Assembly (NCBI GenBank): GCA_027460525.1
Contig: JAPZAS010000015.1
Location: 124,001-188,000 of the forward strand
Source of the DNA: Candidatus Methanoperedens sp.
GTDB lineage: Archaea > Halobacteriota > Methanosarcinia > Methanosarcinales > Methanoperedenaceae
DNA: 64,000 nucleotides
Direction of reading: 5' to 3'
A model generated the notes under the pieces. It saw only the letters and a program-made list of their open reading frames with translations. It did not search any database and had not been told where the DNA came from. Below, piece after piece: positions 1 to 64,000 of the stretch (within the stretch, counting starts at the first letter, position 1; each line of letters opens with the position of its first letter). The translations under genes and the position numbers were made by a program.

Positions 1-599
1 ATTACCTTATGTTTTTCGCACAAATTTACAAGGTTGAAAAGAAAACAGCATCCATGCGGATTGGCGATATCCTCAGCGCGCTTCGCCTCGATGCTTCAGG
101 TAAAAAGATTGGAGAGATGTCAAAAGGGATGCAGCGCAAGGTTGTCATTGCGCGGGCGTTGATAAACGACCCGGAATACCTCATACTGGATGAAATGACA
201 TCAGGTCTTGACCCCACAACTTCAAAATATCTTGTGGATTTTGTGTCAGAACTTAAAAAACAGGGGAAAACCATCGTGTTCAGCGCGCATAACCTCTACC
301 AGGTCGAAAGCCTGTGCGACAGCGTGCTGATAATGAACAGGGGAAAGGAAATAGCGATCGGCACCATGCCGCAGATAAAGAAAATGTGCGGGGGTATTGT
401 TTACACAATCGAGTTCAGTGTCGAAGCTGCGATTGATTTTGAGGCTGTGAAAAATAACGGGAATTTTATCGCACGCACAGACAGCATAGACGAGTTTAAC
501 AGGATTACAGGCTGGGTGGCGAAGCATAATGGAAGGATAATTGATATTAAGACAACAGAAACATCGCTTGAGGAGATATTCCTCAAGTTGATGGATTAA
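1..599 (+). CDS. ABC transporter ATP-binding protein, 5' truncated by the window edge
   Basis: This is the C-terminal part of an ABC transporter ATPase, which would energise a membrane export or import complex. The frame is already open at base 3 (Tyr-Leu before the first Met), so the gene begins outside the window and the Walker A lysine is not visible. Visible motifs are the signature MSKGMQRK, Walker B YLILDEMTSGLDP and the H-loop FSAHN, followed by a roughly 80-residue C-terminal extension of the type seen in CcmA/NatA-like ATPases. The permease gene is not in the window. It converges on the radical SAM gene at 661, so it is not in that operon. ABC identity is secure; substrate unknown. 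Confidence 0.93.
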   Translation, partial: YLMFFAQIYKVEKKTASMRIGDILSALRLDASGKKIGEMSKGMQRKVVIARALINDPEYLILDEMTSGLDPTTSKYLVDFVSELKKQGKTIVFSAHNLYQVESLCDSVLIMNRGKEIAIGTMPQIKKMCGGIVYTIEFSVEAAIDFEAVKNNGNFIARTDSIDEFNRITGWVAKHNGRIIDIKTTETSLEEIFLKLMD

Positions 600-660
600 C
601 TAATGCCAGAATTCTTTGAGTTCATTTATGGAATTCCCTCATCATGCAAAGTATTATTGG

Positions 661-1974
661 TTAATTATTGTTTGTAAGATTGATCTCCTTAAATTTACTA
701 ATTAGGTTATAAAAAGATAGTTCTTTGTTAAATTCACAAAAATAATCTTTAACCGGAAAATCATTATTTAGCCAAAACCCATTAGCCATACAGCCCCCTG
801 CACAAATATAGCGTATATCACATTCCTTACAACCATCTATCTTATCAACTGTAAGTGTTCTGAATCTTTCTATGGTTCCCGAAGAATGGTATATATTTTC
901 TAACGAATCATTTTTTATGTTTCCGCAGTGAAAATCCTGGTGATGCAACATTTGGCAGGGGAATACATCTCCATTGGGGGAAATACTCAGAATAGATGTT
1001 CCGGCGCCGCACATCTGGTTTTTTGTTCCGAATTCAGGAATATTTTTAGCAAAGAGAGCTTCCGAACCTTCGGGCAAACTAACTAAATGTTCAAGAAATT
1101 CATGTGGTGAGAACGCCAAATGAGACATTTCTTTCCCTTTTCCAATTTGGAGCATGGGGGTAAATTGAAAATCAATTTCCGGGAAATATTTTTTTATGTT
1201 TGAGATATCATTAAAATTCTTCTTTGTAATAGTAGCCGCCAACTTAATTTTTACATCATATTTACACAACATTGCTATAGCACGCTTTATGGTTTTGAAA
1301 TGTCCCCTTTTTCCTCTCAACCAGTCGTTTACTTCTTCATTGGTAGAATCCAAACTAATCTGGATTTTGTCGAATATTTCGGCATATAACGAGGCATTGT
1401 TTTCATTGATAAGCAAACCATTTGTTTGCAGCACGTTTTCAATATTATTTTTTTTAGCAAAATTTGCAATTTCAATCAACTCCGGAAACAAAGTCGGTTC
1501 ACCGCCTGTATAAACGATTTCAGGATTAGCGACTGCAATATTTCTGAAAGATAGGATAGCGTTATTTATCAAATTCTTATCTAATGTACTGTACCCGTCA
1601 ATTCTATTGGAAGCATTCAAATCACGAAAACAATATAAACAATTGGAGTTGCATTTATTTGTTAATGCCAGATACATTGTTGATAATGATGTTGTTTTAG
1701 GAAGCTCGATACATTTGGTGGGGTAATTCAATGCAATTTCTTCAATAAATTTAATGCATGCTCCTCGTAGAGATTCTGCGACATGGCCATTTATTTTGTT
1801 AAGCAATTTATCAACAGTTGACTCCCCATCTAACAGTTTAAACGCCAGGAACTGTTCTTTAGATAATTTAAACCAAAAATTTACTTCAGGATTAATGATA
1901 AAATAATCACTATTGTTTTTATATACATTGAAAGAAGAATATCGTGGTAATATTAAATTTCCATTAAGTTTCAT
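661..1974 (-). CDS. radical SAM/SPASM peptide maturase
   Basis: Predicted radical SAM enzyme that modifies the small peptide encoded directly upstream. With the start at 1974 it has 437 residues. An N-terminal segment (about 1-80) resembles a PqqD-like peptide recognition domain. The radical SAM core has Cys108-x3-Cys112-x2-Cys115 (CNSNCLYC) and the GGEP motif. The C-terminal SPASM domain has cysteines at about 322, 340, 382, 385, 391, 395 and 413, enough for two auxiliary iron-sulfur clusters. The frame is open upstream to an ATG at 2046, 3 nt after the precursor stop, but those extra 24 residues look unlike the family and the Met at 1974 fits a usual N-terminus. Thioether formation (sactipeptide or ranthipeptide type) is an inference; the exact chemistry cannot be read from sequence. 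Confidence 0.85.
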   Translation of the reverse strand: MKLNGNLILPRYSSFNVYKNNSDYFIINPEVNFWFKLSKEQFLAFKLLDGESTVDKLLNKINGHVAESLRGACIKFIEEIALNYPTKCIELPKTTSLSTMYLALTNKCNSNCLYCFRDLNASNRIDGYSTLDKNLINNAILSFRNIAVANPEIVYTGGEPTLFPELIEIANFAKKNNIENVLQTNGLLINENNASLYAEIFDKIQISLDSTNEEVNDWLRGKRGHFKTIKRAIAMLCKYDVKIKLAATITKKNFNDISNIKKYFPEIDFQFTPMLQIGKGKEMSHLAFSPHEFLEHLVSLPEGSEALFAKNIPEFGTKNQMCGAGTSILSISPNGDVFPCQMLHHQDFHCGNIKNDSLENIYHSSGTIERFRTLTVDKIDGCKECDIRYICAGGCMANGFWLNNDFPVKDYFCEFNKELSFYNLISKFKEINLTNNN

Positions 1975-2049
1975 AGCTTTCAATCTCTCACCAAATAGAA
2001 ATGCTCGGCAGAAAGCTAAAGTATCTCTCGGCCGAACTCTAACCATCTT

Positions 2050-2280
2050 TTATTCAACAACTTTTTTATGGCCGCCGCCTCCACCGCCGCCACAACTATC
2101 CGTATAACTACACTTGCATTGACACTCGAAAATCGGTTTCATTCCCGGTTCTTCACGCAAGTCTAACACAAAACCTTTCAGCGGTTTTCCCGATTCTTTC
2201 TCAAAATCTTTAATTATCCTTTGAGACTCAGCATCGATCTTTTCAACCCGCTTAAGATTGATTAAAGCCTTTTTTCCCAC
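2050..2280 (-). CDS. candidate RiPP precursor peptide, Cys-rich with poly-Gly core
   Basis: A 76-residue protein placed as the first gene before a radical SAM/SPASM maturase. Residues 1-50 are charged and helical-looking, like a leader. The C-terminus reads ECQCKCSYTDSC, then seven glycines and HKKVVE, with cysteines at 53, 55, 57 and 63. I choose the GTG at 2280 because a strong Shine-Dalgarno (GGGAGGTGA) lies 5 nt before it; an upstream GTG at 2289 overlaps that site. The four-Cys/poly-Gly tail next to a PqqD-like and SPASM enzyme is the layout of a ribosomally made, post-translationally modified peptide. No family name can be given safely. No dedicated protease or exporter is adjacent. Confidence 0.72.
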   Translation of the reverse strand: MGKKALINLKRVEKIDAESQRIIKDFEKESGKPLKGFVLDLREEPGMKPIFECQCKCSYTDSCGGGGGGGHKKVVE

Positions 2281-2338
2281 GACTCTCACCTCCCTTTTAT
2301 TAAATAATATCTGCCATTACTATGTTATATCTACATTT

Positions 2339-2350
2339 AGTATATAATAA
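2339..2350 (-). promoter_or_regulatory. TATA box for the RiPP-like operon
   Basis: On the minus strand the sequence reads TTATTATATACT, preceded by a purine-rich CCGAAA that could be the BRE. A start of transcription about 25 nt downstream would leave a leader of roughly 40 nt before the GTG at 2280. Other A/T-rich stretches lie nearby, so the exact box is uncertain. Confidence 0.4.
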
Positions 2351-2398
2351 TTTCGGACGTACTGTTTGCTTTGTGTAATCCAAAAAAAAATCTCGAAT

Positions 2399-3085
2399 CT
2401 ATTTTCTGATGTTCTTCTCCATCATAGCCCGTTTTTTCTTTAATGCGGAGAGGCTCATGTAATAATATCCCAGAACCAAAATTGCGAATATAAATAGCGA
2501 AAAAAAGAAATAAAACAATAGTGCGGGGGCATTTTTATCGAGGTATTTAACCCTGATACCTGTCTCAGGATAAGGGTTATTCCAGATAATCACTTCCCTT
2601 CCCGAGCTATCAAGAGTGATATTATCGGGTTTTGGCTCTGCGATGCCTATGAAGGAACGTTCAGTGTAATTTGCAGGCAGAACCACCCTTACAGTTCCAT
2701 TTTTTGTCAGAAGGTACGTAAAATCCTGGCTACCTGGTTGACTGAATGCCACGAACCCGGAAAAAAGTGAACTGAAGTTAAAACGCGCAAAATTTCTCCC
2801 CAAAATAAGCTCTTCTGAAACATTGAAACTGACGTTATTGCCCGAATAATCCACGGCTACAGGATCCACGAAACTCATCTCATCACTGCTCTCTATAAAA
2901 AATCCATCCGATGTTGTGTTTACAACACTATCGACAACCTGCACGGATGATAAATTAAGGTAAATGATGGTGGTATTGATAAGACCTGGAAGTTCATACT
3001 CAGCGGGATTCCCTTTATTTATTTCGGGAGCAATGCATCCTGCTGCAAGAACCGAAAGTAAAACCAGGAGCAGATAAGATTTCAC
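2399..3085 (-). CDS. membrane-anchored lipoprotein, function unknown
   Basis: A 228-residue envelope protein. It has an N-terminal hydrophobic segment with a lipobox-like LAAGC at about residues 13-17, an extracellular domain rich in Asn-x-Ser/Thr sequons, and one membrane span near residues 188-211 (FYFFFSLFIFAILVLGYYYM) with a short basic tail. The layout resembles archaeal proteins filed as DUF5803, but I cannot confirm that family. Its start overlaps the acnB stop by 4 nt, so the two are cotranscribed although no functional link to aconitase is apparent. The divergent gene at 5650 also encodes a secreted domain with a C-terminal membrane span. Confidence 0.75.
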   Translation of the reverse strand: MKSYLLLVLLSVLAAGCIAPEINKGNPAEYELPGLINTTIIYLNLSSVQVVDSVVNTTSDGFFIESSDEMSFVDPVAVDYSGNNVSFNVSEELILGRNFARFNFSSLFSGFVAFSQPGSQDFTYLLTKNGTVRVVLPANYTERSFIGIAEPKPDNITLDSSGREVIIWNNPYPETGIRVKYLDKNAPALLFYFFFSLFIFAILVLGYYYMSLSALKKKRAMMEKNIRK

Positions 3086-5550
3086 CGCTCCTCCACGAGT
3101 TCAAAATACTCCGCAAGTGCAGGAATCCTTCCCAGCATTGCGGTAATTGCAGCCAGTTCTGCCGATCCCAGGTAAACCTTTGCATTTTTACCCATGCGGT
3201 TATCGAAATTGCGCGTGGATGTGGAGAATACCACGGCATTATCAGCCACCCTTGCCTGGTTACCCATGCACAGGCTGCATCCCGGAATTTCCATCCTTGC
3301 TCCGAGTTCCTTGAATCTGGAATATCCTCCGGTATCCTTCAGGCTCTTTTCAACCAGCCTGGTAGGAGGGGCAATCCACAGTTTTGGCAATATCCTGCCC
3401 GCCTTGCCCAGTATCCCGGCAGCCCTCTGGAAATGCTCAAAACCTATCATGCACGAACCCATGAATACCTCATCGATTTTTTCTCCGGCAACCTGGGAAA
3501 GCGGCCTTATGTAATCCGGATCATTTGGGCAGGAAAGCAGCGGCTCGGTTATCTCTGAAAGGTCTATTTCCAGCACATCGGCATATTCAGCATCGGCATC
3601 TGCCTGAAGCAGGGAGGGGTTTGCCAGCCATTCCTCCATAGCCTCGATGCGCCTCTCCAGAGCGGCTGATGCGTAACCCTCGTCCAGTAACGATTTTAAA
3701 ATGGATATGTTATTTCGAAGATACTGCATCACCTGCTGCTTTGAAAGCGCTATAACCGCAGCCTCGGCAGAGCGCTCTGCACTGGAGTCTGTAAGTTCAA
3801 AAGCCTGCTCCACAGTAATGTCGGGAAGACCATCCATTTCTATTATCCTTCCGTTGAAGATGTTCTTTTTATCCTTCTTTTCAAGGGTGAGCTTGCCGTT
3901 CTTCAGGGCAAAATAAGGGATGGCATTGACAACATCACGCAAAAAAATGCCTTTCCTGAGTTTGCCCTTAAACCTGACGAGCATGCTTTGCGGCATATCA
4001 AGCGGCATAACGCCAAGAGAAGCGGCAAAAGCCACGAGTCCGCTTCCCGCAGGGAATGAAATCCCGATGGGGAACCGGGTGTGGCTGTCCCCGCCTGTGC
4101 CCACCGTATCGGGCAGGAGCATCCTGTTCAGCCATGAATGGATTATGCCGTCACCGGGCTTGAGCACAACGCCTCCCCTTTCCCTGAAAAACTGAGCAAG
4201 CTCTCTGTGCATTTTCCTGTCCTTGGGCGTTGGATAGGCTGCCGTATGGCAGAAGGACTGCATCACCAGAGGCGCCTGGAATTCGATGCAGGCTAATTCT
4301 TTTATCTCTTCAGCCGTCATGGGACCAGTTGTATCCTGTGAACCCACTGTTGTGATTCTTGGAAGGCATGCCTGCCCCGGTCTAACGCCCCGTAAACCAC
4401 AGGCTCTACCCACAATCTTCTGGGCAAGGGTGTAACCCTTTTTTGAAGCTTCAGGCTCCTTTGGCTTGATAAATACATTATATTTCTTTCCCAGCGCTTC
4501 CTGTGCTTTTCGCGTGAGCTCCTTTCCGATTATGAGGAGAAGCCTTCCTCCTGCCCTGTATTCATCAGGAAGCGTTTCTGGTTCGGGATTGAACGCCGTT
4601 ACCTCATTCCCGTCCCTGTCAAGAATCCTTCCGCCTTCGAAATCTATGGTTACAACCATGCCGGTTTCCAGTTGCGATACATTGCATCTAATAGGAAAAG
4701 CGCCGCTGTCCCTTGCCGTATTGAAGAAAATGGGTGCAATCTGGCTTCCAAGAATAACCCCGCCCCTGCGTTTGTTCGGGACACCCGGGATATCCTCGCC
4801 TATCCACCACAGCAGCGAGTTCATGGCGGATTTCCTGCTGCTGCCAGTTCCTACAACATCTGCGGCGAATGCAACCTGATACCCTTTCTTTTTCAACTCT
4901 ACAATGTCGTTAATTGCAGTCGGATAGCGGGATTCCAGCATGGATAAGGCATGGAGCGGGATATCGGCGCGGCTTCCTGCACGGGATGCAGGTGAAAGGT
5001 CATCCGTATTGACCTCGCCCGGGATTTTGAACACCGCAACTTTCTGCGTTTTCGGAAGTTCCCGGGACCGCAAGAACCACTCTGCTTTTGCCCAGCTTTC
5101 CAGAACCTTCGAAGCATAATGGTTTGTGCGTGCAAGCTTCTCGATCCTGTCAAAGAAACCAAATATCAGGATGGTATCCGAGAGGGCAGAAGCAGCATCA
5201 GAAGCAAGCGTTTTATCATCGAGCAATTCGATGAGAGTTTCGATGTTGTAGCCGCCTTTCATCATTCCAAGAAGCGCTACCGCATCATGCGGGGATATTA
5301 TTCTTGATTTTTTTTCGCGAAGCGCAATGCTGCGAAGGAGCTTTGCCTTTTCGAGCGCTGCATGATCAACACCCGGAGGGATATGCTCTTTCAGGAGTTT
5401 CAGGATGAGTTCCTCTCTCCCCTCAGGCGGATTGAGAGCCAGTTCGGACAGGGCTTTTACCTGTTCGGCATTCAGAGGGAGAGGAGGGATTCCCTGTCTT
5501 TGCCTCTCTGTGATGTGTTTTTGATAGGATTCAATGATTTCAGGAATCAT
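3082..5550 (-). CDS. acnB: aconitate hydratase B
   Basis: AcnB interconverts citrate and isocitrate (and often 2-methylisocitrate) through a [4Fe-4S] cluster in the cytoplasm. The 822-residue protein has the AcnB order: an N-terminal helical HEAT-like domain (about 1-160), the swivel domain (GEVNTDDLSPASRAGSR, then GTGSSRKSAMNSLLWW), then the catalytic core. Cluster cysteines are visible in FMGSCMIGFEHF and in GCSLCMGNQ near the C-terminus. The domain order separates it from AcnA/LeuC-type aconitases. In this organism it would supply 2-oxoglutarate through a partial oxidative branch. The downstream lipoprotein gene overlaps its stop. AcnB is mainly known from bacteria, so transfer is possible. 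Confidence 0.95.
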   Translation of the reverse strand: MIPEIIESYQKHITERQRQGIPPLPLNAEQVKALSELALNPPEGREELILKLLKEHIPPGVDHAALEKAKLLRSIALREKKSRIISPHDAVALLGMMKGGYNIETLIELLDDKTLASDAASALSDTILIFGFFDRIEKLARTNHYASKVLESWAKAEWFLRSRELPKTQKVAVFKIPGEVNTDDLSPASRAGSRADIPLHALSMLESRYPTAINDIVELKKKGYQVAFAADVVGTGSSRKSAMNSLLWWIGEDIPGVPNKRRGGVILGSQIAPIFFNTARDSGAFPIRCNVSQLETGMVVTIDFEGGRILDRDGNEVTAFNPEPETLPDEYRAGGRLLLIIGKELTRKAQEALGKKYNVFIKPKEPEASKKGYTLAQKIVGRACGLRGVRPGQACLPRITTVGSQDTTGPMTAEEIKELACIEFQAPLVMQSFCHTAAYPTPKDRKMHRELAQFFRERGGVVLKPGDGIIHSWLNRMLLPDTVGTGGDSHTRFPIGISFPAGSGLVAFAASLGVMPLDMPQSMLVRFKGKLRKGIFLRDVVNAIPYFALKNGKLTLEKKDKKNIFNGRIIEMDGLPDITVEQAFELTDSSAERSAEAAVIALSKQQVMQYLRNNISILKSLLDEGYASAALERRIEAMEEWLANPSLLQADADAEYADVLEIDLSEITEPLLSCPNDPDYIRPLSQVAGEKIDEVFMGSCMIGFEHFQRAAGILGKAGRILPKLWIAPPTRLVEKSLKDTGGYSRFKELGARMEIPGCSLCMGNQARVADNAVVFSTSTRNFDNRMGKNAKVYLGSAELAAITAMLGRIPALAEYFELVEER

Positions 5551-5649
5551 CGAGGTCTTAAGGTTGGTTGTATCTATTAATTTAACGATGGAACGCCATA
5601 AACAACAAGATATATCTACACAAATACTCTATTAAACAGGCGAGGATTC

Positions 5650-6837
5650 ATGAGAAAGCTAACACAATTTATTGTTTCAATATTTTTAATTACTTTTTTG
5701 ATCAACACAACCTATGGGTTTCCGGTAATGGTAAATAACAATTCAAATGCTCAACCTGGAAACATCACGCAATTTGGTCAAGCTAACAGAGTTTTGTTAA
5801 ACACCACGCAATCGGACCAGGATATTAGATTACTGCAGCATCTCATCGAGGTGGACGCAGTCCAATTCCAATCAGAAAACAAATCGTATGTACGAGAAAC
5901 CCTGATATTTAAAAATGCGGGAACACAGAATTTCTCCGGTTCTTTAAGAACATGGGTTCCTGATGGGGCTGAGATTATTAAAAGGAATGATACGGGAGAA
6001 ATAGCAAAAAACGAAATGACCACAGGAACTACAACAGATTACCTGCCTATCATACAAAATGGAAATGTTGTTAGCTGGCACGATGATATTGAAACAAATA
6101 GTCTTGCTTCTTTTTATATTATCGAATATCTGGTGACGGCAAAACCCGAAGTAACACTAAATAAGACCCTTGCATATACAAAGATGTTGACATATCCAAC
6201 CCTAATTAATTACCAATATGTGCCAAGCCAGGATATGCCTCCTCTTGTACTTATAATTACAAAACCAAATGGCAGTTCAGTTAATTTGACGGATGAAAAT
6301 GGAAATGATATCAGTCCATCAGACGTAACCGAACAAGGCAACACGGTTACAAACCGGTTTTATGAACCTCGATTTAAAGAGCTCAATATCGAGATCTCAA
6401 AACAATCGATAACTCAAGTGGTCTCAAAACCGGTGATAACTCCAGCCCAGCTTGCAGGTTATGTGATTATCGGGCTTCTCATATTACTTGCACTTTCATA
6501 TCCTGTCATAAGGAAGAGGAGTGAAAAGCTCCAGGCACTCGAAGGAAAAATAAAAAGTTCATTAAAGCGGGAAAAGGCGCAAGAGAGCGAAGAAGAGGCT
6601 GCTTTGGAAACAGTTGAGAAGACCATTGAAGGCGAGGCAGTTGAGGAAGATACCGGACTTGAAGGAAAAACCAGAGACGAACTTCTGAGCCTCAAAAACG
6701 AAATCCTCTCGAAGCTTGGCGAACTGGACAAGGATTATGAATCAGGAAACCTCCTGGATGAGGAATACGAGGAGCTTCGCAAACCATATCAGGAGAAAAT
6801 TCAAAGGATAACCGGAAGGATAAAACGATCCGGATAA
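5650..6837 (+). CDS. secreted-domain membrane protein with cytoplasmic coiled-coil tail
   Basis: A 395-residue protein of unknown function. It has a signal peptide (about 1-24, ending at TTYG), an extracellular domain to about residue 255 with several N-glycosylation sequons, one membrane span (about 268-287, LAGYVIIGLLILLALSYPVI), and a charged cytoplasmic part. The last 50 residues (LGELDKDYESGNLLDEEYEE) resemble the helical hairpin motif found in CcmI-like and related bacterial proteins; this is a similarity by eye, not an assignment. A GAGG Shine-Dalgarno precedes the ATG. It diverges from acnB and ends exactly where convergent pdxT ends, with no bases between the two stop codons. Confidence 0.75.
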   Translation: MRKLTQFIVSIFLITFLINTTYGFPVMVNNNSNAQPGNITQFGQANRVLLNTTQSDQDIRLLQHLIEVDAVQFQSENKSYVRETLIFKNAGTQNFSGSLRTWVPDGAEIIKRNDTGEIAKNEMTTGTTTDYLPIIQNGNVVSWHDDIETNSLASFYIIEYLVTAKPEVTLNKTLAYTKMLTYPTLINYQYVPSQDMPPLVLIITKPNGSSVNLTDENGNDISPSDVTEQGNTVTNRFYEPRFKELNIEISKQSITQVVSKPVITPAQLAGYVIIGLLILLALSYPVIRKRSEKLQALEGKIKSSLKREKAQESEEEAALETVEKTIEGEAVEEDTGLEGKTRDELLSLKNEILSKLGELDKDYESGNLLDEEYEELRKPYQEKIQRITGRIKRSG

Positions 6838-7431
6838 TTATCCTATCATCTTCAAAAAATAATGGTGTATTCGCACATCATCGGTCAATTCAGGATGAAA
6901 TGCCAGAGCAAGCATGTTTTTCTGTCCTGCCGCAACTATGGAACCGTTGTATGTTGAAAGGATTTCCACATCCCTTCCCAATTGCGTGATGCACGGCGCC
7001 CTTATGAACACAGCATTAAAAGGCCTGGCGAGACCTTTAAAGTCCACATGAGCTTCAAACGATTCTCTCTGCCGCCCGAAGGCGTTCCTGTTCACACGAA
7101 TATCCATCAGTGAGAGTAAAGGCTGCCCTGCCTTCTCTACCTGTTTGTCACCGTGTTTTGCAAGCAATACAAGCCCAGCGCATGTTCCCATTATGGGAAT
7201 ACCTGCATGAGCAGCGCTTTTTATTTCAGAGGAGATGCCTTCGCGCTCCAAAAGCCTGCCGAGGGTGGTGCTCTCACCGCCGGGAAGGATTAAAGCATCG
7301 CACGCCGGGACTATTCCTTTATGTTTTATCTTTATGACCTCTGCTTCACGTTTTGCCTCTTTCAATGCCCTTATCATGGCATTAACGTGTTCTTCGACAT
7401 TTCCCTGGATTGCGATGACTCCGATTCGCAT
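6838..7431 (-). CDS. pdxT: pyridoxal 5'-phosphate synthase glutaminase subunit
   Basis: PdxT hydrolyses glutamine and channels ammonia to PdxS for vitamin B6 (PLP) synthesis. The 197-residue class I amidotransferase shows the glycine-rich LILPGGESTT segment, the nucleophile Cys in MGTCAGLVLLA and the His/Glu pair in AFHPEL, giving a complete catalytic triad. Length is typical. The partner pdxS is not in the window. The gene is convergent with the membrane protein at 5650. Confidence 0.96.
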   Translation of the reverse strand: MRIGVIAIQGNVEEHVNAMIRALKEAKREAEVIKIKHKGIVPACDALILPGGESTTLGRLLEREGISSEIKSAAHAGIPIMGTCAGLVLLAKHGDKQVEKAGQPLLSLMDIRVNRNAFGRQRESFEAHVDFKGLARPFNAVFIRAPCITQLGRDVEILSTYNGSIVAAGQKNMLALAFHPELTDDVRIHHYFLKMIG

Positions 7432-7500
7432 GTATCCAGAGTTACTGGATAAGAATATAAATTATTGCCCAAGAAGGGGCCAGAAGGGGCGTATGGTCAC

Positions 7501-8049
7501 CTATTTAAATGCAGTAAATTTGTCTTTAGACGCACTGCACAGGGGACATTTATCGGGCGCTTCTCCTTCCAGGGTATATCCGCAAACTTCGCAAACCTGG
7601 ATCGGACCGAGTTTGGCATCCTTTCCTGAATTAACCGAGCCTGATGCCTTTTCATAAAGCAGCTTATGCATTTTTTCAGTGCCATACGCCCATTCAAAAC
7701 TTTTTTGTGCGCCTTTTTCTCCCTGGAATTTTGCCACTTCCATGTACACAGGATACATTTCCTCGATTTCAAATGTCTCGCCGGCGATGGCGAGTTTAAG
7801 GTTTTTCCTGGAATCGCCCGGACCAAAAGCCGCCATGCTGTTCGCGACAAATCCCCCGTCCAGGTGTTTTAACTCCTGATAATGGTCTCCTGCATGTATA
7901 TATTCAGCATGGGCGATTGCGCGAAATAAGCGTGCCACATTATTGAATTTTTCTTTCTCAGCCTGGTTTGCAAAATGTAAATACCTCATATGTGCCTGGC
8001 TTTCTCCTCCAAATGCATTGATAAGATGCTGTTCTGTCATTTTCTTCAT
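7501..8049 (-). CDS. rbr: rubrerythrin
   Basis: A non-haem di-iron peroxidase for peroxide detoxification in anaerobes. The 182-residue protein has an N-terminal four-helix ferritin-like domain with ExxH-type ligands (AIAHAEYIHAGDH; GETFEIEEMYPVY) and a C-terminal rubredoxin-like domain with CEVCGY and CPLC iron ligands. A GGGAGG Shine-Dalgarno lies before the ATG. Together with FprA at 36071 and MsrA at 26267 it shows a substantial oxygen defence capacity. Confidence 0.95.
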   Translation of the reverse strand: MKKMTEQHLINAFGGESQAHMRYLHFANQAEKEKFNNVARLFRAIAHAEYIHAGDHYQELKHLDGGFVANSMAAFGPGDSRKNLKLAIAGETFEIEEMYPVYMEVAKFQGEKGAQKSFEWAYGTEKMHKLLYEKASGSVNSGKDAKLGPIQVCEVCGYTLEGEAPDKCPLCSASKDKFTAFK

Positions 8050-8191
8050 TTAAAAACCTCCCTTCAATAAACTCTATTATCTGTATTAATACTTAACCTC
8101 GCTCAGTGGTCTTTCATCAATCCATTTTGGTGGTTTTGATATATACCGTTGGCGCATCAGGTAAACTGTCCCGAAGGGCTGTTCGCGCGAG

Positions 8192-8240
8192 TAGGCGCAC
8201 ATTCGCTTTGCGCGCTCCATTTAGGCGCGGGGGGCAATCC
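8192..8240. repeat. GC-rich dispersed repeat, copy 1
   Basis: A stretch of about 50 bp containing GGCGCACATTCGCTTT and GCTCCATTTAGG, followed by a run of G and CAATCC. It recurs at 15421-15472 in the same orientation with a few substitutions and single-base indels. It stands out as G+C-rich within AT-rich intergenic DNA. No coding sense is evident. It may be a short interspersed element or a structured RNA. Confidence 0.6.
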
Positions 8241-8287
8241 TCTTTCTGGTTAACCTATATTATTTATAATAGAAGATTCTAAAAGAA

Positions 8288-9028
8288 TTGAATATTCTGT
8301 TTACAGTTGGATTATATGGAGGAAATACGGAAAGTGGAAAGTTAATACCAAATTTAGAAGATGCAAGTTTAACCCAAGAAGAAATTCAACTCTTGAAGAA
8401 AATTAATTTGACTCGAGAGGAAGTTCCCCTTCTAATGAAAATAATTCAAAAGGGTGAGAGGACAATCCAATTTCCAAAAATATTTATTAATCAATTTGCA
8501 ATTTTCATTTTATTAGGTTTTTTAATAACTATTCTTTTGTTTGTATCAAATATAATTGCGAAAACTTTTTCTTCAATGTTTGGAGTGGCTTTTTTTATAA
8601 CGTCAATAATAATATTTAGAATAGTTGCGGTCATATGGAAAACTGATTTATTGTTTCAATCATATCAGATTTTTTCAAGTACAATAGCAGCATTTAGCGC
8701 GATTATTTTCTTTCATGATTCTATCAGTTATGGTTTAGATGCGACGTTACTTTTTTTAGTAGGGATAACTGGCATTAATTTTACTATAATTTATTGGACT
8801 GATGAAGTTTGTAAAAAATTGAAAATTGTTTTGAATAAAAGAGTTTTCGATAAAAAATCTATCTTATTAGCAATTTCATTGCCAATAGGATTTATTATCA
8901 TTTACACATACAAATCAGATATTATTTTGCTTTTTGATAGCCATCCTTGGTTGGCAACTGTTATCATGGTGGCGTTTTCGATATTTGTAACATTCATGAT
9001 TACAACAAGAAAAAATAAAAAAGGATAA
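8288..9028 (+). CDS. AT-rich multi-pass membrane protein, unknown function
   Basis: A 246-residue integral membrane protein with a soluble N-terminus (about 1-70, acidic and helical) and roughly five to six hydrophobic spans between residues 75 and 238. It matches no family I recognise. The start is probably the TTG at 8288: a TATA-like TTTATAATA lies about 25 nt upstream, which would make the message almost leaderless; no ATG occurs before residue 50. A GGAGG inside the first codons could mark a later start. Base composition is far more AT-rich than the flanking genes. The next gene follows 4 nt later, so the two form an operon, probably acquired together. Confidence 0.6.
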   Translation: MNILFTVGLYGGNTESGKLIPNLEDASLTQEEIQLLKKINLTREEVPLLMKIIQKGERTIQFPKIFINQFAIFILLGFLITILLFVSNIIAKTFSSMFGVAFFITSIIIFRIVAVIWKTDLLFQSYQIFSSTIAAFSAIIFFHDSISYGLDATLLFLVGITGINFTIIYWTDEVCKKLKIVLNKRVFDKKSILLAISLPIGFIIIYTYKSDIILLFDSHPWLATVIMVAFSIFVTFMITTRKNKKG

Positions 9029-9032
9029 TTAA

Positions 9033-10031
9033 ATGAGACTCAAAAAAATTTCATTAATCAGTCTTGGTATAATCTTTATTAGTACCTCATTTTATATTTC
9101 GACATTAATTTATACAAGCAATATTTCTGGATATTCACATTTTATTTCTGATTTCGAAAATATTAATTATAAGATTCATGAATTTCCTGATTATTCGTAC
9201 CTTGAATTCCCTAATTTTACATTTACTACTACTGGTGAGAACTCTACAATTTTACTTACTAATGATTTAAAGTCTAAGATAAATACCAATATAGGTTTAT
9301 TAAAAAATAATGAATTTTTACTCGTTGCATTTTCAAAAAAACCGATGGAAAATGGGCTTTATGCAATAGATAAAGTAACATTTTATCAGTCGCAGAGCAT
9401 TAAAGGGACATCAACAGGCTTATATGAAATAACAAATTTTGTAAAAGTCGATCAAACTTTTCTCACAAATCAGGAAATCTATAAAGTTATATCAATTCTT
9501 TTTTTCATAATTGGTTTTTCTATAATGAGTCTATACATCTTATCAGATAATTTAAATTCAGAAGGTTTTTCATCACTAGATAAAGGCAAATTTGACGAAG
9601 CTATCATTTCATGTACGAAAGCACTGGAGATTGACCCTGAAAATGAAGAGGTGTATATCAATTTAGGTAGAATATTTCTGAATCTACGAGAATTTGACAA
9701 AGCAAAAAAATACTATGATAAAGCGATAGAATTATTTCCCGAATCTCATACAGCTTGGGCTGAAAACGGATGGTTTTATTATCAAATTAATGATTTTGAT
9801 AATGCAATAAAATATTATAAAAAAGCAATTGAGTTAAATCCAGAATTGGATTGGGCATATTTTGATATGGCATGCGCATTTTCAATGAATAAAGATGTTG
9901 ATAATGCAGTTGATTCTTTAAAAAAAGCTATAAATTTATCTACGTATTATATATTTAGAGCAAGACATGATAAAGAATTAGATAATATTAGGAATAATCC
10001 AGAATTTATTAGTTTAATCAGGTTGCAATAA
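9033..10031 (+). CDS. membrane-anchored TPR protein
   Basis: A 332-residue protein with an N-terminal membrane span (about 5-25), an extracellular segment, a second span near residues 150-170 and a C-terminal block of tetratricopeptide repeats (about 185-330; for example FDEAIISCTKALEIDPENEE and FDNAIKYYKKAIELNPELDW). TPRs bind partner proteins. It overlaps no neighbour but follows the membrane gene at 8288 by 4 nt and shares its AT-rich composition. A predicted cytoplasmic TPR tail on a membrane protein is also seen at the C-terminus of the giant protein at 48860. Confidence 0.75.
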   Translation: MRLKKISLISLGIIFISTSFYISTLIYTSNISGYSHFISDFENINYKIHEFPDYSYLEFPNFTFTTTGENSTILLTNDLKSKINTNIGLLKNNEFLLVAFSKKPMENGLYAIDKVTFYQSQSIKGTSTGLYEITNFVKVDQTFLTNQEIYKVISILFFIIGFSIMSLYILSDNLNSEGFSSLDKGKFDEAIISCTKALEIDPENEEVYINLGRIFLNLREFDKAKKYYDKAIELFPESHTAWAENGWFYYQINDFDNAIKYYKKAIELNPELDWAYFDMACAFSMNKDVDNAVDSLKKAINLSTYYIFRARHDKELDNIRNNPEFISLIRLQ

Positions 10032-10093
10032 TGAATATTTCTCTACGGCAAAATGATTCTAATTGATTGATCCCATTAGTATTGTCTCTCAGG

Positions 10094-10117
10094 ATAACTA
10101 CCAACACGAATTGAAAC
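10094..10117 (+). repeat. solitary CRISPR-like repeat, copy 1
   Basis: 24 bp ending in CAACACGAATTGAAAC. The same 24 bp occurs at 17603-17626 with a single G/A difference and the same orientation. The ATTGAAAC end is common in archaeal CRISPR repeats. No second repeat at spacer distance and no cas gene is present, so it is either an orphan or decayed repeat, or another short dispersed element. Confidence 0.45.
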
Positions 10118-10143
10118 GGTCACTCCCCACCGGTCTTGCAGGT

Positions 10144-11184
10144 CTAAAGCTTAATGTCCTCGTTCTCCACCAGAATCCTGAACTCCTCAAGGCTGATGCG
10201 CCCGCTTTTCTTGAATCTCTCCTTGGCTTCCTCTCGTTTCCCTTCGTTCTTCTGCTCCTCTTTTGCTAACTGGATCTCCTTCATCTGCTCAAGATATATC
10301 CCAAGTTCATCCCTCAGTTTCGGGACTTCAGCCTTGATAGCTGCTATCTTCTTCCGCAGCGGCGCAATGCCTTTATATTTTTCAGATAACATGGAATGAT
10401 AGGAGTCGGCTTCCTTCCGGAGCGGGTCTATTTCATGATAAAAGGCAATCAGTTCCTCATGGTATTTCTGGGATTCCTGCGCAAGGGTTTGAATCTGCGC
10501 ATGCAAAGAATCCATATCCGTGTATATCACTTTGGCTTTGTTATACTCCACTGAAATCTCGCTGTGGATCTCGTTAGCCTTCTTTGTGGCTTCAAGCCTC
10601 TGGTTCAACTCGTTTAAACGGTTAAAAATGTTTATTTCATGCTCAAGTGGCAGGTCGGCTGTCAGAAAGAGGTTAAGCTCCTCTTCGTACGCTTTCCCGA
10701 GGGTTTCAAGCCTTCCGCGGGCTGTTTGATTCAGCTCGTCGCGGGTTTTCTTAAGTTCGCCGAGTTTTCCGCTAAATTCCTTCCCCTTGCTCCTGAGCTC
10801 GTCCCTCACGGCTTTCAATTCTGCAATCTTTGAATTGACTTCATCACGCTTTTTTCGAAGCTCCGATGCTTTTTGGGACATTTCCTTGATCTTCGCATTC
10901 AGACCATCGCGCTTGGCTTTTAATTCCCTGCCGCCTGTATTATGGAGCGAGATTTCCCGGAATATGCTTTTCAATTCCCTCTCGTTCTGCTCTATCCGCT
11001 GCCGCAGAAGGTTGATTTTTTCCTTTAATTCCCGCTCTGAAAGCTTGGGATATACCCTGACCTCCTCGACCTTGATATCCTGCGCCTGTTCAATGACCGG
11101 TTCGGCGGGAGTCTCAATAGGAGCCTCTACAGGAGCCTCATCTGGAGTCGCAACATGAACTTCCTCGGCAGCCTGTACCTGCAT
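10144..11184 (-). CDS. long coiled-coil protein (COG1340-like)
   Basis: A largely coiled-coil protein of about 346 residues with heptad-rich segments from residue 45 to the C-terminus and a low-complexity Ala/Pro/Glu N-terminus (EAPVEAPIETPAEPV). It resembles the archaeal COG1340 coiled-coil family, sometimes misannotated as phosphoserine phosphatase; function unknown. The frame is open to an ATG at 11259, but that would overlap the upstream coiled-coil gene by 65 nt, so I prefer the Met at 11184, 10 nt after the upstream stop. It is last in a minus-strand run from MCM (12225-14312) through DUF424 and the coiled-coil gene at 11195. Confidence 0.78.
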   Translation of the reverse strand: MQVQAAEEVHVATPDEAPVEAPIETPAEPVIEQAQDIKVEEVRVYPKLSERELKEKINLLRQRIEQNERELKSIFREISLHNTGGRELKAKRDGLNAKIKEMSQKASELRKKRDEVNSKIAELKAVRDELRSKGKEFSGKLGELKKTRDELNQTARGRLETLGKAYEEELNLFLTADLPLEHEINIFNRLNELNQRLEATKKANEIHSEISVEYNKAKVIYTDMDSLHAQIQTLAQESQKYHEELIAFYHEIDPLRKEADSYHSMLSEKYKGIAPLRKKIAAIKAEVPKLRDELGIYLEQMKEIQLAKEEQKNEGKREEAKERFKKSGRISLEEFRILVENEDIKL

Positions 11185-11194
11185 ATTCTCGGAT

Positions 11195-11854
11195 TCAACC
11201 AACGTTAATCCCACCTTTTTGTTTTTCCCAGTAGGCAAGAGCATTGTTATGGCTTTCAATCCTTCGTTTTAACCAGTTATGCCTGCCCTCAATATCACCC
11301 TTTTGCTTATCATAATCCCTGGCAGAACTGGTATCCTGCTTCGGTTTATTCTGAATGGATATCAGTTCTTTATGGGAAGCGTTGGCTTCATTTAATTTAT
11401 CTTCAACCCCTTTGCATGTAACAGTCATTCCTGCTCTTTTGGCTGCAGATTCGAAATTATAAAGTAGTTTTTTTATCTCCGCTATCGTTCTTTCTTCATC
11501 CTCGATATTTTTTGAACTTTGAAGCCTTTTCTCAAACTCTTCTATCCTGCTGCCCAGCCGTGTTATATCCGCAACGCCGGCATTCTTAGCAGCTCGCATC
11601 TTTCCAAGTACATCGCTGAATATCTCTTCCCTTTGTTTTTTCGCCTGGTGGAAAAGGAAATAATATTTCTCATTCAAGACTTCGATTCTGGTTTCTGTGG
11701 CTTCTACCTCTTTTTTAATCGTATCAGCCTGCTGTTTAACAGCACTTAGCTTACTTTCAAGCTCTGAAAACTCAGAATTAAATGCCTCAAGAAACCGATT
11801 ATGCTTATCAATAACCATTTCGATCAATCTATTGCTTTCAATCATTTCTGTCAT
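11195..11854 (-). CDS. coiled-coil protein, function unknown
   Basis: A 219-residue, almost entirely helical coiled-coil protein with no recognisable catalytic domain. It lies directly upstream of the second coiled-coil gene, so the two products may interact. It is separated from DUF424 by a 77-nt spacer filled with three hairpins (see 11852-11931), which suggests separate control or RNA processing. Confidence 0.7.
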   Translation of the reverse strand: MTEMIESNRLIEMVIDKHNRFLEAFNSEFSELESKLSAVKQQADTIKKEVEATETRIEVLNEKYYFLFHQAKKQREEIFSDVLGKMRAAKNAGVADITRLGSRIEEFEKRLQSSKNIEDEERTIAEIKKLLYNFESAAKRAGMTVTCKGVEDKLNEANASHKELISIQNKPKQDTSSARDYDKQKGDIEGRHNWLKRRIESHNNALAYWEKQKGGINVG

Positions 11855-11931
11855 AAAGGGTTACACCCCTTTATGATGTATAGGGGTATGGCGCATACCC
11901 CCTTCTTTTGATAAACCTTCCTTAAAGGTTT
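11852..11931 (-). other. three consecutive perfect hairpins between DUF424 and coiled-coil genes
   Basis: Three inverted repeats fill the intergenic spacer: CATAAAGGG/CCCTTTATG (11852-11875, 6-nt loop), GGGGTATG/CATACCCC (11883-11901, 3-nt loop) and AAACCTT/AAGGTTT (11913-11931, 5-nt loop). The last one abuts the DUF424 stop and the first overlaps the start codon of the downstream gene, so it could hide its ribosome site. Possible roles are terminator, RNA processing site or translational switch. Confidence 0.6.
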
Positions 11932-12228
11932 TCATAGCTTCACCATCTGGGCATGGGGGATGCCTTCGATAAATATAATAGTATCAGGGTCGATGCAGCC
12001 GCATTCAACCGCGCAGGCTATTGATTTTTCACCTGCGATGTTTGCGATTGTTGCACAGGAGAGAGCTTCTCTTACTTCCTCTTCCCAAACATCTTCACCT
12101 TTATAGAAACCTTCATCCAGCCGAAGTACAAGCTTGCCTTCCCTGAACTTTTTTCCGACAATATTCTTATCGCAGACTGCCACGATGAGCTGTCCATCCG
12201 TGTCGTATTTTTTCATATACATGTTCAA
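11932..12228 (-). CDS. DUF424 family protein
   Basis: A 98-residue archaeal protein matching DUF424 in size and motifs (CDKNIVGKKFREGKLVLRLD, and IACAVECGCIDPDTIIFIEG near the C-terminus). Its molecular function is not established. The TTG start overlaps the MCM stop as TTGA; Met at residue 3 or 5 is an alternative start. Linkage to mcm suggests translational coupling with replication genes. Confidence 0.85.
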   Translation of the reverse strand: MNMYMKKYDTDGQLIVAVCDKNIVGKKFREGKLVLRLDEGFYKGEDVWEEEVREALSCATIANIAGEKSIACAVECGCIDPDTIIFIEGIPHAQMVKL

Positions 12229-14312
12229 ACAACCTTGTAGCGATCATTGCTGCTCGGTTCAATTATTTCTCCAACCTGTTTTAATTTTTGTATCATGTCT
12301 TCAACAGTATCTTTCTTGATGCCTGATTCTTCTGCCTTTGATATAATCTCTTCCAGGGGTACTGCACTCTTATATTCTTCCTGAAGCTCCCTGATAATCT
12401 CTTTCAATATCTTAACCTTATCGCGCTGGCTCTTACCCATCCCCACATTGATGATATCTGAATCCAGTTTCCCCGTCTCAGGGTCTGTCATGACCTGTTT
12501 CAGGCTTGCCATAACGATTCGGATGACCCTTGTAGTATCCTCAGTGGTTATGATACTGCTCAAACGAACGCGTGCGCTGGCTTCAGCAAGACGGACAAGG
12601 GCTTCGAGCTGGCGGGCGGTCACAGGCACCGGGGAATTGGGGTCTTCTCCCTGTTTTCGCAGGCCGAGATAGAAGTCTATCAACTGCTTTCTTGCATCGT
12701 CCTGGATGATGGGAAAGATATTCCTCTTTGTATAAGCGATGTATTTCCGCAGCATCTCCGAATCTATGACCGGCTGGATGACCTCCATGGCTATATTTAT
12801 TTCTTCCTGGCTTATGCCGGAATTAATGATACTGTCCTTTCTCAAAGCAAGCTCGCCTGCATAATGGGCTTTCAGGATATGTTCTGCAATTGCAGTATCC
12901 CTGCTTACCTGAGGTTCATCCGTGAGGATGAAAATCAAATCAAACCGCGACAGAAGGGAAGGAGGCATATTGATCTGCTTTGCTATAGGTTCGTACATGT
13001 CAAACCTTCCGAACTTTGGATTTGCAGCCCCGAGGAGAGCACATCGTGATTTCAATGTTGCCATGATGCCTGCTTTTGCAATGCTTATGGTCTGCTGCTC
13101 CATAGCCTCGTGCATGGAACTGCGGTCGTCGGGGTCCATCTTATCAAGTTCGTCCACGCAGGCAAGACCCATATCTGCTAATACAAGCGCTCCGGCTTCA
13201 AGCGTCCATCTCCCTTCTCCGAACTCGTCCTTGACCGCTGTCGCTGTGAGACCTGCCGAGGTCGAGCTTTTACCGCTTGTGTATATGCCGCGCGGCGCAA
13301 GCTTCACGGCATAGCGCAGCAGTTGCGATTTTGCCACACCCGGGTCGCCCACAAGAAGGACATGTATATCGCCGCGTATGCGGGCACCGTCTGGCAGGTT
13401 TTTCGGAAGGCCTGAAAAAAGCTGAAGCGCCATGGCTTCCTTGACTTCCTCATAGCCATAAATCGAAGGGGCTATCGAATATATTATCTTGTCGTAAACC
13501 TTGGAGTCTTTTCCAAGGGCAATAATTTTCTCGATATCCTCATTTGATAACTCGATCTCCTCAAACTCCTTGTCCTCTATCTCGATTGATATTCCATCAA
13601 GCACAAGATCGAAGTATGTACTTTTCCCATGCGGGGTACTTCTCTGGTATGAGCGCAATATCCCGGAGACTACAACGCGGTCTCCAGGCGATACGATTCC
13701 TGCAAGGTCATCGTCAACATCCACATCCAGCGTCTGGGGCTGCTCTCCCCCGCGGAGTTCGTCGGGTGATTCCTGCACCCGAAGCTTCTGTGCATCAATA
13801 AATTCTGATTCTTCGTGTACGAGTTTAAATGGACCTTTTCTCCCGCAAGCCTCGCTTTCACATTCAAAAGGCTCAACGAATTTACCTTCAGCCTGCGGCA
13901 CTGACGTGACGTTCCCGCATCTCTGGCATTTGAAAGCGGCAGTGATTATCTTGGGCCTTACCTCTGTGGCTTTCCTGATAAGACCTGATACTGCTATGAA
14001 CTGGTTGATGTTTTCGCTTCGGAGTTCCCTTATCTGGATGCGTTCAGGAAGCTTGATAATCCGGACATGGGTGTTGGTAAATATGACATCAGCAGGCAGG
14101 TCAATTGCATTGAGCGCCTCGTTTGCATGTTTTACTACAGGGTCGGGATGCTCAAGTAACTCCCGTGCCAGCTCCATATCGTACCTCTCAAGGTCAGGAA
14201 ACTGGATAAACAGGGTGCGTTTTTCCGGGTAATCCTTGGCAAGCTCAAGTATGTTCTCCCAGTAATAACGCTTGAAGAAATCTTCCCATACCTGATTCGA
14301 TGATTGTGCCAT
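12225..14312 (-). CDS. mcm: replicative DNA helicase MCM
   Basis: The archaeal replicative helicase, an ATP-driven hexamer that unwinds DNA at forks. The 695-residue protein shows the N-terminal domain with a zinc motif (Cys129, 132, 151, 156), Walker A GDPGVAKS (322-329), Walker B LACVDELDKM (Asp387-Glu388), the arginine finger SRFD (455-458), and a C-terminal winged helix. Length is normal, so no intein is present. It is transcribed with DUF424, whose start overlaps the MCM stop. Confidence 0.98.
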   Translation of the reverse strand: MAQSSNQVWEDFFKRYYWENILELAKDYPEKRTLFIQFPDLERYDMELARELLEHPDPVVKHANEALNAIDLPADVIFTNTHVRIIKLPERIQIRELRSENINQFIAVSGLIRKATEVRPKIITAAFKCQRCGNVTSVPQAEGKFVEPFECESEACGRKGPFKLVHEESEFIDAQKLRVQESPDELRGGEQPQTLDVDVDDDLAGIVSPGDRVVVSGILRSYQRSTPHGKSTYFDLVLDGISIEIEDKEFEEIELSNEDIEKIIALGKDSKVYDKIIYSIAPSIYGYEEVKEAMALQLFSGLPKNLPDGARIRGDIHVLLVGDPGVAKSQLLRYAVKLAPRGIYTSGKSSTSAGLTATAVKDEFGEGRWTLEAGALVLADMGLACVDELDKMDPDDRSSMHEAMEQQTISIAKAGIMATLKSRCALLGAANPKFGRFDMYEPIAKQINMPPSLLSRFDLIFILTDEPQVSRDTAIAEHILKAHYAGELALRKDSIINSGISQEEINIAMEVIQPVIDSEMLRKYIAYTKRNIFPIIQDDARKQLIDFYLGLRKQGEDPNSPVPVTARQLEALVRLAEASARVRLSSIITTEDTTRVIRIVMASLKQVMTDPETGKLDSDIINVGMGKSQRDKVKILKEIIRELQEEYKSAVPLEEIISKAEESGIKKDTVEDMIQKLKQVGEIIEPSSNDRYKVV

Positions 14313-14377
14313 TTGGAACTATTAAAGCCCGAAAGGTACATCAAGGTTTCGAGCCAAATTATACTTGAGGTTAGATT

Positions 14378-14971
14378 ATGTCAATTAAGATAAATTTCAA
14401 TGGCGTAAACCATCTTGCAATGGCAACCGGAGATATGGATAGGACAATACGTTTCTGGAGGGATTTGCTTGGCATGAGGCTCGTGGCAGGGCTTGGGCAG
14501 CCGGGCTACAGGCATTACTTTTTTGAGATATCGCCGAGTGACCTGATAGCGTTTTTTGAGTGGGAAGGGGTTGAACCCATGATAAAAAAGGAACACGGCA
14601 GACCTGTCAGCGGAAGGTTCGGTTTTGACCATGTTTCTTTTGGCGTTGAGGAGGAAGAAGACCTCTGGAACCTGAAAGCAAAACTTGAAGCCGCAGGATT
14701 CCCGGTATCGGAAGTGATAGACCATGGTTTTATCCATTCCATTTACGCCTACGACCCGAATAATATCCCAATAGAATTCAGCCATAACGTGAGCGGGATT
14801 GATGTCAGGAGGGAACCGAGAATGGGGGATATCAAGCCCACAAAAGCCGCACTTGAGGGTTCGGAGCCGCTGGATAAATGGCCGGAAGTCAAACGCATTA
14901 CCCCGCTTGGGGACAGGATTGTCTATCGTGGTGTGGGAAGCGAGCTTTTCCACGGGTATGAAAAGAGGTGA
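14378..14971 (+). CDS. VOC (glyoxalase/dioxygenase fold) family protein
   Basis: A 197-residue vicinal-oxygen-chelate protein. The two beta-alpha-beta-beta-beta halves are visible: VNHLAMATGDMDRTIRFWRD with the metal-ligand His, and FDHVSFGVEEEEDLW with YAYDPNNIPIEFS near the end of the second half. His, His and Glu ligands fit glyoxalase I or extradiol dioxygenase folds, but the substrate cannot be named. A 50-residue C-terminal extension (EPLDKWPEVKRITPLGDRIV) is outside the usual fold. It diverges from mcm. Confidence 0.85.
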   Translation: MSIKINFNGVNHLAMATGDMDRTIRFWRDLLGMRLVAGLGQPGYRHYFFEISPSDLIAFFEWEGVEPMIKKEHGRPVSGRFGFDHVSFGVEEEEDLWNLKAKLEAAGFPVSEVIDHGFIHSIYAYDPNNIPIEFSHNVSGIDVRREPRMGDIKPTKAALEGSEPLDKWPEVKRITPLGDRIVYRGVGSELFHGYEKR

Positions 14972-15091
14972 AAATCGGGTTCAGGCAAACTCCGCAGCTC
15001 TTCAGCTAACTAAAATTATATGCATCTTTTTTTTCAGAAGCATGTATGTTATCTAAGAAGAATAGCAGAGTGTCAGGACAAATTAAAAAGA

Positions 15092-15301
15092 TTATTCTTC
15101 TGGAGTTTCTTCTTCCGGAGTTGCCAGTGAAGCCAAATATTCCTCATATGTTTCATTTGGTCTTCTTGTAAATACAATCGTTGTATCTTTATGTTCTTTC
15201 TTTCCAGAACCAGAACTTCTTGAAATCCATCCACTTTTCTGTTTCTTCTTTTCTCCGCTTAATTTCTGGTGTTTTGAAGATGTTTGGTTTTTGTCGCTCA
15301 T
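15092..15301 (-). CDS. small basic protein with acidic tail, unknown
   Basis: A 69-residue protein. The first 40 residues are rich in Lys, Ser and Gly, followed by TTIVFTRRPNETYEEYLASL and an acidic end (PEEETPEE). The composition looks coding and the start follows a weak purine stretch. No family recognised; a nucleic-acid-binding role is only suggested by charge. It sits alone in a 900-bp gap. Confidence 0.5.
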   Translation of the reverse strand: MSDKNQTSSKHQKLSGEKKKQKSGWISRSSGSGKKEHKDTTIVFTRRPNETYEEYLASLATPEEETPEE

Positions 15302-15850
15302 AATTTACTTTCTATAACATGTTTGGTTTGTGAAGCTATAAAGAATATCCTGGATATTACGAGACCGTTACAATATGTGTTGGTAAATTGAAATGACCTT
15401 GAATGAATGTTTTGGTGGGGCAGGCGCACATTCGCTTTTGCGTGCTCCATTTAGGGCGGGGGGGCGCAATCCTAATGATTTGTGAGTGATGCAACGGCGA
15501 TAAGTTGCCCTTAGGCGGAGCGTGTTTTGATGGATGTTATCGCAATGAATCCCAGGCAATCGTTTTAGTTGAGCAACTTAAAACACCTATTGTGAACGGA
15601 AAAAAGCGACGCTGCGCAGTTCGCAGGGTCGCCCAACCTCCCCACGCTTCGGGGCGCTCACGTCTTGGCTCATATACAATAACTGACCGTCAAGATGGGG
15701 AGATGGATATTTTACCTCAAAAAAGCCTTCGGCAAAATCCATAGTTTTTAATATTTATTATGAAGTATATAATTAGATATCTAATAAGCAGAACGATTAA
15801 TAAAAAAATAAAATTTGACAGGTATCAAACCTGTCAAACTGGTCTCAAAA
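15302..15850. other. 549-bp intergenic region without a convincing gene
   Basis: It holds the second copy of the GC-rich repeat (15421-15472). A G+C-rich block around 15600-15670 (AAGCGACGCTGCGCAGTTCG, then CCTCCCCACGCTTCGGGGCG) may be remnant mobile DNA, but no protein reading is supported on either strand. The end (15730-15850) is AT-rich and lies downstream of the YadA-like gene. Confidence 0.5.
15421..15472. repeat. GC-rich dispersed repeat, copy 2
   Basis: Matches 8192-8240 over about 50 bp (GGCGCACATTCGCTTT, GCTCCATTTAGG, G-run, CAATCC) in the same orientation, with single-base indels in the T-run and G-run. Both copies lie in intergenic DNA. Confidence 0.6.
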
Positions 15851-15887
15851 TTAGAGAGAACACTTTGAACTCTTATTGGTGCTTCCT

Positions 15888-17240
15888 CTATCGACTTGAG
15901 AAAAATTGACCAGTATATACCGTCCCGGTAGTACCCGCCGCCCAATTGTAGAATCCAGGTGCACTACTCTGATAGCCTCCACTGACCGATGAATAGAAAC
16001 CGCTGGCTGTATTATAGATGCCTCCACTGACCGAGGAAAAGTCACCGCTGGCGTTATTACCTCCGCCTCCACTGACCGATGAATAGAAACTGCTGGCTGT
16101 ATTATAGATGCCTCCACTGACCGAGGAAAAGTCACCGCTGGCGTTATTACTTCCGCCTCCACTGACCAATGAATAGACACCGCTGGCTGTATTAGAGTGG
16201 CCTGCACTGACCGATGCATAGTCACCGCTGGCTGTATTAGTATAGCCTCCACTGACAGATGATAGATAACCGCTGGCGTTATTACCTCCGCCTCCACTGA
16301 CAGATGATAGATAACCGCTGGCGTTATTACCTCCGCCTCCACTGACCGATGCAACGAGGCCGCTGGCTGTATTTTGGACGCCTCCACTGACCGATGCCAA
16401 GGGACCTGAAATATTATTATACCCACCAGCAACGAGACCACCATAACTCAAGTAATTATTATATTTGCCTAAAATCAGATTATTGGAGCCTGTTCTACTA
16501 TCACCAATTCCCCGAAGTTCGTTGTAGCCGATAATAAGGTTGCCAAGACCATTGACTGCACCGTCGGTACTGCCGCTTCCACTTTCTATATGGAGATTGG
16601 CGCCTCTAATATGTATATCATTTCCGGTACGTGTGACCCCTTGAAACGTTGATTGGAGCGTGGTTACATTCGCTTGAAGAGTAGTTACCTGTCCTTGGAG
16701 TGCAGTTATATCCCCTTGTCCTTGGAGTGCAGTTACTTGCCCTTGGAGCGTGGTTACATTCGCTTGAAGAGTAGTTACCTGTCCTTGGAGTGCAGTTACT
16801 TGCCCTTGGAGCGTGGTTACATTATTTTGAAGAGTAGTCACTTGCCCTTCGAGCGCAGTTTCTTGTCCTTGGAGCGTGGTTACATTATTTTGAAGAGTGG
16901 TTACTTGCCCTTCGAGCGTAGTTTCTTGTCCTTGGAGCGTGGTTACATTATTTTGAAGAGTGGTTACTTGCCCTTGAAGCGTAGTTACCTGCGTTTGAAG
17001 TGCATTGACTGTGTTGTTATCATAGAAACCTATAACAACGTCACTTTTTGAACACGGCTTTATTGGTGACGCTCCGCCATTAATATTATATAACGTGCCA
17101 TCATGGACTTTAAGGCATCCGGTAAACTGTCCAGGGTCTGCCAAAGCTGGAGTTGATACCAGAATAGCAAGCAACATTGGCATCAACAAACGCAAACTTC
17201 GTCTCTTTATTCTATTCTTCTTTCCATTTAAATTTTCCAT
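15888..17240 (-). CDS. YadA/Hia-like stalk-and-head surface protein
   Basis: A 450-residue secreted protein. After a basic N-terminus and signal peptide (about 17-35, ending STPALA) comes a short domain with two cysteines, then a coiled-coil stalk of exact heptads (VTTLQGQ, VTTLQNN, ETTLEGQ) of about 110 residues, then a domain with about ten repeats of roughly 14 residues such as SSVSGGGGNNASGD and SVSGGIYNTASGFY. These repeats match the left-handed beta-roll head of trimeric autotransporter adhesins and phage fibres. There is no outer-membrane barrel or other anchor, and the order is stalk then head. The start at 17240 is supported by AAAGGAGG 6 nt upstream. A role in attachment is inferred. 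Confidence 0.75.
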   Translation of the reverse strand: MENLNGKKNRIKRRSLRLLMPMLLAILVSTPALADPGQFTGCLKVHDGTLYNINGGASPIKPCSKSDVVIGFYDNNTVNALQTQVTTLQGQVTTLQNNVTTLQGQETTLEGQVTTLQNNVTTLQGQETALEGQVTTLQNNVTTLQGQVTALQGQVTTLQANVTTLQGQVTALQGQGDITALQGQVTTLQANVTTLQSTFQGVTRTGNDIHIRGANLHIESGSGSTDGAVNGLGNLIIGYNELRGIGDSRTGSNNLILGKYNNYLSYGGLVAGGYNNISGPLASVSGGVQNTASGLVASVSGGGGNNASGYLSSVSGGGGNNASGYLSSVSGGYTNTASGDYASVSAGHSNTASGVYSLVSGGGSNNASGDFSSVSGGIYNTASSFYSSVSGGGGNNASGDFSSVSGGIYNTASGFYSSVSGGYQSSAPGFYNWAAGTTGTVYTGQFFSSR

Positions 17241-17602
17241 ATGTTTTCCTCCTTTCTTCGAATATTTACTTTTCAGCAAGGCTCACCTACGGCTTGCCCT
17301 GTATCATTTCGCTCTTCAGCACTCAATTGATGCACTCACCACACCACCATGATGGCAAATCCCCCGTGCATCTCGGATTTTAAAGCGTGGTTTTACTACT
17401 TATCCATGACACAAATACTTTGATGCCCTCTTTTTTGATTGACAACATAACTGCCAAAATACCCAAGGAACGAAAGTATAAAAACTTTTTGAAATAATTC
17501 AAAAGATATGGTATATAGCGTAATAATAAATTGCAGTTTGATAAGGATAGCATAAACATAACTTCAATCGACCGTATTTATGGTAATATATTGCACATTG
17601 AC

Positions 17603-17626
17603 ATAACTACCAACACAAATTGAAAC
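17603..17626 (+). repeat. solitary CRISPR-like repeat, copy 2
   Basis: Same 24-bp element as 10094-10117 (here CAACACAAATTGAAAC at the end), one mismatch, same strand. It lies in the AT-rich leader upstream of the CYTH gene. The rest of 17241-17602 is AT-rich non-coding DNA with the YadA-like gene promoter presumably inside it. Confidence 0.45.
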
Positions 17627-17676
17627 CGTCTCAAAAAATAAACGATTTTATATATCGTCACGACAAACAAACACCA

Positions 17677-18210
17677 ATGATAGAAATAGAAGTAAAGGCA
17701 CGCGTTGATGACGCAAGAAAGATGGAAAGGGCAATCATATCAATGGGGGCTACGCCTATCGGGATACAGGACCAGGCAGATACATATTATAATGCGCCGC
17801 ATCGCAATTTTGAGATGACTGATGAGGCATTGAGGATAAGGGTAGAGGATGGGGATGCCTTTCTGACATACAAGGGCCCGAAAATGGACACCGTATCCAA
17901 AACAAGACAGGAATTCCAGATTGTGATAAAAGACACCGAAACCATGGGGAACATATTGTCATCGCTCGGATTTATCCCGGTTGCAACTGTAACAAAAAGA
18001 AGAAAAAATTACAGGCTCGGGGATTTTTTTATCTCCCTTGATGAAGTACATGACCTCGGGAGTTTTATTGAGGTTGAGATTCCTGTAAAAAATTCCAGGA
18101 ATTATGAGGAAAAGGTCGAGAGTATTTTAAAAATCATTGAAAAATTGGGCATCGACAGGACAGCCACAATCCGCAAATCATACCTTGAAATGCTGCTTGA
18201 GAAAAAATAA
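17677..18210 (+). CDS. CYTH domain protein (class IV adenylate cyclase/thiamine triphosphatase-like)
   Basis: A 177-residue CYTH (CyaB-type) protein that should hydrolyse or cyclise a triphosphate substrate with metal ions in a tunnel fold. The signature ExExK is at the start (MIEIEVKARV), followed by the charged strands expected of the fold (LRIRVEDGDAFLTYKGPK, FISLDEVHDLGSFIEVE). I start at the ATG 17677; the frame stays open upstream into the repeat at 17603 but the family begins at this Met. In archaea these are usually called CyaB, but the true substrate (ATP, thiamine triphosphate or polyphosphate) is unknown. Confidence 0.88.
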   Translation: MIEIEVKARVDDARKMERAIISMGATPIGIQDQADTYYNAPHRNFEMTDEALRIRVEDGDAFLTYKGPKMDTVSKTRQEFQIVIKDTETMGNILSSLGFIPVATVTKRRKNYRLGDFFISLDEVHDLGSFIEVEIPVKNSRNYEEKVESILKIIEKLGIDRTATIRKSYLEMLLEKK

Positions 18211-18239
18211 AGCCAAGAATCGTTCGCCAATAGTAGAAT

Positions 18240-18250
18240 AATATATATAC
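18240..18250 (+). promoter_or_regulatory. TATA box of lhr
   Basis: AATATATATAC about 22-25 nt before the ATG at 18266/18272. That spacing predicts a leaderless or nearly leaderless lhr transcript, since no Shine-Dalgarno precedes the gene. Confidence 0.5.
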
Positions 18251-18265
18251 TGCGATTATCTTTTC

Positions 18266-21094
18266 ATGCCCATGAACGTGTTCAGCCTGCTAAATCCCGG
18301 AATCCAGGATGCTTTAGCCAAGCAGGGATTTATTGCTCCCACCGAGCCGCAGATAAAGGGAATCCCGGCGGTGCTCGCAAAGGAACATGTGCTGCTTATA
18401 GCGCCCACAGGCTCGGGTAAAACAGAATCTGCCGTTCTTCCGGTATTTGACAGCATCATGCAAAAAAAGGAAGAGGAAAGACGCGGGATATCTGTCCTGT
18501 ATATCACGCCTCTTCGCGCCCTGAATCGCGATATGCTCTCGCGCCTTGAATGGTGGGGAAAAGAACTGGGTATAAAAGTGGCAGTCAGGCACGGGGACAC
18601 CACCTCTTACGAGCGGCAAAAACAGTCGCGCAAGCCCCCGGATTTTCTTGTCACAACGCCTGAGACGCTTCAGGTGATGCTCACAGGGAAGAGGCTCAGG
18701 AATAACCTCAAGACCGTTACGCATGTGATTGTTGATGAAGTGCACGAGCTTGCTTCTTCAAAGAGGGGCGCGCAGTTATCCATCGCCCTTGAACGACTGG
18801 TTGAAGTATGCGGCGAGTTCCAGAGGCTCGGTCTTTCTGCAACTGTGGGGAAACCCGATGATATAGCGCGTTTCCTTGCAGGAACGAACAGGAATGCAAG
18901 GGTGATTGAAGTGTCCCTTATAAAAAAACTGGATTTCAATGTGGTATGTCCAAAACCTGCATCAGCGGATTTTGAGTCTTCAAAAAAACTGATGTGCACT
19001 CCAGAGATAGCCTCGCATCTCCTTGTAATATCCGATATTGTGGCACAGCACAAATCCACCCTGATTTTCGTAAATACAAGAGAAGCGGCTGAAATGCTGG
19101 GTTCAAGGTTCAGGATGCTGGGAATCCCTATCGGCGTACATCACGGTTCACTTTCACGGGAAACAAGAATCGAGGCGGAAAATAATTTTAAAGGAGGTGT
19201 TCTTTCAGGACTTATCTGCACCTCTTCGATGGAACTTGGGATAGACATCGGCGACGTGGAGCATGTAGTCCAGTACATGTCCCCTCGCGAGGTTACACGC
19301 CTTATACAGAGGGTGGGGCGCGGCGGGCATCGGATAGGGGAGAGGTCAAGCGGGACAATAATCACTATAAGTGCGGACGATGCGGCTGAATCCTCAGCAA
19401 TCACACGGAGGGCAAAAGCAGGGAAGATTGAAACTATCGATATCCATGAGAACAGCACCGATACGCTTGCAAACCAGATCTGCGGGATGGCGCTTGATTT
19501 TAGCGAGATTTCAACTCCTGCCATATATTCGATAGTCAAAAGGGCTCACCCCTATCGTAATCTTAAAATCGAGATGCTGCGCGAGGTTATCAAGCAGTTA
19601 AACGATACCAGGCTTATACGCTTTGAGAATGATACGGTCAACAGGAAGAGGAGGACATGGCAGTATTTTTACGAAAACCTCTCCATGATCCCGGATGAGA
19701 AACGATTTGAGATATTCGATATAGTGAGCGGGCGGACAGTGGGAGCGCTTGACGAGGCGTTCGTTGTGGATTTTGCAGAAGCCGGCGCAGTTTTCATTGC
19801 AAAAGGCGAGATGTGGCGCATCATCGAGATAATAACAGAGAAAAGCAGGATAAAGGTGGAGCCGATAAGCGACCCGGGAGCGGATATCCCCAACTGGGTG
19901 GGCGAAGAGATACCCGTGCCTTACGAGGTGGCGCAGGAAGTAGGGAGCATAAGGAAGCGTATCCTGGAAAAAATTATACATGGTGAGAAACCAGAAAAAA
20001 TAACCGGGGATTTCAGAAACGAATATCCTGCAGATAGCGAAGCTGCACATGAGATTCTGGAGTTAATCCAGAAGCAGGTCAAGGCAGGTCTTACCGTGCC
20101 GACTAATGATACAGCGGTTATCGAACAGGACGGGAAGACAATCGTGCTCAACATCTGCGGCGGACATAAGGTGAATGAGACCCTGGGAAGAACGCTGACC
20201 TCACTGCTTGCAGCACGATTCGGTGCAAGCGTGGCAATGGAGATTGATCCGTACAGGATTAAGCTTGAGCTCCCAAGGATGCTGAATGCCGAGAAGATAA
20301 AAGAGCTGCTCCTGACTACAAGCCCTGACCACATCGAACCGATTATCGAGATGACCTTGAAGAATACCACGCTGCTCAAATGGAAGATGGTTCATGTGGC
20401 GCGGAAATTCGGCGCGCTGAGCAGGGATGTGGATTACGGGCGCATAAGCATGAAGAAACTGCTTGATGTGTTCGAGCACACGCCCATGTATGATGAAGCC
20501 GTGCGGGAGATATTCCACGACAAGCTCGATATAGCACGCGCTAGGGAGGCTCTTGGCGCGCTCCAGAGCGGGAGCATGAAGCTGGTTGTCCAGCCCACAA
20601 GCCCGATAGGCGAGGCGGGTTTCATGGGCGGCAGGGAGCTAATGGCGCCCGAGAGGGCGGACAGCTCAATTATCATGGCGCTCAAGAGCAGGATAATGAA
20701 CGACCATGTTATCCTTTTCTGCCTGAACTGCAAGAAATGGAAAGCCAAAAGGGTTGTCAACAACGTCCCCCAGGTTCCGGAATGTCCATTGTGCAGCAGC
20801 AGGCTGATCGCGGCACTCAAGCCCTGGGAGGAGGAGGAGATTAAGATTGTTAGGAAGCCTGATAGGGAAAAGACAGAGGAGGAGAGAAAAAGGACGGCGC
20901 GGGTTTATCGGAATGCCAACCTTGTGCTCTCACAGGGGAAGACTGCGGCGATTGCGCTTGCTTCGAGGGGGATTGGGCCTGAGACTGCTTCGAGGGTTAT
21001 TCGGAAGTTGAGGGAGGATGAAGAGGAGTTTTACAGGGATATTCTGATTGCCGAGAGGAATTATGCGAAGACGAAGAGGTTCTGGGATGTGTAG
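18266..21094 (+). CDS. lhr: Lhr-type superfamily 2 ATP-dependent helicase
   Basis: A large helicase-related protein acting on RNA or DNA duplexes in repair. Visible motifs: Walker A APTGSGKT (46-53), DEVH box (157-160), SAT (191-193), motif VI QRVGRGGHR, the Lhr winged-helix and core region, and a C-terminal zinc knuckle (CLNCKK and CPLC). At 942 residues it is full length. The last 60 codons ([18 protein letters not shown] to the stop) are duplicated twice downstream (21845-22033 and 22822-22929), each copy bordering a toxin-antitoxin module, so the present 3' end may have been replaced by an incoming element. Confidence 0.95.
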   Translation: MPMNVFSLLNPGIQDALAKQGFIAPTEPQIKGIPAVLAKEHVLLIAPTGSGKTESAVLPVFDSIMQKKEEERRGISVLYITPLRALNRDMLSRLEWWGKELGIKVAVRHGDTTSYERQKQSRKPPDFLVTTPETLQVMLTGKRLRNNLKTVTHVIVDEVHELASSKRGAQLSIALERLVEVCGEFQRLGLSATVGKPDDIARFLAGTNRNARVIEVSLIKKLDFNVVCPKPASADFESSKKLMCTPEIASHLLVISDIVAQHKSTLIFVNTREAAEMLGSRFRMLGIPIGVHHGSLSRETRIEAENNFKGGVLSGLICTSSMELGIDIGDVEHVVQYMSPREVTRLIQRVGRGGHRIGERSSGTIITISADDAAESSAITRRAKAGKIETIDIHENSTDTLANQICGMALDFSEISTPAIYSIVKRAHPYRNLKIEMLREVIKQLNDTRLIRFENDTVNRKRRTWQYFYENLSMIPDEKRFEIFDIVSGRTVGALDEAFVVDFAEAGAVFIAKGEMWRIIEIITEKSRIKVEPISDPGADIPNWVGEEIPVPYEVAQEVGSIRKRILEKIIHGEKPEKITGDFRNEYPADSEAAHEILELIQKQVKAGLTVPTNDTAVIEQDGKTIVLNICGGHKVNETLGRTLTSLLAARFGASVAMEIDPYRIKLELPRMLNAEKIKELLLTTSPDHIEPIIEMTLKNTTLLKWKMVHVARKFGALSRDVDYGRISMKKLLDVFEHTPMYDEAVREIFHDKLDIARAREALGALQSGSMKLVVQPTSPIGEAGFMGGRELMAPERADSSIIMALKSRIMNDHVILFCLNCKKWKAKRVVNNVPQVPECPLCSSRLIAALKPWEEEEIKIVRKPDREKTEEERKRTARVYRNANLVLSQGKTAAIALASRGIGPETASRVIRKLREDEEEFYRDILIAERNYAKTKRFWDV

Positions 21095-21101
21095 GGGGTT
21101 A

Positions 21102-21452
21102 TTATCTGGTAATTCCCAATTGAAAACTCAGTGCATCAATTATTTCCTGCTGTAAATCAAAATCTTCGATTATACCCAATTCTTTTATCAGACGTTTTTT
21201 ATCAAGAGTCCTTATTTGATAGCAAAGAACAATAGATTCCTTCTCAAGTCTTCCCGTATTGGCAGGCATTAAGACCTCATTCGGGTAAATCCTCCTTTCT
21301 GGCTTTCTTGATGTTATCGGAAGAACATTCACTACCGGTAGAATCTGGTTTATTTCTTCCTCACTTATTACCAGAACTGGACGAGTCTTTCCCTGTTCAG
21401 AGCCAACCACTGGGTCAAGATTGGCTAAGAATATATGCCACTTATACTGCAT
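21102..21452 (-). CDS. MazF/PemK-type endoribonuclease toxin
   Basis: A 116-residue type II toxin predicted to cut mRNA. The family signature is clear: MQYKWHIFLANLDPVVGSEQ, GKTRPVLVISEEEINQ, PITSRKPERRIYPNEVLM and LCYQIRTLDKKRL. It ends 7 nt from lhr on the opposite strand. Its antitoxin gene at 21459 lies just upstream with a 6-nt gap. Confidence 0.92.
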   Translation of the reverse strand: MQYKWHIFLANLDPVVGSEQGKTRPVLVISEEEINQILPVVNVLPITSRKPERRIYPNEVLMPANTGRLEKESIVLCYQIRTLDKKRLIKELGIIEDFDLQQEIIDALSFQLGITR

Positions 21453-21458
21453 CTTCGT

Positions 21459-21701
21459 TTAATATCCTTCTAAATCGACAGAATTGAAGTCATCAGATAT
21501 TTCTTTCATATCTTCGAGAAAGAGTTTATCTTTAGTAGCATTTTTTAATTCTCTAATTTTTTGTTTGAAACTATCCTGCCTGTTTTTCATAATTAAAATC
21601 ACTTCTATTGTTTCATTTTCAGGAATATCCTTTGGAACCTTTATCCTTATCTCATGGTCTTTAGGTATTCTAACAATTTGTTTGACTGCTTCCAAAACCA
21701 C
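21459..21701 (-). CDS. antitoxin paired with MazF-like toxin
   Basis: An 80-residue protein. The N-terminal half has beta-strand character (VRIPKDHEIRIKVPKDIPEN, IEVILIMKN) like AbrB/MazE-related or DUF104-type antitoxins, and the C-terminal half is an acidic, flexible toxin-binding tail. The GTG start at 21701 overlaps a GGAGG ribosome site, so TTG two codons later may be used instead. Position before the toxin gene is the standard TA order. Confidence 0.75.
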   Translation of the reverse strand: MVLEAVKQIVRIPKDHEIRIKVPKDIPENETIEVILIMKNRQDSFKQKIRELKNATKDKLFLEDMKEISDDFNSVDLEGY

Positions 21702-21844
21702 ATTCCTCCATTATTTTTCATTTGCGTAACCATTTCGTGTCCGAAATCAAGTCATCTTTGCATATTGCAGCACGCTTTATACTATAATCTCTTTTCATTA
21801 TATATGAAACTTAACAAAAAAATACTGATGATAGAACTGCCTGA

Positions 21845-22033
21845 CTTTACCGTAATGCGAATGTCGTGCTCTCGCAGGGGAAGACTGCGGCGATTGCGCT
21901 TGCTTCGAGGGGGATTGGGCCTGAGACTGCGTCGAGGGTTATAAGGAAGATGAGGGAAGATGAGGAGGAGTTTTACAGGGATATTCTGATTGCCGAGAGG
22001 AATTATGCGAAGACGAAGAGGTTCTGGGAGTAA
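21845..22033 (+). pseudogene. duplicated 3' end of lhr, copy 2
   Basis: 62 codons homologous to the lhr C-terminus, from [18 protein letters not shown] to KTKRFWE and a stop. Over the last 150 bp only about seven bases differ from lhr itself, several of them silent. The frame is blocked by TGA immediately upstream. It lies after the MazF module and before a vapBC relic. It cannot be a working gene; it marks the old end of lhr before insertion or a recombination scar. Confidence 0.9.
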
Positions 22034-22066
22034 GTGATTTATGGACGGTGGTCATGAAGTGTTATC

Positions 22067-22274
22067 ATGGAGCTTATAAAATTTAAGAAGAAGTTTAAAA
22101 AATCATATTTCGGAGCTTTTCCTGGACTAAAGGAATTTGACAGGCACGAGGGAGATGACGACCGTACTGACGATCCATCGTTTCCGCGACTGCAAAAAAC
22201 GAAGCTGCAAGGCTCATGACAGGCGACCCCCGCATTTTAAATGCGTGAAGGATGTCGTATATCTGGGGAAGTGA
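22067..22274 (+). pseudogene. decayed vapBC toxin-antitoxin remnant
   Basis: From the ATG at 22067 the sequence reads MELIKFKKKFKKSYFGAFPG and LKEFDRHEGDD, resembling the C-terminal tail of an archaeal VapB antitoxin. From 22174 another frame reads SIVSATAKNEAARLMTGDP, then after a frameshift near 22230 HFKCVKDVVYLGK and stop at 22274, which is the C-terminal part of a PIN-domain VapC. The toxin N-terminus is missing. This is an internally deleted and frameshifted module just upstream of hicBA. Confidence 0.7.
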
Positions 22275-22286
22275 GAGTTGTAAGTA

Positions 22287-22299
22287 AAGTATAATACTT
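22287..22299. promoter_or_regulatory. palindromic candidate operator before hicBA
   Basis: AAGTATAATACTT is a perfect palindrome (6-bp arms, one central base) about 85 bp before hicB and overlapping a TATA-like sequence. HicB antitoxins often autoregulate through such sites; the site is inferred only from symmetry and position. Confidence 0.35.
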
Positions 22300-22383
22300 A
22301 TGGTACACTTTTGGAGGACTGCCTGTGCATATTGAAATGCAAATCTATTTAACGAATCGGAACGATACATTTCAGTGAGTTAT

Positions 22384-22620
22384 ATGGATTTTACAGCAAT
22401 CATCAGAAAAGGTGATAAGCAGTTTGCGGCTCTGTGCCCGGAAGTAGATGTTGTAAGCCAAGGTTATACGATTGAAGAGGCGCTTAAAAATCTCAAAGAA
22501 GCTGTAGAGGTCTATATTGAGGAGATGGGCTTTCCTGAAGAGATAGCGCCTGAAGATACCGTCATAGCTCATTTTGAGGTGCTGTCCCATGGGGAAGCTG
22601 CCCGTCCTGTCAGGGCGTGA
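22384..22620 (+). CDS. hicB: HicB-like antitoxin (module 1)
   Basis: A 78-residue antitoxin with the partially degraded RNase H fold of HicB: FTAIIRKGDKQFAALCPEVD, VVSQGYTIEEALKNLKEAVE. A GTG at 22375 would add three residues; the ATG at 22384 gives the usual start. The 3' end overlaps hicA by 32 nt, indicating translational coupling. Gene order antitoxin-toxin is reversed relative to classical hicAB but common in archaea. Confidence 0.85.
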   Translation: MDFTAIIRKGDKQFAALCPEVDVVSQGYTIEEALKNLKEAVEVYIEEMGFPEEIAPEDTVIAHFEVLSHGEAARPVRA

Positions 22621-22819
22621 AGTTATCAAGGCTCTTAAAAAAATTGGCTTTGAACCTGCAAGGCAGAAAGGCTGCCATATTGTTCTCGTCAGAGTGGTTT
22701 CGGATTCCAAGCGGGCTGTTGTTGTTCCAAACCATAAGGAAATCGACCCGGGAACGCTGCTTGAGATTATCAGGCAGGCGGGTTTGAAGAGGGATGAGTT
22801 CGTGAAATTGCTGAAGTAA
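22589..22819 (+). CDS. hicA: HicA-like mRNA interferase toxin (module 1)
   Basis: A 76-residue double-stranded RNA-binding-like toxin starting at MGKLPVLSGREVIKALKKIG. The catalytic His lies in RQKGCHIVLVR, where the family usually has G-S/N-H; here the preceding residue is Cys. It ends with the typical LLEIIRQAGLKRDEFVKLL helix. The lhr copy 3 starts 3 nt after its stop codon. Confidence 0.87.
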   Translation: MGKLPVLSGREVIKALKKIGFEPARQKGCHIVLVRVVSDSKRAVVVPNHKEIDPGTLLEIIRQAGLKRDEFVKLLK

Positions 22820-22821
22820 TT

Positions 22822-22929
22822 GAGACTGCCTTGCGTGTGATTGGGAAGCTGAGGGAGGATGAGGAGGAGTTTTACTGGAATATGCTGATTGTTGAGAGGA
22901 ATTATGCGAGGACGAATAGGTTCTGGGAG
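22822..22929 (+). pseudogene. duplicated 3' end of lhr, copy 3 (more diverged)
   Basis: 36 codons homologous to the end of lhr ([18 protein letters not shown] to ARTNRFWE), but with more changes than copy 2 and with the stop codon lost, so the frame runs on to 22960. It begins 3 nt after the hicA stop. Greater divergence than the 21845 copy suggests an older event. Confidence 0.85.
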
Positions 22930-23022
22930 TGGGGTTTGAGGATTGTTATTAACAATTAGAGAATTAAAACTTACGATATATTTATCAACTATAGAATTAA
23001 TGATTTAGACAGAGGGATAAGT

Positions 23023-23394
23023 ATGGTCGAAGAAATTGTTAAGAAAACTGTAAGTGAAACTTCAAGATTGTCTGGTCTGGGAATAGAAAAATATCTAATA
23101 CCGAATGAAATAGCTACCTATGCAACAAACGGCAGCTTGTATGTGGGTGGTGAAGCGGGCTTAAAAGGGTATGTAACAAGCAACCGAGTTATGTTTTATA
23201 CAAGCAAAGGACTTATTTTCAAATCAGATCGTTTGCATGAAATTCCACTCGACCAAATAAAATCTTTTAGAATTGTTGAGGAAGGTATGATTTTCAAAAC
23301 AATGTACCTTAAACTAAATGAGCTTACTATTAAAGGAGATAGGTCTGATATTTTAGACTTGTATCGAGCGATACAGGTTGCAAAACAAAAATGA
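23023..23394 (+). CDS. PH-like domain protein
   Basis: A 123-residue protein whose core (GLKGYVTSNRVMFYTSKGLI, then IPLDQIKSFRIVEEGM and LKLNELTIKG) fits the bacterial/archaeal PH-like (YokE/bPH) fold with alternating beta strands and a final helix. These domains often associate with membranes or partner proteins. Its stop overlaps the start of the membrane protein at 23391 (ATGA), so the two are coexpressed. Confidence 0.7.
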   Translation: MVEEIVKKTVSETSRLSGLGIEKYLIPNEIATYATNGSLYVGGEAGLKGYVTSNRVMFYTSKGLIFKSDRLHEIPLDQIKSFRIVEEGMIFKTMYLKLNELTIKGDRSDILDLYRAIQVAKQK

Positions 23395-23732
23395 ATAGAC
23401 AACAACATTTGACTATAGGTGTTATCGCCTTTCTGGCGTACACTTATCTTATTTATTTAGCGATCAAAATTTCTTCGGATGCAATCGTATATGCGCTTAT
23501 ATCTGCTGTTCTAGGTTCTATTATCCCTGATATTTTAGAAGCTCCTACAAGTTGGATGCACAGAGGTTTAGGTCATAGCAAAAGAGCTTTAAAATTAACG
23601 GGAAAGATATTGGTCATAACAGCTTTAGTTGGTTTACTTTTTTCTATATTTTATATTATTTCTAGTTTTTTCCTCGGCTATGTATTTCATCTCTTGGCTG
23701 ATGCTACAACCGAAGTAGGGCTTCCAGATTAA
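23391..23732 (+). CDS. YdjM/DUF457-like membrane protein (putative metal-dependent hydrolase)
   Basis: A 113-residue protein with three hydrophobic spans. Conserved features are the N-terminal HLTIGVIAF, the GSIIPDILEAPT motif, HRGLGHSKRAL and the C-terminal GYVFHLLADATTEVG, which carry the His/Asp residues typical of the YdjM (DUF457) membrane family. It is shorter than many members but both ends are present. Coupled by a 4-nt overlap to the PH-like gene. Confidence 0.75.
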   Translation: MNRQQHLTIGVIAFLAYTYLIYLAIKISSDAIVYALISAVLGSIIPDILEAPTSWMHRGLGHSKRALKLTGKILVITALVGLLFSIFYIISSFFLGYVFHLLADATTEVGLPD

Positions 23733-23751
23733 TTCAAATACCACAAGTTCT

Positions 23752-23826
23752 GCGCCGCCCCCATCTCATCCCGCAGCCCCCGCCGCAGGGAAGGCGCGCC
23801 GCCCATGCGCTCTCAAAGGACGGCGC
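23752..23826 (-). repeat. GC-rich TA-island repeat R1
   Basis: A 75-bp G+C-rich element bordered by GCGCCGCCC and GGACGGCGC, near-inverted ends. It shares a core (CGCAGGGAAGGCGCGCCGCC, then CTCAAAGGACGGCGCCGA) with 24331-24408 and 25151-25236. Read on the minus strand it aligns with the C-terminal coding end of vapC genes via the 26174 copy. It lies between the membrane gene and hicBA module 2. Confidence 0.7.
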
Positions 23827-23866
23827 CGATTCATAGCAACCTTAATAAGTACATATACGCAAAATA

Positions 23867-24073
23867 ATGACCATGAAATTTAAAGTCGTTATCACAGAAG
23901 GCGAAGACGGCTGGTACGTGGTCGTGGTTCCTTCGCTTCCGGGCTGCATTTCTCAAGGAAAGACAAAAAAGGAAGCCCTTGAGAACATAAAAGAAGCCAT
24001 AGAACTCTACCTTGAGCCTGAAAATGACTTTCTCTCCATGGGCACAGGCCAGGTAGCTGAGGTAACGGTTTGA
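23867..24073 (+). CDS. hicB: HicB-like antitoxin (module 2)
   Basis: A 68-residue HicB-type antitoxin: FKVVITEGEDGWYVVVVPSL, PGCISQGKTKKEALENIKEA, IELYLEP. Its end overlaps the TTG start of hicA by 4 nt. It is not close in sequence to the module 1 HicB, so this is a separate acquisition rather than a tandem copy. Confidence 0.9.
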   Translation: MTMKFKVVITEGEDGWYVVVVPSLPGCISQGKTKKEALENIKEAIELYLEPENDFLSMGTGQVAEVTV

Positions 24074-24294
24074 AGTTGCCAGTTATTTCTGGAAAAGAAG
24101 CAATAAAAGCATTGGAGAGGGCTGGATTTGTTATAGTCAGGCAGAGGGGAAGCCACATCAGGATGAAGAAAGTTACATCTGAAGTCGTGATTAAAATAAC
24201 CGTTCCTCTTCACGATACTCTTGACAGAGGAACCCTTAAGAGCATAATAAGAAGCGCAGGTCTAACTGTGGAAGAGTTCGTTGAATTGCTTTAA
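24070..24294 (+). CDS. hicA: HicA-like mRNA interferase toxin (module 2)
   Basis: A 74-residue toxin with the complete HicA pattern: LPVISGKEAIKALERAGFVI, VRQRGSHIRM with the catalytic His, then VPLHDTLDRGTLKSIIRSAG and LTVEEFVELL. The TTG start overlaps the hicB stop (TTGA). Confidence 0.92.
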   Translation: MKLPVISGKEAIKALERAGFVIVRQRGSHIRMKKVTSEVVIKITVPLHDTLDRGTLKSIIRSAGLTVEEFVELL

Positions 24295-24330
24295 AAATTG
24301 ATATTCTGTAGCACAAATCTGTAAGCACCT

Positions 24331-24408
24331 GCGCCGTCCCCAGCACCCTGCCCCGCAGCCCCCGCCGCAGGGAAAGCGCGCCGCCCATGCACCCTCAAAG
24401 GACGGCGC
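24331..24408 (-). repeat. GC-rich TA-island repeat R2
   Basis: 78 bp bounded by exact inverted ends GCGCCGTCC and GGACGGCGC. The core is nearly identical to R1 and R3. Its left flank (CACAAATCTGTAAGCACCTG) closely matches the left flank of R4. It sits just past the 3' end of the vapC gene at 24443, in the orientation expected for a leftover vapC 3' end. Confidence 0.75.
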
Positions 24409-24442
24409 CGATTCGGGAATAAACCGGCACCGAAAGCTCTGG

Positions 24443-24838
24443 TCACTTTTTATCTAAAAAATCCTCAAACCTTCCGGCACCCGCGCTGCACTCAATCGCT
24501 CGATCAAGCAGCTTTTTATCCTCGGTTACAAGGACGTCCTTCATTGAAATTGATGCATAGAGGTACGATGCATCATAGTAGCTCAAATTGTTATCCACCG
24601 CTACCTTGAGAACTTCATTCTTGATCCCGATTTTTAAAATCTCCATCAAAGAAATGACCTTCGAGATAAATTTTATCAATTTTGCTCCTTCGCTTTCTGA
24701 TATTTTCTTTCTTGTAACCTCTTTCCAGACCACGTTCCCAAGCTCATAATGCGCTAAATCCAGAGTTTTTCCTTCCAGCAGCTTATTAAAAGCTCCAATT
24801 TCTATAGCTCTATAAATGGAACTGGCATCATAAATCAT
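24443..24838 (-). CDS. PIN-domain ribonuclease toxin (VapC-like)
   Basis: A 131-residue PIN toxin, a metal-dependent RNase. Acidic active-site residues are visible: Asp4 (MIYDAS), Glu32 (HYELGNVVW), Asp89 (YYDASYLYA) and Asp107 (VTEDKKLLDRA). The C-terminus reads ECSAGAGRFEDFLDKK; relics of this same tail are recognisable in the repeat family of the island. The start overlaps the upstream antitoxin stop by 4 nt. Confidence 0.9.
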   Translation of the reverse strand: MIYDASSIYRAIEIGAFNKLLEGKTLDLAHYELGNVVWKEVTRKKISESEGAKLIKFISKVISLMEILKIGIKNEVLKVAVDNNLSYYDASYLYASISMKDVLVTEDKKLLDRAIECSAGAGRFEDFLDKK

Positions 24839-25059
24839 CTCTCTCTATCCTCCCGAATTGATTTTGCAACCTGTTCGCTCTTGATTTTATTGATAATTGG
24901 TTTTAGTAATTCTGATTCTTTTTTGAGGTTCATAATCTCGAATTTTTTAATTTCATTCTGTATCGCTTTTCTTATAACTTCGGATGGTTTTATTCCATAC
25001 TCTTCAATTTTATGCTTGACTTCTCTTGGTATCTTGGCTGAAACAGTCGTATAATCCAT
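24835..25059 (-). CDS. ribbon-helix-helix type antitoxin (VapB-like)
   Basis: A 74-residue protein with an N-terminal RHH DNA-binding segment (TVSAKIPREVKHKIEEYGIK, PSEVIRKAIQNEI) and a charged C-terminal helix that should bind the PIN toxin. It precedes and overlaps vapC. A strong palindromic operator covers its start codon (25059-25088), consistent with autoregulation by the RHH domain. Confidence 0.88.
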   Translation of the reverse strand: MDYTTVSAKIPREVKHKIEEYGIKPSEVIRKAIQNEIKKFEIMNLKKESELLKPIINKIKSEQVAKSIREDRER

Positions 25060-25088
25060 ATATGTAGTTATTATATGTAATACATATA
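25059..25088 (-). promoter_or_regulatory. operator for the RHH antitoxin operon
   Basis: A perfect 17-bp palindrome TATATGTAATACATATA (25072-25088) plus a further half-site TATATGTA (25059-25066) spaced 5 bp away. The block is directly upstream of the vapB ATG and overlaps the promoter, as expected for cooperative RHH dimers. The sites are read directly; the binding is inferred. Confidence 0.65.
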
Positions 25089-25150
25089 AAGATTACTAAA
25101 TGTAGTAACAACCTGAACTATTTCACGTGCTGAGAAACATTCGAACTCAT

Positions 25151-25236
25151 TCGCCCTCCCGACTCCCTCCATGCGCCCCGCCCGCAGTCTCCGCCACAGG
25201 GAAGCGCGCCGCCCACGCGCACTCAAAGGACGGCGC
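25151..25236 (-). repeat. GC-rich TA-island repeat R3
   Basis: About 86 bp with the core CAGGGAAGCGCGCCGCCCAC and ACTCAAAGGACGGCGCCGA shared with R1 and R2, and a degenerate left end (TCGCCCTCC). It lies between vapBC and the UPF0175/PIN module, in the same orientation as the other copies. Confidence 0.7.
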
Positions 25237-25332
25237 CGACACGGACTGAAACGCCTGATACAAGTACCAAAATCTGTCTGTTTGAGAAGCTATTTAAAGT
25301 CTCGAATCCAAATGTAACAGTGTGATACATAG

Positions 25333-25641
25333 ATGCCGGCATCGGAAACCATAAGCGAAGAAATAGATATACTCGTAAAAAAGGGATATTATCCATCCAG
25401 ATCTGATTTATTAAAGGATGCCTTTCGAACACTGTTGAACACAAAAGCTGAGTTGAAAATCTCTTTAGCCATCGAACTCTACCTGAAAGAAAAAGTATCC
25501 CTTGCAAAAGCAGCAGAGCTTGCAGGCATGACCACAATAGAATTCAAGGAAGTTCTGGCAGGAAGGGGAATAATAAGGGAAACCGAAGGAAAATCTGTTA
25601 AAGAAATAGATAAAAAGTTAAAAAAACTGGGGATTGCGTGA
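25333..25641 (+). CDS. UPF0175-type antitoxin with N-terminal RHH-like segment
   Basis: A 102-residue protein. The N-terminus (ETISEEIDILVKKGYYPSRS, DLLKDAFRTLL) resembles a ribbon-helix-helix DNA-binding unit; the middle (IELYLKEKVSLAKAAELAGM, TTIEFKEVLAGRGI) is the UPF0175 helix-turn-helix motif. It overlaps the PIN gene by 4 nt. An imperfect palindrome TGTAACAGTGTGATACA at 25313-25329 just before the ATG may be its operator. Confidence 0.85.
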   Translation: MPASETISEEIDILVKKGYYPSRSDLLKDAFRTLLNTKAELKISLAIELYLKEKVSLAKAAELAGMTTIEFKEVLAGRGIIRETEGKSVKEIDKKLKKLGIA

Positions 25642-26123
25642 TATTCTTTGCCGACACCGATATTCTTAGCGCATTTGCAAAAGCTGGTGCAATAAAGTAC
25701 CTGAAACAACTATGTGCAGATTTGAAAATATCGCCTGCTATTTATGAAGAACTTGTGCGCGCAAAGCATGCTGGGTATTCTTTTGTATATGAGATTATTA
25801 CTAACGTTGAGATTATTCTTCTCACGGAAGAAGAATACAAAAGTTTCAAAAATCTTCTGGAAAGCAGGAAAGACCTGCATGAAGGCGAATGCCAGTTGAT
25901 TGTATTATGTACATCAAGAAATGGTATCCTGCTTACGAATGATAAAGCTGTAAAAAAATATTGCAACAAAAACAACATCGATTTTCTGGATTTGGAGGAA
26001 ATCCTCAGGGCTTTGAAATTGAGAAAAATCCTGAAACATGAGAAATTAAAAAAACTTATTGAAGATATTGAAAAGAAAGATTTGACAATAATAAAATCGA
26101 AGGAGGATATTCTTGGAGATTGA
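25638..26123 (+). CDS. PIN-domain toxin, DUF3368-like
   Basis: A 161-residue PIN nuclease partner of the UPF0175 antitoxin. Acidic residues appear at DTDIL (6 and 8), ISPAIYEELVR, LHEGECQLIVLC and LLTNDKAVKKYC. UPF0175 plus PIN/DUF3368 is a known pairing. The start is a GTG overlapping the antitoxin stop. The C-terminal 40 residues are lysine-rich and helical. Confidence 0.87.
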   Translation: MIFFADTDILSAFAKAGAIKYLKQLCADLKISPAIYEELVRAKHAGYSFVYEIITNVEIILLTEEEYKSFKNLLESRKDLHEGECQLIVLCTSRNGILLTNDKAVKKYCNKNNIDFLDLEEILRALKLRKILKHEKLKKLIEDIEKKDLTIIKSKEDILGD

Positions 26124-26173
26124 TGCTTCATTTCCCCTGAATAACTGATACTCACTTATTATTGAAACGTCCC

Positions 26174-26241
26174 CAAATCCATAAGCCCCTGCGCCGCACC
26201 CAAGCGCCTGTCCAGCAGCTTCCTCCGTCACAAAGAAGCGC
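26174..26241 (-). repeat. GC-rich TA-island repeat R4, recognisable as a vapC 3' end
   Basis: On the minus strand this reads FFVTEEAAGQALGCGAGAYG, aligning with DVLVTEDKKLLDRAIECSAG of the vapC at 24443. At DNA level the segment CAAGCGCCTGTCCAGCAGCT matches the vapC end with substitutions and short gaps. Its left flank and first half also align with R2, linking the whole repeat family to vapC tails. Confidence 0.6.
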
Positions 26242-26266
26242 ACCCACAGTCAGCCGCAAGAGCCCG

Positions 26267-26815
26267 TCACTTCTTGAGCTTCGCAAGATATTGCTTGCGA
26301 AACTTGGCTACCTTTGGCTCAATCACTATGCGGCAATACGGTTGGTCAGGATTGTGTTCAAAGTACTCCCGGTGATACTCCTCTGCAGGATAGAACGCCG
26401 TAAACTGCACAATCTCGGTTACAATCGGTAAATCCCAGAGCTTTGCCGCCTCAAGCTCAGTTATCACCTCTTGAGCAACTTTTTCCTGCTCAGGCGTGCG
26501 ATAGAATATCACCGAGCGATACTGCGTGCCCACATCAGCGCCCTGACTATTCAGCGTCGTTGGGTCGTGGATGGTGAAGAAGACCTCCAGAATCTCCCTG
26601 AACGAGATAATCACCGGGTCAAACGTTACCTGTATAATCTCGGCATGACCAGTAGTACCTGTGCAGACCTCGCGATAGGATGGGTTGGGCACACTGCCGC
26701 CTGAGTAGCCTGACTCCACTTTCTCCACACCGCGCAGTTCATTGAAGATGGCTTCCAGGCACCAGAAGCACCCTCCGCCCAGGGTTGCGGTTTCGGTTAC
26801 GTTGTGTTGAGGCAT
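26267..26815 (-). CDS. msrA: peptide methionine sulfoxide reductase
   Basis: Repairs methionine-S-sulfoxide in oxidised proteins. The 182-residue protein has the catalytic GCFWC (Cys16), the YSGG motif, GHAEIIQVTFDP and GTQYRSVIF, and the C-terminal PEEYHREYFEHNP. Typical length. The left border of the TA island lies only 26 nt beyond its stop. Confidence 0.97.
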   Translation of the reverse strand: MPQHNVTETATLGGGCFWCLEAIFNELRGVEKVESGYSGGSVPNPSYREVCTGTTGHAEIIQVTFDPVIISFREILEVFFTIHDPTTLNSQGADVGTQYRSVIFYRTPEQEKVAQEVITELEAAKLWDLPIVTEIVQFTAFYPAEEYHREYFEHNPDQPYCRIVIEPKVAKFRKQYLAKLKK

Positions 26816-26848
26816 AGATGATGACTCCTATTTACTTGGTCTCTGATA

Positions 26849-27535
26849 TTAATAAAGTTCGACAGACTGCCCCGAGCGATATTTCCCAGGATGAATACAG
26901 ATATCTGCAATCTTTTCCGCAACGTCCTCTGGTTTGAGGTCTGCCTCTTCATACGGGAACAGCCGCTTGAACATCCCTGTATCCACGCTTGCTGGACACA
27001 AGGCAACTATTTTAATGTTCTTGACCTCGGCTGCGGCAGCTTCCGTAAGACCGATGACAGCAAATTTTGATGCGCAGTAGGCGCTCAAGGTAGGAATTCC
27101 TGTTTTTCCGGCGCCTGAGGAGATATTTATTATTAAACCGCCGTGCTTTTCCATTTCAGGAATGATATTTTTCATATAAAGGAAGACACCTTTGACATTT
27201 ACATCCATTACTTCCTCGAATTCTTCCACCTCAGTTTCCCATAGATATTTCCTTAACCCGACCCCTGCGTTATTTATCAGCACATCTACTTTCCCGAATT
27301 TCTTGATTGCTTTATTGATAACTTTTTTTACATCCTCTTCTCGCGTAACGTCGCCTCTAATAAAAATCGCCTTCCCTCCCGTATCATTTATTTCTTTGCT
27401 GACTTTTTCTATATCCTCTTCTGTCCTTCCAGTTACAACCATGTTTGCTCCCTCTCTCCCCAGCCTTTTCGCAATGTATTCCCCGATTCCTCTTCCGCTT
27501 CCTGTGACGATGATGGTCTTATTTTCAAGTTTCAT
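26849..27535 (-). CDS. short-chain dehydrogenase/reductase
   Basis: A 228-residue classical SDR. It has the NAD(P)-binding TGSGRGIG motif, NNAG, the catalytic Ser in INISSGAGKTG and Tyr-x3-Lys in SAYCASKFA. Substrate unknown. It is 24 nt downstream of the aldehyde dehydrogenase gene, so the two probably act on linked alcohol, aldehyde and acid conversions. Confidence 0.93.
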   Translation of the reverse strand: MKLENKTIIVTGSGRGIGEYIAKRLGREGANMVVTGRTEEDIEKVSKEINDTGGKAIFIRGDVTREEDVKKVINKAIKKFGKVDVLINNAGVGLRKYLWETEVEEFEEVMDVNVKGVFLYMKNIIPEMEKHGGLIINISSGAGKTGIPTLSAYCASKFAVIGLTEAAAAEVKNIKIVALCPASVDTGMFKRLFPYEEADLKPEDVAEKIADICIHPGKYRSGQSVELY

Positions 27536-27559
27536 TCCAATTCCTCGCTTGTTAGCACC

Positions 27560-28981
27560 TTATTCCAGGTTGAAGCTCACCATCTTGATGTTTGTCATCT
27601 CTTCAACAGCAAACCTCACGCCTTCCCTTCCTATGCCGCTCTCCTTGACGCCTCCGTAAGGCATATGTTCAGCCCTGAAAGTGGGAATCTCGTTAATCAT
27701 AACCCCGCCGACGTTGAGTTTCTTTATTGCCTTAAAAGCATTGGCAACATTCTGGGTGTAAACCCCTGCCTGCAGACCAAAGATGCTGTTGTTCACCATT
27801 TCTATTGCCTCTTCAAATTCTTCAAATTCAATAACAGAGACCACGGGTGCAAATGCCTCAAGACACATTATCTTCATATCAGGTTTAAGGTTTGCCAGAA
27901 CCGTGGGCTCAAGGATTCTTCCGTTCCTCCTTCCGCCTGTTAGAATGTTCGCACCATCTCTCTGTGCTTCCTGTATCCATGCCAGCGCCCGCCGGGCAGC
28001 CTCCTCGCTTATCATTGGACCGATGTCTGTCTTTTCTGAAAGTGGGTCTCCGATTCTAAGTTCTTCCACCTTCGGTATAAACTCAGCCAGAAACTTCTCA
28101 TAAATGTTCCTGTGGACATAGAGGCGCTGTATCGAGATGCACACCTGCCCTGAGAAGCTGAAGGCACCTGTAATGCACCTTGGCACTGCCGTCTCAAGGT
28201 CGGCGGATTCATCAATAATCGTGGCTGAGTTGGAGCCAAGCTCAAGCGTTACATTTGCCATGCCTGCGAGCTGCTTGATGCGCCGGCCTACGTCGGGACT
28301 GCCTGTAAAAGTCACCATGTTAACTTCACCTGAAACAAGTGCCTCTCCAACCGTTGACCCCTTTCCTGTTACGATGTTTAAAAGACCCGCAGGTACCCCG
28401 GCTTCTGTCATAGTTCTGCACAGTTTGAGTGCTGAAAGCGGAGCTGCGCTTGCAGGTTTAAGAACCACCGCATTCCCTGCGGCAATAGCCGGAGCAACCT
28501 TATGGGCCACCAGGTTCAAGGGGAAATTAAAAGGCGTTAACGCTGCAACCACGCCAACCGGCTCGCGGATGTAAAACCCGAAGTGCCTCTCTGAACCTGG
28601 AGCTGCATCCATGGGAATAGTTTCTCCTGCAATACGTTTTGCCTCTTCGGCGGCAAACCTGAAGGTTAAAACCGCTCTCTCCACCTCTTTTCTGGAAGCC
28701 TTGATGGGTTTTCCGCTCTCCAGTGAAATGGTCCTGACAAAATCTTCCTTATCCCCGGCGATTAACCTGGAGGTGTTTTCCAGAATCTCCGAGCGCCTGT
28801 ACGCCGGCAATTCCCGGTTGGTGTCAAAAGCCCGCCTCGCTTCGGCAACAGCGCTCTTCACATCCTCAGGTGAAGCCTCAGGCACCCTTGCAAGAACATC
28901 GTTTGTATAAGGATTCCTGACCTCAAAATAATTCTCACCCTGTACCCACCTTCCGCCAATCAACATTTTACACTCTTCCAT
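27560..28981 (-). CDS. NAD(P)-dependent aldehyde dehydrogenase
   Basis: A 473-residue ALDH superfamily enzyme. Visible motifs are FNFPLNLVAHKVAPAIAAGN, the general base Glu in LELGSNSATI, the nucleophile Cys in FSGQVCIS and PTVL near the end. Among archaeal members it resembles lactaldehyde dehydrogenase/non-phosphorylating GAPDH types; a role as CofA in coenzyme F420 side-chain synthesis is possible but not shown. First gene of an operon with the SDR. Confidence 0.92.
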   Translation of the reverse strand: MEECKMLIGGRWVQGENYFEVRNPYTNDVLARVPEASPEDVKSAVAEARRAFDTNRELPAYRRSEILENTSRLIAGDKEDFVRTISLESGKPIKASRKEVERAVLTFRFAAEEAKRIAGETIPMDAAPGSERHFGFYIREPVGVVAALTPFNFPLNLVAHKVAPAIAAGNAVVLKPASAAPLSALKLCRTMTEAGVPAGLLNIVTGKGSTVGEALVSGEVNMVTFTGSPDVGRRIKQLAGMANVTLELGSNSATIIDESADLETAVPRCITGAFSFSGQVCISIQRLYVHRNIYEKFLAEFIPKVEELRIGDPLSEKTDIGPMISEEAARRALAWIQEAQRDGANILTGGRRNGRILEPTVLANLKPDMKIMCLEAFAPVVSVIEFEEFEEAIEMVNNSIFGLQAGVYTQNVANAFKAIKKLNVGGVMINEIPTFRAEHMPYGGVKESGIGREGVRFAVEEMTNIKMVSFNLE

Positions 28982-29041
28982 AGCTATAACATATGGATTC
29001 AGGTTACTTTTAATTTGCGGAAGGATAATTACAATAATAGA

Positions 29042-29764
29042 ATGACCGAACTCTATAGGGACTCTGGATTGGAAATATACGAAAGGTCACACTACTCACA
29101 TAGGGAGCATATCACCGAGGTGGAAGAGATACTGGCATGGTACAGGCGCAGGAATACAAGGGTGCTGGATATTGGATGCAGCGGGGGACTGCATGCCCTT
29201 GAGCTGGCAAACAGGGGTTTTTCTGTAACCGGACTGGATATCGAGCCCTCGGCAATCCAGCTTGCACAAAAAAGGGCTCGCAGCGGAAATAAAGACGCAA
29301 AATTCCATGTTCTGGACATCGAGAAAGATGAGCTTCCATGCGCTGAGAAATTTGATTTCATTTACAGCATAGGGAATGTGCTTTCCCATGTAAGAAAAGA
29401 GCTTATGCCTGAGGTTTTACAAAAAATATGCGGATGCCTCGATGAAAAAGGCATCTTGCTGTTCGATGTCCTTATAAACTCAAAACCTTTTCAGGAGGAA
29501 ATCTATCCCGGGGAGAACGAACTTCAAATAATCTGGAAAAGGAAGATAGATGAAAAAACAGGAAGGATGAGCATGGATGGGATTTTCCTGGATACCGGTT
29601 TTATCCAGCATTTCGATGTATGGGGATATACAGTTGATGAAATAACTGGAATGTTAAACTCCCTGGGATTCGGGAAAGTCCAATCCTCTCCCAGACTTGA
29701 TTTTATTGGAAAAAACAACACCAAAAACCCTATAAGCCTTTACTTCCGTGCTGAACTTACATGA
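29042..29764 (+). CDS. class I SAM-dependent methyltransferase
   Basis: A roughly 240-residue methyltransferase. The SAM-binding motif I VLDIGCSGGLHALELA, the acidic end of strand 2 (VTGLDIEPS) and the FDFIYSIGNVLSH strand 4 region are clear. Substrate unknown. An upstream TTG at 29015 would add nine residues; the ATG 29042 looks better. The stop overlaps the cupin gene start by 4 nt. Confidence 0.88.
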   Translation: MTELYRDSGLEIYERSHYSHREHITEVEEILAWYRRRNTRVLDIGCSGGLHALELANRGFSVTGLDIEPSAIQLAQKRARSGNKDAKFHVLDIEKDELPCAEKFDFIYSIGNVLSHVRKELMPEVLQKICGCLDEKGILLFDVLINSKPFQEEIYPGENELQIIWKRKIDEKTGRMSMDGIFLDTGFIQHFDVWGYTVDEITGMLNSLGFGKVQSSPRLDFIGKNNTKNPISLYFRAELT

Positions 29765-30084
29765 AATTATTCAATATCAGGGAACTTTATAAGGAAAAAT
29801 ATAAGGAATACATAGTTGGCTCGGAAGAGATTAAAAAACATAGCGTGTATCTCGTGTATGGCGAGGCTTCATGCGGCGAGAAAAGGGAAATGATACCAGC
29901 CGGTCATGACGAAATATTATTCTTACTATCCGGCGAGGCAAATCTTGAGAATAAAGACATAAAAATATCATTGGAAAAAGAGCAGGCGGTCTATATGAGC
30001 CCTGATGAAGCCTTCACGTTCACTGCACTTTCCGACTGCAGATATATTGTCGCAGGGACGCATACTGCGCCGCACGGGCATTAG
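29761..30084 (+). CDS. small cupin-like protein
   Basis: A 107-residue single-domain protein with cupin-like strands (EMIPAGHDEILFLLSGEANL, ENKDIKISLEKEQAVYMSP) and a C-terminal GTHTAPHGH. It keeps only part of the usual metal-binding His/Glu set, so ligand binding is uncertain. Translationally coupled to the methyltransferase and convergent with the M24 gene, overlapping it by 4 nt. Confidence 0.75.
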   Translation: MKLFNIRELYKEKYKEYIVGSEEIKKHSVYLVYGEASCGEKREMIPAGHDEILFLLSGEANLENKDIKISLEKEQAVYMSPDEAFTFTALSDCRYIVAGTHTAPHGH

Positions 30085-30827
30085 CCTGCATCAAGAATCC
30101 GCGTTTCTTTCCCGATGTACACAAGGGTTTCGAATTTACTAGCCCGCTCTTTGTACAAGAGGTATGGCTCGATGACCCAGAGCCCGCTCATCGTCGTATT
30201 ATTGCTTGATGTCAGGAAAGGTCCGCTTGCCTTAAAGAGCAGATAATTAAGCCCTGCTTCCGGAAATCTCTGCCAAAGCGGCGGCATCCTGCACAGGCGG
30301 TGTCCCATGGAAACAAGCGGCGGGAAGACAAGCGTATATTCAGGGTTTTTCTGTATAAGCTCCTTAGCCCAGAAAAACACATCTGCCACGACCATTCCCT
30401 CACTTACATGCCCGGCAATCCTGTGCGAAACATCATGCGCAAAGGCTGCCAGTGCCTCAAGCTCAGGGTTGCTGCCCATTACATGGCTGGTAGTATAATC
30501 TGCAGGATAGCCGTTGTACACAGGGGCAATATCTATCAAGACGAGGTCATTCTCCTGCAGGATGCGCATTCCTTTGGTCAGGTAGCTCGATGCAAGGGCA
30601 AATGCGCTTCTCAACTTGGTACTCCCCTCGCCCACACCGATTATCGGCATGTGCCAGTGCTGCTTCACATCATTGGTATGGAAAACTTCGGAGACGACTT
30701 CCTCTACCTCCTTTTCCGTCATGCCTGCTTTAATATTGCTCACAATCTCGTTACAAATCCCCTTCGCAAAGTTTCGTGCCGCAAGGTACCCTTCGAGGTC
30801 TTCATCCGATAGCTTATTTTGACTCAT
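30081..30827 (-). CDS. M24 (Xaa-Pro/methionine aminopeptidase fold) family protein
   Basis: A 248-residue pita-bread-fold protein. Candidate metal ligands are Asp residues in LVLIDIAPVYNGYPADYTT, His in SMGHRLCR, Glu in GLWVIEPYL and Glu in SKFETLVYIG. It is smaller than full Xaa-Pro peptidases because the N-terminal creatinase domain is absent. I choose the ATG at 30827, which has GGAAGGGG 7 nt upstream, over an ATG at 30893 that runs through the ribosome site. Peptidase activity is likely but not certain. Confidence 0.83.
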   Translation of the reverse strand: MSQNKLSDEDLEGYLAARNFAKGICNEIVSNIKAGMTEKEVEEVVSEVFHTNDVKQHWHMPIIGVGEGSTKLRSAFALASSYLTKGMRILQENDLVLIDIAPVYNGYPADYTTSHVMGSNPELEALAAFAHDVSHRIAGHVSEGMVVADVFFWAKELIQKNPEYTLVFPPLVSMGHRLCRMPPLWQRFPEAGLNYLLFKASGPFLTSSNNTTMSGLWVIEPYLLYKERASKFETLVYIGKETRILDAG

Positions 30828-30864
30828 GGATTTCCCCTTCCTTTTTCTGGGACAAAAATGTCCC

Positions 30865-31026
30865 TTAAGCTTTCCTGAGAGGCACAAGCTCAAGGTTAAA
30901 AACCTCCTGCATTTCCTTCAAGTCGGCGATCCTCCGCACAGGGCATCGTGTTTGAATCCTTTCCTGAGCAAGCCTTCTCACCAGATGGCTCCCCACAAAT
31001 CCTGTTCCTCCCGTGACAAGAATCAT
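30865..31026 (-). pseudogene. truncated NAD-dependent epimerase/dehydratase
   Basis: A 53-codon open frame from the ATG at 31026 encodes only the first Rossmann unit of an extended SDR: MILVTGGTGFVGSHLVRRLA, then VRRIADLKEMQEVFNLELVP, then stop. Full members exceed 280 residues, so the rest has been lost. It lies directly upstream of the M24 gene, which may use its promoter. Confidence 0.75.
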
Positions 31027-31246
31027 GTTCCCACTTCGCATGGCAGCCCGTGAATAATTTATCCCTAGGATAAAATCGAAGCCTGCTAGATTTAATTTGG
31101 TTTATTACGATAAAAGGCTATTGTGTACTTTTCTATATTTTTCCGTATTCCGTATTAGCAGGGAGCGCAAAGAATTTATAGCCTGAGTACCTACTTCCCC
31201 CAAGGGAGGTATTTGTATCTCAATATCTACTAAATTAAGGGAGCAG

Positions 31247-32383
31247 ATGGCTGCTTCATCCTCGGTCACCAGGATGTTTGAGGAAAGGGCTGGAGATAAG
31301 GAAATTTACGATTTTACTCTGGGAAACCCGCAGATAGAGACGCCTGCAAAGTTTACTGAAGAGTTGAAGCGCATTGTAAATAATCCTTTTCCGGGTATGC
31401 ATCGTTACACACCCATTGCAGGCTATACCAAGACAAGAGAAGCAATAGCTAAGACAATATCAAAGGAACATGGATTATCTTTCAGTGCACAGCATGTAAT
31501 AATGACGGCTGGCTGTGCCGGTGCATTAAATATTGCTTTAAAAGCGCTCCTGGACCCTGGCGAGGAGGTTATTATTCTGGCGCCCAGTTATGTGGAGTAT
31601 CCCTATTATATAGATAACCACGGTGGAGTTTGCCGGATAGCGCAAACGAACCCGGATTTCACAATAAACATTGATAATTTAGATTCTCAGATAAACTCCA
31701 GTACCAAAGCGATCATCCTGAACTCACCCAACAACCCGACCGGGGAGATCTATTCTGAGAAAACTCTGGAATCTGTTGCAAAACTCCTATATGAGAAGAG
31801 CCAGGAGTTTGGACAAGATATTTTTTTGATCTTTGACGAGGCATACCGGGATATAGTTTATGACGGCATCAAGCTTCCTGATGTTTTCAAGATTTATTCA
31901 AATACCATTGTTGCAGCCGCTTATTCCAAACCATTATCGATTCCAGGGGATAGGATAGGATATGCAGCAGTCAATCCTGAAATGGAGGAAGCCCGGGATA
32001 TTATGGAGGCAATGACTTTTGCAAATCGCATCCTTGGATTCATTAATGCCCCTGCCCTTATGCAGCAGGTAATTACCAATCTGCAGGGAGTCCATGTCGA
32101 TATCGCAGAGTACCAGGAAAGAAGGGACTTTTTCTGTGATGCTTTAGATGATTTCGGTTACTCATTTATACGTCCCAAAGGCACGTATTACATTTTCCCG
32201 GAGAGTCCTGTGGATGATGTCGTGTTTGCCAGAGAACTTTCCAGGGAAGGAATCTTTGTATTTCCAGGAACGGTATTTGGAAGAAGCGGATACTTCAGAA
32301 TAGCCTTCTGTGTAAAGAAGGAAACCATAGAAAAATCTCTGGATGGGTTCAGGAAGATACTTCTTAAATACGAGAATGTTTAA
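31247..32383 (+). CDS. class I/II pyridoxal-phosphate aminotransferase
   Basis: A fold-type I aminotransferase of the aspartate aminotransferase group. Motifs: YTPIAGYTKTREAIA, NSPNNPTGEIYS, IFDEAYRDIVYD and the PLP-lysine region AAYSKPLSIPGDRIGY. In Methanosarcinales an aspartate aminotransferase also converts cysteate to sulfopyruvate for coenzyme M, so a link to 40223-42657 is possible. Coding sense continues upstream of the ATG (ISISTKLREQ), 6 nt after a strong GGGAGG at 31204, so the real start may be a non-ATG codon (ATT/ATC/ATA) around 31211-31223. Confidence 0.93.
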   Translation: MAASSSVTRMFEERAGDKEIYDFTLGNPQIETPAKFTEELKRIVNNPFPGMHRYTPIAGYTKTREAIAKTISKEHGLSFSAQHVIMTAGCAGALNIALKALLDPGEEVIILAPSYVEYPYYIDNHGGVCRIAQTNPDFTINIDNLDSQINSSTKAIILNSPNNPTGEIYSEKTLESVAKLLYEKSQEFGQDIFLIFDEAYRDIVYDGIKLPDVFKIYSNTIVAAAYSKPLSIPGDRIGYAAVNPEMEEARDIMEAMTFANRILGFINAPALMQQVITNLQGVHVDIAEYQERRDFFCDALDDFGYSFIRPKGTYYIFPESPVDDVVFARELSREGIFVFPGTVFGRSGYFRIAFCVKKETIEKSLDGFRKILLKYENV

Positions 32384-32404
32384 TATGCCTTCCTTTAAAC
32401 AAAA

Positions 32405-33403
32405 ATGAGTGAAGAAAAAGTCATTATATACATTAAAAAATGCCTTGATGAAGGGCGGATGTCTGAAGCTGTAGAAGCTGCTAAAGTCACGGGGGTGGCA
32501 CTTTCAAAAGAGGAACTCAAAGCTTACATTTACAGATACCTTGAAAAAGGATGGATGTCCAAAGCCCAGGCGGGTTCCAAAGCTTCCGGAATAGAGCTTC
32601 CAGAAGAAGTTCTTACCGCATATGTTAATAAATATCTTGAAGAAAGGCGAATCTACTCTGCCATTGAGGCTTCTAAAATAATCGGGATGCCGCTTCCAAA
32701 GGACAAAATCGTCATAATCGGCAGGGACTGTCTGCTGAAAGGGAAACTCGCACAGGGCATGGAAGCCTACAAGCTTGCCGGAGAAAAACCGCCAGAGGGA
32801 GAACTGATTATCTGCGGCAGCCTGTGTTTTAAGGAAGGGCAGCTCTATCAGGGCTTGGAAGCATACAGAATAGCTAATAAGACCCCGCCAGAGGAAGAAC
32901 TGGTTATCTGCGGTAAGAGGTGTTTCGATGAGGGACAGACGTCTCCTGGCCTGGAAGCCTACAGGATAGCCAATAAGACCCCGACCAGGGAGATGCTGCG
33001 TGCATGCGGTGAGAAGTGCCTGATTGAAAAACGCCATGACGATGCGAGAGCGGCTTTCGTGGCAGCGCAGAAGATAGAGGAAAAAATAGAAGCAATACCA
33101 ATAGAGGTCAGGGAAATATCTCTTCAGGAGCTTGGCAACCAGAAGGAAATCCAGGAAGCTTGGAAATGTTTTGGGCCAAGAGCCTGCCAGGACTGCGAAA
33201 ACGAGGAAGCATTCAAAGAAAGGTACTTTATCCTGTCAAGATGCCCGGAAACCAGCGAGGAGGAAGAGTGGCTTGATAGGCTCATGGAAAAGCAATATGG
33301 AGTAGAGCACTATGCTGTGGGAGTGTTGGGGGATAACAGAGGATTCGTTGATTCAGCGGTATGCAGGAAATGCGGATCCCAGAACGTGTTCTTTGATTTA
33401 TAG
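32405..33403 (+). CDS. helical-repeat protein with C-terminal Cys motif
   Basis: A 332-residue protein built of about six degenerate 33-35-residue helical repeats (for example CLDEGRMSEAVEAAKVTGVA, CFKEGQLYQGLEAYRIANKT), similar in plan to TPR/Sel1 or PPR-like solenoids. The C-terminal third is different and contains CFGPRACQDCENEE and CRKCGSQNVFFDL, which could bind zinc. Function unknown; probable protein-binding scaffold. It follows the aminotransferase gene by 21 nt. Confidence 0.7.
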   Translation: MSEEKVIIYIKKCLDEGRMSEAVEAAKVTGVALSKEELKAYIYRYLEKGWMSKAQAGSKASGIELPEEVLTAYVNKYLEERRIYSAIEASKIIGMPLPKDKIVIIGRDCLLKGKLAQGMEAYKLAGEKPPEGELIICGSLCFKEGQLYQGLEAYRIANKTPPEEELVICGKRCFDEGQTSPGLEAYRIANKTPTREMLRACGEKCLIEKRHDDARAAFVAAQKIEEKIEAIPIEVREISLQELGNQKEIQEAWKCFGPRACQDCENEEAFKERYFILSRCPETSEEEEWLDRLMEKQYGVEHYAVGVLGDNRGFVDSAVCRKCGSQNVFFDL

Positions 33404-33406
33404 GAC

Positions 33407-33982
33407 TTATATAATTACCACACAGTACATCTCCGACCCGGCATGCGGGGGCTTTTCGGCAGTACCTGTTGCTATCCGCTCCTCTGGATAACCAAGCTTC
33501 TCACACACAAAAATCCGCCTTGACAGACCCAGGGCTTTTAGAAGACCTGCAATCTCCTCTATTCCGAAGGACGAGTCAGGAAGAAGAAAAATATCTCTCC
33601 CATTTCTTAATTCCGTTATAAGCCTCGTCTTTACAGTGCCTGTATCACGCGCATGGGCTGTGATTACAGAAAGCTTCTCAATATCCAGACATAATCTTGC
33701 GCAGGCAAGCTGCAGCGAAGAAATCCCGGGGATGATTTCATCACCTTCTTTCGCGTATTTCCCAAGACCGGAGAGCATCGGGTCTCCTGTCGAAAGCACA
33801 ACTGCATTTTCAGGAAGTGAACGAAGGGTGTAATCCGTAATTTCGTGCGCCTCGCATCTGATATGTTCTTTTGCCAGTGCTATCGCCCTTTTTGAGCCGA
33901 ATATTATCCCTGCATTCCGAATGGCAAATATTGCTTCCTGTGTCAGGAGATCGGGAGCTGCACCAACGCCAACTATTTTCAC
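33407..33982 (-). CDS. cbiE: cobalt-precorrin-7 (C5)-methyltransferase
   Basis: SAM-dependent methylation at C5 in the anaerobic corrin pathway. The 191-residue protein has the tetrapyrrole methylase signatures: KIVGVGAAPDLLTQEA at the N-terminus, VVLSTGDPMLSGLGKY and IIPGISSLQLACARL. The decarboxylating CbiT partner is separate and not in the window. It lies 6 nt downstream of cbiD. Confidence 0.93.
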   Translation of the reverse strand: MKIVGVGAAPDLLTQEAIFAIRNAGIIFGSKRAIALAKEHIRCEAHEITDYTLRSLPENAVVLSTGDPMLSGLGKYAKEGDEIIPGISSLQLACARLCLDIEKLSVITAHARDTGTVKTRLITELRNGRDIFLLPDSSFGIEEIAGLLKALGLSRRIFVCEKLGYPEERIATGTAEKPPHAGSEMYCVVII

Positions 33983-33988
33983 TGCATA

Positions 33989-34975
33989 TCACCCGCTATC
34001 GCGAAGTATTGTTCCGTTCCTGTTTAAGAGCACAACCCTTTTTCCCGATTTTTTTACCGCCTCTCCCAGTGCACGGTCGATAAGGGGATTTTCAGGAGCA
34101 TCATCGACCAGTTCCTGAATCGAGAGGTATCCGCTGCCTTTTAAAAGATATGGAGATGCCCATTTCAGTATCAGCCCGGGAAGCCCGGCGATTATCACTG
34201 TTGCATTTGTTTTTGCGGCTTTTAATCCCCTGGAAATGTCGCTTCCTATAAGTATAACCTCATAATCCGGGAAAAGCATATGCGAAAACCGAACACCAAG
34301 ACGCCCTGTGGTAAGAACGAGCTTATCTGCTTTCGTTATGAGTTCTTCCTTCATCTCACCCAGATGTTCGTTCCATGGTTCCACAAAACCAGTGGTTCCG
34401 AGAATGGATATTCCTCGTGTTATTCCCATTTTTCCATTGAGCGTCTGTTTTGCAACTTCTTCGCCATGCGGAGCAGAAATGGTAACGTATGCACCTTTTG
34501 CTCCTGTTTCCGAAAGCGCTTCTTTTATCGCTTCTTCTATCTGGCGCATGGGGGATGGAGTTATGGCTGGCACGCCTTTTTTTGAACCTATGCCTTCACC
34601 TGCTTTTATTATAACGGTATCATATTCCCTTGCTTCTGCTATGAGCTCCAGTCCTGATGTCACATCAAAGGCATGGTCGCCTGAGTCCTTCAGTGCCGAG
34701 GCTCTTCCGTTTTTTGCAAGAACAGGAAGTATGGCGCGAAGCCCGCTCGGTGTGGGGACTGAAATCTCCGATACCTCTTTTTTCAACGATAAAACAGCCG
34801 CCTTTGCCGCAGCCGCAGCGGTCGTACCCGTGGTGTAGCCCCGCCGCAGCATCGAGCCGTCCGATAACAGTACGTAGCGCCCGCTGGATATTTTTTGAGC
34901 GAGTTCTTCTATGGGTATTTTGGCACTTTTTACCCATTCATCAGGTATTTGAAACTTGTTAACAGGGTCTATCAT
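33989..34975 (-). CDS. cbiD: cobalt-precorrin-5B (C1)-methyltransferase
   Basis: Methylates C1 during anaerobic cobamide synthesis. The 328-residue protein has the characteristic RRGYTTGTTAAAAAKAA, ITPSPMRQIEEAIKEAL, GKMGITRGISILGTTG and VEPWNEH motifs. First gene of a cbiD-cbiE operon that is divergent from the flavodoxin gene. Confidence 0.96.
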   Translation of the reverse strand: MIDPVNKFQIPDEWVKSAKIPIEELAQKISSGRYVLLSDGSMLRRGYTTGTTAAAAAKAAVLSLKKEVSEISVPTPSGLRAILPVLAKNGRASALKDSGDHAFDVTSGLELIAEAREYDTVIIKAGEGIGSKKGVPAITPSPMRQIEEAIKEALSETGAKGAYVTISAPHGEEVAKQTLNGKMGITRGISILGTTGFVEPWNEHLGEMKEELITKADKLVLTTGRLGVRFSHMLFPDYEVILIGSDISRGLKAAKTNATVIIAGLPGLILKWASPYLLKGSGYLSIQELVDDAPENPLIDRALGEAVKKSGKRVVLLNRNGTILRDSG

Positions 34976-35068
34976 CGTATTCTATTGATTACCGTATCCA
35001 TTATTAAGCATGCTTTTTCTCATAGAAAAAGTAGAAATACACGAACGATAATTATAAATTGTGGGAGC

Positions 35069-35497
35069 ATGCCAAAACTTGTAATCATCTACGGCACAGG
35101 TTCGCATAATACAGAGCGGATGGCAGTTGCATTGGAAGAAGGCGCAAGAGCTGAAGGCATAGAGACCGTGCTGAAAAATGTAAATGATGCAGACAAGAAT
35201 GAACTCAGGGATGCCGATGCTGTGGCAATAGGATCGCCCAACTATAACCATGCCATGATGCCCACGGTTAAAAAATTCCTAAATGACATTTCGGATATTG
35301 ACCTATCGGGAAAAGTGGGTCTTGCTTTTGGTTCATACGGCTGGAGCTTTGAAGCCACAGATGAAATTAACAGTAAATTAAAATCGTTTGGCTCGGAAAT
35401 GATACAGGATTTATATGTGAAAAGGATGCCTGGCGATGAAGAGCTTGAGTTATGCAGGAGAGTTGGTTCATTGTTAGCGTGTAAAATCAAGAAGTAA
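35069..35497 (+). CDS. flavodoxin-like protein
   Basis: A 142-residue FMN-binding flavodoxin fold. The phosphate loop YGTGSHNTERMA, the SPNYNHAMMP segment and AFGSYGWSFEA resemble the C-terminal flavodoxin domain of FprA encoded at 36071, so it looks like a free-standing paralogue of that domain. Start chosen at 35069 because the family begins with MPKLVIIYG. Probably an electron carrier in the oxygen-defence group. Confidence 0.88.
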   Translation: MPKLVIIYGTGSHNTERMAVALEEGARAEGIETVLKNVNDADKNELRDADAVAIGSPNYNHAMMPTVKKFLNDISDIDLSGKVGLAFGSYGWSFEATDEINSKLKSFGSEMIQDLYVKRMPGDEELELCRRVGSLLACKIKK

Positions 35498-35506
35498 GGA
35501 GGTGCT

Positions 35507-35662
35507 ATGTGCAGCGTAGGCGATTCGTTCGGAGTAGAGCTTGAAGGCGGCATGGAACCGCATGAATATGAGTGCAATCACTGCGGAAAGACCTTCAAGG
35601 GCATAGGCACAGGTCAGACCTGTCCGAAATGCTATTCCAGAGATGTGAAATGCATTGAGTAA
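35507..35662 (+). CDS. mini rubredoxin-like/zinc-ribbon protein
   Basis: A 51-residue protein with CNHCGKTF and CPKCYS, two CxxC knuckles that could hold iron or zinc, and two further cysteines. It has a perfect AAGGAGG Shine-Dalgarno and starts 9 nt after the flavodoxin stop, so it is certainly cotranscribed. Spacing between knuckles (12 residues) is shorter than in true rubredoxin. It may pass electrons to the flavodiiron enzyme, or be structural; this is inferred from context. Confidence 0.75.
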   Translation: MCSVGDSFGVELEGGMEPHEYECNHCGKTFKGIGTGQTCPKCYSRDVKCIE

Positions 35663-35676
35663 AAAATAAGATTAAT

Positions 35677-35741
35677 CTTTGCGATCTCTGCGTCTCTGCG
35701 GTGAATAAAACCCACACCGCAAAGGCGCTAAGAGCGCAAAG
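35677..35741. repeat. imperfect 27-bp inverted repeat (CTTTGCG...CGCAAAG)
   Basis: CTTTGCGATCTCTGCGTCTC at the left and CACCGCAAAGGCGCTAAGAG then CGCAAAG at the right form an imperfect palindrome around an 11-bp centre. The CACCGCAAAGNCGCNAAGA type of sequence recurs in many environmental prokaryote genomes as a dispersed element. Here it lies between two small redox genes and may act as a transcript end. Confidence 0.6.
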
Positions 35742-35775
35742 TATTGGTATCAGGTTTTTGACCACAGGTAAAATT

Positions 35776-36021
35776 ATGAAAGTAACACTGATTCATGCGG
35801 ACTGGTGTCCCATTTGCCAGGCAACCAAGAAGCTGTGGAATGAGCTTCGGAAGGAACACCAGTTTGATTATGAAGAGGTGAACCTGACCTCGCCTCAGGG
35901 CATGGAGTATGTGAAAAAATATGCTTTACATGCGGTGCCTGCCACCTTGATTGATGATAAGGTCGCATTTTTAGGTCTGCCTGAAAAGGCAAAGGCGATA
36001 GAGGCTGTGAGAAGCATTTAA
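35776..36021 (+). CDS. thioredoxin/glutaredoxin-like protein
   Basis: An 81-residue thioredoxin-fold protein with the redox centre WCPIC (HADWCPICQATKKLW) and the cis-proline VPATLI. Start at 35776 is chosen because the frame upstream runs through the inverted repeat at 35677. It belongs to the redox gene group with flavodoxin and FprA and probably acts as a thiol-disulfide exchanger. Confidence 0.88.
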   Translation: MKVTLIHADWCPICQATKKLWNELRKEHQFDYEEVNLTSPQGMEYVKKYALHAVPATLIDDKVAFLGLPEKAKAIEAVRSI

Positions 36022-36070
36022 TAGAATTAAAACCAAAGTGGATTTCAATAGATAACGGAGTGTGAATAAA

Positions 36071-37267
36071 ATGGTTGTAGAATTAAAAGAAGGCGTGTAC
36101 TGGGTCGGCGCAGTTGACTGGAATATCAAGAAGTTTCACGGGCATGAATATTCAACGCACAGGGGCACTACGTATAATGCGTACCTGATTATCGATGAAA
36201 AAGTAGCTCTCGTGGATACTGTTTATGGTCCCTATTCCCATCAGATGATAGAGAACATTGAAAATATCATCGATGTCAAGAAAATTGATTACGTGATTGC
36301 AAACCATGCCGAGACAGATCATTCAGGCGGGCTTCCCGAATTGATGAAACTGATACCTGATGCCCCTGTCGTGGTCTCAGAGAAGGGAAAAGAAAGCATC
36401 TACAAACATTACCAGCACCACTGGAATTTCAAGGTTGTGAAAACCGGCGACAGCATAAGCCTCGGGAAAAACAGCCTTGTATTCGTAATGGCTCCCATGC
36501 TGCACTGGCCCGACAGCATGTTCACATACCTTACAGGCAAGAATATCCTGATGCCCAATGACGCCTTTGGCATGCACTACGCATCATCCGGGCGCTTCAA
36601 CGACGAGGTAGATGAGATCGAGGTGTACCAGGAAGCCATAAAATTCTATGCGAATATACTTACGCCTTTTTCCGAGCTTGTCATCAAGAAAATAGACGAG
36701 TTCAAGAAATTGAACATTCCTGTGGATATCATCGCCCCAAGCCACGGGATTATGTGGAGGAAAAATCCGATGCAGATCGTGAATAAATATTACGAATGGG
36801 CATCGGGGGGAAATGACGGCTCTGCTGTCATTATATACGATACCATGTGGAACGCCACGGAAAAAATGGCGCAGGCGATAGCCGAGGGGCTTGAAAAGGA
36901 AGGGGTGAAGTTCAAATTGTTCAACATGGCTGTTTGCGACCGCAATGATGTCCTGACTGAGGTTTTCAAAGCTAAGGGAATACTCATCGGCTCACCCGCA
37001 TTGAACAATGGTCTCCTGCCCACGATTAAGCCCATACTTGAGGATTTGAAAGGATTGAGGTTCAGGAACAAGGTGGGAGCAGCCTTCGGTTCATACGGCT
37101 GGAGCGGGGAGAACGTGAAGCTCATAGAGGAGAACCTTGAGAAAGCCAGGATCAAGGTGGTGCAGGAAGGTATTAAATTCAAGTGGCAGCCAACGATGGA
37201 TGAGCTTGAGAAGTGCGTGGAGTTCGGAAGGAGCTTTGCTACGGAGATGAAGGGTGGGGATAATTAA
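36071..37267 (+). CDS. fprA: F420H2 oxidase, A-type flavoprotein
   Basis: FprA reduces oxygen to water with coenzyme F420H2 and protects methanogens from oxygen. The 398-residue protein has the metallo-beta-lactamase di-iron domain with ligands His79, Glu81, Asp83, His84, His145, Asp164 and His225 (NHAETDHSGG, APMLHWPDS, MPNDAF, APSHG) and a C-terminal flavodoxin domain from about 252 (AVIIYDTMWNATEKMAQAI). A GTG at 36062 is an alternative start; ATG 36071 fits the family. Confidence 0.96.
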   Translation: MVVELKEGVYWVGAVDWNIKKFHGHEYSTHRGTTYNAYLIIDEKVALVDTVYGPYSHQMIENIENIIDVKKIDYVIANHAETDHSGGLPELMKLIPDAPVVVSEKGKESIYKHYQHHWNFKVVKTGDSISLGKNSLVFVMAPMLHWPDSMFTYLTGKNILMPNDAFGMHYASSGRFNDEVDEIEVYQEAIKFYANILTPFSELVIKKIDEFKKLNIPVDIIAPSHGIMWRKNPMQIVNKYYEWASGGNDGSAVIIYDTMWNATEKMAQAIAEGLEKEGVKFKLFNMAVCDRNDVLTEVFKAKGILIGSPALNNGLLPTIKPILEDLKGLRFRNKVGAAFGSYGWSGENVKLIEENLEKARIKVVQEGIKFKWQPTMDELEKCVEFGRSFATEMKGGDN

Positions 37268-37330
37268 CCGCAGATGAACGCAGATTCTTTACAGGGCTCT
37301 CAGTAACGCAGCGCGGACAATGGTTATTAT

Positions 37331-37612
37331 ATGAACATCCGTTACTATACCGATTCAGAAACAGGTCTGCCCCATATCTACAGACATTATGTATCTGAAG
37401 ACGAGGTAAAGGATGTTTTATTAAAGCCTGGGGAAGATCGCTCAGGAAGAGCTAGTTCACGGGTTGCCATTGGTCAATCCCGCGCTGGACGGTACCTGAA
37501 GGTTATCTACATTCTTGACCTTGAGCCAAAAAGTATTTTTGTCATAACAGCCTTTGATTTAATTGGCAAACCATTAATGGCTTATAAACGCAGGAGCCAA
37601 AAGAAAAAATGA
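37331..37612 (+). CDS. DUF4258/BrnT-like putative toxin
   Basis: A 93-residue basic protein (MNIRYYTDSETGLPHIYRHY, VSEDEVKDVLLKPGEDRSGR, YLKVIYILDLEPKSIFVITA) with the fold pattern of RelE/BrnT-like DUF4258 proteins. Its stop overlaps the start of the next gene by 4 nt, a TA-like arrangement with the toxin first. Confidence 0.72.
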   Translation: MNIRYYTDSETGLPHIYRHYVSEDEVKDVLLKPGEDRSGRASSRVAIGQSRAGRYLKVIYILDLEPKSIFVITAFDLIGKPLMAYKRRSQKKK

Positions 37613-37842
37613 AGAAAAGTAAATTTCCCAAAGGTTGGGATGAAGAGAGAGTGAGGAAAGTTCTAGCTCATTATGAAAAACAAACCGAGGAGGAAGCCGT
37701 AGCAGAGGATGAGGCGGCGTATGAGACCAGAACCCAGACTGCGATGGACATCCCTGTTCAATTAGTTCCTAAAATCAGGGAACTTATCGCAAAGCATCAT
37801 GCATTACATGATGTTGAAACAACCGCAGATAATATGGGCTAA
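37609..37842 (+). CDS. putative antitoxin partner of the DUF4258-like protein
   Basis: A 77-residue acidic protein beginning MKKSKFPKGWDEERVRKVLA, then HYEKQTEEEAVAEDEAAYE, and ending in an alpha-helical segment (VQLVPKIRELIAKHHA). This type of protein is regularly found next to DUF4258-like toxins. The antitoxin role is inferred from size, charge and coupling. Confidence 0.7.
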   Translation: MKKSKFPKGWDEERVRKVLAHYEKQTEEEAVAEDEAAYETRTQTAMDIPVQLVPKIRELIAKHHALHDVETTADNMG

Positions 37843-37902
37843 AAGATCGATACAATGGAATTGTTTCTCGATGAAATCTTCGTGTCGCTATCTTCGCGGT
37901 TG

Positions 37903-38022
37903 ATGCCCGTTACTAAAACACGCGCACTCCTCATCGCAGGCACAGGCAGCGGCGTGGGGAAAACCACAGTCGCGCTCGGCATGATTGCGCGCCACCACCA
38001 GGAAGGCTTACGTTCTATTTAA
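37903..38022 (+). pseudogene. duplicated 5' end of cbiA
   Basis: A 39-codon frame (MPVTKTRALLIAGTGSGVGK, TTVALGMIARHHQEG) that copies the P-loop start of cbiA. A stretch of about 52 bp from 37921 is identical to 38798 onwards, then similarity fades after about 30 further bases. The TumA/TumE-like module lies between this fragment and intact cbiA, mirroring the lhr tail duplications at the other TA island. Confidence 0.88.
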
Positions 38023-38067
38023 AGCCTGTCACAAAAGTTAAATAAGAATGCCGGCATAAAATGAATC

Positions 38068-38343
38068 ATGGATGTTGCTATTTCCGAAGATGTGGCGCCT
38101 GTGATAAAGGACTCGATTCACAGAGAGATTTTACTCTTAGAGTCTAAGATAACTTTGGTGAAAAATGAAATAAAGCAGTTCGAAGAAAAGTATCATTTAG
38201 CCTCACCCGAATTCCTGAAGAAGTTCGAAAAGGGAGACCTTGGGGATTCACAGGATTATTTTGAGTGGTGGGGACTGATAAAAGGTCTTAAGACGCTGGA
38301 AGAAAGGCTGAACAAGGCTAAAGCGGTGAGCACTTATTGGTAG
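38068..38343 (+). CDS. TumA-like putative antitoxin
   Basis: A 91-residue helical protein (DSIHREILLLESKITLVKNE, IKQFEEKYHLASPEFLKKFE, YFEWWGLIKGLKTLEERL). Proteins of this kind often precede TumE/DUF6516 toxins. It overlaps the toxin by 7 nt. Antitoxin role is inferred from pairing. Confidence 0.72.
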   Translation: MDVAISEDVAPVIKDSIHREILLLESKITLVKNEIKQFEEKYHLASPEFLKKFEKGDLGDSQDYFEWWGLIKGLKTLEERLNKAKAVSTYW

Positions 38344-38717
38344 TTGCTGATTATTTTAAAACAGTAGAGCGATTGTTGAGCAACTCCAAGCTCATTGTAG
38401 ATAAAACAGTTGATTTTAAAGAATTCAGCAGCGATGAAGGTATGGCAAGAGGGCGGCTATTATTCTTGGGCGGATACGTGCTTACGTTTATGGAGTACAT
38501 CCAGACAGGAAAAGAGCGACTCAAGTATAGATTCAATCTCACTGATGGTAAAGGCAATATGATTTTTAGATACGATAATGCCGCTCACCATAAGGAAGAC
38601 TATACTTACCCGCACCACAAACACGTAAGCACCGGGGTCAAACCTTCAAAAGAGATCGGACTCGCTGAAGTTTTGTCCGAGATTGAGAGCATGATATTAG
38701 CCAAATTTGAGAGTTAA
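38337..38717 (+). CDS. TumE-like (DUF6516) putative toxin
   Basis: A 126-residue protein with the TumE pattern: YVLTFMEYIQTGKERLKYRF, NLTDGKGNMIFRYDNAAHHK, YTYPHHKHVSTG and an acidic C-terminal helix. The HH-rich YPHHKHV is the family hallmark. It begins with TTG, overlapping the upstream gene, and ends 55 nt before cbiA. Confidence 0.78.
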   Translation: MVVADYFKTVERLLSNSKLIVDKTVDFKEFSSDEGMARGRLLFLGGYVLTFMEYIQTGKERLKYRFNLTDGKGNMIFRYDNAAHHKEDYTYPHHKHVSTGVKPSKEIGLAEVLSEIESMILAKFES

Positions 38718-38772
38718 ATTTCATGGCTGCTCAAAGGTTTAGCTTATATCTCTTCATGCTTATTTCTATGCG

Positions 38773-40116
38773 ATGACATCCGCCAAAACTCGCGCACTCC
38801 TCATCGCAGGCACAGGCAGCGGCGTGGGGAAAACCACAGTCGCAATGGGTTTGATGGCAGCGCTCAGCAAAAAGTACAAAGTCCAGCCCTTCAAGGTCGG
38901 ACCCGATTTCATCGACCCCTCCCACCACACACGCATATGCGGTCGCCCTTCAAGGAATCTCGACAGCTTCATGATGGGAGAGCGTGGAGTGCTTGAGATA
39001 TTCAAACGAGGCTCGCAGGGCGCTGATTTTTGCATAATAGAAGGGGTGATGGGTCTTTTTGACGGGCTTGATTCCACAGAAGTTGCAAGCACAGCCCATG
39101 TTGCCAAGATTCTGGATGTACCTGTTGTGCTGGTTGTCAATGCACATGGAGTCTCGCGCAGCATTGCCGCTGTTGTCAAGGGTTTTAGCGAATTTGACAG
39201 CGTCAATATTCAGGGAATAATCCTCAATAACACGGGTGGCAGCAGGCATGTTAAACTTATAATGGATTCGCTGCACAGCGCAGGCATCAAAATTCCCGTC
39301 ACAGGAGCGCTTCCAAGAAATCCTGAATTATCAATCCCTTCGCGACACCTTGGTCTTCACATGGCAGGTGAAAGCAGCCAGAATATAGTGGTGCTGTCAG
39401 AGTTTATTGAAAAGCATATCAACATGGAATCGGTAAAAGCAATAGCAAGCAACTTCAGCTCGCCAGATGTCGCTCTAAACGAGCCTGAGGAAAGATTCGA
39501 TGCCAGAATAGGCATTGCCCAGGACAGCGCCTTTTGTTTCTATTACCAGGATTCGTTAGATGCCCTCAAAAGTCTGGGAGCAGAGCTTGTTTTTTTCAGC
39601 CCGATGAGCGACGAGCTGCCGGAGGTGGACGGCATTTATCTCGGAGGAGGGTATCCTGAGCTATATGCGCGTGAACTTGAAGCCTCTCCAGCCCGCCGAC
39701 AGATTAAAAAAGCAGCAGATGACGGAATGCCGATATACGGAGAATGCGGGGCGCTGCTGTATTTGAATGAAAGTCTTGAGACTGACCGAAGTTATAAAAT
39801 GGCAGGCGTTCTTGGGGCAAGTTCAAGGATGACCGATAAGCTTGCTGCGCTCGGTTATACAGAGGCTGAAACCACAGCCGACTCGCCCATTGCACTGAAA
39901 GGCAAAATAATCAGGGGGCATGAGTTCCACTATTCGGTAACAGATAGCGACAGGGATGCGCATTATGTTTATAAACTGAGGCGAGGAAAAGGGATTATCG
40001 CTGGGAAGGATGGTCTGCTCGAGCATAATACCTTGGCAAGCTACATGCATACCCATCCAGCCTCGAATTCGTTTGAAGAGTTTTTACAACATTGCAGTAA
40101 ATATAGATCACGATAG
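38773..40116 (+). CDS. cbiA: cobyrinate (or Ni-sirohydrochlorin) a,c-diamide synthase
   Basis: A 447-residue ATP- and glutamine-dependent amidase of the CbiA/CobB family. The N-terminal P-loop GTGSGVGKTT (residues 12-21) and the C-terminal glutaminase with nucleophile Cys in GECGALLYL and HEFHYS are present. Two close paralogues exist in methanogens: CbiA for cobamides and CfbB for coenzyme F430; sequence inspection alone does not decide. Nearby cbiD/cbiE favour cobamide synthesis. Its 5' end is duplicated at 37903. Confidence 0.9.
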   Translation: MTSAKTRALLIAGTGSGVGKTTVAMGLMAALSKKYKVQPFKVGPDFIDPSHHTRICGRPSRNLDSFMMGERGVLEIFKRGSQGADFCIIEGVMGLFDGLDSTEVASTAHVAKILDVPVVLVVNAHGVSRSIAAVVKGFSEFDSVNIQGIILNNTGGSRHVKLIMDSLHSAGIKIPVTGALPRNPELSIPSRHLGLHMAGESSQNIVVLSEFIEKHINMESVKAIASNFSSPDVALNEPEERFDARIGIAQDSAFCFYYQDSLDALKSLGAELVFFSPMSDELPEVDGIYLGGGYPELYARELEASPARRQIKKAADDGMPIYGECGALLYLNESLETDRSYKMAGVLGASSRMTDKLAALGYTEAETTADSPIALKGKIIRGHEFHYSVTDSDRDAHYVYKLRRGKGIIAGKDGLLEHNTLASYMHTHPASNSFEEFLQHCSKYRSR

Positions 40117-40222
40117 CACGAGTGGACAAAAGTATTTTGATACAAGTTTAGTATCCTGATCAGGAAAAAAATCTCCTTTTAATGGAAAGACATAAATAGT
40201 CTCCTAAATCAAATCATTAATT

Positions 40223-41533
40223 ATGACAGAGAGCGAAGCGGCATGTAGTGTAAGCATTTCCCAGTTTAACCCGATTATCTCAATACCCGCGGATTCAAAA
40301 TATTCCCTTGTCTGCACAGGCTGCGGAGGCGTTTATTTTGACGACAGCCTGAAATGTCCCTCTGATAATGCGCTGCTGCGTACAAATTACAGGAATAAAA
40401 AGCTCAATTTAAAAAATGTCCGCGGAATTGGAAAATTCCATGACTGGCTGCCCGTACATGAGATAATAACATCAGATTCCGGTCCTGTCACCTACAAAAG
40501 CACAGAGCTTGCAACCGAGCTGGGACTGAAGAATCTGTTCATCGGTTTTAATGGTTACTGGCCAGAAAGAGGGGCTTTTATTAAAACATGCAGTTTCAAG
40601 GAGCTTGAAGCCTTCCCCACCCTTCAGAAATTCAGAAATTCCGGTACATCGCTCGTACTTGCTTCAGCAGGAAATACTGCGCGTGCATTTGCGCATGTAT
40701 CGGCATTAACCGGGGTAAAAGTGTACATTGTCATCCCGGCAAGCGGAGTTCCGAGGATGTGGCTCCCAGAAGAGCCCACTGATTCCATAAACATTATACA
40801 GATGGGTCCCAATTGCGATTATACCGATTCCATACATCTTGCAGAGCGGCTTTCTGCCATGTCTGGAATGCGGGCAGAAGGCGGAGCGAGAAATGTAGCG
40901 CGCAGGGACGGGATGGGAACTGTAATGCTCGATGCGTCGGTGTTTATGAAACGAATGCCAGACCATTATTTCCAGGCTATAGGAAGCGGAACAGGGGGTA
41001 TTGCAGCATGGGAAGCCTCGCTTCGACTCCTTGAGGACGGAAGATTCGGCATGAAATTGCCAGAGCTTCATCTTTCCCAGAACCTGCCTTTTGCGCCAAT
41101 GCTCAATGCCTGGAAGGCAGGAAGACGTGAAATCATTAAAGATATCGATATGCCGGAGCCGAAAAAACTCATACATGAGATGTATGCCGATATCCTGTCC
41201 AACCGTGAGCCTCCTTATTCCGTCACAGGTGGCGTGTATGATGCGCTATGTTCAACTAACGGTAGCATGTACGGGATTTCCAACAGCGAAACTAAAACCG
41301 CACAGCAATTGTTCGAAAGCGTAGAAGGAATTGATATCTTCCCGCCTGCTGCAGTCGCAGTGGCATCCTTAATCCATGCTGTGGAGAGCGGGAAAGTGGA
41401 AGCCGATGAACATATCTTATTGAATATAACAGGCGGGGGAGTGAAGAGGCTTGAGCAGGATTATCATCTCTATAAGATAGAGCCGGCAGCACACGCCGAA
41501 AATGCAACCGTCTCACTTTCTGAAATAATTTAA
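40223..41533 (+). CDS. cysteate synthase
   Basis: A PLP enzyme of the threonine synthase family that makes L-cysteate from phosphoserine and sulfite for coenzyme M synthesis in Methanosarcinales. The 436-residue protein has an N-terminal zinc-ribbon-like CTGCGG, the PLP-lysine region TCSFKELEAF (instead of SFKDR of threonine synthase), LASAGNTARAFAHVSALTG and the glycine-rich ITGGG. Placement immediately before comDE supports the cysteate synthase assignment over threonine synthase. Confidence 0.93.
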   Translation: MTESEAACSVSISQFNPIISIPADSKYSLVCTGCGGVYFDDSLKCPSDNALLRTNYRNKKLNLKNVRGIGKFHDWLPVHEIITSDSGPVTYKSTELATELGLKNLFIGFNGYWPERGAFIKTCSFKELEAFPTLQKFRNSGTSLVLASAGNTARAFAHVSALTGVKVYIVIPASGVPRMWLPEEPTDSINIIQMGPNCDYTDSIHLAERLSAMSGMRAEGGARNVARRDGMGTVMLDASVFMKRMPDHYFQAIGSGTGGIAAWEASLRLLEDGRFGMKLPELHLSQNLPFAPMLNAWKAGRREIIKDIDMPEPKKLIHEMYADILSNREPPYSVTGGVYDALCSTNGSMYGISNSETKTAQQLFESVEGIDIFPPAAVAVASLIHAVESGKVEADEHILLNITGGGVKRLEQDYHLYKIEPAAHAENATVSLSEII

Positions 41534-41547
41534 AAAGGTTTTTCTTG

Positions 41548-42657
41548 ATGGAAAGTCCGGAGCGCAGGGTCGTTGAGATTCTTAAAAATAACAGGATTGA
41601 TGTTGCGGCTACATTGCCGTGCGACAGGATAAAAGTGCTGCTTCCCCTTATAAGCCAGAACATAAATACCATTCCCCTCACCCGCGAGGAAAACGGCGTG
41701 GGGATATGTGCTGGTGCGTATCTTGGGGGTGGAAGACCGATTATGGTTATCCAGAGTACTGGTCTTGGCAATATGATAAATGCTCTTCTTTCCCTTAATC
41801 TTACCTACGGGATACCGCTGCCCGTACTGGCAAGCTGGCGGGGTATCTACAAGGAATCAATAGAAGCCCAGATACAGTTTGGAAAGAGAATGCCGGGGAT
41901 TCTGGAATCGGCTGGTTTAGCAACTACTATAATCAAGTCCAGAGATGAACTGGATAATATCGACCTTGCAATCAAGGATTCTTTCAGTAATAACCACCCG
42001 CATATTATCCTGATTTCTCCTGCAGCATGGGAAAACCCGTCCGGTGATATCCCCGCACCTCTGGAGATAACCCCGCGAATCTCGGAATTGAATTTTAAAT
42101 CAAAGATAAGAAAACCTGTAATGACAAGATACGATGCAATTGGAATAGTTGCAGGATTGAGCGGTGACGATATTATAATTTCAAACCTTGGTTTCCCCTC
42201 CAAGGAATTATATATGATTAAGGACAGGGAGCTTAATTTCTACATGCTGGGTTCGATGGGGCTGGCATCCTCTATCGGGCTTGGGCTGGCGCTTGTTCAA
42301 AAGAAGCGTGTGTACGTGATCGACGGCGATGGGAGCCTTCTCATGAATCCGAATGTGTTGATTAGCATAGGAGCATATAACCCCCAGAACCTTAGTATTA
42401 TTGCCGTGGACAATGCCGCGTACGGCTCAACCGGAAATCAGGGAACTTGCACGTACAACCAGATAGACCTTGAACTACTGGCTAAAGTTAGCGGAATAAA
42501 AAATACAATAAAAGTGCATTCAAAAAAGGAATTGAAAGAGGCGCTGCTTCGCAAAGTGAGTTTTATTCACGCTGTTGTGAAACCACTCAATGTGAATTGC
42601 AGTGAGATTCCCTTTTCTGCAAATGAGATTAAACAGAGATTTATGAAAGCAATCTAA
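41548..42657 (+). CDS. comDE: sulfopyruvate decarboxylase, fused ComD-ComE
   Basis: Converts sulfopyruvate to sulfoacetaldehyde in coenzyme M synthesis. The 369-residue protein joins the alpha part (ComD; EENGVGICAGAYLGGGRPIM) with the beta part (ComE) carrying the thiamine diphosphate motif GDGSLLMNPNVL and VDNAAYGSTGNQGT. In several methanogens these are two genes; the fusion is typical of Methanosarcinales. It starts 14 nt after cysteate synthase, so they form one operon. Confidence 0.93.
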   Translation: MESPERRVVEILKNNRIDVAATLPCDRIKVLLPLISQNINTIPLTREENGVGICAGAYLGGGRPIMVIQSTGLGNMINALLSLNLTYGIPLPVLASWRGIYKESIEAQIQFGKRMPGILESAGLATTIIKSRDELDNIDLAIKDSFSNNHPHIILISPAAWENPSGDIPAPLEITPRISELNFKSKIRKPVMTRYDAIGIVAGLSGDDIIISNLGFPSKELYMIKDRELNFYMLGSMGLASSIGLGLALVQKKRVYVIDGDGSLLMNPNVLISIGAYNPQNLSIIAVDNAAYGSTGNQGTCTYNQIDLELLAKVSGIKNTIKVHSKKELKEALLRKVSFIHAVVKPLNVNCSEIPFSANEIKQRFMKAI

Positions 42658-44054
42658 GATTTAATCGTAATCTCTGGCGTTTCATCTTCCAATTCGAGTT
42701 TTTTTGCAATATCCATCAACCCCAGCTCCTTATCCAGGTCCAAAATCAGCATTTCAAGATTGATTGCAATTCGCTTTTCTTTTTCAAATTTTTCAAGTAC
42801 TTCCAGATACCTGTTATTGACTTCCTCAAGATTTCCCTTGATAGACTTTATCGATTCCTCGTACTCGCTGATTAAGGCTGTTTTTCTTTCAAGCTCCTCC
42901 TTTAGCTCATTATTAACCCTTTCTTCCTGCCTGATTTCCTTCTCCAGACTTGAAGCTCTATCCCTTTCTTTTTCAAGAATGGTACTGATTTCCCTTAGCT
43001 CATTCTTGAATTTGTCTATTTCCTCCTGATACCTGTTATTGACTTCCTCAAGTTTTCCCTCAATAGTCTTTATCGATTCCTCATACTGGCTGATTAAGGA
43101 TGTTTTTCTTTCAATCTCTTCCTTTAGCTCATCAATTAAGGATGTTTTTCTTTCAATCTCTTCCTTTAGCTCATCATTAATCCTTTCTTCCTTCCTGAGT
43201 TCCCTTGCCAGACTTGAAGCTCTATCCCTTTCTTTTTCAAGAATGGTACTGATTTCCCTTAGCTCATTCTTGAATTTCTCTATTTCCTCCTGATACCTGT
43301 TATTGACTTCCTCAAGTTGACCCTTAAAAGTCTGTATCGATTCCTCGTACTCGCTGATTAAGGCTGTTTTTCTTTCAATCTCCTCCTTTAGTTCATTATT
43401 AACCCTTTCTTCCTTCCCGAGTTCCCTTGCCAGACTTGAAGCTCTCTTCCTTTCTTTTTCAAGAATGGTACTGATTTCCCTTATCTCATTCTTGAATTTC
43501 TCTATTTCCTCCTGATATTTGTTATGGATCCCATCGAGTTGACCCTTAAAAGTCTGTATCGATTCCTCATATTCGCTGATTAAGGCTGTTTTTCTTTCAA
43601 TCTCTTCCTTTAGTTCATTATTAACCCTTTCTTCCTTCCTGATTTCCCTTTCCAGACTTGAAGCTCTATCCCTTTCTTTTTCAAATTTTTCAATTATTTC
43701 CAGATACCTGTTATTGACTTCCTCAAGTTTTCCCTCAATAGTCTTTATCGATTCCTCATACTCGCTGATTAAGGCTGTTTTTCTTTCAATCTCTTCCTTT
43801 AGCTCATCATTAACCCTTTCTTCCTTCCCGAGTTCCCTTGCCAGACTTGAAGCTCTATCCCTTTCTTTTTCAAGAATGGTACTGATTTCCCTTATCTCAT
43901 TCTTGAATTTCTCTATTTCCTCCTGATTCTTGCCTGGAATGACTGTTTCTTTGCTGCGCTCCCCAAGCTCCTTAATGATTTCATGCTGCTTCTCAACCAG
44001 ATTTTCAAGTTCTGAAATCCTTTTCCACCAAAAAATACGATTAATAAAAGACAT
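42654..44054 (-). CDS. long repetitive coiled-coil protein
   Basis: A 466-residue rod-like coiled coil. It consists of about six near-identical blocks such as RKTALISEYEESIKTIEGKL, EEVNNRYQEEIEKFKNEIRE and ISTILEKERDRASSLAREL. Repeat length alternates between 63 residues (nine heptads) and 74 residues (an added 11-residue hendecad), so copies keep the coiled-coil register. No catalytic domain or signal peptide. Last gene of the HEAT-repeat operon (10 nt after 44065) and overlapping the convergent comDE stop. Confidence 0.75.
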   Translation of the reverse strand: MSFINRIFWWKRISELENLVEKQHEIIKELGERSKETVIPGKNQEEIEKFKNEIREISTILEKERDRASSLARELGKEERVNDELKEEIERKTALISEYEESIKTIEGKLEEVNNRYLEIIEKFEKERDRASSLEREIRKEERVNNELKEEIERKTALISEYEESIQTFKGQLDGIHNKYQEEIEKFKNEIREISTILEKERKRASSLARELGKEERVNNELKEEIERKTALISEYEESIQTFKGQLEEVNNRYQEEIEKFKNELREISTILEKERDRASSLARELRKEERINDELKEEIERKTSLIDELKEEIERKTSLISQYEESIKTIEGKLEEVNNRYQEEIDKFKNELREISTILEKERDRASSLEKEIRQEERVNNELKEELERKTALISEYEESIKSIKGNLEEVNNRYLEVLEKFEKEKRIAINLEMLILDLDKELGLMDIAKKLELEDETPEITIKS

Positions 44055-44064
44055 ATATTTTATA

Positions 44065-44736
44065 TTATATATTGTACTTTGATTTTATTTCTCTTAGGCT
44101 TTCTACATATTTGGGATTTTTCTTGAGGACATTAGAGATTCGACTCTGGGTATCCGTTTCCTTTTGCAAGGGCTGCTCTTTTTCCTTAATCATTTCATCT
44201 TTTTTCTTAACCTCACGACTGCTCTTGTCACTGACCAGTTTAACTCTCTCTACTCCTGTTTCGATGGTCAATCCATCAATTTTCCTGAGAATATCGAATG
44301 CCAGATGCGCAACATTATCTCTTTTATGTAGCAATGCCTTTTGTAAGTTTTTGTAATCTCCCACAATGCCATAATCAACTAAGATGTTAACAATATTTAA
44401 CGCATCTAATGCAACAACCGGGGCGGACAGCGCCTGATCGCAGAAAAAGGGATACATGGATTTCCATATATCAGCCTTTACTTCGACATTTTTCACGCCA
44501 GGAGACATTTTCCTTAGAATATCTAATGAGTTGCGGGCGACATTGATATTTTTATGGTACAAGACCTTCTGCAACCCGAGGAAGTTTCTCCCTTCCATAC
44601 CGAGATCTGCAAAAATCTTAACCTGGTTTAAAGTTTCGCGAACTACTATCTCATCCTCGGACTGCAATAAATCGTTCAGGAATGGATATATCGTCGAATT
44701 TGCTACCGATTGAATGGATTTTCCATTGAAAATCAT
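44065..44736 (-). CDS. HEAT-like repeat protein, paralogue set 1 B
   Basis: A 223-residue helical-repeat protein starting MIFNGKSIQSVANSTIYPFL with four HEAT-like units (HKNINVARNSLDILRKMSPG, HKRDNVAHLAFDILRKIDGL) and a charged C-terminal tail. It is a close paralogue of the N-terminal 150 residues of 45385-46734 and of 47468-48778, but has a different tail. Its start overlaps the upstream A gene by 4 nt. Likely a protein-binding scaffold; function unknown. Confidence 0.7.
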   Translation of the reverse strand: MIFNGKSIQSVANSTIYPFLNDLLQSEDEIVVRETLNQVKIFADLGMEGRNFLGLQKVLYHKNINVARNSLDILRKMSPGVKNVEVKADIWKSMYPFFCDQALSAPVVALDALNIVNILVDYGIVGDYKNLQKALLHKRDNVAHLAFDILRKIDGLTIETGVERVKLVSDKSSREVKKKDEMIKEKEQPLQKETDTQSRISNVLKKNPKYVESLREIKSKYNI

Positions 44737-45236
44737 GTTCTCTCGAAAACGTGTATTTCTTTCCCAACATTCATGCTTCTAATAATATCCAGTGCAAGAT
44801 AGGCAATCTGCTTATTCTTGTGTACCATCATCTGCTCCATAGCATTGAATAAAATCTCCTTGATTTCTTCGTCATTTGATAATTCACTCGTAGCATTCAT
44901 GGCATTGAGCACTATGTCGTCAGAATTGGATTTGAAGCATGTAACCAGGAATGGGATTATAGAATCTATAAGAATTTTCTTATATTCAACTGGATTGAGG
45001 GATTTTACCTTGTTCTCTGCCTCGTGTATCTGCCTCAGTACATCTAAGGAGAGATAGGCAACATCTTTATTCTTATGCTGCAAAGCACCGTTAAGAACCT
45101 GGGTTAAATCAGCCAGAGGGCTATAATAAACGAGCGCTTTTGCTGTTTTTAGAGATTCAAGTGCGAGATCGCTTTCCGAAGAATCTATACATTGTGCTAA
45201 AAGTGGCACTAAATTTTTTTCAATAAAATTGTCCAT
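44733..45236 (-). CDS. HEAT-like repeat protein, paralogue set 1 A
   Basis: A 167-residue all-helical protein (FIEKNLVPLLAQCIDSSESD, QHKNKDVAYLSLDVLRQIHE, HKNKQIAYLALDIIRSMNVG). It is about 80 percent identical by eye to the product of 46737-47234. First gene of an operon with 44065 and 42654, behind a promoter conserved at three places in this cluster. Confidence 0.7.
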   Translation of the reverse strand: MDNFIEKNLVPLLAQCIDSSESDLALESLKTAKALVYYSPLADLTQVLNGALQHKNKDVAYLSLDVLRQIHEAENKVKSLNPVEYKKILIDSIIPFLVTCFKSNSDDIVLNAMNATSELSNDEEIKEILFNAMEQMMVHKNKQIAYLALDIIRSMNVGKEIHVFERT

Positions 45237-45300
45237 CAGTCATACCTCCAATTTAATATTATAGATATTCTTTTTAAGATATAACTTTTATCATTATATG
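45237..45300 (-). promoter_or_regulatory. conserved promoter, HEAT cluster copy 1
   Basis: On the minus strand a TATA-like GTTATATCTT (about 45278-45287) is followed by AAAAAGAATATCTATAATAT and the Shine-Dalgarno GGAGGTATGACTG before the ATG. The same about 60-bp block precedes the genes at 47234 and 48778. Confidence 0.6.
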
Positions 45301-45384
45301 TATGATGAGGGGCTGAACCCCAAAAAGTGGACAGGTAGATAAGAAACATTCTTAACTGGTTATACACTAAAATGGGGTTCCCTC

Positions 45385-46734
45385 CTATTTTTTTAATACT
45401 GATAGTTCTTGCAACTTGATTTGTTCTTCGGCGCTAAGATTTAGTTCTCCAAGTTCTTTTAATCTTGCGTCGATTTTTCCAGTTTCAATTAAAAGCTCAT
45501 GTCTCTTTTTTTCTAACTCATCTACTTGATTTTTGCCTATTAGGATGTCCTTTTGAGATACAAGATCTGCTTTTTTCTGCGCTTTTTTACTGTATATTTC
45601 AAAATTTTCTGATAATTCTTTTAAATTGTTGGTGGGCAATGAGCTGTAATAGCTCTCGATTTGTCTTGATAATTTTTCAATTGATGTCTCTTTTTCATGT
45701 ATAGTAGATTCAAATTGTTCAATTCTTGTTTGATTCGCAACCATATTATTAGTTTTTGATTTAATTAGATGTAGTATTATTAAAATTATTCCAATTAAAA
45801 TACAAATAATGAATAAATAATTAATTAATCGTGCGCCAAATACACCAATTAAAAATATAATAATACCTATATATAATAAATTGTTTGATTTTGATTTATC
45901 AATATTTAATGTATCTTGCTCTTTTTTAAAGTCTGCATGAGTTTTATCTAACTCGTCCTGCAATTCATTTCTTTGATTTTCCAAAGATGTTAAATTAGAA
46001 ATAATCTCGTTTGATACTTTTTCGTACCCTAAGAATTTTTTAAGTTCATTGTCTAATGCATTGATTTTTGCATCAATGTCATTAACTTTTTGAATTTGGT
46101 TAGTTATACCTTTTAAAACTTCATTTTTGCTTTTAGAATCATTTTTGAGTTTTTTAATAGCATCATAGTTTATTTTTATTTGTGGATACTTAGTATAATA
46201 TGATTCTTTCGTGGTGATTTTTTCTTCTATTTTTACGTTCCCTGTTCTCGATTCGGTGGACAATCCTACAATTTTCCTGAGAACATCAAAGGTTAAATGC
46301 GCCACATTATTGCTTTTATGCAACAATGCTTTTTGTAAGTTCTTGTAATCTCCAACAATGCCGTAATCAACTAAGACATCAAGGATTTTTAATGATTCTA
46401 TCGCAACAACTGATGTGGATAATGCCTGATTACATAAAAAAGGATACATGGATTTCCATACATCAGTATTTACTTCAACTTCTTTCTTCGCTACGACTGT
46501 AGACATTTTCCTTAGAATATCCAGCGAGTTACGGGCAACAATGTTTTTTTTATGGTATAAGAGCTTCTGCAACCCAAGGAAGTATTTCCGTTCTACACCG
46601 AGATCCGCAAGAATCTTAATATAGTTTAAAGTTTCGCGAACTACTGTCTCATCCTCAGACTGCAGTGAGTCATTCAAAAATGGATATATAGTCGCGTCAG
46701 CTACCGATTGAATGGATTTTCCTTTGAAAATCAT
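45385..46734 (-). CDS. HEAT-like repeat protein with coiled coil and membrane hairpin, set 2 B
   Basis: A 449-residue protein. Residues 1-150 match the HEAT-like part of 44065 (MIFKGKSIQSVADATIYPFL). The rest is new: a coiled coil (about 200-290), two adjacent membrane spans (NLLYIGIIIFLIGVFGARLI, then YLFIICILIGIILIILHLI) and a second coiled coil to the end. This puts the HEAT module at the membrane. AT content rises sharply in the novel part, which suggests that segment was exchanged. It starts 2 nt after gene 46737. Confidence 0.7.
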   Translation of the reverse strand: MIFKGKSIQSVADATIYPFLNDSLQSEDETVVRETLNYIKILADLGVERKYFLGLQKLLYHKKNIVARNSLDILRKMSTVVAKKEVEVNTDVWKSMYPFLCNQALSTSVVAIESLKILDVLVDYGIVGDYKNLQKALLHKSNNVAHLTFDVLRKIVGLSTESRTGNVKIEEKITTKESYYTKYPQIKINYDAIKKLKNDSKSKNEVLKGITNQIQKVNDIDAKINALDNELKKFLGYEKVSNEIISNLTSLENQRNELQDELDKTHADFKKEQDTLNIDKSKSNNLLYIGIIIFLIGVFGARLINYLFIICILIGIILIILHLIKSKTNNMVANQTRIEQFESTIHEKETSIEKLSRQIESYYSSLPTNNLKELSENFEIYSKKAQKKADLVSQKDILIGKNQVDELEKKRHELLIETGKIDARLKELGELNLSAEEQIKLQELSVLKK

Positions 46735-46736
46735 AC

Positions 46737-47234
46737 TTACTCAAAAGCGTGAATCTCTTTCCCAACATTCATGCTTCTTATTATATCCAGCGCCAGATAG
46801 GCAATCTGCTTATTCTTGTGTAACATCATCTGCTCCACATGATTAAATAGAATCTCGTTGACTTCAGCTTCATTTGATAATACACTCGTTGCATTCATCG
46901 CATTGAGTGCTATGTCGTCGGAACTGGATTTAAAGCATGTAACCATGAATGGGATTACTGCATCTGTAAGAATTTTTGTATATTCTCCTGGGGTAAGGGG
47001 CTTTACCTTGTTCTCTGTCTCGCGTATCAGTCTCAGTATATCTAAGGAGACGTAAGCAACATCTTTATTCTTATGCTGTAACGCATTGTTAAGAACCTGG
47101 GTCAAGTCAGCCAAAGGGGTATAATAAACGAGTGCTTTTGCTGCCTTTAGAGATTCAATTGCAAGTTCATTTTCTGAAGAATTTATGCCTTGGGCTAAAA
47201 GTGGCACTAAATGTTTTTCAATAAAACTGTCCAT
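46737..47234 (-). CDS. HEAT-like repeat protein, paralogue set 2 A
   Basis: A 165-residue helical-repeat protein, close paralogue of 44733-45236 (FIEKHLVPLLAQGINSSENE, QHKNKDVAYVSLDILRLIRE). First gene of its operon, with the conserved promoter upstream. Confidence 0.7.
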   Translation of the reverse strand: MDSFIEKHLVPLLAQGINSSENELAIESLKAAKALVYYTPLADLTQVLNNALQHKNKDVAYVSLDILRLIRETENKVKPLTPGEYTKILTDAVIPFMVTCFKSSSDDIALNAMNATSVLSNEAEVNEILFNHVEQMMLHKNKQIAYLALDIIRSMNVGKEIHAFE

Positions 47235-47300
47235 CAGTCATACCTCCGAATTAATATTATAGATATTCTTTTTAAGATATAAATGTTGTCATTAAATACA
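47235..47300 (-). promoter_or_regulatory. conserved promoter, HEAT cluster copy 2
   Basis: Near-identical to 45237-45300: TTTATATCTTAAAAAGAATA (TATA about 47277-47284), TCTATAATATTAATTC and GGAGGTATGACTG before the ATG at 47234. Confidence 0.6.
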
Positions 47301-47329
47301 TGATGAATCAAATGAAATTGCCAGTAAGG

Positions 47330-47371
47330 TGCAACTGGTAGTAGCAACAGTTGTTCTTTTCTACCAGTGCA
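47330..47371. other. stem-loop between HEAT genes
   Basis: TGCAACTGGTAG (47330-47341) pairs with CTACCAGTGCA (47361-47371) with one bulged base; the loop holds a further short palindrome CAACAGTTG. It lies about 100 nt past the stop of the 47468 gene and could be a 3' structure or terminator. Confidence 0.45.
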
Positions 47372-47467
47372 AAGGTACTGAAGTGGCTTATATTTGCTTT
47401 AAGATAATTGACAGATGTATCGCGCTCGCACGGTATTTGCAAAACTTAGCTATTAAATCAGAGTGTC

Positions 47468-48778
47468 CTATAAACTTTGAGTCGGTATAATTGAACCGTA
47501 CCCGGATGTCGAGAACGAAGAATGCTTCTTATCCATTTTCCGGCGTCTAAGCTGTTCTATAAACAAGAAGGATTTTGTATGGACCTCGGGTAGAAGATCC
47601 CCTGCTGGTGTTTCTACATAATAATCTATTCCGTTCGCATACTCAGCTATCACTGAGCTGACTTCTTCACTTATCCAGCCAATTTCAACATAATATTCAA
47701 GTATATCGGCTAACTTATTTCGCCCTACCTTTTCCATAAGGAATTTGGCCCAATTCAATAGAATAACGGAAGTCTCGGGTGTATTATCCAGCGAAGGCAC
47801 CCTTACTTCTTGATCTTTGCTGTATTGGGAATCTTCTGCTGTTTTCTGCGTAAATTGCGGAACAGGAGAAATTCCGGACTTTGATATATGCTCTGGCTTG
47901 ATGCGTTCCAAAACTTGCCCCGCAACTTTTTCAGCCAGAGCATTTTCATTTGCAATATTTGAATTTATTAATTTTTTTAATTCCTCTATGCCTTCTTCAA
48001 GGGCTTTGAATTTGTTATCGTAATCCTGTGTCAGATTTGACGGTGCCTCCGGGATTTTCTGACCAAGCGCCTCGACCTTTTTCTCGATATCTGTCAGCTT
48101 TTCAGCTACAAATTTTTCAGCCAGAGCATTTTCACTTACAATATTTGAATCCATTAATTTTCTTAATTCCTCTATGCCTTCTTCAAGGGCTTTGAATTTA
48201 TTATCGTAATCCTGTGTCAGATTTGATGGTACCTCCGGGATTTTCTGACCCAGCTCCTCGACCTTTTTCTCGATATCTGTCAGCTTTTCAGATACCATAT
48301 CTTCGTTCTTTAGAAAACTTAAAACCCGGCTCTGGAGATTTTTCTCGTTTTGCACAAGCTGCTCAATTTTCAATTGTTGATCTTTTGTTGGTAGCACGTT
48401 CTCCATGCTCTCTACCCCACTTTCAGCACTAACTATTTCTGCTCCCTCTATTCTTGTTTCTCTGGTCAATCCTTTAATTTTTCTTAAAACATCCAAAGCC
48501 AAACGCGCAACCTCATCGCTGTTATGCAGCAATACTTTCTGTAAGTTTTTATAATCTCCAACAATGCCATAATCAATTAAGACGTCAAGAATTTTTAATG
48601 ATTCTATTGCAACAACTGGCGTGGATAATGCCTGATCGCAAAAAAAAGGATACATGGATCTCCATACATCAGCTTTTCCTTCTACAACAGGTTCATCCTT
48701 TCGCTGTATTAACTTATTCAGAAATTTATTCTCTACCGATCTGATGGATTTTCCACTGAAAACCATACTCTCCATCAA
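47468..48778 (-). CDS. HEAT-like/coiled-coil protein, set 3 (A gene lost)
   Basis: A 436-residue protein. Residues 1-110 are a shortened HEAT-like module (MVFSGKSIRSVENKFLN, VDVLIDYGIVGDYKNLQKVL-like units), followed by a repeated coiled-coil block (VSEKLTDIEKKVEELGQKIP and its copy about 60 residues later) and a C-terminal helical domain (about 350-410) with LLNWAKFLMEKVGRNKLADI. The conserved promoter and Shine-Dalgarno of the A genes lie directly in front of it, and its start reads like an A-gene start joined to a B gene, so the A gene was probably deleted. Confidence 0.68.
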   Translation of the reverse strand: MMESMVFSGKSIRSVENKFLNKLIQRKDEPVVEGKADVWRSMYPFFCDQALSTPVVAIESLKILDVLIDYGIVGDYKNLQKVLLHNSDEVARLALDVLRKIKGLTRETRIEGAEIVSAESGVESMENVLPTKDQQLKIEQLVQNEKNLQSRVLSFLKNEDMVSEKLTDIEKKVEELGQKIPEVPSNLTQDYDNKFKALEEGIEELRKLMDSNIVSENALAEKFVAEKLTDIEKKVEALGQKIPEAPSNLTQDYDNKFKALEEGIEELKKLINSNIANENALAEKVAGQVLERIKPEHISKSGISPVPQFTQKTAEDSQYSKDQEVRVPSLDNTPETSVILLNWAKFLMEKVGRNKLADILEYYVEIGWISEEVSSVIAEYANGIDYYVETPAGDLLPEVHTKSFLFIEQLRRRKMDKKHSSFSTSGYGSIIPTQSL

Positions 48779-48842
48779 TTTAAACCTCCGAATTAATATT
48801 ATAGATATCCTTTTAAGATATAAATTTTATCATTAAACACTG
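48779..48842 (-). promoter_or_regulatory. conserved promoter, HEAT cluster copy 3
   Basis: On the minus strand AATTTATATCTTAAAAGGAT (TATA about 48818-48826), ATCTATAATATTAATTC and GGAGGTTTAAATTG. It matches the other two blocks with minor changes. Confidence 0.6.
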
Positions 48843-48859
48843 GATAAATTTAAGACCAT

Positions 48860-51800
48860 TCATACAGAGTCTTCATCCGATTGCCTGCTTCCATGGATTA
48901 TCTCTCTTGCTTTATCATATGCCTTTGCTGCCTCTTCGTATTTCCCTAATTCATAGAGGGCAAAACCTTTGTTATTCCAAGCATCGGCATATTCTGGATT
49001 TATCTCTATAGCCTTATCATAAGATTTTATTGCCTCATCGTATTTCCCTATCTCCTGAAGCTCAGTGCCTTTGTCATACCATACATCGGCATTCTCTGGC
49101 TTTATCCCAACCGCTTCATAAACTTTAATTGCCTTTTTTTGATATTTACTTAATTTATAAAGGGCAAGGCTGATAAGTATCAAAGCAACTAATGCATACA
49201 TCCACAGTCTGGATACCCGTTCTATCGCCAACTGTTTTATTAGCTTTTGGATCGGAGCCTCTGTTATTGGAGTTTCGCCTGCCTGACCTGTGGCAGATGG
49301 ATTAAGGGGAACGGCAACTATTGCAAAAGGCGAGAATGAGCTGGTTTTTGAATAATAATATACGAATGTTTCATCACTGCTCGTTGGCTGAGTATCCAGC
49401 GAGCTCCACCTGCTTCCGTCCCATCTAAGAAGTCTTATATTATTCTCCTCAAGGTTATTCTGCGCAAGCCAGCCGCGATCGACTTTAAATCCTATGAATG
49501 CGTCTATGATGCTGTCGGGACTATCGAGCTTCGTTGCACCTGTCCAGATATTGGCATATTTATAAACAATTCCTGAGGGCGGTGTCATTCCTTCTGTGTT
49601 TGATAAATTTTTGAGCGTTTCTACTCTTATGCTTGTAATTCCAAAGTTCTTTGCCGGAGTTATTAACACTTCAGAAATTACAAGGTTTGGGGTAGTGAAT
49701 ATATAAGAGGCAGGAACATTTGCTCCTAAGTATTGTTCCGCAATCTCAAACGACTCAATGTTTACGGGCGGTTCCGTGGAAATTACGCCTGTGCCGCCTC
49801 CGCCGCCGCCACCTCCGCCTCTAACAAATCCCGGCACTGGAGTGGGTGCCGGAGTTGGTGCTGGGGTTGGTGCGGCAGTCACGTTCCACATCCACACCTG
49901 TGAAACAACACCATTGGAATTGGTTGCAGTGGCAGTTATGTTCCACACGCCAAGGATTGCAATGGTGCGGGTATAACTGGCATCGGTCACACTCATATTG
50001 GTCTGAACCTGCGTCCCGTTGATATACCAGGTTACGTTCACGATCTGGTTTACGGTGATGTTGAAGATTCGAGTTGCACCCATCATATCATTTACAGGCG
50101 ACGCCGGGGCAAAACTGGTTATATTAGGTGCTCCTGTCGGTGCTGCTGTCACGTTCCATATCCACACCTGTGATACAACGCCATTGGTATTGGTTGCTGT
50201 GGCTGTTATGTTCCATACGCCAAGGACACTGGTGTTGGTATAACCGGCATCGGTCACACTCGTATTGGTCTGAACCTGGCTCCCGTTGATATACCAGGTT
50301 ACGTTCACGATCTGGTTTACGGTGATGTTGAAGGTTCGAGTTGCACCCACGATATCAGTTACAGGCGAAGACGGGGCAAAACTGGTTATATTAGGTGCTC
50401 CTGTCGGAGCTTCTGTGACATTCCATATCCACACCTGTGATACAACACCATTGGTATTGGTTGCTGTGGCTGTTATGTTCCATACGCCAAGGACTGCACT
50501 GGTGTTGGCATAACCGGCATCGGTTACACTCGTATTGGTCTGAACCTGTGTTCCATTGATATACCAGGTTACGTTCACGATCTGGTTTACAGTTATGGTG
50601 AATGTTCGAGTTGCACCCACGATATCATTTGCTAGCGAAGATGGAGCAAACCCTGTGATTACCGGTGATATGGTTGGCGTTGGAGTTGGGGTGGGTGCTG
50701 GAGAGGGTGTTGGAGTAGGTGTTGGAGTTGGGGTGGGTGGTGGAGAAGTAACATTCCAGAGCCATGTCTTTGAATCCATGCCGTTATCATTGGTTGCAAT
50801 TGCGGTTACGTTCCAGAATCCTGCGACTGCACTGGTATTGGTATAATTCGCATCGGTCACACCGATATTGGTCGAAACATTTGTTCCATTGATGTACCAG
50901 GTCACGTTCACGGTCTGGTTGGCTGTGATATTAAAGATCCTTGTCGCCCCTGCTGTATCGCTGACTGTCAATGAGGGAGCAAAGCTCGTTATGTTAGGTG
51001 CTCCCGGTGCAGTCACTGTGGTTGTGGTATTGACATAGGCGAACTTGGTTGGATCATTCTGCGATGTGGCTGTGCCATTGACCGGGAATATACCTGCAGA
51101 AGTATTGGTGACGTTAAGGGCGATGATCAGGCTCTGACCTGAACCGAGCGTGGATGTTGGAGAGGAGATGTTCAGCAATGCTACGGAGGCACTGCTGGTA
51201 TTGGTTACAAGGAGAGTATAGGTATCCGGATCAGTACCGTTATTGGTAAGATTAAGCACGTAGGTGGCATTCATGCCGGCATCGGTGCTCTTTGAAGTAA
51301 CGTTTATGCTTAAACTGACAGCCCGGACAGCACCAAGCGCTGTTGTTGTATTTACACTGGCGAACTTCGAATTGTTGCCCTGCGAGATTGCACTTACGTT
51401 CACAAGGAATGTGCCCGAGGATGTATTGGTGACGTTAAGTGCAAAGATCAGGCTCTGACCTGAACCGAGCGTGGATGTTGGGGAGGAGATGTTCAGCAAT
51501 GCTACGGAGGCATTGCTTGCGTTAGTAACAATAAGAATGTAAGAATCCGGGTTTGTGCCATTGTTTGTGAGGTTGAGCACATAAGTGGCATTCACGCCGG
51601 CATCGGTGCTCTTTGAAGTAGCGTCTATGCTTAAACTGACTGCCCGAACAGCACCAAGCGCTGTTGTGGTATTTACACTGGCAAACTTCGAATTGTTGCC
51701 CTGCGAGATTGCTGTTACGTTCACAAGGAATGTGCCCGAAGAGGTATTGGTGACGTTGAGCGAGAAGATCAAACTCGTTCCTGGTGCCAGAGTCGATGTT

Positions 51801-54800
51801 GGCGAGGAGATATTGAGATCTGCTACGGAGGCATTGCTTGCGTTGGTTACCAGCAAGGTGTAGGAATCCGGGTCGCTGCCGTTATTGGTAAGATTGAGCA
51901 CGTAGGTGGCATTCACACCGGCATCGGCGTCCTTTGAAATAGCGTCTATGCTTAAACTGACAGACTGGACAACATTCACAGTCGTGGTGGTATTGACGTA
52001 AGCGAATTTCGTGGCATCGTTGCTTGAGGTTGCGGTTACATTCACAAGGGACGTGCCTGAGGAAGTATTGGTGACGTTAAGGGCGATGATCAGGCTCTGA
52101 CCTGAACCGAGCGTGGATGTTGGAGAGGAGATGTTCAGCAATGCTACAGAGGCATTGCTTGCGTTAGTAACAATAAGAATGTAAGAATCCGGGTTTGTGC
52201 CATTGTTTGTGAGGTTGAGCACGTAGGTGGCATTCACGCCGGCATCGGTGCTCTTTGAAGAAGAGTCTATGCTTAAACTGACAGCCCGGACAGCACCAAC
52301 CGCTGTTGTGGTATTCACGCTGGCGAACTTCGAATTGTTGCCCTGCGAGATTGCGGTTACGTTCACAAGGAATGCGCCTGAGGAAGTATTGGTTACATTG
52401 AGCGAGAAGATCAAACTCGCTCCTGGCGCCAGAGTCGATGTGGGCGAGGAGATATTGAGAGCTGCTACGGAGGCATTGCTTGTGTTGGTTACCAGCAAGG
52501 TGTAGGAATCCGGGTCGCTGCCGTTATTGGTAAGATTGAGCACGTAAGTGGCATTCACGCCGGCATCGGTGTCCTTTGAAGTAGCGTCTATGCTTAAATT
52601 GACTTCCCTGAAGGCATTCACAGTCGTGGTGGTATTGACGTAAGCGAATTTCGTGGGATCACTTGAGTTAGCAGATACGTTCACCGTGAAAGTGCCCGAA
52701 GAGGTATTGGTGACGTTAAGGGCGATTATAACACTCTGTCCTGCATTCAGGCTCTGGCTCAATGAGGTGTTCAGAAGAGCAGTTGAGGCACTGTTTGCGT
52801 TAGTAACGTCGAGAGTATAGGTATCCGCATCAGTGCCGTTGTTGGTGAGGTTGAGCACGTAGGTGGCATTGGTTCCTGCTGTGGTTGTTTTTGTAGCAGA
52901 ATCCACACTCAGGCTCACTGCCCTGACTGCATTCACAGTCGTGGTGGTATTGACATAGGTGAATTTTGTGGCATCGTTGTCTGAGGTAGCAGATACGTTC
53001 ACCTTGAAAGTGCCTGCACCGGCAGAAGTATTGGTCACGTTAAGGGCGATTATAACACTCTGTCCTGCATTCAGGCTCTGGCTCAATGAGGTATTCAGAA
53101 GAGCGGTTGAAGCACCGTTTGCGTTAGTAACGACGAGAGTATAGGTATCCGCATCAGTACCGTTGTTGGTGAGGTTGAGCACGTAGGTTGCATTGATTCC
53201 TGCTGTGGTTGTTTTTGTAGCAGAATCCACACTCAAGCTGACTGCCCTGACTGCATTCACAGTCGTGGTGGTATTAACATAGGTGAATTTTGTGGCATCG
53301 CTGTTTGAGGTAGCAGACACGTTCACTTTGAAAGTGCCAGCACCGGCAGAAGTATTGGTGACGTTAAGGGCGATTATAACACTCTGTCCTGCATTCAGGC
53401 TCTGGCTCAATGAGGTATTCAGAAGAGCGGTTGAGGCACTGTTCGCGTTCGTAACGACGAGAGTATAGGTATCCGGATCGCTGCCGTTGTTGGTGAGGTT
53501 GAGGCTATAGGTTGCATTGGTTCCTGCTGTGGTTGTTTTTGTGGCAGAATCCACACTCAGGCTGACTGCCCTGACAACATTCACAGTCGTGGTGGTATTG
53601 ACGTAAGCGAATTTTGTGGCATCGCTGCTTGAGGTTGCGGTTACGTTCACCTTGAACGTGCCCGAAGAGGTATTGGTGACGTTAAGGGCGAAGATCAGGC
53701 TCTGACCTGAACCGAGCGTGGATGTTGGAGAGGAGATGTTCAGCAATGCTACAGAGGCACTGCTGGCATTGGTTACAAGGAGAGTATAGGTATCGGCATC
53801 AGTACCGTTGTTGGTGAGGTTGAGGATGTAGGTGGCATTGGTTCCTGCTGTGGTTGTTTTTGTAGCTGAATCCACACTCAGACTGACTGCCCTGATGGCA
53901 TTCACAGTCGTGGTGGTATTGGCATAGGCGAATTTTGTGGCATCGTTGCTTGAGGTTGCGGTTACGTTCACCTTGAAAGTGCCAGCACCGGCAGAAGTAT
54001 TGGTGACGTTGAGCGAGAAGATCAGGCTCTGACCTGAACTGAGCGTGGATGTTGGAGAGGAGATGTTCAGCAATGCTACAGAGGCACTGCTGGCATTGGT
54101 TACAAGGAGAGTATAGGTATCCGGATCGCTGCCGTTGTTGGTGAGGTTGAGGATGTAGGTGGCATTGGTTCCTGCTGTGGTTGTTTTTGTAGCAGAATCC
54201 ACACTCAGGCTGACTGCCCTGACTGCATTCACAGTCGTAGTGGTATTGACGTAAGCGAATTTTGTGACATCGCTGCTTGAGGTTGCGGTTACATTCACCT
54301 TGAACGTGCCCGAAGAGGTATTGGTGACGTTAAGAGCGAAAATCAGGCTCTGACCTGAACCGAGCGTGGATGTTGGGGAGGAGATGTTCAGCGATGCTAC
54401 GGAGGCACTGCTGGCATTGGTTACAAGGAGAGTATAGGTATCTGCATCAGTACCGTTGTTGGTGAGGTTGAGTATATAGGTTGCATTGGTTCCCGCAGTG
54501 GTTGTTTTTGTAGCTGAATCCACACTCAGGCTCACTGCCCTGATGGCATTCACAGTCGTGGTGGTATTAACATAGGCGAATTTCGTGGCATCGTTGTCTG
54601 AGGTAGCAGATACGTTCACCTTGAAAGTGCCAGCACCGGCAGAAGTATTGGTGACGTTAAGGGCTAATATAACACTCTGTCCTGCATTCAGGCTCTGGCT
54701 CAGTGAGGTATTCAGAAGGGCGGTTGAGGCACTGTTCGCATTAGTAACGACGAGAGTATAGGTATCCGCATCAGTACCGTTGTTGGTGAGGTTGAGTACG

Positions 54801-57800
54801 TAGGTGGCATTGGATCCTGCTGTGGTTGTTTTTGTAGCAGAATCCACACTCAGGCTGACTGCCCTGACTGCATTCACAGTCGTAGTGGTATTGACATAGG
54901 CGAATTTTGTGGCATCGCTGTTTGAGGTAGCAGACACGTTCACTTTGAAAGTGCCAGTACCGGCAGAAGTATTGGTGACGTTAAGGGCTAATATAACACT
55001 CTGTCCTGCATTCAGGCTCTGGCTTAATGAGGTGTTCAGCAGAGCGGTTGAGGCACTGTTCGCGTTCGTAACGACGAGAGTATAGGTATCCGGATCGCTG
55101 CCGTTGTTGGTGAGGTTGAGGATGTAGGTGGCATTGGTTCCTGTTGTGGTTGTTTTTGTAGCAGAATCCACACTCAGACTCACAGCCCGGACAGCATTCA
55201 CAGTCGTGGTGGTATTGACGTAAGCAAACTTTGTGGCATCGCTGCTTGAGGTTGCGGTTACATTGACGCTGAAGTTGCCCGAAGAGGTATTGGTGACGTT
55301 AAGGGCGAAGATCAGGCTCTGACCTGAACCGAGCGTGGATGTTGGGGAGGAGATGTTCAGCAATGCTACAGAGGCACTGCTTACATTGGTTACAAGGAGA
55401 GTATAGGTATCTGCATCAGTACCGTTGTTGGTGAGGTTGAGTATATAGGTTGCATTGGTTCCCGCAGTGGTTGTTTTTGTAGCTGAATCCACACTCAGGT
55501 TCACTGCCCTGATGGCATTCATAGTCGTGGTGGTATTGACATAGGCGAATTTCGTGGGATCACTTGAGGTAGCAGATACGTTCACCTTGAAAGTGCCAGC
55601 ACCGGCAGAAGAATTGGTGACGTTAAGGGCTAATATAACACTCTGTCCTGCATTCAGGCTCTGGCTCAATGAGGTGTTCAGAAGAGCGGTTGAAGCACTG
55701 TTCGCGTTCGTAACGACGAGAGTATAGGTATCTGCATCAGTACCGTTGTTGGTGAGGTTGAGCACATAGGTGGCATTGGTTCCCGCTGTGGTTGTTTTTG
55801 TAGCAGAATCCACACTCAGACTCACAGCCCGGACAGCATTCACAGTCGTTGTGGTATTGACATAGGCGAATTTCGTGGCATCGCTGTTTGAGGTTGCGGT
55901 TACATTGACGCTGAAGTTGCCCGAAGAGGTATTGGTGACGTTAAGGGCGAATATAACACTCTGTCCTGCATTCAGGCTCTGGCTCAATGAGGTATTCAGA
56001 AGAGCGGTTGAGGCACTGTTTGCGTTAGTAACGACAAGAGTATAGGTATCTGCATCAGTCCCGTTGTTGGTGAGGTTGAGCACGTAGGTGGCATTGGTTC
56101 CTGTTGTGGTTGTTTTTGTAGCTGAATCCACACTCAGACTCACAGCCCGGACAGCATTCACAGTCGTGGTGGTATTGACGTAAGCAAACTTTGTGGCATC
56201 GCTTGAGGTTGCGGTTACATTGACGCTGAAGTTGCCCGAAGAGGTATTGGTGACGTTAAGGGCGAAGATCAGGCTCTGACCTGAACCTATAATGGATGTT
56301 GGGGAGGAGATGTTCAGCAATGCTACAGAGGCACTGCTTGCATTGGTTACAAGGAGAGTATAGGTATCCAGATCGCTGCCGTTATTGGTGAGGTTGAGCA
56401 CGTAGGTGGCATTCACGCCGGCATCGGTGCTCTTTGAAGTAGCGTCTATGCTTAAACTGACAGCCCGGACAGCACCAATTGCTGTTGTAGTATTCACGCT
56501 GGCGAACTTCGAATTGTTGCCCTGCGAGATTGCGGTTACGTTCACAAGGAATGTGCCTGAGGAAGTATTGGTTACATTGAGCGAGAAGATCAAGCTCTGA
56601 CCCGGACTGAGCGTAGAAGTGGGCGAGGAGATATTGAGAGCCGCTACGGAGGCATTGCTTGCGTTGGTTACCAGCAAGGTGTAGGAATCCGGGTCGCTGC
56701 CGTTATTGGTAAGATTGAGCACGTAGGTGGCATTCACGCCGGCATCGGTGTCCTTTAAAGTAGCGTCTATGCTTAAACTAACAGACCGGACAGCATTCAC
56801 AGTCGTTGTGGTATTGACATAGGCGAATTTTGTGGCATCGCTGCTTGAGGTTGCGGTTACATTGACGCTGAAGTTACCCGAAGAGGTATTGGTGACGTTG
56901 AGAGCGAAGATCAGGCTCTGACCCGGACTGAGCGTAGAAGTGGGCGAGGAGATGTTCAGCAATGCTACGGAGGCACTGCTGGAATTGGTTACAAGGAGAG
57001 TATAGGTATCTGCATCAGTGCCTTTGTTGGTGAGGTTGAGTACGTAAGTGGCATTGGTTCCAGCAGATGTTGTCTGTGAGGTTGTATTTACGGTCAGGCT
57101 GACTGCCCTGACGGCATTCACAGTCGTGGTGGTATTGACGTAAGCAAACTTAGTTGAGTCATTCACCGAGGTTGCCGTGACATTGACATAGAATGTTCCT
57201 GACGATGAATTGGTTACATTGAGTGCGAATATTACGCTTCCATTTTGAGGCACATACACAAAATTCGAGGAGATGTTCAAGAAAGCGGATGCTCCGTTTG
57301 TATTATCGATCGTGAGATTATACGAATCCGTTCCTGCTGTGCCGTTATTGGTCAGATTGAGAATATAGGTCGCATTTGTTCCTGCAACAGTAGTATTTGT
57401 TAATGCAGATATATTTGTCAGGCTCACCCCGAATGAAGTCACAGTTACCGTGAAATTAGCCGAGGAGACTGAGCCGTACCCGTCTGTCACGTTTATCTGC
57501 CAGGAATGGATGCCTGTATCGCTGCCCGTAGTCGTCCAGAGCAGCGTGCCGTTATTCGCGTAGAACGTACCGTTCGTGAAATTACTGGCAAACGTCGGAG
57601 TATCGTTATCCGCATCGGTTGAATTTGGATATATACTCAGGGTTTGCCCTTCAACCAATGAATAGCTATCTGATATGTTGCCTATTGTAACAGGGTTGTT
57701 CTGGATTGAAGTGTTCTGCGTTACACTTCCAATACTGAGAGCTCTTGTATAGTCATTGTAACCAAACACTGTGATATTGCTGTATCCATGCGGACTGATC

Positions 57801-60073
57801 GAGACGTTAAAATAATTATTGGCAGTGCCATTATTCCATGTCCCATTCTGGCTTATATTAAACGATGTAGTGTTACCTCCAGCAGTCCATGTTGAGTTGC
57901 AATAGAAATTCCCACATGTAGTGTTTAAGTTTGTAGCGTTTGCAGTAATATCCGGAATTGTGATATTGACATTATAAACATCAGCACCATTTACTGTAAC
58001 TTGTGTGATATCGCTGCTGTAAACTCCGCTGCTTGCAGTAAGATTATACGTGCCATTAATTAGTTCTTCTAAGATATAATCGCCATTTGAACCCGTACTT
58101 ACAATATAGAGACTGGCGGTCTGGACATAAGCATTTTGTATCGGATTTCCAAGGTAATTAAGAACATATCCTGAGATATTGAAACCAATTTCTTCCGCAG
58201 TCTCAATAATCAATGGGTCTGAACGCTGACCTGTATTGCCGACATTATCCACGGCTTTAGCTGTGAAGTTATACCTGTAACTTTCCGATAGACCCCCAAT
58301 CAAATAAGAAGTTGCTGGGGTATTGGCTATCTGAACATAATCCGTGAGGTTCCTGAATGTTATCAATCCCCACGTACTCGGATTGTCCACGCTGGAGTTT
58401 GCATTTAACGGGAAATATGTGTGCCTCTCTATGAAATCGGTGCCGGCGGTACATCCATTATCAAACAGGAAATTTATAAGTGTGCTGTCAGAGGGGTTGC
58501 CTATCTCAGATAGTGGAATTCTTATCTCATATCTTGGCGCATGTGTACCTGCACCAGCAACAGCACTCACTGCACTGGTACTGTTTACGACCCAAGCTGT
58601 GCCGTTGCCTGTATAGCGGACAAGGTTGTTCTGCTCACTAATTTCATACATCTGGTCATCCGGCTGCGGAGCGGTGCCACCATCTCTGTTCACGTCAAAT
58701 GCAAGTCTTATCGTTTCATCGCTTGTATTTGTGTCATTATCCGGTGCATGCACCATCAAGTAAAGGTACGCGGTATTGAATTTAGTCCAGAAATTGCCTA
58801 CCCTCGTCCTTCCTGTGACGTGGCATTCCAGACAGTTAATTGGTTCATTGGTCTTGAAAGTATACCAGTAAGAATCGTTCTCGTACCCCGATGCTATTCC
58901 GGTTGCATTTATTGTTGGTCTATCGATGGTCATGTAATTGAACGATGCATTGGTTTGCTCAATTCTGTATTCCTTGATTCCAGAGCCGTTTGCATCATTG
59001 CTTGCGTTCCATGCAACATTGACTGAATTCTTTGTGGGGACAGTAGTGTTATGGAAATTAGTTACCTGCGATGGGGGATGAATGTCGTTTACCTGAACTG
59101 TGAAATTCTTCGTAGAAACTGAACCATACCCATCAGTGACGTTAATCTGCCAGCTATAATTTCCGTATCCTGCCTGCCAGTTGAGTATTCCTGTAGATGA
59201 ATTGAATGTCCCCTGAGTGAAATTTCTGTTAAAAATGCATGTGTCGCCGTCTATGTCAGTGCAATTCGCAGCTATATAAAGAGTCTCACTGTCATTGAGA
59301 TTATATGAATCTGAAATATTAGTTATCGTTACTGGATTGTTCGGGACCCGGGTGTTCTGGGATACAGCAGTGCTGTTCAACGTGCCTGCTCCTGAACTGT
59401 TGTATGCATATACCGAGATGTTGCTCCAGCCGTGCGGAGCTAAACCTGAATTATTGTAATAGGTACTGTTTGTACCGTTATGCGAGGTACCATTGACGCT
59501 TACGTTGTACGAATCCGTTATGTTTCCTGATCCTGCCTGCCAGCTATGGTTCACGTAAAAGTTACCGGTGACATTAATCAGGTTTGTGGGTGCTGGAGGA
59601 ACATACGTTCGATTGGATATTTCAAAGTCATGCTGATTCTGGCTCCATCCTGTGTAATTGAATGTCACCCACCCGGTAGCATTGGATTGCTGCATCTGGT
59701 CAACAACTCCATCAACCTTGAAAACATATTTTACCGATGATACCTGCATTCGCGCAGAGATATTGAGATAGCCATCAGCGCCATTCCCGGTGTATGTTAC
59801 GACATCGGTAACATTATCATAAGAAATATTCGAGAGCGTTTTATTGGTATTTGCGGTGAATCCTGTCGCTGTGCCGTTGATGTAAAACTGGAGCGTGGAT
59901 ACCGGTGAATTGGTTGAGTTGTATACAGTGATATTGGTTGAGTTCTGGACTGAAAGGACGTTAATGAAAGCACCGTTGTTAAGGTTGAAAAGAGTGTCGT
60001 TTACAATGCTGACGTCAGCCGAAGCTACACCGATTGCGAAAACTGCCAAAAATAGAAGGAGATATAGCTTCAT
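48860..60073 (-). CDS. giant modular cell-surface protein with cytoplasmic TPR tail
   Basis: A 3737-residue type I membrane protein. In order: signal peptide (1-19), a lectin-like start, Ig/FN3-type modules, an FN3 domain split by a CBM9/DOMON-like insert that contains CLECH (about residue 415), a carboxypeptidase-regulatory-like domain, 20 tandem modules of about 108 residues (NATYVLNLTNNGSDPDTYTL), four PKD/Ig-like modules of about 90 residues (VTWYINGTQVQTN), Pro-Thr linkers, a poly-Gly run, a PGF-pre-PGF domain (about 3440-3590), one membrane span (LWMYALVALILISLALYKL) and two to three TPRs. It is dense in N-glycosylation sequons. The usual PGF-CTERM anchor is absent; the span and TPRs replace it. 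Downstream of 60101 by 27 nt. Confidence 0.9.
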   Translation of the reverse strand: MKLYLLLFLAVFAIGVASADVSIVNDTLFNLNNGAFINVLSVQNSTNITVYNSTNSPVSTLQFYINGTATGFTANTNKTLSNISYDNVTDVVTYTGNGADGYLNISARMQVSSVKYVFKVDGVVDQMQQSNATGWVTFNYTGWSQNQHDFEISNRTYVPPAPTNLINVTGNFYVNHSWQAGSGNITDSYNVSVNGTSHNGTNSTYYNNSGLAPHGWSNISVYAYNSSGAGTLNSTAVSQNTRVPNNPVTITNISDSYNLNDSETLYIAANCTDIDGDTCIFNRNFTQGTFNSSTGILNWQAGYGNYSWQINVTDGYGSVSTKNFTVQVNDIHPPSQVTNFHNTTVPTKNSVNVAWNASNDANGSGIKEYRIEQTNASFNYMTIDRPTINATGIASGYENDSYWYTFKTNEPINCLECHVTGRTRVGNFWTKFNTAYLYLMVHAPDNDTNTSDETIRLAFDVNRDGGTAPQPDDQMYEISEQNNLVRYTGNGTAWVVNSTSAVSAVAGAGTHAPRYEIRIPLSEIGNPSDSTLINFLFDNGCTAGTDFIERHTYFPLNANSSVDNPSTWGLITFRNLTDYVQIANTPATSYLIGGLSESYRYNFTAKAVDNVGNTGQRSDPLIIETAEEIGFNISGYVLNYLGNPIQNAYVQTASLYIVSTGSNGDYILEELINGTYNLTASSGVYSSDITQVTVNGADVYNVNITIPDITANATNLNTTCGNFYCNSTWTAGGNTTSFNISQNGTWNNGTANNYFNVSISPHGYSNITVFGYNDYTRALSIGSVTQNTSIQNNPVTIGNISDSYSLVEGQTLSIYPNSTDADNDTPTFASNFTNGTFYANNGTLLWTTTGSDTGIHSWQINVTDGYGSVSSANFTVTVTSFGVSLTNISALTNTTVAGTNATYILNLTNNGTAGTDSYNLTIDNTNGASAFLNISSNFVYVPQNGSVIFALNVTNSSSGTFYVNVTATSVNDSTKFAYVNTTTTVNAVRAVSLTVNTTSQTTSAGTNATYVLNLTNKGTDADTYTLLVTNSSSASVALLNISSPTSTLSPGQSLIFALNVTNTSSGNFSVNVTATSSSDATKFAYVNTTTTVNAVRSVSLSIDATLKDTDAGVNATYVLNLTNNGSDPDSYTLLVTNASNASVAALNISSPTSTLSPGQSLIFSLNVTNTSSGTFLVNVTAISQGNNSKFASVNTTTAIGAVRAVSLSIDATSKSTDAGVNATYVLNLTNNGSDLDTYTLLVTNASSASVALLNISSPTSIIGSGQSLIFALNVTNTSSGNFSVNVTATSSDATKFAYVNTTTTVNAVRAVSLSVDSATKTTTTGTNATYVLNLTNNGTDADTYTLVVTNANSASTALLNTSLSQSLNAGQSVIFALNVTNTSSGNFSVNVTATSNSDATKFAYVNTTTTVNAVRAVSLSVDSATKTTTAGTNATYVLNLTNNGTDADTYTLVVTNANSASTALLNTSLSQSLNAGQSVILALNVTNSSAGAGTFKVNVSATSSDPTKFAYVNTTTTMNAIRAVNLSVDSATKTTTAGTNATYILNLTNNGTDADTYTLLVTNVSSASVALLNISSPTSTLGSGQSLIFALNVTNTSSGNFSVNVTATSSSDATKFAYVNTTTTVNAVRAVSLSVDSATKTTTTGTNATYILNLTNNGSDPDTYTLVVTNANSASTALLNTSLSQSLNAGQSVILALNVTNTSAGTGTFKVNVSATSNSDATKFAYVNTTTTVNAVRAVSLSVDSATKTTTAGSNATYVLNLTNNGTDADTYTLVVTNANSASTALLNTSLSQSLNAGQSVILALNVTNTSAGAGTFKVNVSATSDNDATKFAYVNTTTTVNAIRAVSLSVDSATKTTTAGTNATYILNLTNNGTDADTYTLLVTNASSASVASLNISSPTSTLGSGQSLIFALNVTNTSSGTFKVNVTATSSSDVTKFAYVNTTTTVNAVRAVSLSVDSATKTTTAGTNATYILNLTNNGSDPDTYTLLVTNASSASVALLNISSPTSTLSSGQSLIFSLNVTNTSAGAGTFKVNVTATSSNDATKFAYANTTTTVNAIRAVSLSVDSATKTTTAGTNATYILNLTNNGTDADTYTLLVTNASSASVALLNISSPTSTLGSGQSLIFALNVTNTSSGTFKVNVTATSSSDATKFAYVNTTTTVNVVRAVSLSVDSATKTTTAGTNATYSLNLTNNGSDPDTYTLVVTNANSASTALLNTSLSQSLNAGQSVIIALNVTNTSAGAGTFKVNVSATSNSDATKFTYVNTTTTVNAVRAVSLSVDSATKTTTAGINATYVLNLTNNGTDADTYTLVVTNANGASTALLNTSLSQSLNAGQSVIIALNVTNTSAGAGTFKVNVSATSDNDATKFTYVNTTTTVNAVRAVSLSVDSATKTTTAGTNATYVLNLTNNGTDADTYTLDVTNANSASTALLNTSLSQSLNAGQSVIIALNVTNTSSGTFTVNVSANSSDPTKFAYVNTTTTVNAFREVNLSIDATSKDTDAGVNATYVLNLTNNGSDPDSYTLLVTNTSNASVAALNISSPTSTLAPGASLIFSLNVTNTSSGAFLVNVTAISQGNNSKFASVNTTTAVGAVRAVSLSIDSSSKSTDAGVNATYVLNLTNNGTNPDSYILIVTNASNASVALLNISSPTSTLGSGQSLIIALNVTNTSSGTSLVNVTATSSNDATKFAYVNTTTTVNVVQSVSLSIDAISKDADAGVNATYVLNLTNNGSDPDSYTLLVTNASNASVADLNISSPTSTLAPGTSLIFSLNVTNTSSGTFLVNVTAISQGNNSKFASVNTTTALGAVRAVSLSIDATSKSTDAGVNATYVLNLTNNGTNPDSYILIVTNASNASVALLNISSPTSTLGSGQSLIFALNVTNTSSGTFLVNVSAISQGNNSKFASVNTTTALGAVRAVSLSINVTSKSTDAGMNATYVLNLTNNGTDPDTYTLLVTNTSSASVALLNISSPTSTLGSGQSLIIALNVTNTSAGIFPVNGTATSQNDPTKFAYVNTTTTVTAPGAPNITSFAPSLTVSDTAGATRIFNITANQTVNVTWYINGTNVSTNIGVTDANYTNTSAVAGFWNVTAIATNDNGMDSKTWLWNVTSPPPTPTPTPTPTPSPAPTPTPTPTISPVITGFAPSSLANDIVGATRTFTITVNQIVNVTWYINGTQVQTNTSVTDAGYANTSAVLGVWNITATATNTNGVVSQVWIWNVTEAPTGAPNITSFAPSSPVTDIVGATRTFNITVNQIVNVTWYINGSQVQTNTSVTDAGYTNTSVLGVWNITATATNTNGVVSQVWIWNVTAAPTGAPNITSFAPASPVNDMMGATRIFNITVNQIVNVTWYINGTQVQTNMSVTDASYTRTIAILGVWNITATATNSNGVVSQVWMWNVTAAPTPAPTPAPTPVPGFVRGGGGGGGGGTGVISTEPPVNIESFEIAEQYLGANVPASYIFTTPNLVISEVLITPAKNFGITSIRVETLKNLSNTEGMTPPSGIVYKYANIWTGATKLDSPDSIIDAFIGFKVDRGWLAQNNLEENNIRLLRWDGSRWSSLDTQPTSSDETFVYYYSKTSSFSPFAIVAVPLNPSATGQAGETPITEAPIQKLIKQLAIERVSRLWMYALVALILISLALYKLSKYQKKAIKVYEAVGIKPENADVWYDKGTELQEIGKYDEAIKSYDKAIEINPEYADAWNNKGFALYELGKYEEAAKAYDKAREIIHGSRQSDEDSV
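51010..57440 (-). repeat. tandem 324-bp coding repeats, 20 copies
   Basis: Within the giant gene, units of about 108 codons follow each other. Two subfamilies alternate: one with SVDSATKTTTAGTNATY and one with SIDATSKSTDAGVNATY. Neighbouring copies are almost identical at DNA level in the centre (about 52800-56200), indicating recent unequal exchange or gene conversion; the outer copies are more diverged. Confidence 0.9.
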
Positions 60074-60100
60074 GGCTATTTTTCATCTATTGGCATATTT

Positions 60101-61891
60101 TTATCCCACTTTTAAAGCTGTAATCACTGTTGCATTTCCAGTAACGAAATCTGTGGTAGAGTCAATCACCTGACCTCCCACAGTGCCTATACATGATACG
60201 CTAATCATTGGGGCAGAATTTGTAGTAAATATTCCGCTCATATAAAGGTTTGCATAACCGAAAACACCGTTTGCGGTAGCTTGAATATAGGATTCGGATG
60301 CACTTATATTTACTCTTGGTGTTGAGCTTGCCCACATTACACAAGTCACATTCCCTTTGTTGCTGCCGGCGCCGCCGCCTTGATTATTTCCAATAGTAGC
60401 TTGTCCAGATAAATACCATGTACCAGACGTTACGTTCAGGCTGGTAGCATTATACCATTGATAGGCGTTAGTCATGGGAATGTCTGCTGCCGCGCTATTC
60501 ATTATGGCTGTTAGGGTGGGGGTGTTCCAGACTCCATTGCCCTGCCAATAAGTCGTTGAAGATGCGCCTGTGCCGTTATTGAGCCTGTTGACAGACAGGT
60601 TACCTGACGTGATGTTGCTTGCGTTCATACTATACAGATTTGCAGATGAATTGATGCTATCCGATATTACTCCTGTCGTAGAATTGTAAGATACAAGCCC
60701 GCTGCTTGATGAGATATTACTTCTAACTCCACTTTGAAATGCGGAGTAATTCACGAAATAAGCATCATGACAAGAATTTCCACAACTCATTATGCTGTTA
60801 TTTGAATAATTAGTATTGGTTAAACTGTAATTAGGGAAGTTCCCTGAATATGTCGCAATTAAAAGTAAGCTATCATTCCTGAAATTTGTTGAGTTAGGAT
60901 AAACTGTTCCATTAAAGTAGCTGTCATTGGTCTTTAAATTGTTCACCGAAATCTGTAAAGAATTGTTATTGAAGTTTGTTGATGCTGGAAATACTGAACC
61001 ATTGAAGTAAGAGTCGTTGGTCTGTAAATTGTTCACCGAAATCTGTAAAGAATTGTTATTGAAGTTTGTTGATGCTGGAAATACCGAGCCATTGAAGTAA
61101 GAGTCGTTGGTCTGTAAATTGTTCACCGAAATCTGTAAAGAATTGTTATTGAAGTTTGTTGATGCTGGAAATACCGAGCCGTTGAAGTAAGAGTCGTTGG
61201 TCTGCAAAGCAGGAACTGATGAGTTCGGGAAGTTAGTTCCATATGTTGAGATTAAAAGTAAGCTGTCATTTCTAAAGTTTGTTGATAATGGAAATACCGA
61301 ACCATTGAAGTAAGAGTCGTTGGTCTGCAAAGCAGGAACTGATGAGTTCGGGAAGTTAGTTCCATATGTTGAGATTAAAAGTAAGCTGTCATTTCTAAAG
61401 TTTGTTGATAGTGGAAATACCGAGCCATTGAAGTAAGAGTCGTTGGTCTGCAAACCAGGAACTGATGAGTTCGGGAAGTTAGTTCCATATGTTGAGATTA
61501 AAAGTAAGCTGTCATTTCTAAAGTTTGTTGATAATGGAAATACCGAGCCATTGAAGTAAGAATCGTTGGTCTGCAAAGCAGGAACTGATGAGTTCGGGAA
61601 GCTGGTTCCATATGTTGAGATTAAAAGTAAGCTGTCATTTCTAAAGTTTGTTGATAGTGGAAATACCGAGCCATTGAAGTAAGAGTCGTTGGTCTGCAAA
61701 CCAGGAACTGATGAGTTCGGAAAATCTGCAGGAACTCCTGATAAATAGCCCCAATTTAAATTACCTATAAAGTTCTGTGCTGTGACGTTATTCACAACAG
61801 TTATATTATCTCCGATTTGTGTAGCTGCCGACGCTGATGTTATTGTAAACAACAGTAAAACTGCAATTCCAATTTTATAATTTCCTTTCAT
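60101..61891 (-). CDS. secreted repeat protein, fibre-like
   Basis: A 596-residue protein with a signal peptide (1-22, ending ASA). Residues 60-330 are tandem repeats: five of about 41 residues (VPALQTNDSYFNGSVFPLST, NFRNDSLLLISTYGTNFPN) and three of about 30 (LQTNDSYFNGSVFPASTNFN, NNSLQISVNN). The C-terminal 250 residues are a Gly/Ser/Asn-rich domain without membrane anchor, resembling tail-fibre-like sequences. Rich in sequons. First gene of an operon with the giant protein, so the two probably share the cell surface. GGAGG lies before the ATG. Confidence 0.75.
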   Translation of the reverse strand: MKGNYKIGIAVLLLFTITSASAATQIGDNITVVNNVTAQNFIGNLNWGYLSGVPADFPNSSVPGLQTNDSYFNGSVFPLSTNFRNDSLLLISTYGTSFPNSSVPALQTNDSYFNGSVFPLSTNFRNDSLLLISTYGTNFPNSSVPGLQTNDSYFNGSVFPLSTNFRNDSLLLISTYGTNFPNSSVPALQTNDSYFNGSVFPLSTNFRNDSLLLISTYGTNFPNSSVPALQTNDSYFNGSVFPASTNFNNNSLQISVNNLQTNDSYFNGSVFPASTNFNNNSLQISVNNLQTNDSYFNGSVFPASTNFNNNSLQISVNNLKTNDSYFNGTVYPNSTNFRNDSLLLIATYSGNFPNYSLTNTNYSNNSIMSCGNSCHDAYFVNYSAFQSGVRSNISSSSGLVSYNSTTGVISDSINSSANLYSMNASNITSGNLSVNRLNNGTGASSTTYWQGNGVWNTPTLTAIMNSAAADIPMTNAYQWYNATSLNVTSGTWYLSGQATIGNNQGGGAGSNKGNVTCVMWASSTPRVNISASESYIQATANGVFGYANLYMSGIFTTNSAPMISVSCIGTVGGQVIDSTTDFVTGNATVITALKVG

Positions 61892-62397
61892 ATTCTAAAC
61901 CTCCGATTTTTCCTGCGCAGACTGACCAGAGCTTGAGGGATAATTTTCATTCCTGGCTTCATTTCTTCTCCCAGGTGCCATCAATAATTATCATTATGAG
62001 CATACTATATATAGTTTTCATGAATTTTACCCCCAAATTTGACAGTTGCAGTAGATTTTTTAAAAAAACAACAAGAATGCTATATTTTTGTCATTTTCAC
62101 TCAAATAATAAGCCTATTTTTAGTTCAGAATTGAGGGAATTTCCAGGAAAAAAGCTAATAAATAGCCAAGAGCGCCTGGGGTTTTGCGGAAGCGCCACAA
62201 ATTAATTTATGGTAATTTATAAATTTCAGAAATGATGTACAGGATTGGATCAAAAATAATAATTTTATCGAAATTGCCGCCGGCTCAGTTAATTTCGTAA
62301 TTTATCGACCTTCCTTTACGAAACTCTCTTTTTTCCTCCCACTACCTAAACATAGGATATTATATTCAAAGAATGCATTTAAAGAAATGGTGGTTTT
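61892..62397. promoter_or_regulatory. 506-bp intergenic region with TATA box for the surface-protein operon
   Basis: A clear TATA sequence CTATATATAGT lies at about 62001-62012 (readable on both strands). On the minus strand it would start transcription near 61980 and give a leader of about 90 nt. The remaining DNA is AT-rich; the open frames inside it do not look coding. Confidence 0.5.
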
Positions 62398-62706
62398 TTG
62401 ATTGCGATAACCGATGTGTCTGGTAAGTCTATTCATTTAACTGAAAAAAGATTAGAGCACATTTTAAAAAGGCAAGAAATGCAAGGGCAACTTGAACGAA
62501 TCAAAGAAACATTAGCAGACCCTGATATCATAAAAGAGAGTAATCAAGATAGCTCTGTCTGGCTTTTTTATCGCTTTTATACGAGAACGCCTGTAACGGA
62601 AAAGTATTTACTCGTTGCGGCAAAATTACTCTATGACGCCGGATTCCTAATAACTGCATTCTATACAGACAGGATTAAGACAGGTGCAACAATATGGGAA
62701 AAATGA
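62398..62706 (+). CDS. DUF4258-like putative toxin (phage/TA-type)
   Basis: A 102-residue protein (KSIHLTEKRLEHILKRQEMQ, IKETLADPDIIKESNQDSSV, KYLLVAAKLLYDAGFLITAF, YTDRIKTGATIW) of a widespread small family with RelE/barnase-like pattern, usually coupled to DUF2283. TTG start. It overlaps the DUF2283 gene slightly. Function as toxin is inferred from context. Confidence 0.75.
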   Translation: MIAITDVSGKSIHLTEKRLEHILKRQEMQGQLERIKETLADPDIIKESNQDSSVWLFYRFYTRTPVTEKYLLVAAKLLYDAGFLITAFYTDRIKTGATIWEK

Positions 62707-62927
62707 ATATATGGTTTGATGAAGAAGGGGACTTTCTTGAGATAACCTCAATCCCCTCTAAGAAAGGATTCTTTAAGGATGTTGGAAACGATATTTGGGA
62801 GCGGGTGGATAGCACAGGAAATGTCCTGGGGTTTGCGATTTTGAATTTTAAAAAGAGGTTCGAAAAATTAAAGGAAGAATCTATTGAGTTGCCGGTTGAT
62901 ATTCTATTCGCACAGGCTGAGGCCTAA
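62703..62927 (+). CDS. DUF2283 family protein, putative antitoxin
   Basis: A 74-residue protein (MNIWFDEEGDFLEITSIPSK, DIWERVDSTGNVLGFAILNF, ELPVDILFA) with the DUF2283 signature. An ATG at 62694 would add three residues. It is translationally coupled to the 62398 gene. Confidence 0.85.
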   Translation: MNIWFDEEGDFLEITSIPSKKGFFKDVGNDIWERVDSTGNVLGFAILNFKKRFEKLKEESIELPVDILFAQAEA

Positions 62928-62964
62928 GAATAGGAGCAAAATGGGCTATAAAATTGGGGAAAAG

Positions 62965-63035
62965 TAGCCCGGCGAGGATTCAAACCATAGTCGTAAGATC
63001 AGAGCCTCGCATGATTGACCACTGCACTACAGGCT
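62965..63035 (-). pseudogene. decayed tRNA-Gln (CTG anticodon)
   Basis: On the minus strand the sequence starts AGCCTGTAGTGCAGTGGTCA and ends CCGGGCTA, matching archaeal tRNA-Gln. The acceptor ends pair (AGCCTG with CGGGCT), the D arm is intact and the anticodon loop reads CTCTGAT. The anticodon stem and the T stem each have two mismatches and CCA is absent, so it is probably non-functional. Confidence 0.72.
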
Positions 63036-63070
63036 TCGGCTGCATAATTACACCATGTGCGCCATAATCA

Positions 63071-63274
63071 TCACTCAATTTTCTCAAGCGCCCACAGGTA
63101 AAGCGGAAGGCTTATCCTGAAGTCGCTTTTTGCCAGCGCGTTAAGAGTTTCCACAGCTTTTTCATCTGTCAGTTTATCGGTTTTTACTGCTGCTACAAGG
63201 AGCCCGATTAAACCTGTAAACTTTAACCCTCTCGACTCTGCAAATCTCCTCGCGTTTGCCCCAGCAAACTGAGC
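63071..63274 (-). pseudogene. C-terminal remnant of a PIN/DUF3368-type toxin
   Basis: A 67-codon open frame with no start reads ANARRFAESRGLKFTGLIGL, LVAAVKTDKLTDEKAVETLN and SDFRISLPLYLWALEKIE. This is the typical C-terminal half of DUF3368 PIN proteins (RRxAxxxGLxxTGTLGLL, FRIS). The catalytic N-terminal half is missing. Confidence 0.75.
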
Positions 63275-63638
63275 TTATCCATCATTGTCGCCCATCATCA
63301 CAAACAAAACTGTCAGAATCCGGAAAGCCATTATAACCGAGTCCGGCGGTTGGGGAAATTCCGAGCGCAGTGTAGTAAAAAGAGAAATTATAATTATTGG
63401 ATGCATTGGCTTTCGTATTCTTTTATTTGTTAAGTAATTAATTTCTTAACAATATTCAGTCTTCGCATCCTGGTCTATGATGAAAAGCAAAAAGATAAGC
63501 GGGAAGGGGAGTGGGTGGTATCGTTGAAAAAATGAACCCGCTTATCTTGTTCGTTATTCAACGAACATGTATATATTGACTGGCTCAACATAAATAGTTT
63601 TCGCATATTTGATTTTATAAACTTGAATATATTAAAAA
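63275..63638. other. 364-bp non-coding region
   Basis: No gene is supported. The left part (63275-63370) may be decayed sequence from the neighbouring PIN relic; the right part is AT-rich and lies past the 3' end of homoserine kinase. Confidence 0.5.
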
Positions 63639-64000
63639 TCATTCTATAATTTCTATCCCTCTTCCGATTGTGGTGATAAAAGCCTCGCTCTTGATGCGTT
63701 TCTTCGAAAAAGCCTGTGCCATAGCCTCTGCGATATTTTCCCTTTCATCCATCCTGCAAACTGCAATCATAGTCGGTCCAGAACCGCTTATTGTTACTCC
63801 AGCCGACCCGGCACGAAGCGCGCTTTTCTTGACCTGTGTATATCCAGTGATAAGTTTTGAGCGTATCTTTTCGATCACCCTGTTCTCCATGCTTTCTCCT
63901 ATGAGCCTTATATCGCTTTTCATCATGCCCACAACCATAGACGCGGCGCTTCCTGTATTAAAGGAAATATCAGGAAGTGAAATTTTTTTGGGCAGGATGG
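63639..64000 (-). CDS. thrB: homoserine kinase, 5' part outside the window
   Basis: GHMP-family kinase that phosphorylates homoserine in threonine synthesis. The frame stays open from the stop at 63639 to the window edge (120 codons), reading KKISLPDISFNTGSAASMVV, GMMKSDIRLIGESM and the GHMP motif 3 SAGVTISGSGPTMIAV, and ending in TTIGRGIEII. The ATP-binding N-terminal half lies beyond the window. Confidence 0.9.
   Translation of the reverse strand, partial: ILPKKISLPDISFNTGSAASMVVGMMKSDIRLIGESMENRVIEKIRSKLITGYTQVKKSALRAGSAGVTISGSGPTMIAVCRMDERENIAEAMAQAFSKKRIKSEAFITTIGRGIEIIE

Follow-up and report, generated by a model that had tools for sequence, protein, structure and literature searches.

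In sactipeptides, the donor cysteines are N-terminal and the acceptor α-carbons C-terminal, and one to four links between them form a hairpin (PMC8326336, PMC13361665). Recorded acceptors include glycine; streptosactin, which represents the 'GGG' subfamily, contains two sactionine rings (PMC8326336, PMC13361665). Clusters for radical SAM-modified RiPPs are predicted widely in archaea; in the survey concerned, the experimentally validated archaeal RiPPs are lanthipeptides, which are also the products that it characterizes, and it describes functional studies of archaeal RiPP clusters as limited (PMC12144867).

Here we describe a gene pair from Candidatus Methanoperedens sp. that encodes a small peptide with four cysteines followed by seven glycines and a radical SAM/SPASM enzyme. 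The window, the whole 64,000-nt stretch of DNA analyzed, begins at base 124001 of contig 15; the genome is 2.44 Mb in size and 99.5% complete. The pair is very probably a RiPP cassette in the broad sense, that is, one in which the 76-aa peptide receives some radical SAM modification. The chances that it is an archaeal, sactipeptide-like RiPP cassette with Cys-S to Gly-Cα thioethers appear to us evenly balanced.

Organization of the gene pair

The two genes are adjacent on one strand, and the small precursor gene lies beside the gene of a peptide-modifying enzyme, an arrangement that supports the RiPP reading. The features of the precursor region are as follows.

2340..2356, minus strand: archaeal promoter-like element CCGAAATTATTATATAC, comprising CCGAAA (BRE) and TTATTATATAC (TATA); consensus recognized by eye
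2286..2294, minus strand: Shine-Dalgarno site of the precursor gene, GGGAGGTGA, 5 nt upstream of GTG 2280; by sequence
2289, minus strand: alternative in-frame GTG of the precursor gene, giving 79 codons and 79 aa (frame 2050-2289)
2050..2280, minus strand: 76-aa precursor peptide gene with GTG start at 2280, recognized by its open frame, Shine-Dalgarno site, promoter-like box and position before the maturase gene
2053..2127, minus strand: presumed core FECQCKCSYTDSCGGGGGGGHKKVVE, the C-terminal end of the precursor; by sequence, approximate

As the first-pass annotation had described, the small frame encodes a 76-residue peptide with four close cysteines and seven glycines (MGKKALINLKRVEKIDAESQRIIKDFEKESGKPLKGFVLDLREEPGMKPIFECQCKCSYTDSCGGGGGGGHKKVVE, translated from GTG 2280). 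GTG 2280 is the likely start since GTG 2289 sits within the Shine-Dalgarno sequence. The cysteines are residues 53, 55, 57 and 63, and the glycines (residues 64–70) come directly after the last of them; this nested order of Cys donors and then Gly acceptors fits the hairpin layout of sactipeptides (PMC8326336). In codon usage the peptide's own frame ranks at the top of the six, yet inside the range of off-frame scores. The single promoter-like element is upstream of both genes, in keeping with the earlier proposal of a two-gene unit under its own promoter.

Domains and start of the maturase

661..1974, minus strand: RRE (PqqD-like), radical SAM and SPASM maturase, 437 aa from the favored ATG 1974; from Pfam and relatives
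661..2046, minus strand: alternative maturase frame, 461 aa if ATG 2046 is used
2003..2037, minus strand: RNA hairpin between the precursor and maturase genes, with a 12-bp stem and one internal mismatch; -16.9 kcal/mol by folding

Pfam finds a Radical_SAM domain (6e-21) and a SPASM domain (3.5e-12) in the maturase. The enzyme contains the motif CNSNCLYC and the full SPASM cysteine pattern C..NGDVFPC..CKECDIRYICAGGC..C; judged by motifs and Pfam, it has the combination by which sactipeptide maturases are recognized, CX3CX2C together with a two-auxiliary-cluster SPASM motif. A direct Pfam PqqD match is absent from the enzyme, and the NCBIfam ScmD model matches weakly (E 0.06). When the N-terminal domains of 13 archaeal relatives are combined into a profile, hmmsearch scores its match to residues ~26–90 of the full frame at 28 bits, hhalign gives 94.6% for this domain against the PqqD-like domain of the relatives, and Pfam PqqD is present at the N-terminus of 5 of the 7 relatives checked. 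The match to PqqD-carrying relatives supports a PqqD-like (RRE) domain, so that the enzyme is organized as previously annotated, with PqqD-like, radical SAM and full SPASM parts. AlphaFold models made without alignment were too poor to use (pLDDT 35 for the enzyme and 49 for the peptide), and the β-β-β-α-α-α order at the enzyme N-terminus in the low-pLDDT model can serve as a hint at most.

ATG 1974 is a likelier start than ATG 2046 because the first 24 codons of the longer frame (2046-1975) score as non-coding in frame (-0.34 versus +0.085 for the remainder), alignments of relatives start at residues 23–27 of the full frame, and GGTGAGAG precedes ATG 1974, at a spacing longer than usual. The enzyme gene had been said to follow the peptide gene directly; this is accurate for ATG 2046, which lies 3 nt past the stop, but the favored ATG 1974 leaves a gap of ~75 nt. 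The hairpin sits in this gap and has a z of about -3 by folding, a value whose significance is overstated since the stretch was picked after being seen. No U-run follows it in the sequence.

Relatives of the maturase and the peptide

The best full-length relatives of the maturase are ~26–32% identical to it. A relative in genome G521 reaches 34% over 311 residues, and the closest stretch found, a fragment from genome G073, is 44% identical over 108 SPASM residues of the window enzyme. The G073 fragment comes from a truncated radical SAM/SPASM gene on contig 98 (L021/L080), with its N-terminus missing near the contig end. The search for orthologues covered 120 relatives, the whole class, viral contigs, plasmids and phages, and 394 phylum genomes in which the best few candidates per genome were scored; beyond the phylum, it comprised a short-peptide pattern scan of genome contigs, plus plasmids and phages. 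The two matches from the scan of contigs were both unrelated radical SAM proteins and were rejected.

In a tree of 24 enzymes the maturase lies on a long unsupported branch and its placement is not settled. Its best NCBIfam model is the sactipeptide maturase StsB, at 136 bits and from profile position 17 on, and the DynA, mycofactocin and WgkB maturases rank next. The cut-off of the StsB family (NF045574) is 625 bits, and because the score is far under this value and the branch is long and unsupported, StsB-like chemistry is the nearest label only. The ranthipeptide models likewise score below their cut-offs (PapB, 92 bits versus 340; SCIFF maturase, 79 versus 425). The earlier view that the core matches no class that can be named was not confirmed: although nothing matches this exact core, the best maturase model is StsB and the hairpin layout of sactipeptides fits.

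Searches with the peptide yielded no real relative in 60 close relatives (best E 0.019, with in-frame stops), none in 238 genomes of the class, none in 266 phylum genomes and, in plasmids, chance or S41 matches only. When the 79-aa form was compared with NCBIfam, Pfam, PHROGs and solved structures, only S41 matches were returned, which were weak (E 0.015–0.2) and below cut-offs, and no metal-binding family was matched. The leader (2128-2280, minus strand; first 49 residues) weakly resembles the start of an S41 peptidase domain, …GFVLDLREEPG (Pfam E 0.015), a weak suggestion that it may derive from an S41 peptidase; this genome has no S41 peptidase gene. At the DNA level, this genome contains the pattern CxCxC-x5-CGGG once, and of the 394 phylum genomes just one more has it; the match there is antisense to a Pro-rich gene and was discarded. 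A reversed control pattern gave scattered, isolated matches. A CKCKC match elsewhere in this genome is not inside a comparable small gene and was set aside.

A second archaeal cluster with a CxCxC peptide

Within the class, the best-scoring relatives of the maturase are two tandem enzymes in genome G522 (28% and 26% identity; pairwise 5e-41), and their best model is also StsB. They are encoded on contig 109 in what looks like an unreported archaeal RiPP cluster (L088:3271-9522). The apparent operon starts with a 45-aa ORF, MADEKEMTFKIKVPAKALDQFATEVKGKDGCGCGCIMGCQVKVDP, which has a good ribosome site and the core GCGCGCIMGCQVKVDP; behind it are genes for a cysteine peptidase of family C25 (Pfam 2e-59), for the pair of RRE/radical SAM/SPASM enzymes and for a B12-binding radical SAM protein whose nearest match is ApyD. 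L088 resembles the cassette in being archaeal and of the same class and in having a small precursor with a fourth cysteine in addition to CxCxC, RRE-radical SAM-SPASM enzymes (in tandem in L088) and a hairpin after the precursor. It differs in its 45-aa precursor without poly-Gly, its unrelated leader, and the presence of the C25 peptidase and the B12-radical SAM protein.

The L088 hairpin is stronger (-23.9, z -6.8) and occupies the same place after its precursor; the order of precursor, hairpin and downstream gene is therefore common to both loci and counts in favor of the RiPP reading. The L088 precursor is unique to G522 among the genomes of the class and does not align with the 76-aa peptide; the CxCxC-xn-C core that they share therefore either arose by convergence or is the sole remnant of a common origin. 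As this precursor leads its cluster, archaeal radical SAM/SPASM clusters headed by a gene for a CxCxC core do exist.

Further genes beside such enzymes were noted. At four loci (L018:570-2847, L029:28-2865, L030:1510-4309 and L031:1444-4252), from several archaeal genera, one or two ~220–260-aa proteins are encoded directly before an RRE-radical SAM-SPASM enzyme and contain repeated leader-like (E/N)LRDRII.DEKLLR.LSE...FVPLVYKKPxF units; by sequence, these proteins look like large multi-unit RiPP precursors. At L022:580-2541, a Cys/Pro-rich protein of 203 aa in which CGP/CxP motifs recur is encoded directly 5' of a radical SAM/SPASM enzyme, and at L089:4606-6335 the same position is taken by a 109-aa ORF (…AYCVVGGPSPRTCGTCIVRMEYG…), a possible precursor.

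Insertion and neighborhood

600..2398, no strand: inserted low-GC segment of ~1.8 kb with both genes, missing at the same site in congeners

The GC content of the insert is 34.4%, versus 43.6% for the window. To its left is an ABC ATPase gene, accompanied by two permease genes that lie partly beyond the window, and to its right a gene for a DUF5803 protein. Five congeners (G001, G016, G006, G004 and G020) had both flanking genes on the stretch examined; in all five, the ATPase and DUF5803 genes are convergent and ~10–20 bp apart with nothing between them. Since the flanks are adjacent in 5/5 congeners and 1.8 kb apart here, the cassette was gained in this lineage; loss in all five congeners would account for the pattern less simply. 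The cassette was apparently acquired by gene transfer, and its borders show no insertion-element ends and no direct repeats beyond 10 bp.

The first-pass annotation stated that no exporter is adjacent, which is literally incorrect, as the ABC ATPase and two permease genes adjoin the cassette, but correct in effect: the transporter is ancestral to the genus and found without the cassette in congeners, and so is not cassette-specific. No protease, exporter or immunity gene specific to the cassette lies in the neighborhood inspected.

Proposed mechanism and alternative explanations

We propose that the locus is a compact two-gene RiPP cassette, acquired horizontally. The PqqD-like RRE at the enzyme N-terminus would bind the precursor via its ~50-aa leader, and the radical SAM cluster would generate 5'-deoxyadenosyl radicals that abstract hydrogen from acceptor α-carbons while the donor thiolates are bound at the auxiliary clusters of the SPASM domain. 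Cys53, Cys55, Cys57 and Cys63 would be joined to the following glycines to give a hairpin with up to four sactionine-type Cys-S-Cα thioethers, each link costing the peptide 2 Da. The intergenic hairpin may act as an attenuator that lowers enzyme output relative to precursor, and leader removal and export, if any, would depend on host functions encoded elsewhere. Because four cysteines precede seven glycines and glycine has no other carbon, Cys-S to Gly-Cα linkage would be the best-supported chemistry. The sactipeptide-like reading is supported by StsB being the best model both for the maturase and for the enzymes of the L088 CxCxC cluster; against it stand the single-genome orphan peptide without homologues, the failure of the two CxCxC peptides to align, and the absence of a dedicated protease or exporter.

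A RiPP cassette that makes another bond is possible, if doubtful. The enzyme could form non-α thioethers of the ranthipeptide kind, or C-C or C-O crosslinks, or could modify the cysteines in a way that does not involve the glycines, Gly7 then serving as a flexible linker. Such chemistry is consistent with the maturase scoring against many SPASM families of peptide-modifying enzymes (WgkB, DynA, CbpB, PapB, ScmF), with the unsettled position of the enzyme in the tree and with Asp/Glu and Tyr near the core cysteines. StsB is nevertheless the best-scoring model, the core has neither the Cx3D/E repeats of PapA-type ranthipeptides nor a W/K core motif, and the only plentiful acceptors after the cysteines are glycines, which lack a side chain for β or γ links. 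We consider it improbable that the peptide, once mature, binds metal or serves in redox chemistry inside the cell, with cysteine thiols (and His71) that are free or bind Fe, Cu or Zn and with the radical SAM enzyme making a lesser modification: a donor array is the simpler account of CxCxC beside an RRE/SPASM enzyme and no metal-binding family was matched, although CxCxC plus His, and the lack of a cassette-specific exporter or protease nearby, would suit such a function.

A shade less probable is that the enzyme really acts on some other protein, with the small ORF open by chance or unrelated. The peptide is an orphan with a codon score inside the off-frame range, and the weak S41-like match of its first 49 residues (E 0.015) could mark a gene remnant. 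Yet the genome is without an S41 peptidase, the ORF has a strong Shine-Dalgarno site and a promoter-like element, it was inserted together with the enzyme gene, and its rare CxCxC-C-Gly motif and its layout, the latter repeated in the independent L088 cluster, argue for a genuine precursor. Very improbable is a small subunit of the quinohemoprotein amine dehydrogenase type, crosslinked by an enzyme like QhpD/PeaB. This explanation draws on similar sizes and on the occurrence of PeaB among distant plasmid matches, but the neighborhood lacks the alpha/beta subunit genes expected in that case, the PeaB match is far weaker, and the Cys/Trp layout of QhpC from Paracoccus yeei is quite unlike that of the peptide.

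Comparison with known systems

The streptosactin/GGG RaS-RiPPs, whose maturase is StsB (GggB, NF045574), share with the cassette a two-component arrangement of precursor and radical SAM/SPASM enzyme, a Gly-rich core and plausible sactionine chemistry. Streptosactin itself is streptococcal, controlled by Rgg/SHP, and a 14-mer with two 4-residue rings. The cassette, in contrast, has four cysteines in CxCxC-x5-C, Gly7, a 76-aa precursor and no regulator; its host is archaeal, its precursor is not the streptococcal GGG type and no Rgg/SHP genes neighbor it. The hairpin sactipeptides (subtilosin A/AlbA, SkfA/SkfB, thuricins) likewise have donors N-terminal to acceptors and RRE, radical SAM and SPASM domains, but their models score much more weakly here (AlbA, 86 bits), and the cassette is unlike them in lacking dedicated transport or immunity genes and mixed acceptor residues. 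Ranthipeptides (PapB, SCIFF/CteB) share Cys-rich precursors and SPASM maturases and differ in that the core of the cassette is without a Cx3D or six-Cys motif. On sequence grounds, the cassette falls outside the StsB family by the StsB cut-off, and outside the ranthipeptide and QhpD systems.

On balance unlikely, though worth stating, is the further-reaching possibility that the locus is a first member of an archaeal sactipeptide-like family, carried as a two-gene mobile cassette in which CxCxC-x5-C donors are stitched to Gly7 as a polycyclic, all-glycine-Cα thioether cage, with L088-type precursors in the same wider archaeal group. No product of such a kind is described in the archaeal survey (PMC12144867). 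With its short glycine-only acceptor tract, the two-gene cassette offers a small, easily reconstituted test for archaeal sactipeptides, and allows one to ask how a maturase picks among identical acceptor residues. In the genomes searched, neither its peptide nor its enzyme has a close relative; the kind of system to which they would belong, a two-gene radical SAM RiPP, is already known.

Follow-up and report, generated by a model that had tools for sequence, protein, structure and literature searches.

Phage 21 and e14 integrate at icd, into the 3' end of a protein-coding gene, and bring a replacement end with them. The loci described here resemble that arrangement—the gene end is duplicated, the attached end appears to come from the newcomer, and the boundary lies at the stop codon—and differ from it in showing no recognised integrase, a cargo of 0.4-3 kb, and many target genes, with 5' ends used as well. 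Like integron cassettes, they form arrays in which repeats separate small modules, many of which are toxin-antitoxin (TA); unlike cassettes, they have no recognised integrase and no shared attC-type repeats, each locus having its own host gene end as the repeat.

Two further systems come closer. According to passages of PMC3874152 that cite Nobusato 2000 and Furuta 2010, restriction-modification (RM) systems can insert with long target duplication. There, as here, an addiction-type gene pair without a mobility gene of its own lies between long, variable direct repeats of the target sequence, and an unduplicated empty site can be found in relatives. In contrast to RM insertion, the cargo here consists of archaeal TA modules, the repeats are tied to gene ends, and, where this can be tested, it is the gene-attached copy that appears foreign, while the end of the displaced one looks native, with crossovers mapped in one case. 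The displacement arrays of Rhs, CDI, and T6SS loci have been explained by homologous and homology-facilitated illegitimate recombination (PMC5361080, PMC3150448). The likeness lies in a constant gene body whose old 3' fragments are moved downstream as one module after another arrives, and in a homologous crossover inside the anchor gene. Unlike in the Rhs/T6SS type, a housekeeping gene unrelated to the cargo provides the anchor here, with its end acting just as a site of homology, and the modules carried are intracellular TA of many families, not a toxin formed by the anchor gene's C-terminal domain together with the matching immunity gene.

The lhr locus and its neighbours

How does this locus compare? 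In the window—the whole 64,000-nucleotide stretch of a Candidatus Methanoperedens genome (G000; other G numbers denote relatives) that was analysed—the 3' end of lhr occurs three times and brackets TA modules, as the original prediction had it. The second copy, which corresponds to the final ~190 bp of the gene, is 93% identical to the gene-attached one (96% over the final 150 bp) and the third, covering the last ~108 bp of lhr, is 86% identical; at the level of sequence, both matches are far beyond chance. No further lhr-tail copies were found in this genome. Homology between the copies stops at 'TTCTGGGA', the final lhr codons, so the copies end at the stop codon. A MazEF module sits between tails 1 and 2, and a VapBC relic plus HicBA between tails 2 and 3. 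The gene in the mazE position was recovered together with mazF by tblastn in six relatives (G001, G005, G006, G015, G017, and G013). The relic retains VapB residues 30-66 at 78% and VapC residues 99-128 at 53%, and intact orthologues are present in G027, G010, and G001. Judging from the ORF list and Pfam matches, none of the ORFs between the lhr tails was recognisable as an integrase gene.

Features of the window that bear on TA modules and displaced gene ends (positions within the window)
Feature	Position	Strand	Basis and remarks
lhr, large helicase-related protein, 942 aa	18266..21094	+	Target gene; Pfam domains DEAD, DEAD_assoc, WH_Lhr
Tail 1, duplicated 3' segment of lhr	20904-21087	+	BLAST and repeat search
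mazF-type toxin gene, PemK/MazF family	21102..21452	-	PF02452, 6.2e-27
Antitoxin gene, mazE position	21459..21701	-	Position and conservation with mazF in relatives; without Pfam match
Tail 2, displaced lhr 3' end	21833..22033	+	Best homology 21846-22029 (vs 20904-21087, 92.9% identity, E ~1e-73); degenerate homology back to about 21830
vapBC relic	22061..22263	+	Directly 3' of tail 2; tblastn with intact VapBC of G027
hicB-like antitoxin gene	22375..22620	+	Weak Pfam matches HicB_like and DUF7387, below curated cut-off; HicB/HicA frames open across 22375-22819
hicA toxin gene	22574..22819	+	PF07927, 3.2e-19; likely ATG at 22589
Tail 3, second displaced lhr 3' end	22821..22930	+	Directly 3' of hicA stop codon; 22821-22928 vs 20980-21087, E ~1e-29
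R1, copy of another repeat, GC-rich, that brackets the following TA modules	23750..23832	+	87-90% to R2/R3
Second hicBA module, between R1 and R2	23867..24294	+	PF15919, PF07927
R2, repeat copy	24329..24414	+	Repeat search
vapC/vapB-like module, between R2 and R3	24443..25059	-	Orthologous pair in G001 and G033; weak NCBIfam VapB match below cut-off
R3, repeat copy	25181..25239	+	Repeat search
UPF0175/RHH antitoxin and probable PIN-type toxin	25333..26123	+	PF03683 1.1e-13, PF17723 1e-6; toxin assigned by position, without convincing family match
Displaced 5' end copy of cbiA/cfbB	37915..37992	+	90% to 38785-38863
TumE toxin gene and upstream antitoxin-position gene, between both cbiA 5' ends	38068..38717	+	PF20126 7e-19; NF045777 1e-15, below cut-off
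cbiA/cfbB, cobyrinate/Ni-sirohydrochlorin a,c-diamide synthase	38773..40116	+	Intact target gene; TIGR00379 3.8e-146

A search across the genus for the parent gene of repeat R returned matches in a few relatives, where the repeat lay only downstream of lhr or beside TA genes. Several large direct repeats, such as those at 44-49 kb and 51-57 kb of the window, were rejected as TA cases, being paralogous or repetitive genes.

Is the arrangement constant among relatives? Across Ca. Methanoperedens genomes, mostly metagenome assemblies, the lhr end is followed by MazEF-tail, by MazEF-tail-(mazF relic)-cupin-VapBC-tail, by VapBC-MazEF-tail remnant, or by nothing; arrays with a displaced 3' fragment downstream of each module are found in G000 and G001. 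The left boundary of tail 2 is similar among MazEF cassettes. In the empty site of G025, lhr continues into 'GTAGGGGATTATACTTTGGAAAAAAG...' and a 172-aa gene, and the same DNA recurs in G005 after tail 2, with mazEF intervening. The cbiA end likewise carries differing TA cargo in G000, G010, and G025 and is empty in G001. Both the empty sites and the alternative cargo that the original prediction suggested looking for are thus present, and three copies with the same cargo are not common to the relatives. Given the differing cargo and tail number and one clean empty site, the lhr end is, as judged by sequence comparison, a site of recurrent insertion and exchange, not one old tandem duplication.

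Gene ends and TA modules across the genome

How widespread is the pattern? A scan of 62% of G000, taken in stretches, yielded 38 direct-repeat loci, many at gene ends; the lhr locus is one instance. Fourteen of 29 HicA, PIN, HEPN, and PemK toxin genes—families picked after viewing the cargo lists—lie inside direct-repeat pairs, whose interiors make up 3.9% of the sequence (p~1e-12), while for the other 15 of 29 in the scanned part no flanking repeat was detected. The sequence duplicated around toxin genes is usually a host gene end, and the cargo (MazEF, VapBC, HicBA, TumE, and others) is unrelated to the anchor gene. One further direct repeat, L048, adjoins a reverse-transcriptase gene and was rejected as a TA case. 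Flanking repeats were found at 10/23 HicA loci in Methanoperedens and 9/22 in other Methanosarcinales, compared with 24/250 and 18/200 random positions (~9%; pooled p 8e-8). Nearly all 3'-end duplications with a resolved gene edge end no more than 10 bp from the stop codon, and identity beyond that edge drops to ~20-40%.

Foreign and native copies of the gene end

Which of the two copies of a gene end is the newcomer? The clearest case is G006, whose lhr carries alleles of the native clade (G010/G016/G025) until about position 2470 and mostly G026-like alleles at informative sites thereafter, while in its tail 2 the alleles are of donor type at columns 80-140 and of native type from column 166 onwards. 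These sites map a foreign block that begins late in lhr, includes mazFE, and ends within tail 2. Crossovers thus lie within both lhr and tail 2, the spare tail acting as a homology arm. In keeping with this block, mazFE of G006 and G000 are 95% identical, whereas the lhr bodies are only 78% identical. Among the routes originally considered, homologous recombination thus receives direct support. In a comparison that rests on few sites, the displaced tail of both G005 and G006 is nearer the relatives' native lhr end over the last ~50 bp than is the gene-attached end. The G005 lhr and a 410-aa gene of G006 each show a single switch along the tail: the intact copy is native and then diverged, and the displaced copy is native at its 3' terminus. 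Derivation of both copies from the recipient is contradicted at lhr of G006 and G005 and also at the G006 410-aa gene; in the window itself, the lhr tails are split 1:1 and uninformative. Together with the varied cargo and the empty site, these native-like displaced tails support the proposal of repeated insertion or exchange at one gene end with a replacement 3' end.

We consider it probable that homology-driven recombination spreads TA modules together with a host gene end that they have captured. Before following this reading further, we weighed it against others. The strongest alternative, which we nevertheless judge unlikely, is true insertion with long target duplication: an enzyme would make cuts at gene ends, staggered by tens to hundreds of bases between the strands, and insert the TA module, after which fill-in would duplicate the native end. 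Long direct repeats (about 45-450 bp) do flank many addiction modules, empty sites exist at lhr (G025 vs G005) and cbiA (G001), and RM systems with ~100 bp target duplications have been described (PMC3874152). However, the displaced copy, being neutral, should then drift away from the relatives while the intact copy stays close to them, and the 3' terminal part of G005 and G006 shows the reverse; moreover, copies still 94-96% identical lose all homology at the stop codon, which is unexpected for random cut sites.

Less likely still is a relic of an integrative element that used a tyrosine integrase to enter lhr and other genes at their 3' ends, supplied a replacement end, and lost all but TA genes not easily deleted. 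The replaced end and stop-codon boundary fit integration into the 3' ends of protein genes, as generally understood, and TA modules resist deletion. Yet no integrase was recognised between the tails, nor in the top 25 of the Pfam families matched by 106 interior ORFs; in the 62% of G000 that was scanned, no gene-end duplication was found to enclose an element of 3.5-90 kb; and several target genes are used, at 5' as well as 3' ends. The integrative-element or helper-enzyme link first suggested for this locus accordingly gains nothing from these searches.

An ancient tandem duplication of the lhr end with neighbouring TA genes, inherited vertically and differentially lost, is very improbable. 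In its favour, a supported clade (96/90) unites G000 tail 2 with G001 tails 2 and 3, and G000, G001, and G006 have homologous mazE-tail junctions. But displaced tails form one clade in 0% of bootstrap trees, with at least two changes forced; G006 is a mosaic, cargo differs, G025 is empty, and the same pattern recurs at unrelated genes with unrelated TA families. As a complete account it is contradicted; shared descent between G000 and G001 alone is possible. The order of events once expected from the divergence of the tails is unreadable, because recombination has made mosaics of them and because tail 2 clusters with the displaced ones from G001. An artefact of metagenome binning at repeated sequence is hardly credible: several relatives' contigs end shortly past the lhr tail, but lhr-mazEF-tail 2 was assembled in four separate genomes (G000, G001, G005, and G006), with junction sequences agreeing in three.

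A proposed route for TA modules between genomes

How might homology-driven spread proceed? A small TA module without a mobility enzyme of its own would adjoin a host gene end, and the incoming 'host gene end + TA' DNA would enter through homology to that gene, one side being joined by homologous recombination within it. In the founding event, the other side would join within the recipient's own gene end, so that the native end is displaced to the far side of the TA module, where it forms a spare tail, and the host gene gains an intact donor end and stays functional. We infer that this founding step was likely one-sided (homology-facilitated illegitimate) recombination, neither site-specific nor nuclease-driven. 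One-sided recombination alone does not account for an outer boundary that coincides so exactly with the stop codon. A spare tail, once formed, would provide the second homology arm: two ordinary crossovers could move TA and tails into any lhr end, whatever the downstream sequence, and different TA modules could be stacked at one gene end. TA addiction would favour retention, and the observed cases may all descend from older ones.

More tentatively, we suggest that chromosomal TA modules of Methanosarcinales may be recombinase-free mobile cassettes that use a captured gene end as homology arm, enter at gene ends, displace the native end while leaving the gene intact, and spread and stack by homologous recombination, and that this could be the main route of TA movement there. 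We found no report of archaeal TA modules with gene-end duplications in the openly accessible literature searched, and regard the pattern as a new, archaeal variant of the insertions with long target duplication and gene-end displacement associated with RM systems and Rhs/T6SS toxins. It bears on the open question of how chromosomal TA modules without a mobility gene pass between genomes. Displaced gene ends are scars that mark insertions, can reveal the foreign copy, and allow crossovers to be mapped. The pattern holds across several TA families and, within one archaeal order, across several genera; it is thus testable at scale, and a displaced gene end can be used to find adjoining TA modules, including those of unknown family.

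Copies of the lhr 3′ end and their cargo

Are the three copies of the 3′ end of lhr (large helicase-related protein gene) in the window genuine? The original prediction, which read them as brackets around toxin-antitoxin (TA) modules left by repeated insertion at the same gene end, was right about the copies, as repeat and sequence searches gave similarities far above chance level. Homology stops at the last codons of lhr, and the DNA after each tail is unrelated to that after the others. The modules are predicted TA systems, with family labels from profile search alone. Upstream of lhr lies a repetitive surface-protein-like ORF (15888-17279) with 45-nt and 21-nt repeats.

Features of the window and arrangement of the lhr locus in relatives (G-numbered genomes)
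Feature	Position	Description
lhr	18266-21094	3′ end = tail 1
mazEF module		convergent; between tails 1 and 2
Tail 2	21846-22029	93%; degenerate homology back to ~21830
vapBC relic + open hicBA		between tails 2 and 3
Tail 3	22821-22928	86%
cbiA/cfbB	38773-40116	5′ end duplicated at 37915-37992; TumE-type module between
G001 lhr locus		lhr-mazEF-tail-mazF relic-cupin-vapBC-tail-...-vapBC (second type)
G005, G006 lhr locus		lhr-mazEF-tail
G027 lhr locus		lhr-vapBC-mazEF (decayed)-tail remnant
G010 lhr locus		lhr-mazE-tail remnant-vapBC
G025 lhr locus		empty site: DNA found after tail 2 in G005 directly adjoins lhr

The genomes compared are mostly metagenome assemblies (the window's own, G000, comprises 2.44 Mb in 37 contigs), and the relatives named by the genome scan are Candidatus Methanoperedens. 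The lhr end was matched in 44 of 60 relatives searched. Additional tails occur in G001, G005, G006, and G027, as remnants in G013 and G010, and at a second locus, adjoining a DUF362-like gene, in G018 and G021; the TA cargo at the lhr end varies among relatives. In G013 (contig C233, locus L067, 439-5249), four fragments derived from a UvrD/PcrA-like helicase gene's 5′ end stand between several small genes, among them mazE with an lhr-tail remnant, and form an array of displaced gene starts. A mazEF located away from lhr in G015 (L080, 898-2061) has a 46-bp direct repeat on both sides and neighbors a relative of the SDR gene found downstream of lhr in the window.

TA modules at other gene ends and repeats

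At the cbiA/cfbB 5′ end, G025 carries a different module from the window's between two 5′ ends, G010 carries G025's module together with a VapBC-like pair, and the site in G001 has no module. The duplicated 3′ end of a lysA-type decarboxylase gene in LFW-280_4 (L108, 2802-5471; 91%, 120 bp) encloses a VapB-like and DUF3368 pair, and hicBA is clearly enclosed by the duplicated 3′ end of a 265-aa gene (188 bp, 97%) in another family (L327).

At 23750-26227, hicBA, vapBC, and UPF0175-PIN modules in series are enclosed by another repeat, R, which is GC-rich, measures about 60-85 bp, and is present in three good copies plus a weak one. It also lies beside TA genes in G001, G025, G010, G007, and G016; a search of the genus found no parent gene. 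Two long arrays in G000 (C17:59696-64766 and C16:23300-27800), lhr-array-like but larger, alternate many repeat copies with TA genes. In G015 (L048, 4699-5235), a 61-bp, 98% repeat of part of a 162-aa gene adjoins a reverse-transcriptase-like gene.

How common is this arrangement? A scan of 1.51 Mb of G000 (62%) for direct-repeat pairs gave 38 loci outside single genes, some occupied by non-TA genes. Among their 106 interior ORFs, TA families predominate in Pfam (HicA, UPF0150/HicB, PIN, ParE, nucleotidyltransferase/HEPN, DUF433, TumE, CopG antitoxin, AbiEii, and PemK). Interiors make up 3.9% of the scanned sequence and 11% of ORFs of 60-200 aa; they hold 14 of its 29 HicA, PIN, HEPN, and PemK toxins, including all six HicA from the family search (binomial P about 1e-12, for families picked after the cargo was known). 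Because of that post hoc choice, a second test used HicA loci of other genomes. Direct repeats flanked 10/23 in Methanoperedens and 9/22 in other Methanosarcinales, against 24/250 and 18/200 random positions (pooled P = 8e-8; the second random set was drawn from lhr loci of other archaea, including a few halophiles) and 4/69 and 0/66 mismatched flanks.

Edges, polarity, and exchange of the copies

Among duplications for which an intact gene (150 aa or longer) was assignable, almost all of the 3′ type end no more than 10 bp from the stop codon, with identity dropping to ~20-40% in the 40 bp outside the edge; C16:83430, a weak case, does not. Other genomes hold exceptions, such as the L297 duplication, which runs 73 bp beyond the stop. 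The 5′-type duplications begin at ~+45 to -55 of the start codon, several including upstream DNA. A stop-codon edge is expected if the gene-attached end and TA genes came jointly, already adjacent in the donor, which leaves their first adjacency unexplained.

The lhr body of G006 shares 90-91% identity with those of G010, G016, and G025 and 83% with that of G026, but its 3′ end matches that of G026 at 92-93%; a walk along informative sites places the allele switch near lhr position 2470. The middle of tail 2 carries donor alleles, and column 166 to the end carries native-clade alleles. Compared with the window, mazFE is 95% identical, whereas the lhr bodies share only 78%. Because of these switches and this disparity, the exchanged block in G006 must begin late in lhr, span mazFE, and end inside tail 2, which provided the homology arm on the right.

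Which copy, gene-attached or displaced, is native? Although few sites underlie these comparisons, the G005 tails show a single switch, relatives being matched by the intact tail on the 5′ side and by the displaced tail on the 3′ side; an unrelated 410-aa gene in G006 shows the same switch. The window's own lhr tails are uninformative, and therefore divergence does not give the order of insertion events, contrary to what had been proposed. A maximum-likelihood tree relates G000 tail 2 to G001 tails 2 and 3, and it rejects a grouping of all displaced tails in one clade (seen in 0% of bootstraps). Alignment columns 166-178 (encoding YRDILI) have strongly different synonymous forms, patchy across species in several genomes, and differ between displaced and gene-attached tails within G005 and within G006.

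Decayed integrative elements are a possible source of the TA modules. A true long target duplication, of the kind known from restriction-modification systems (PMC3874152), would account for the anatomy of the repeats but not for the polarity in testable cases. The best-supported mechanism is homologous recombination with the gene body and displaced tail as arms, as seen in G006. A founding insertion that pushed the native gene end aside would have preceded such exchange; this step may have been one-sided, homology-facilitated illegitimate recombination, a known route to a displaced native end that others have invoked for toxin-immunity arrays in Vibrio (PMC5361080).
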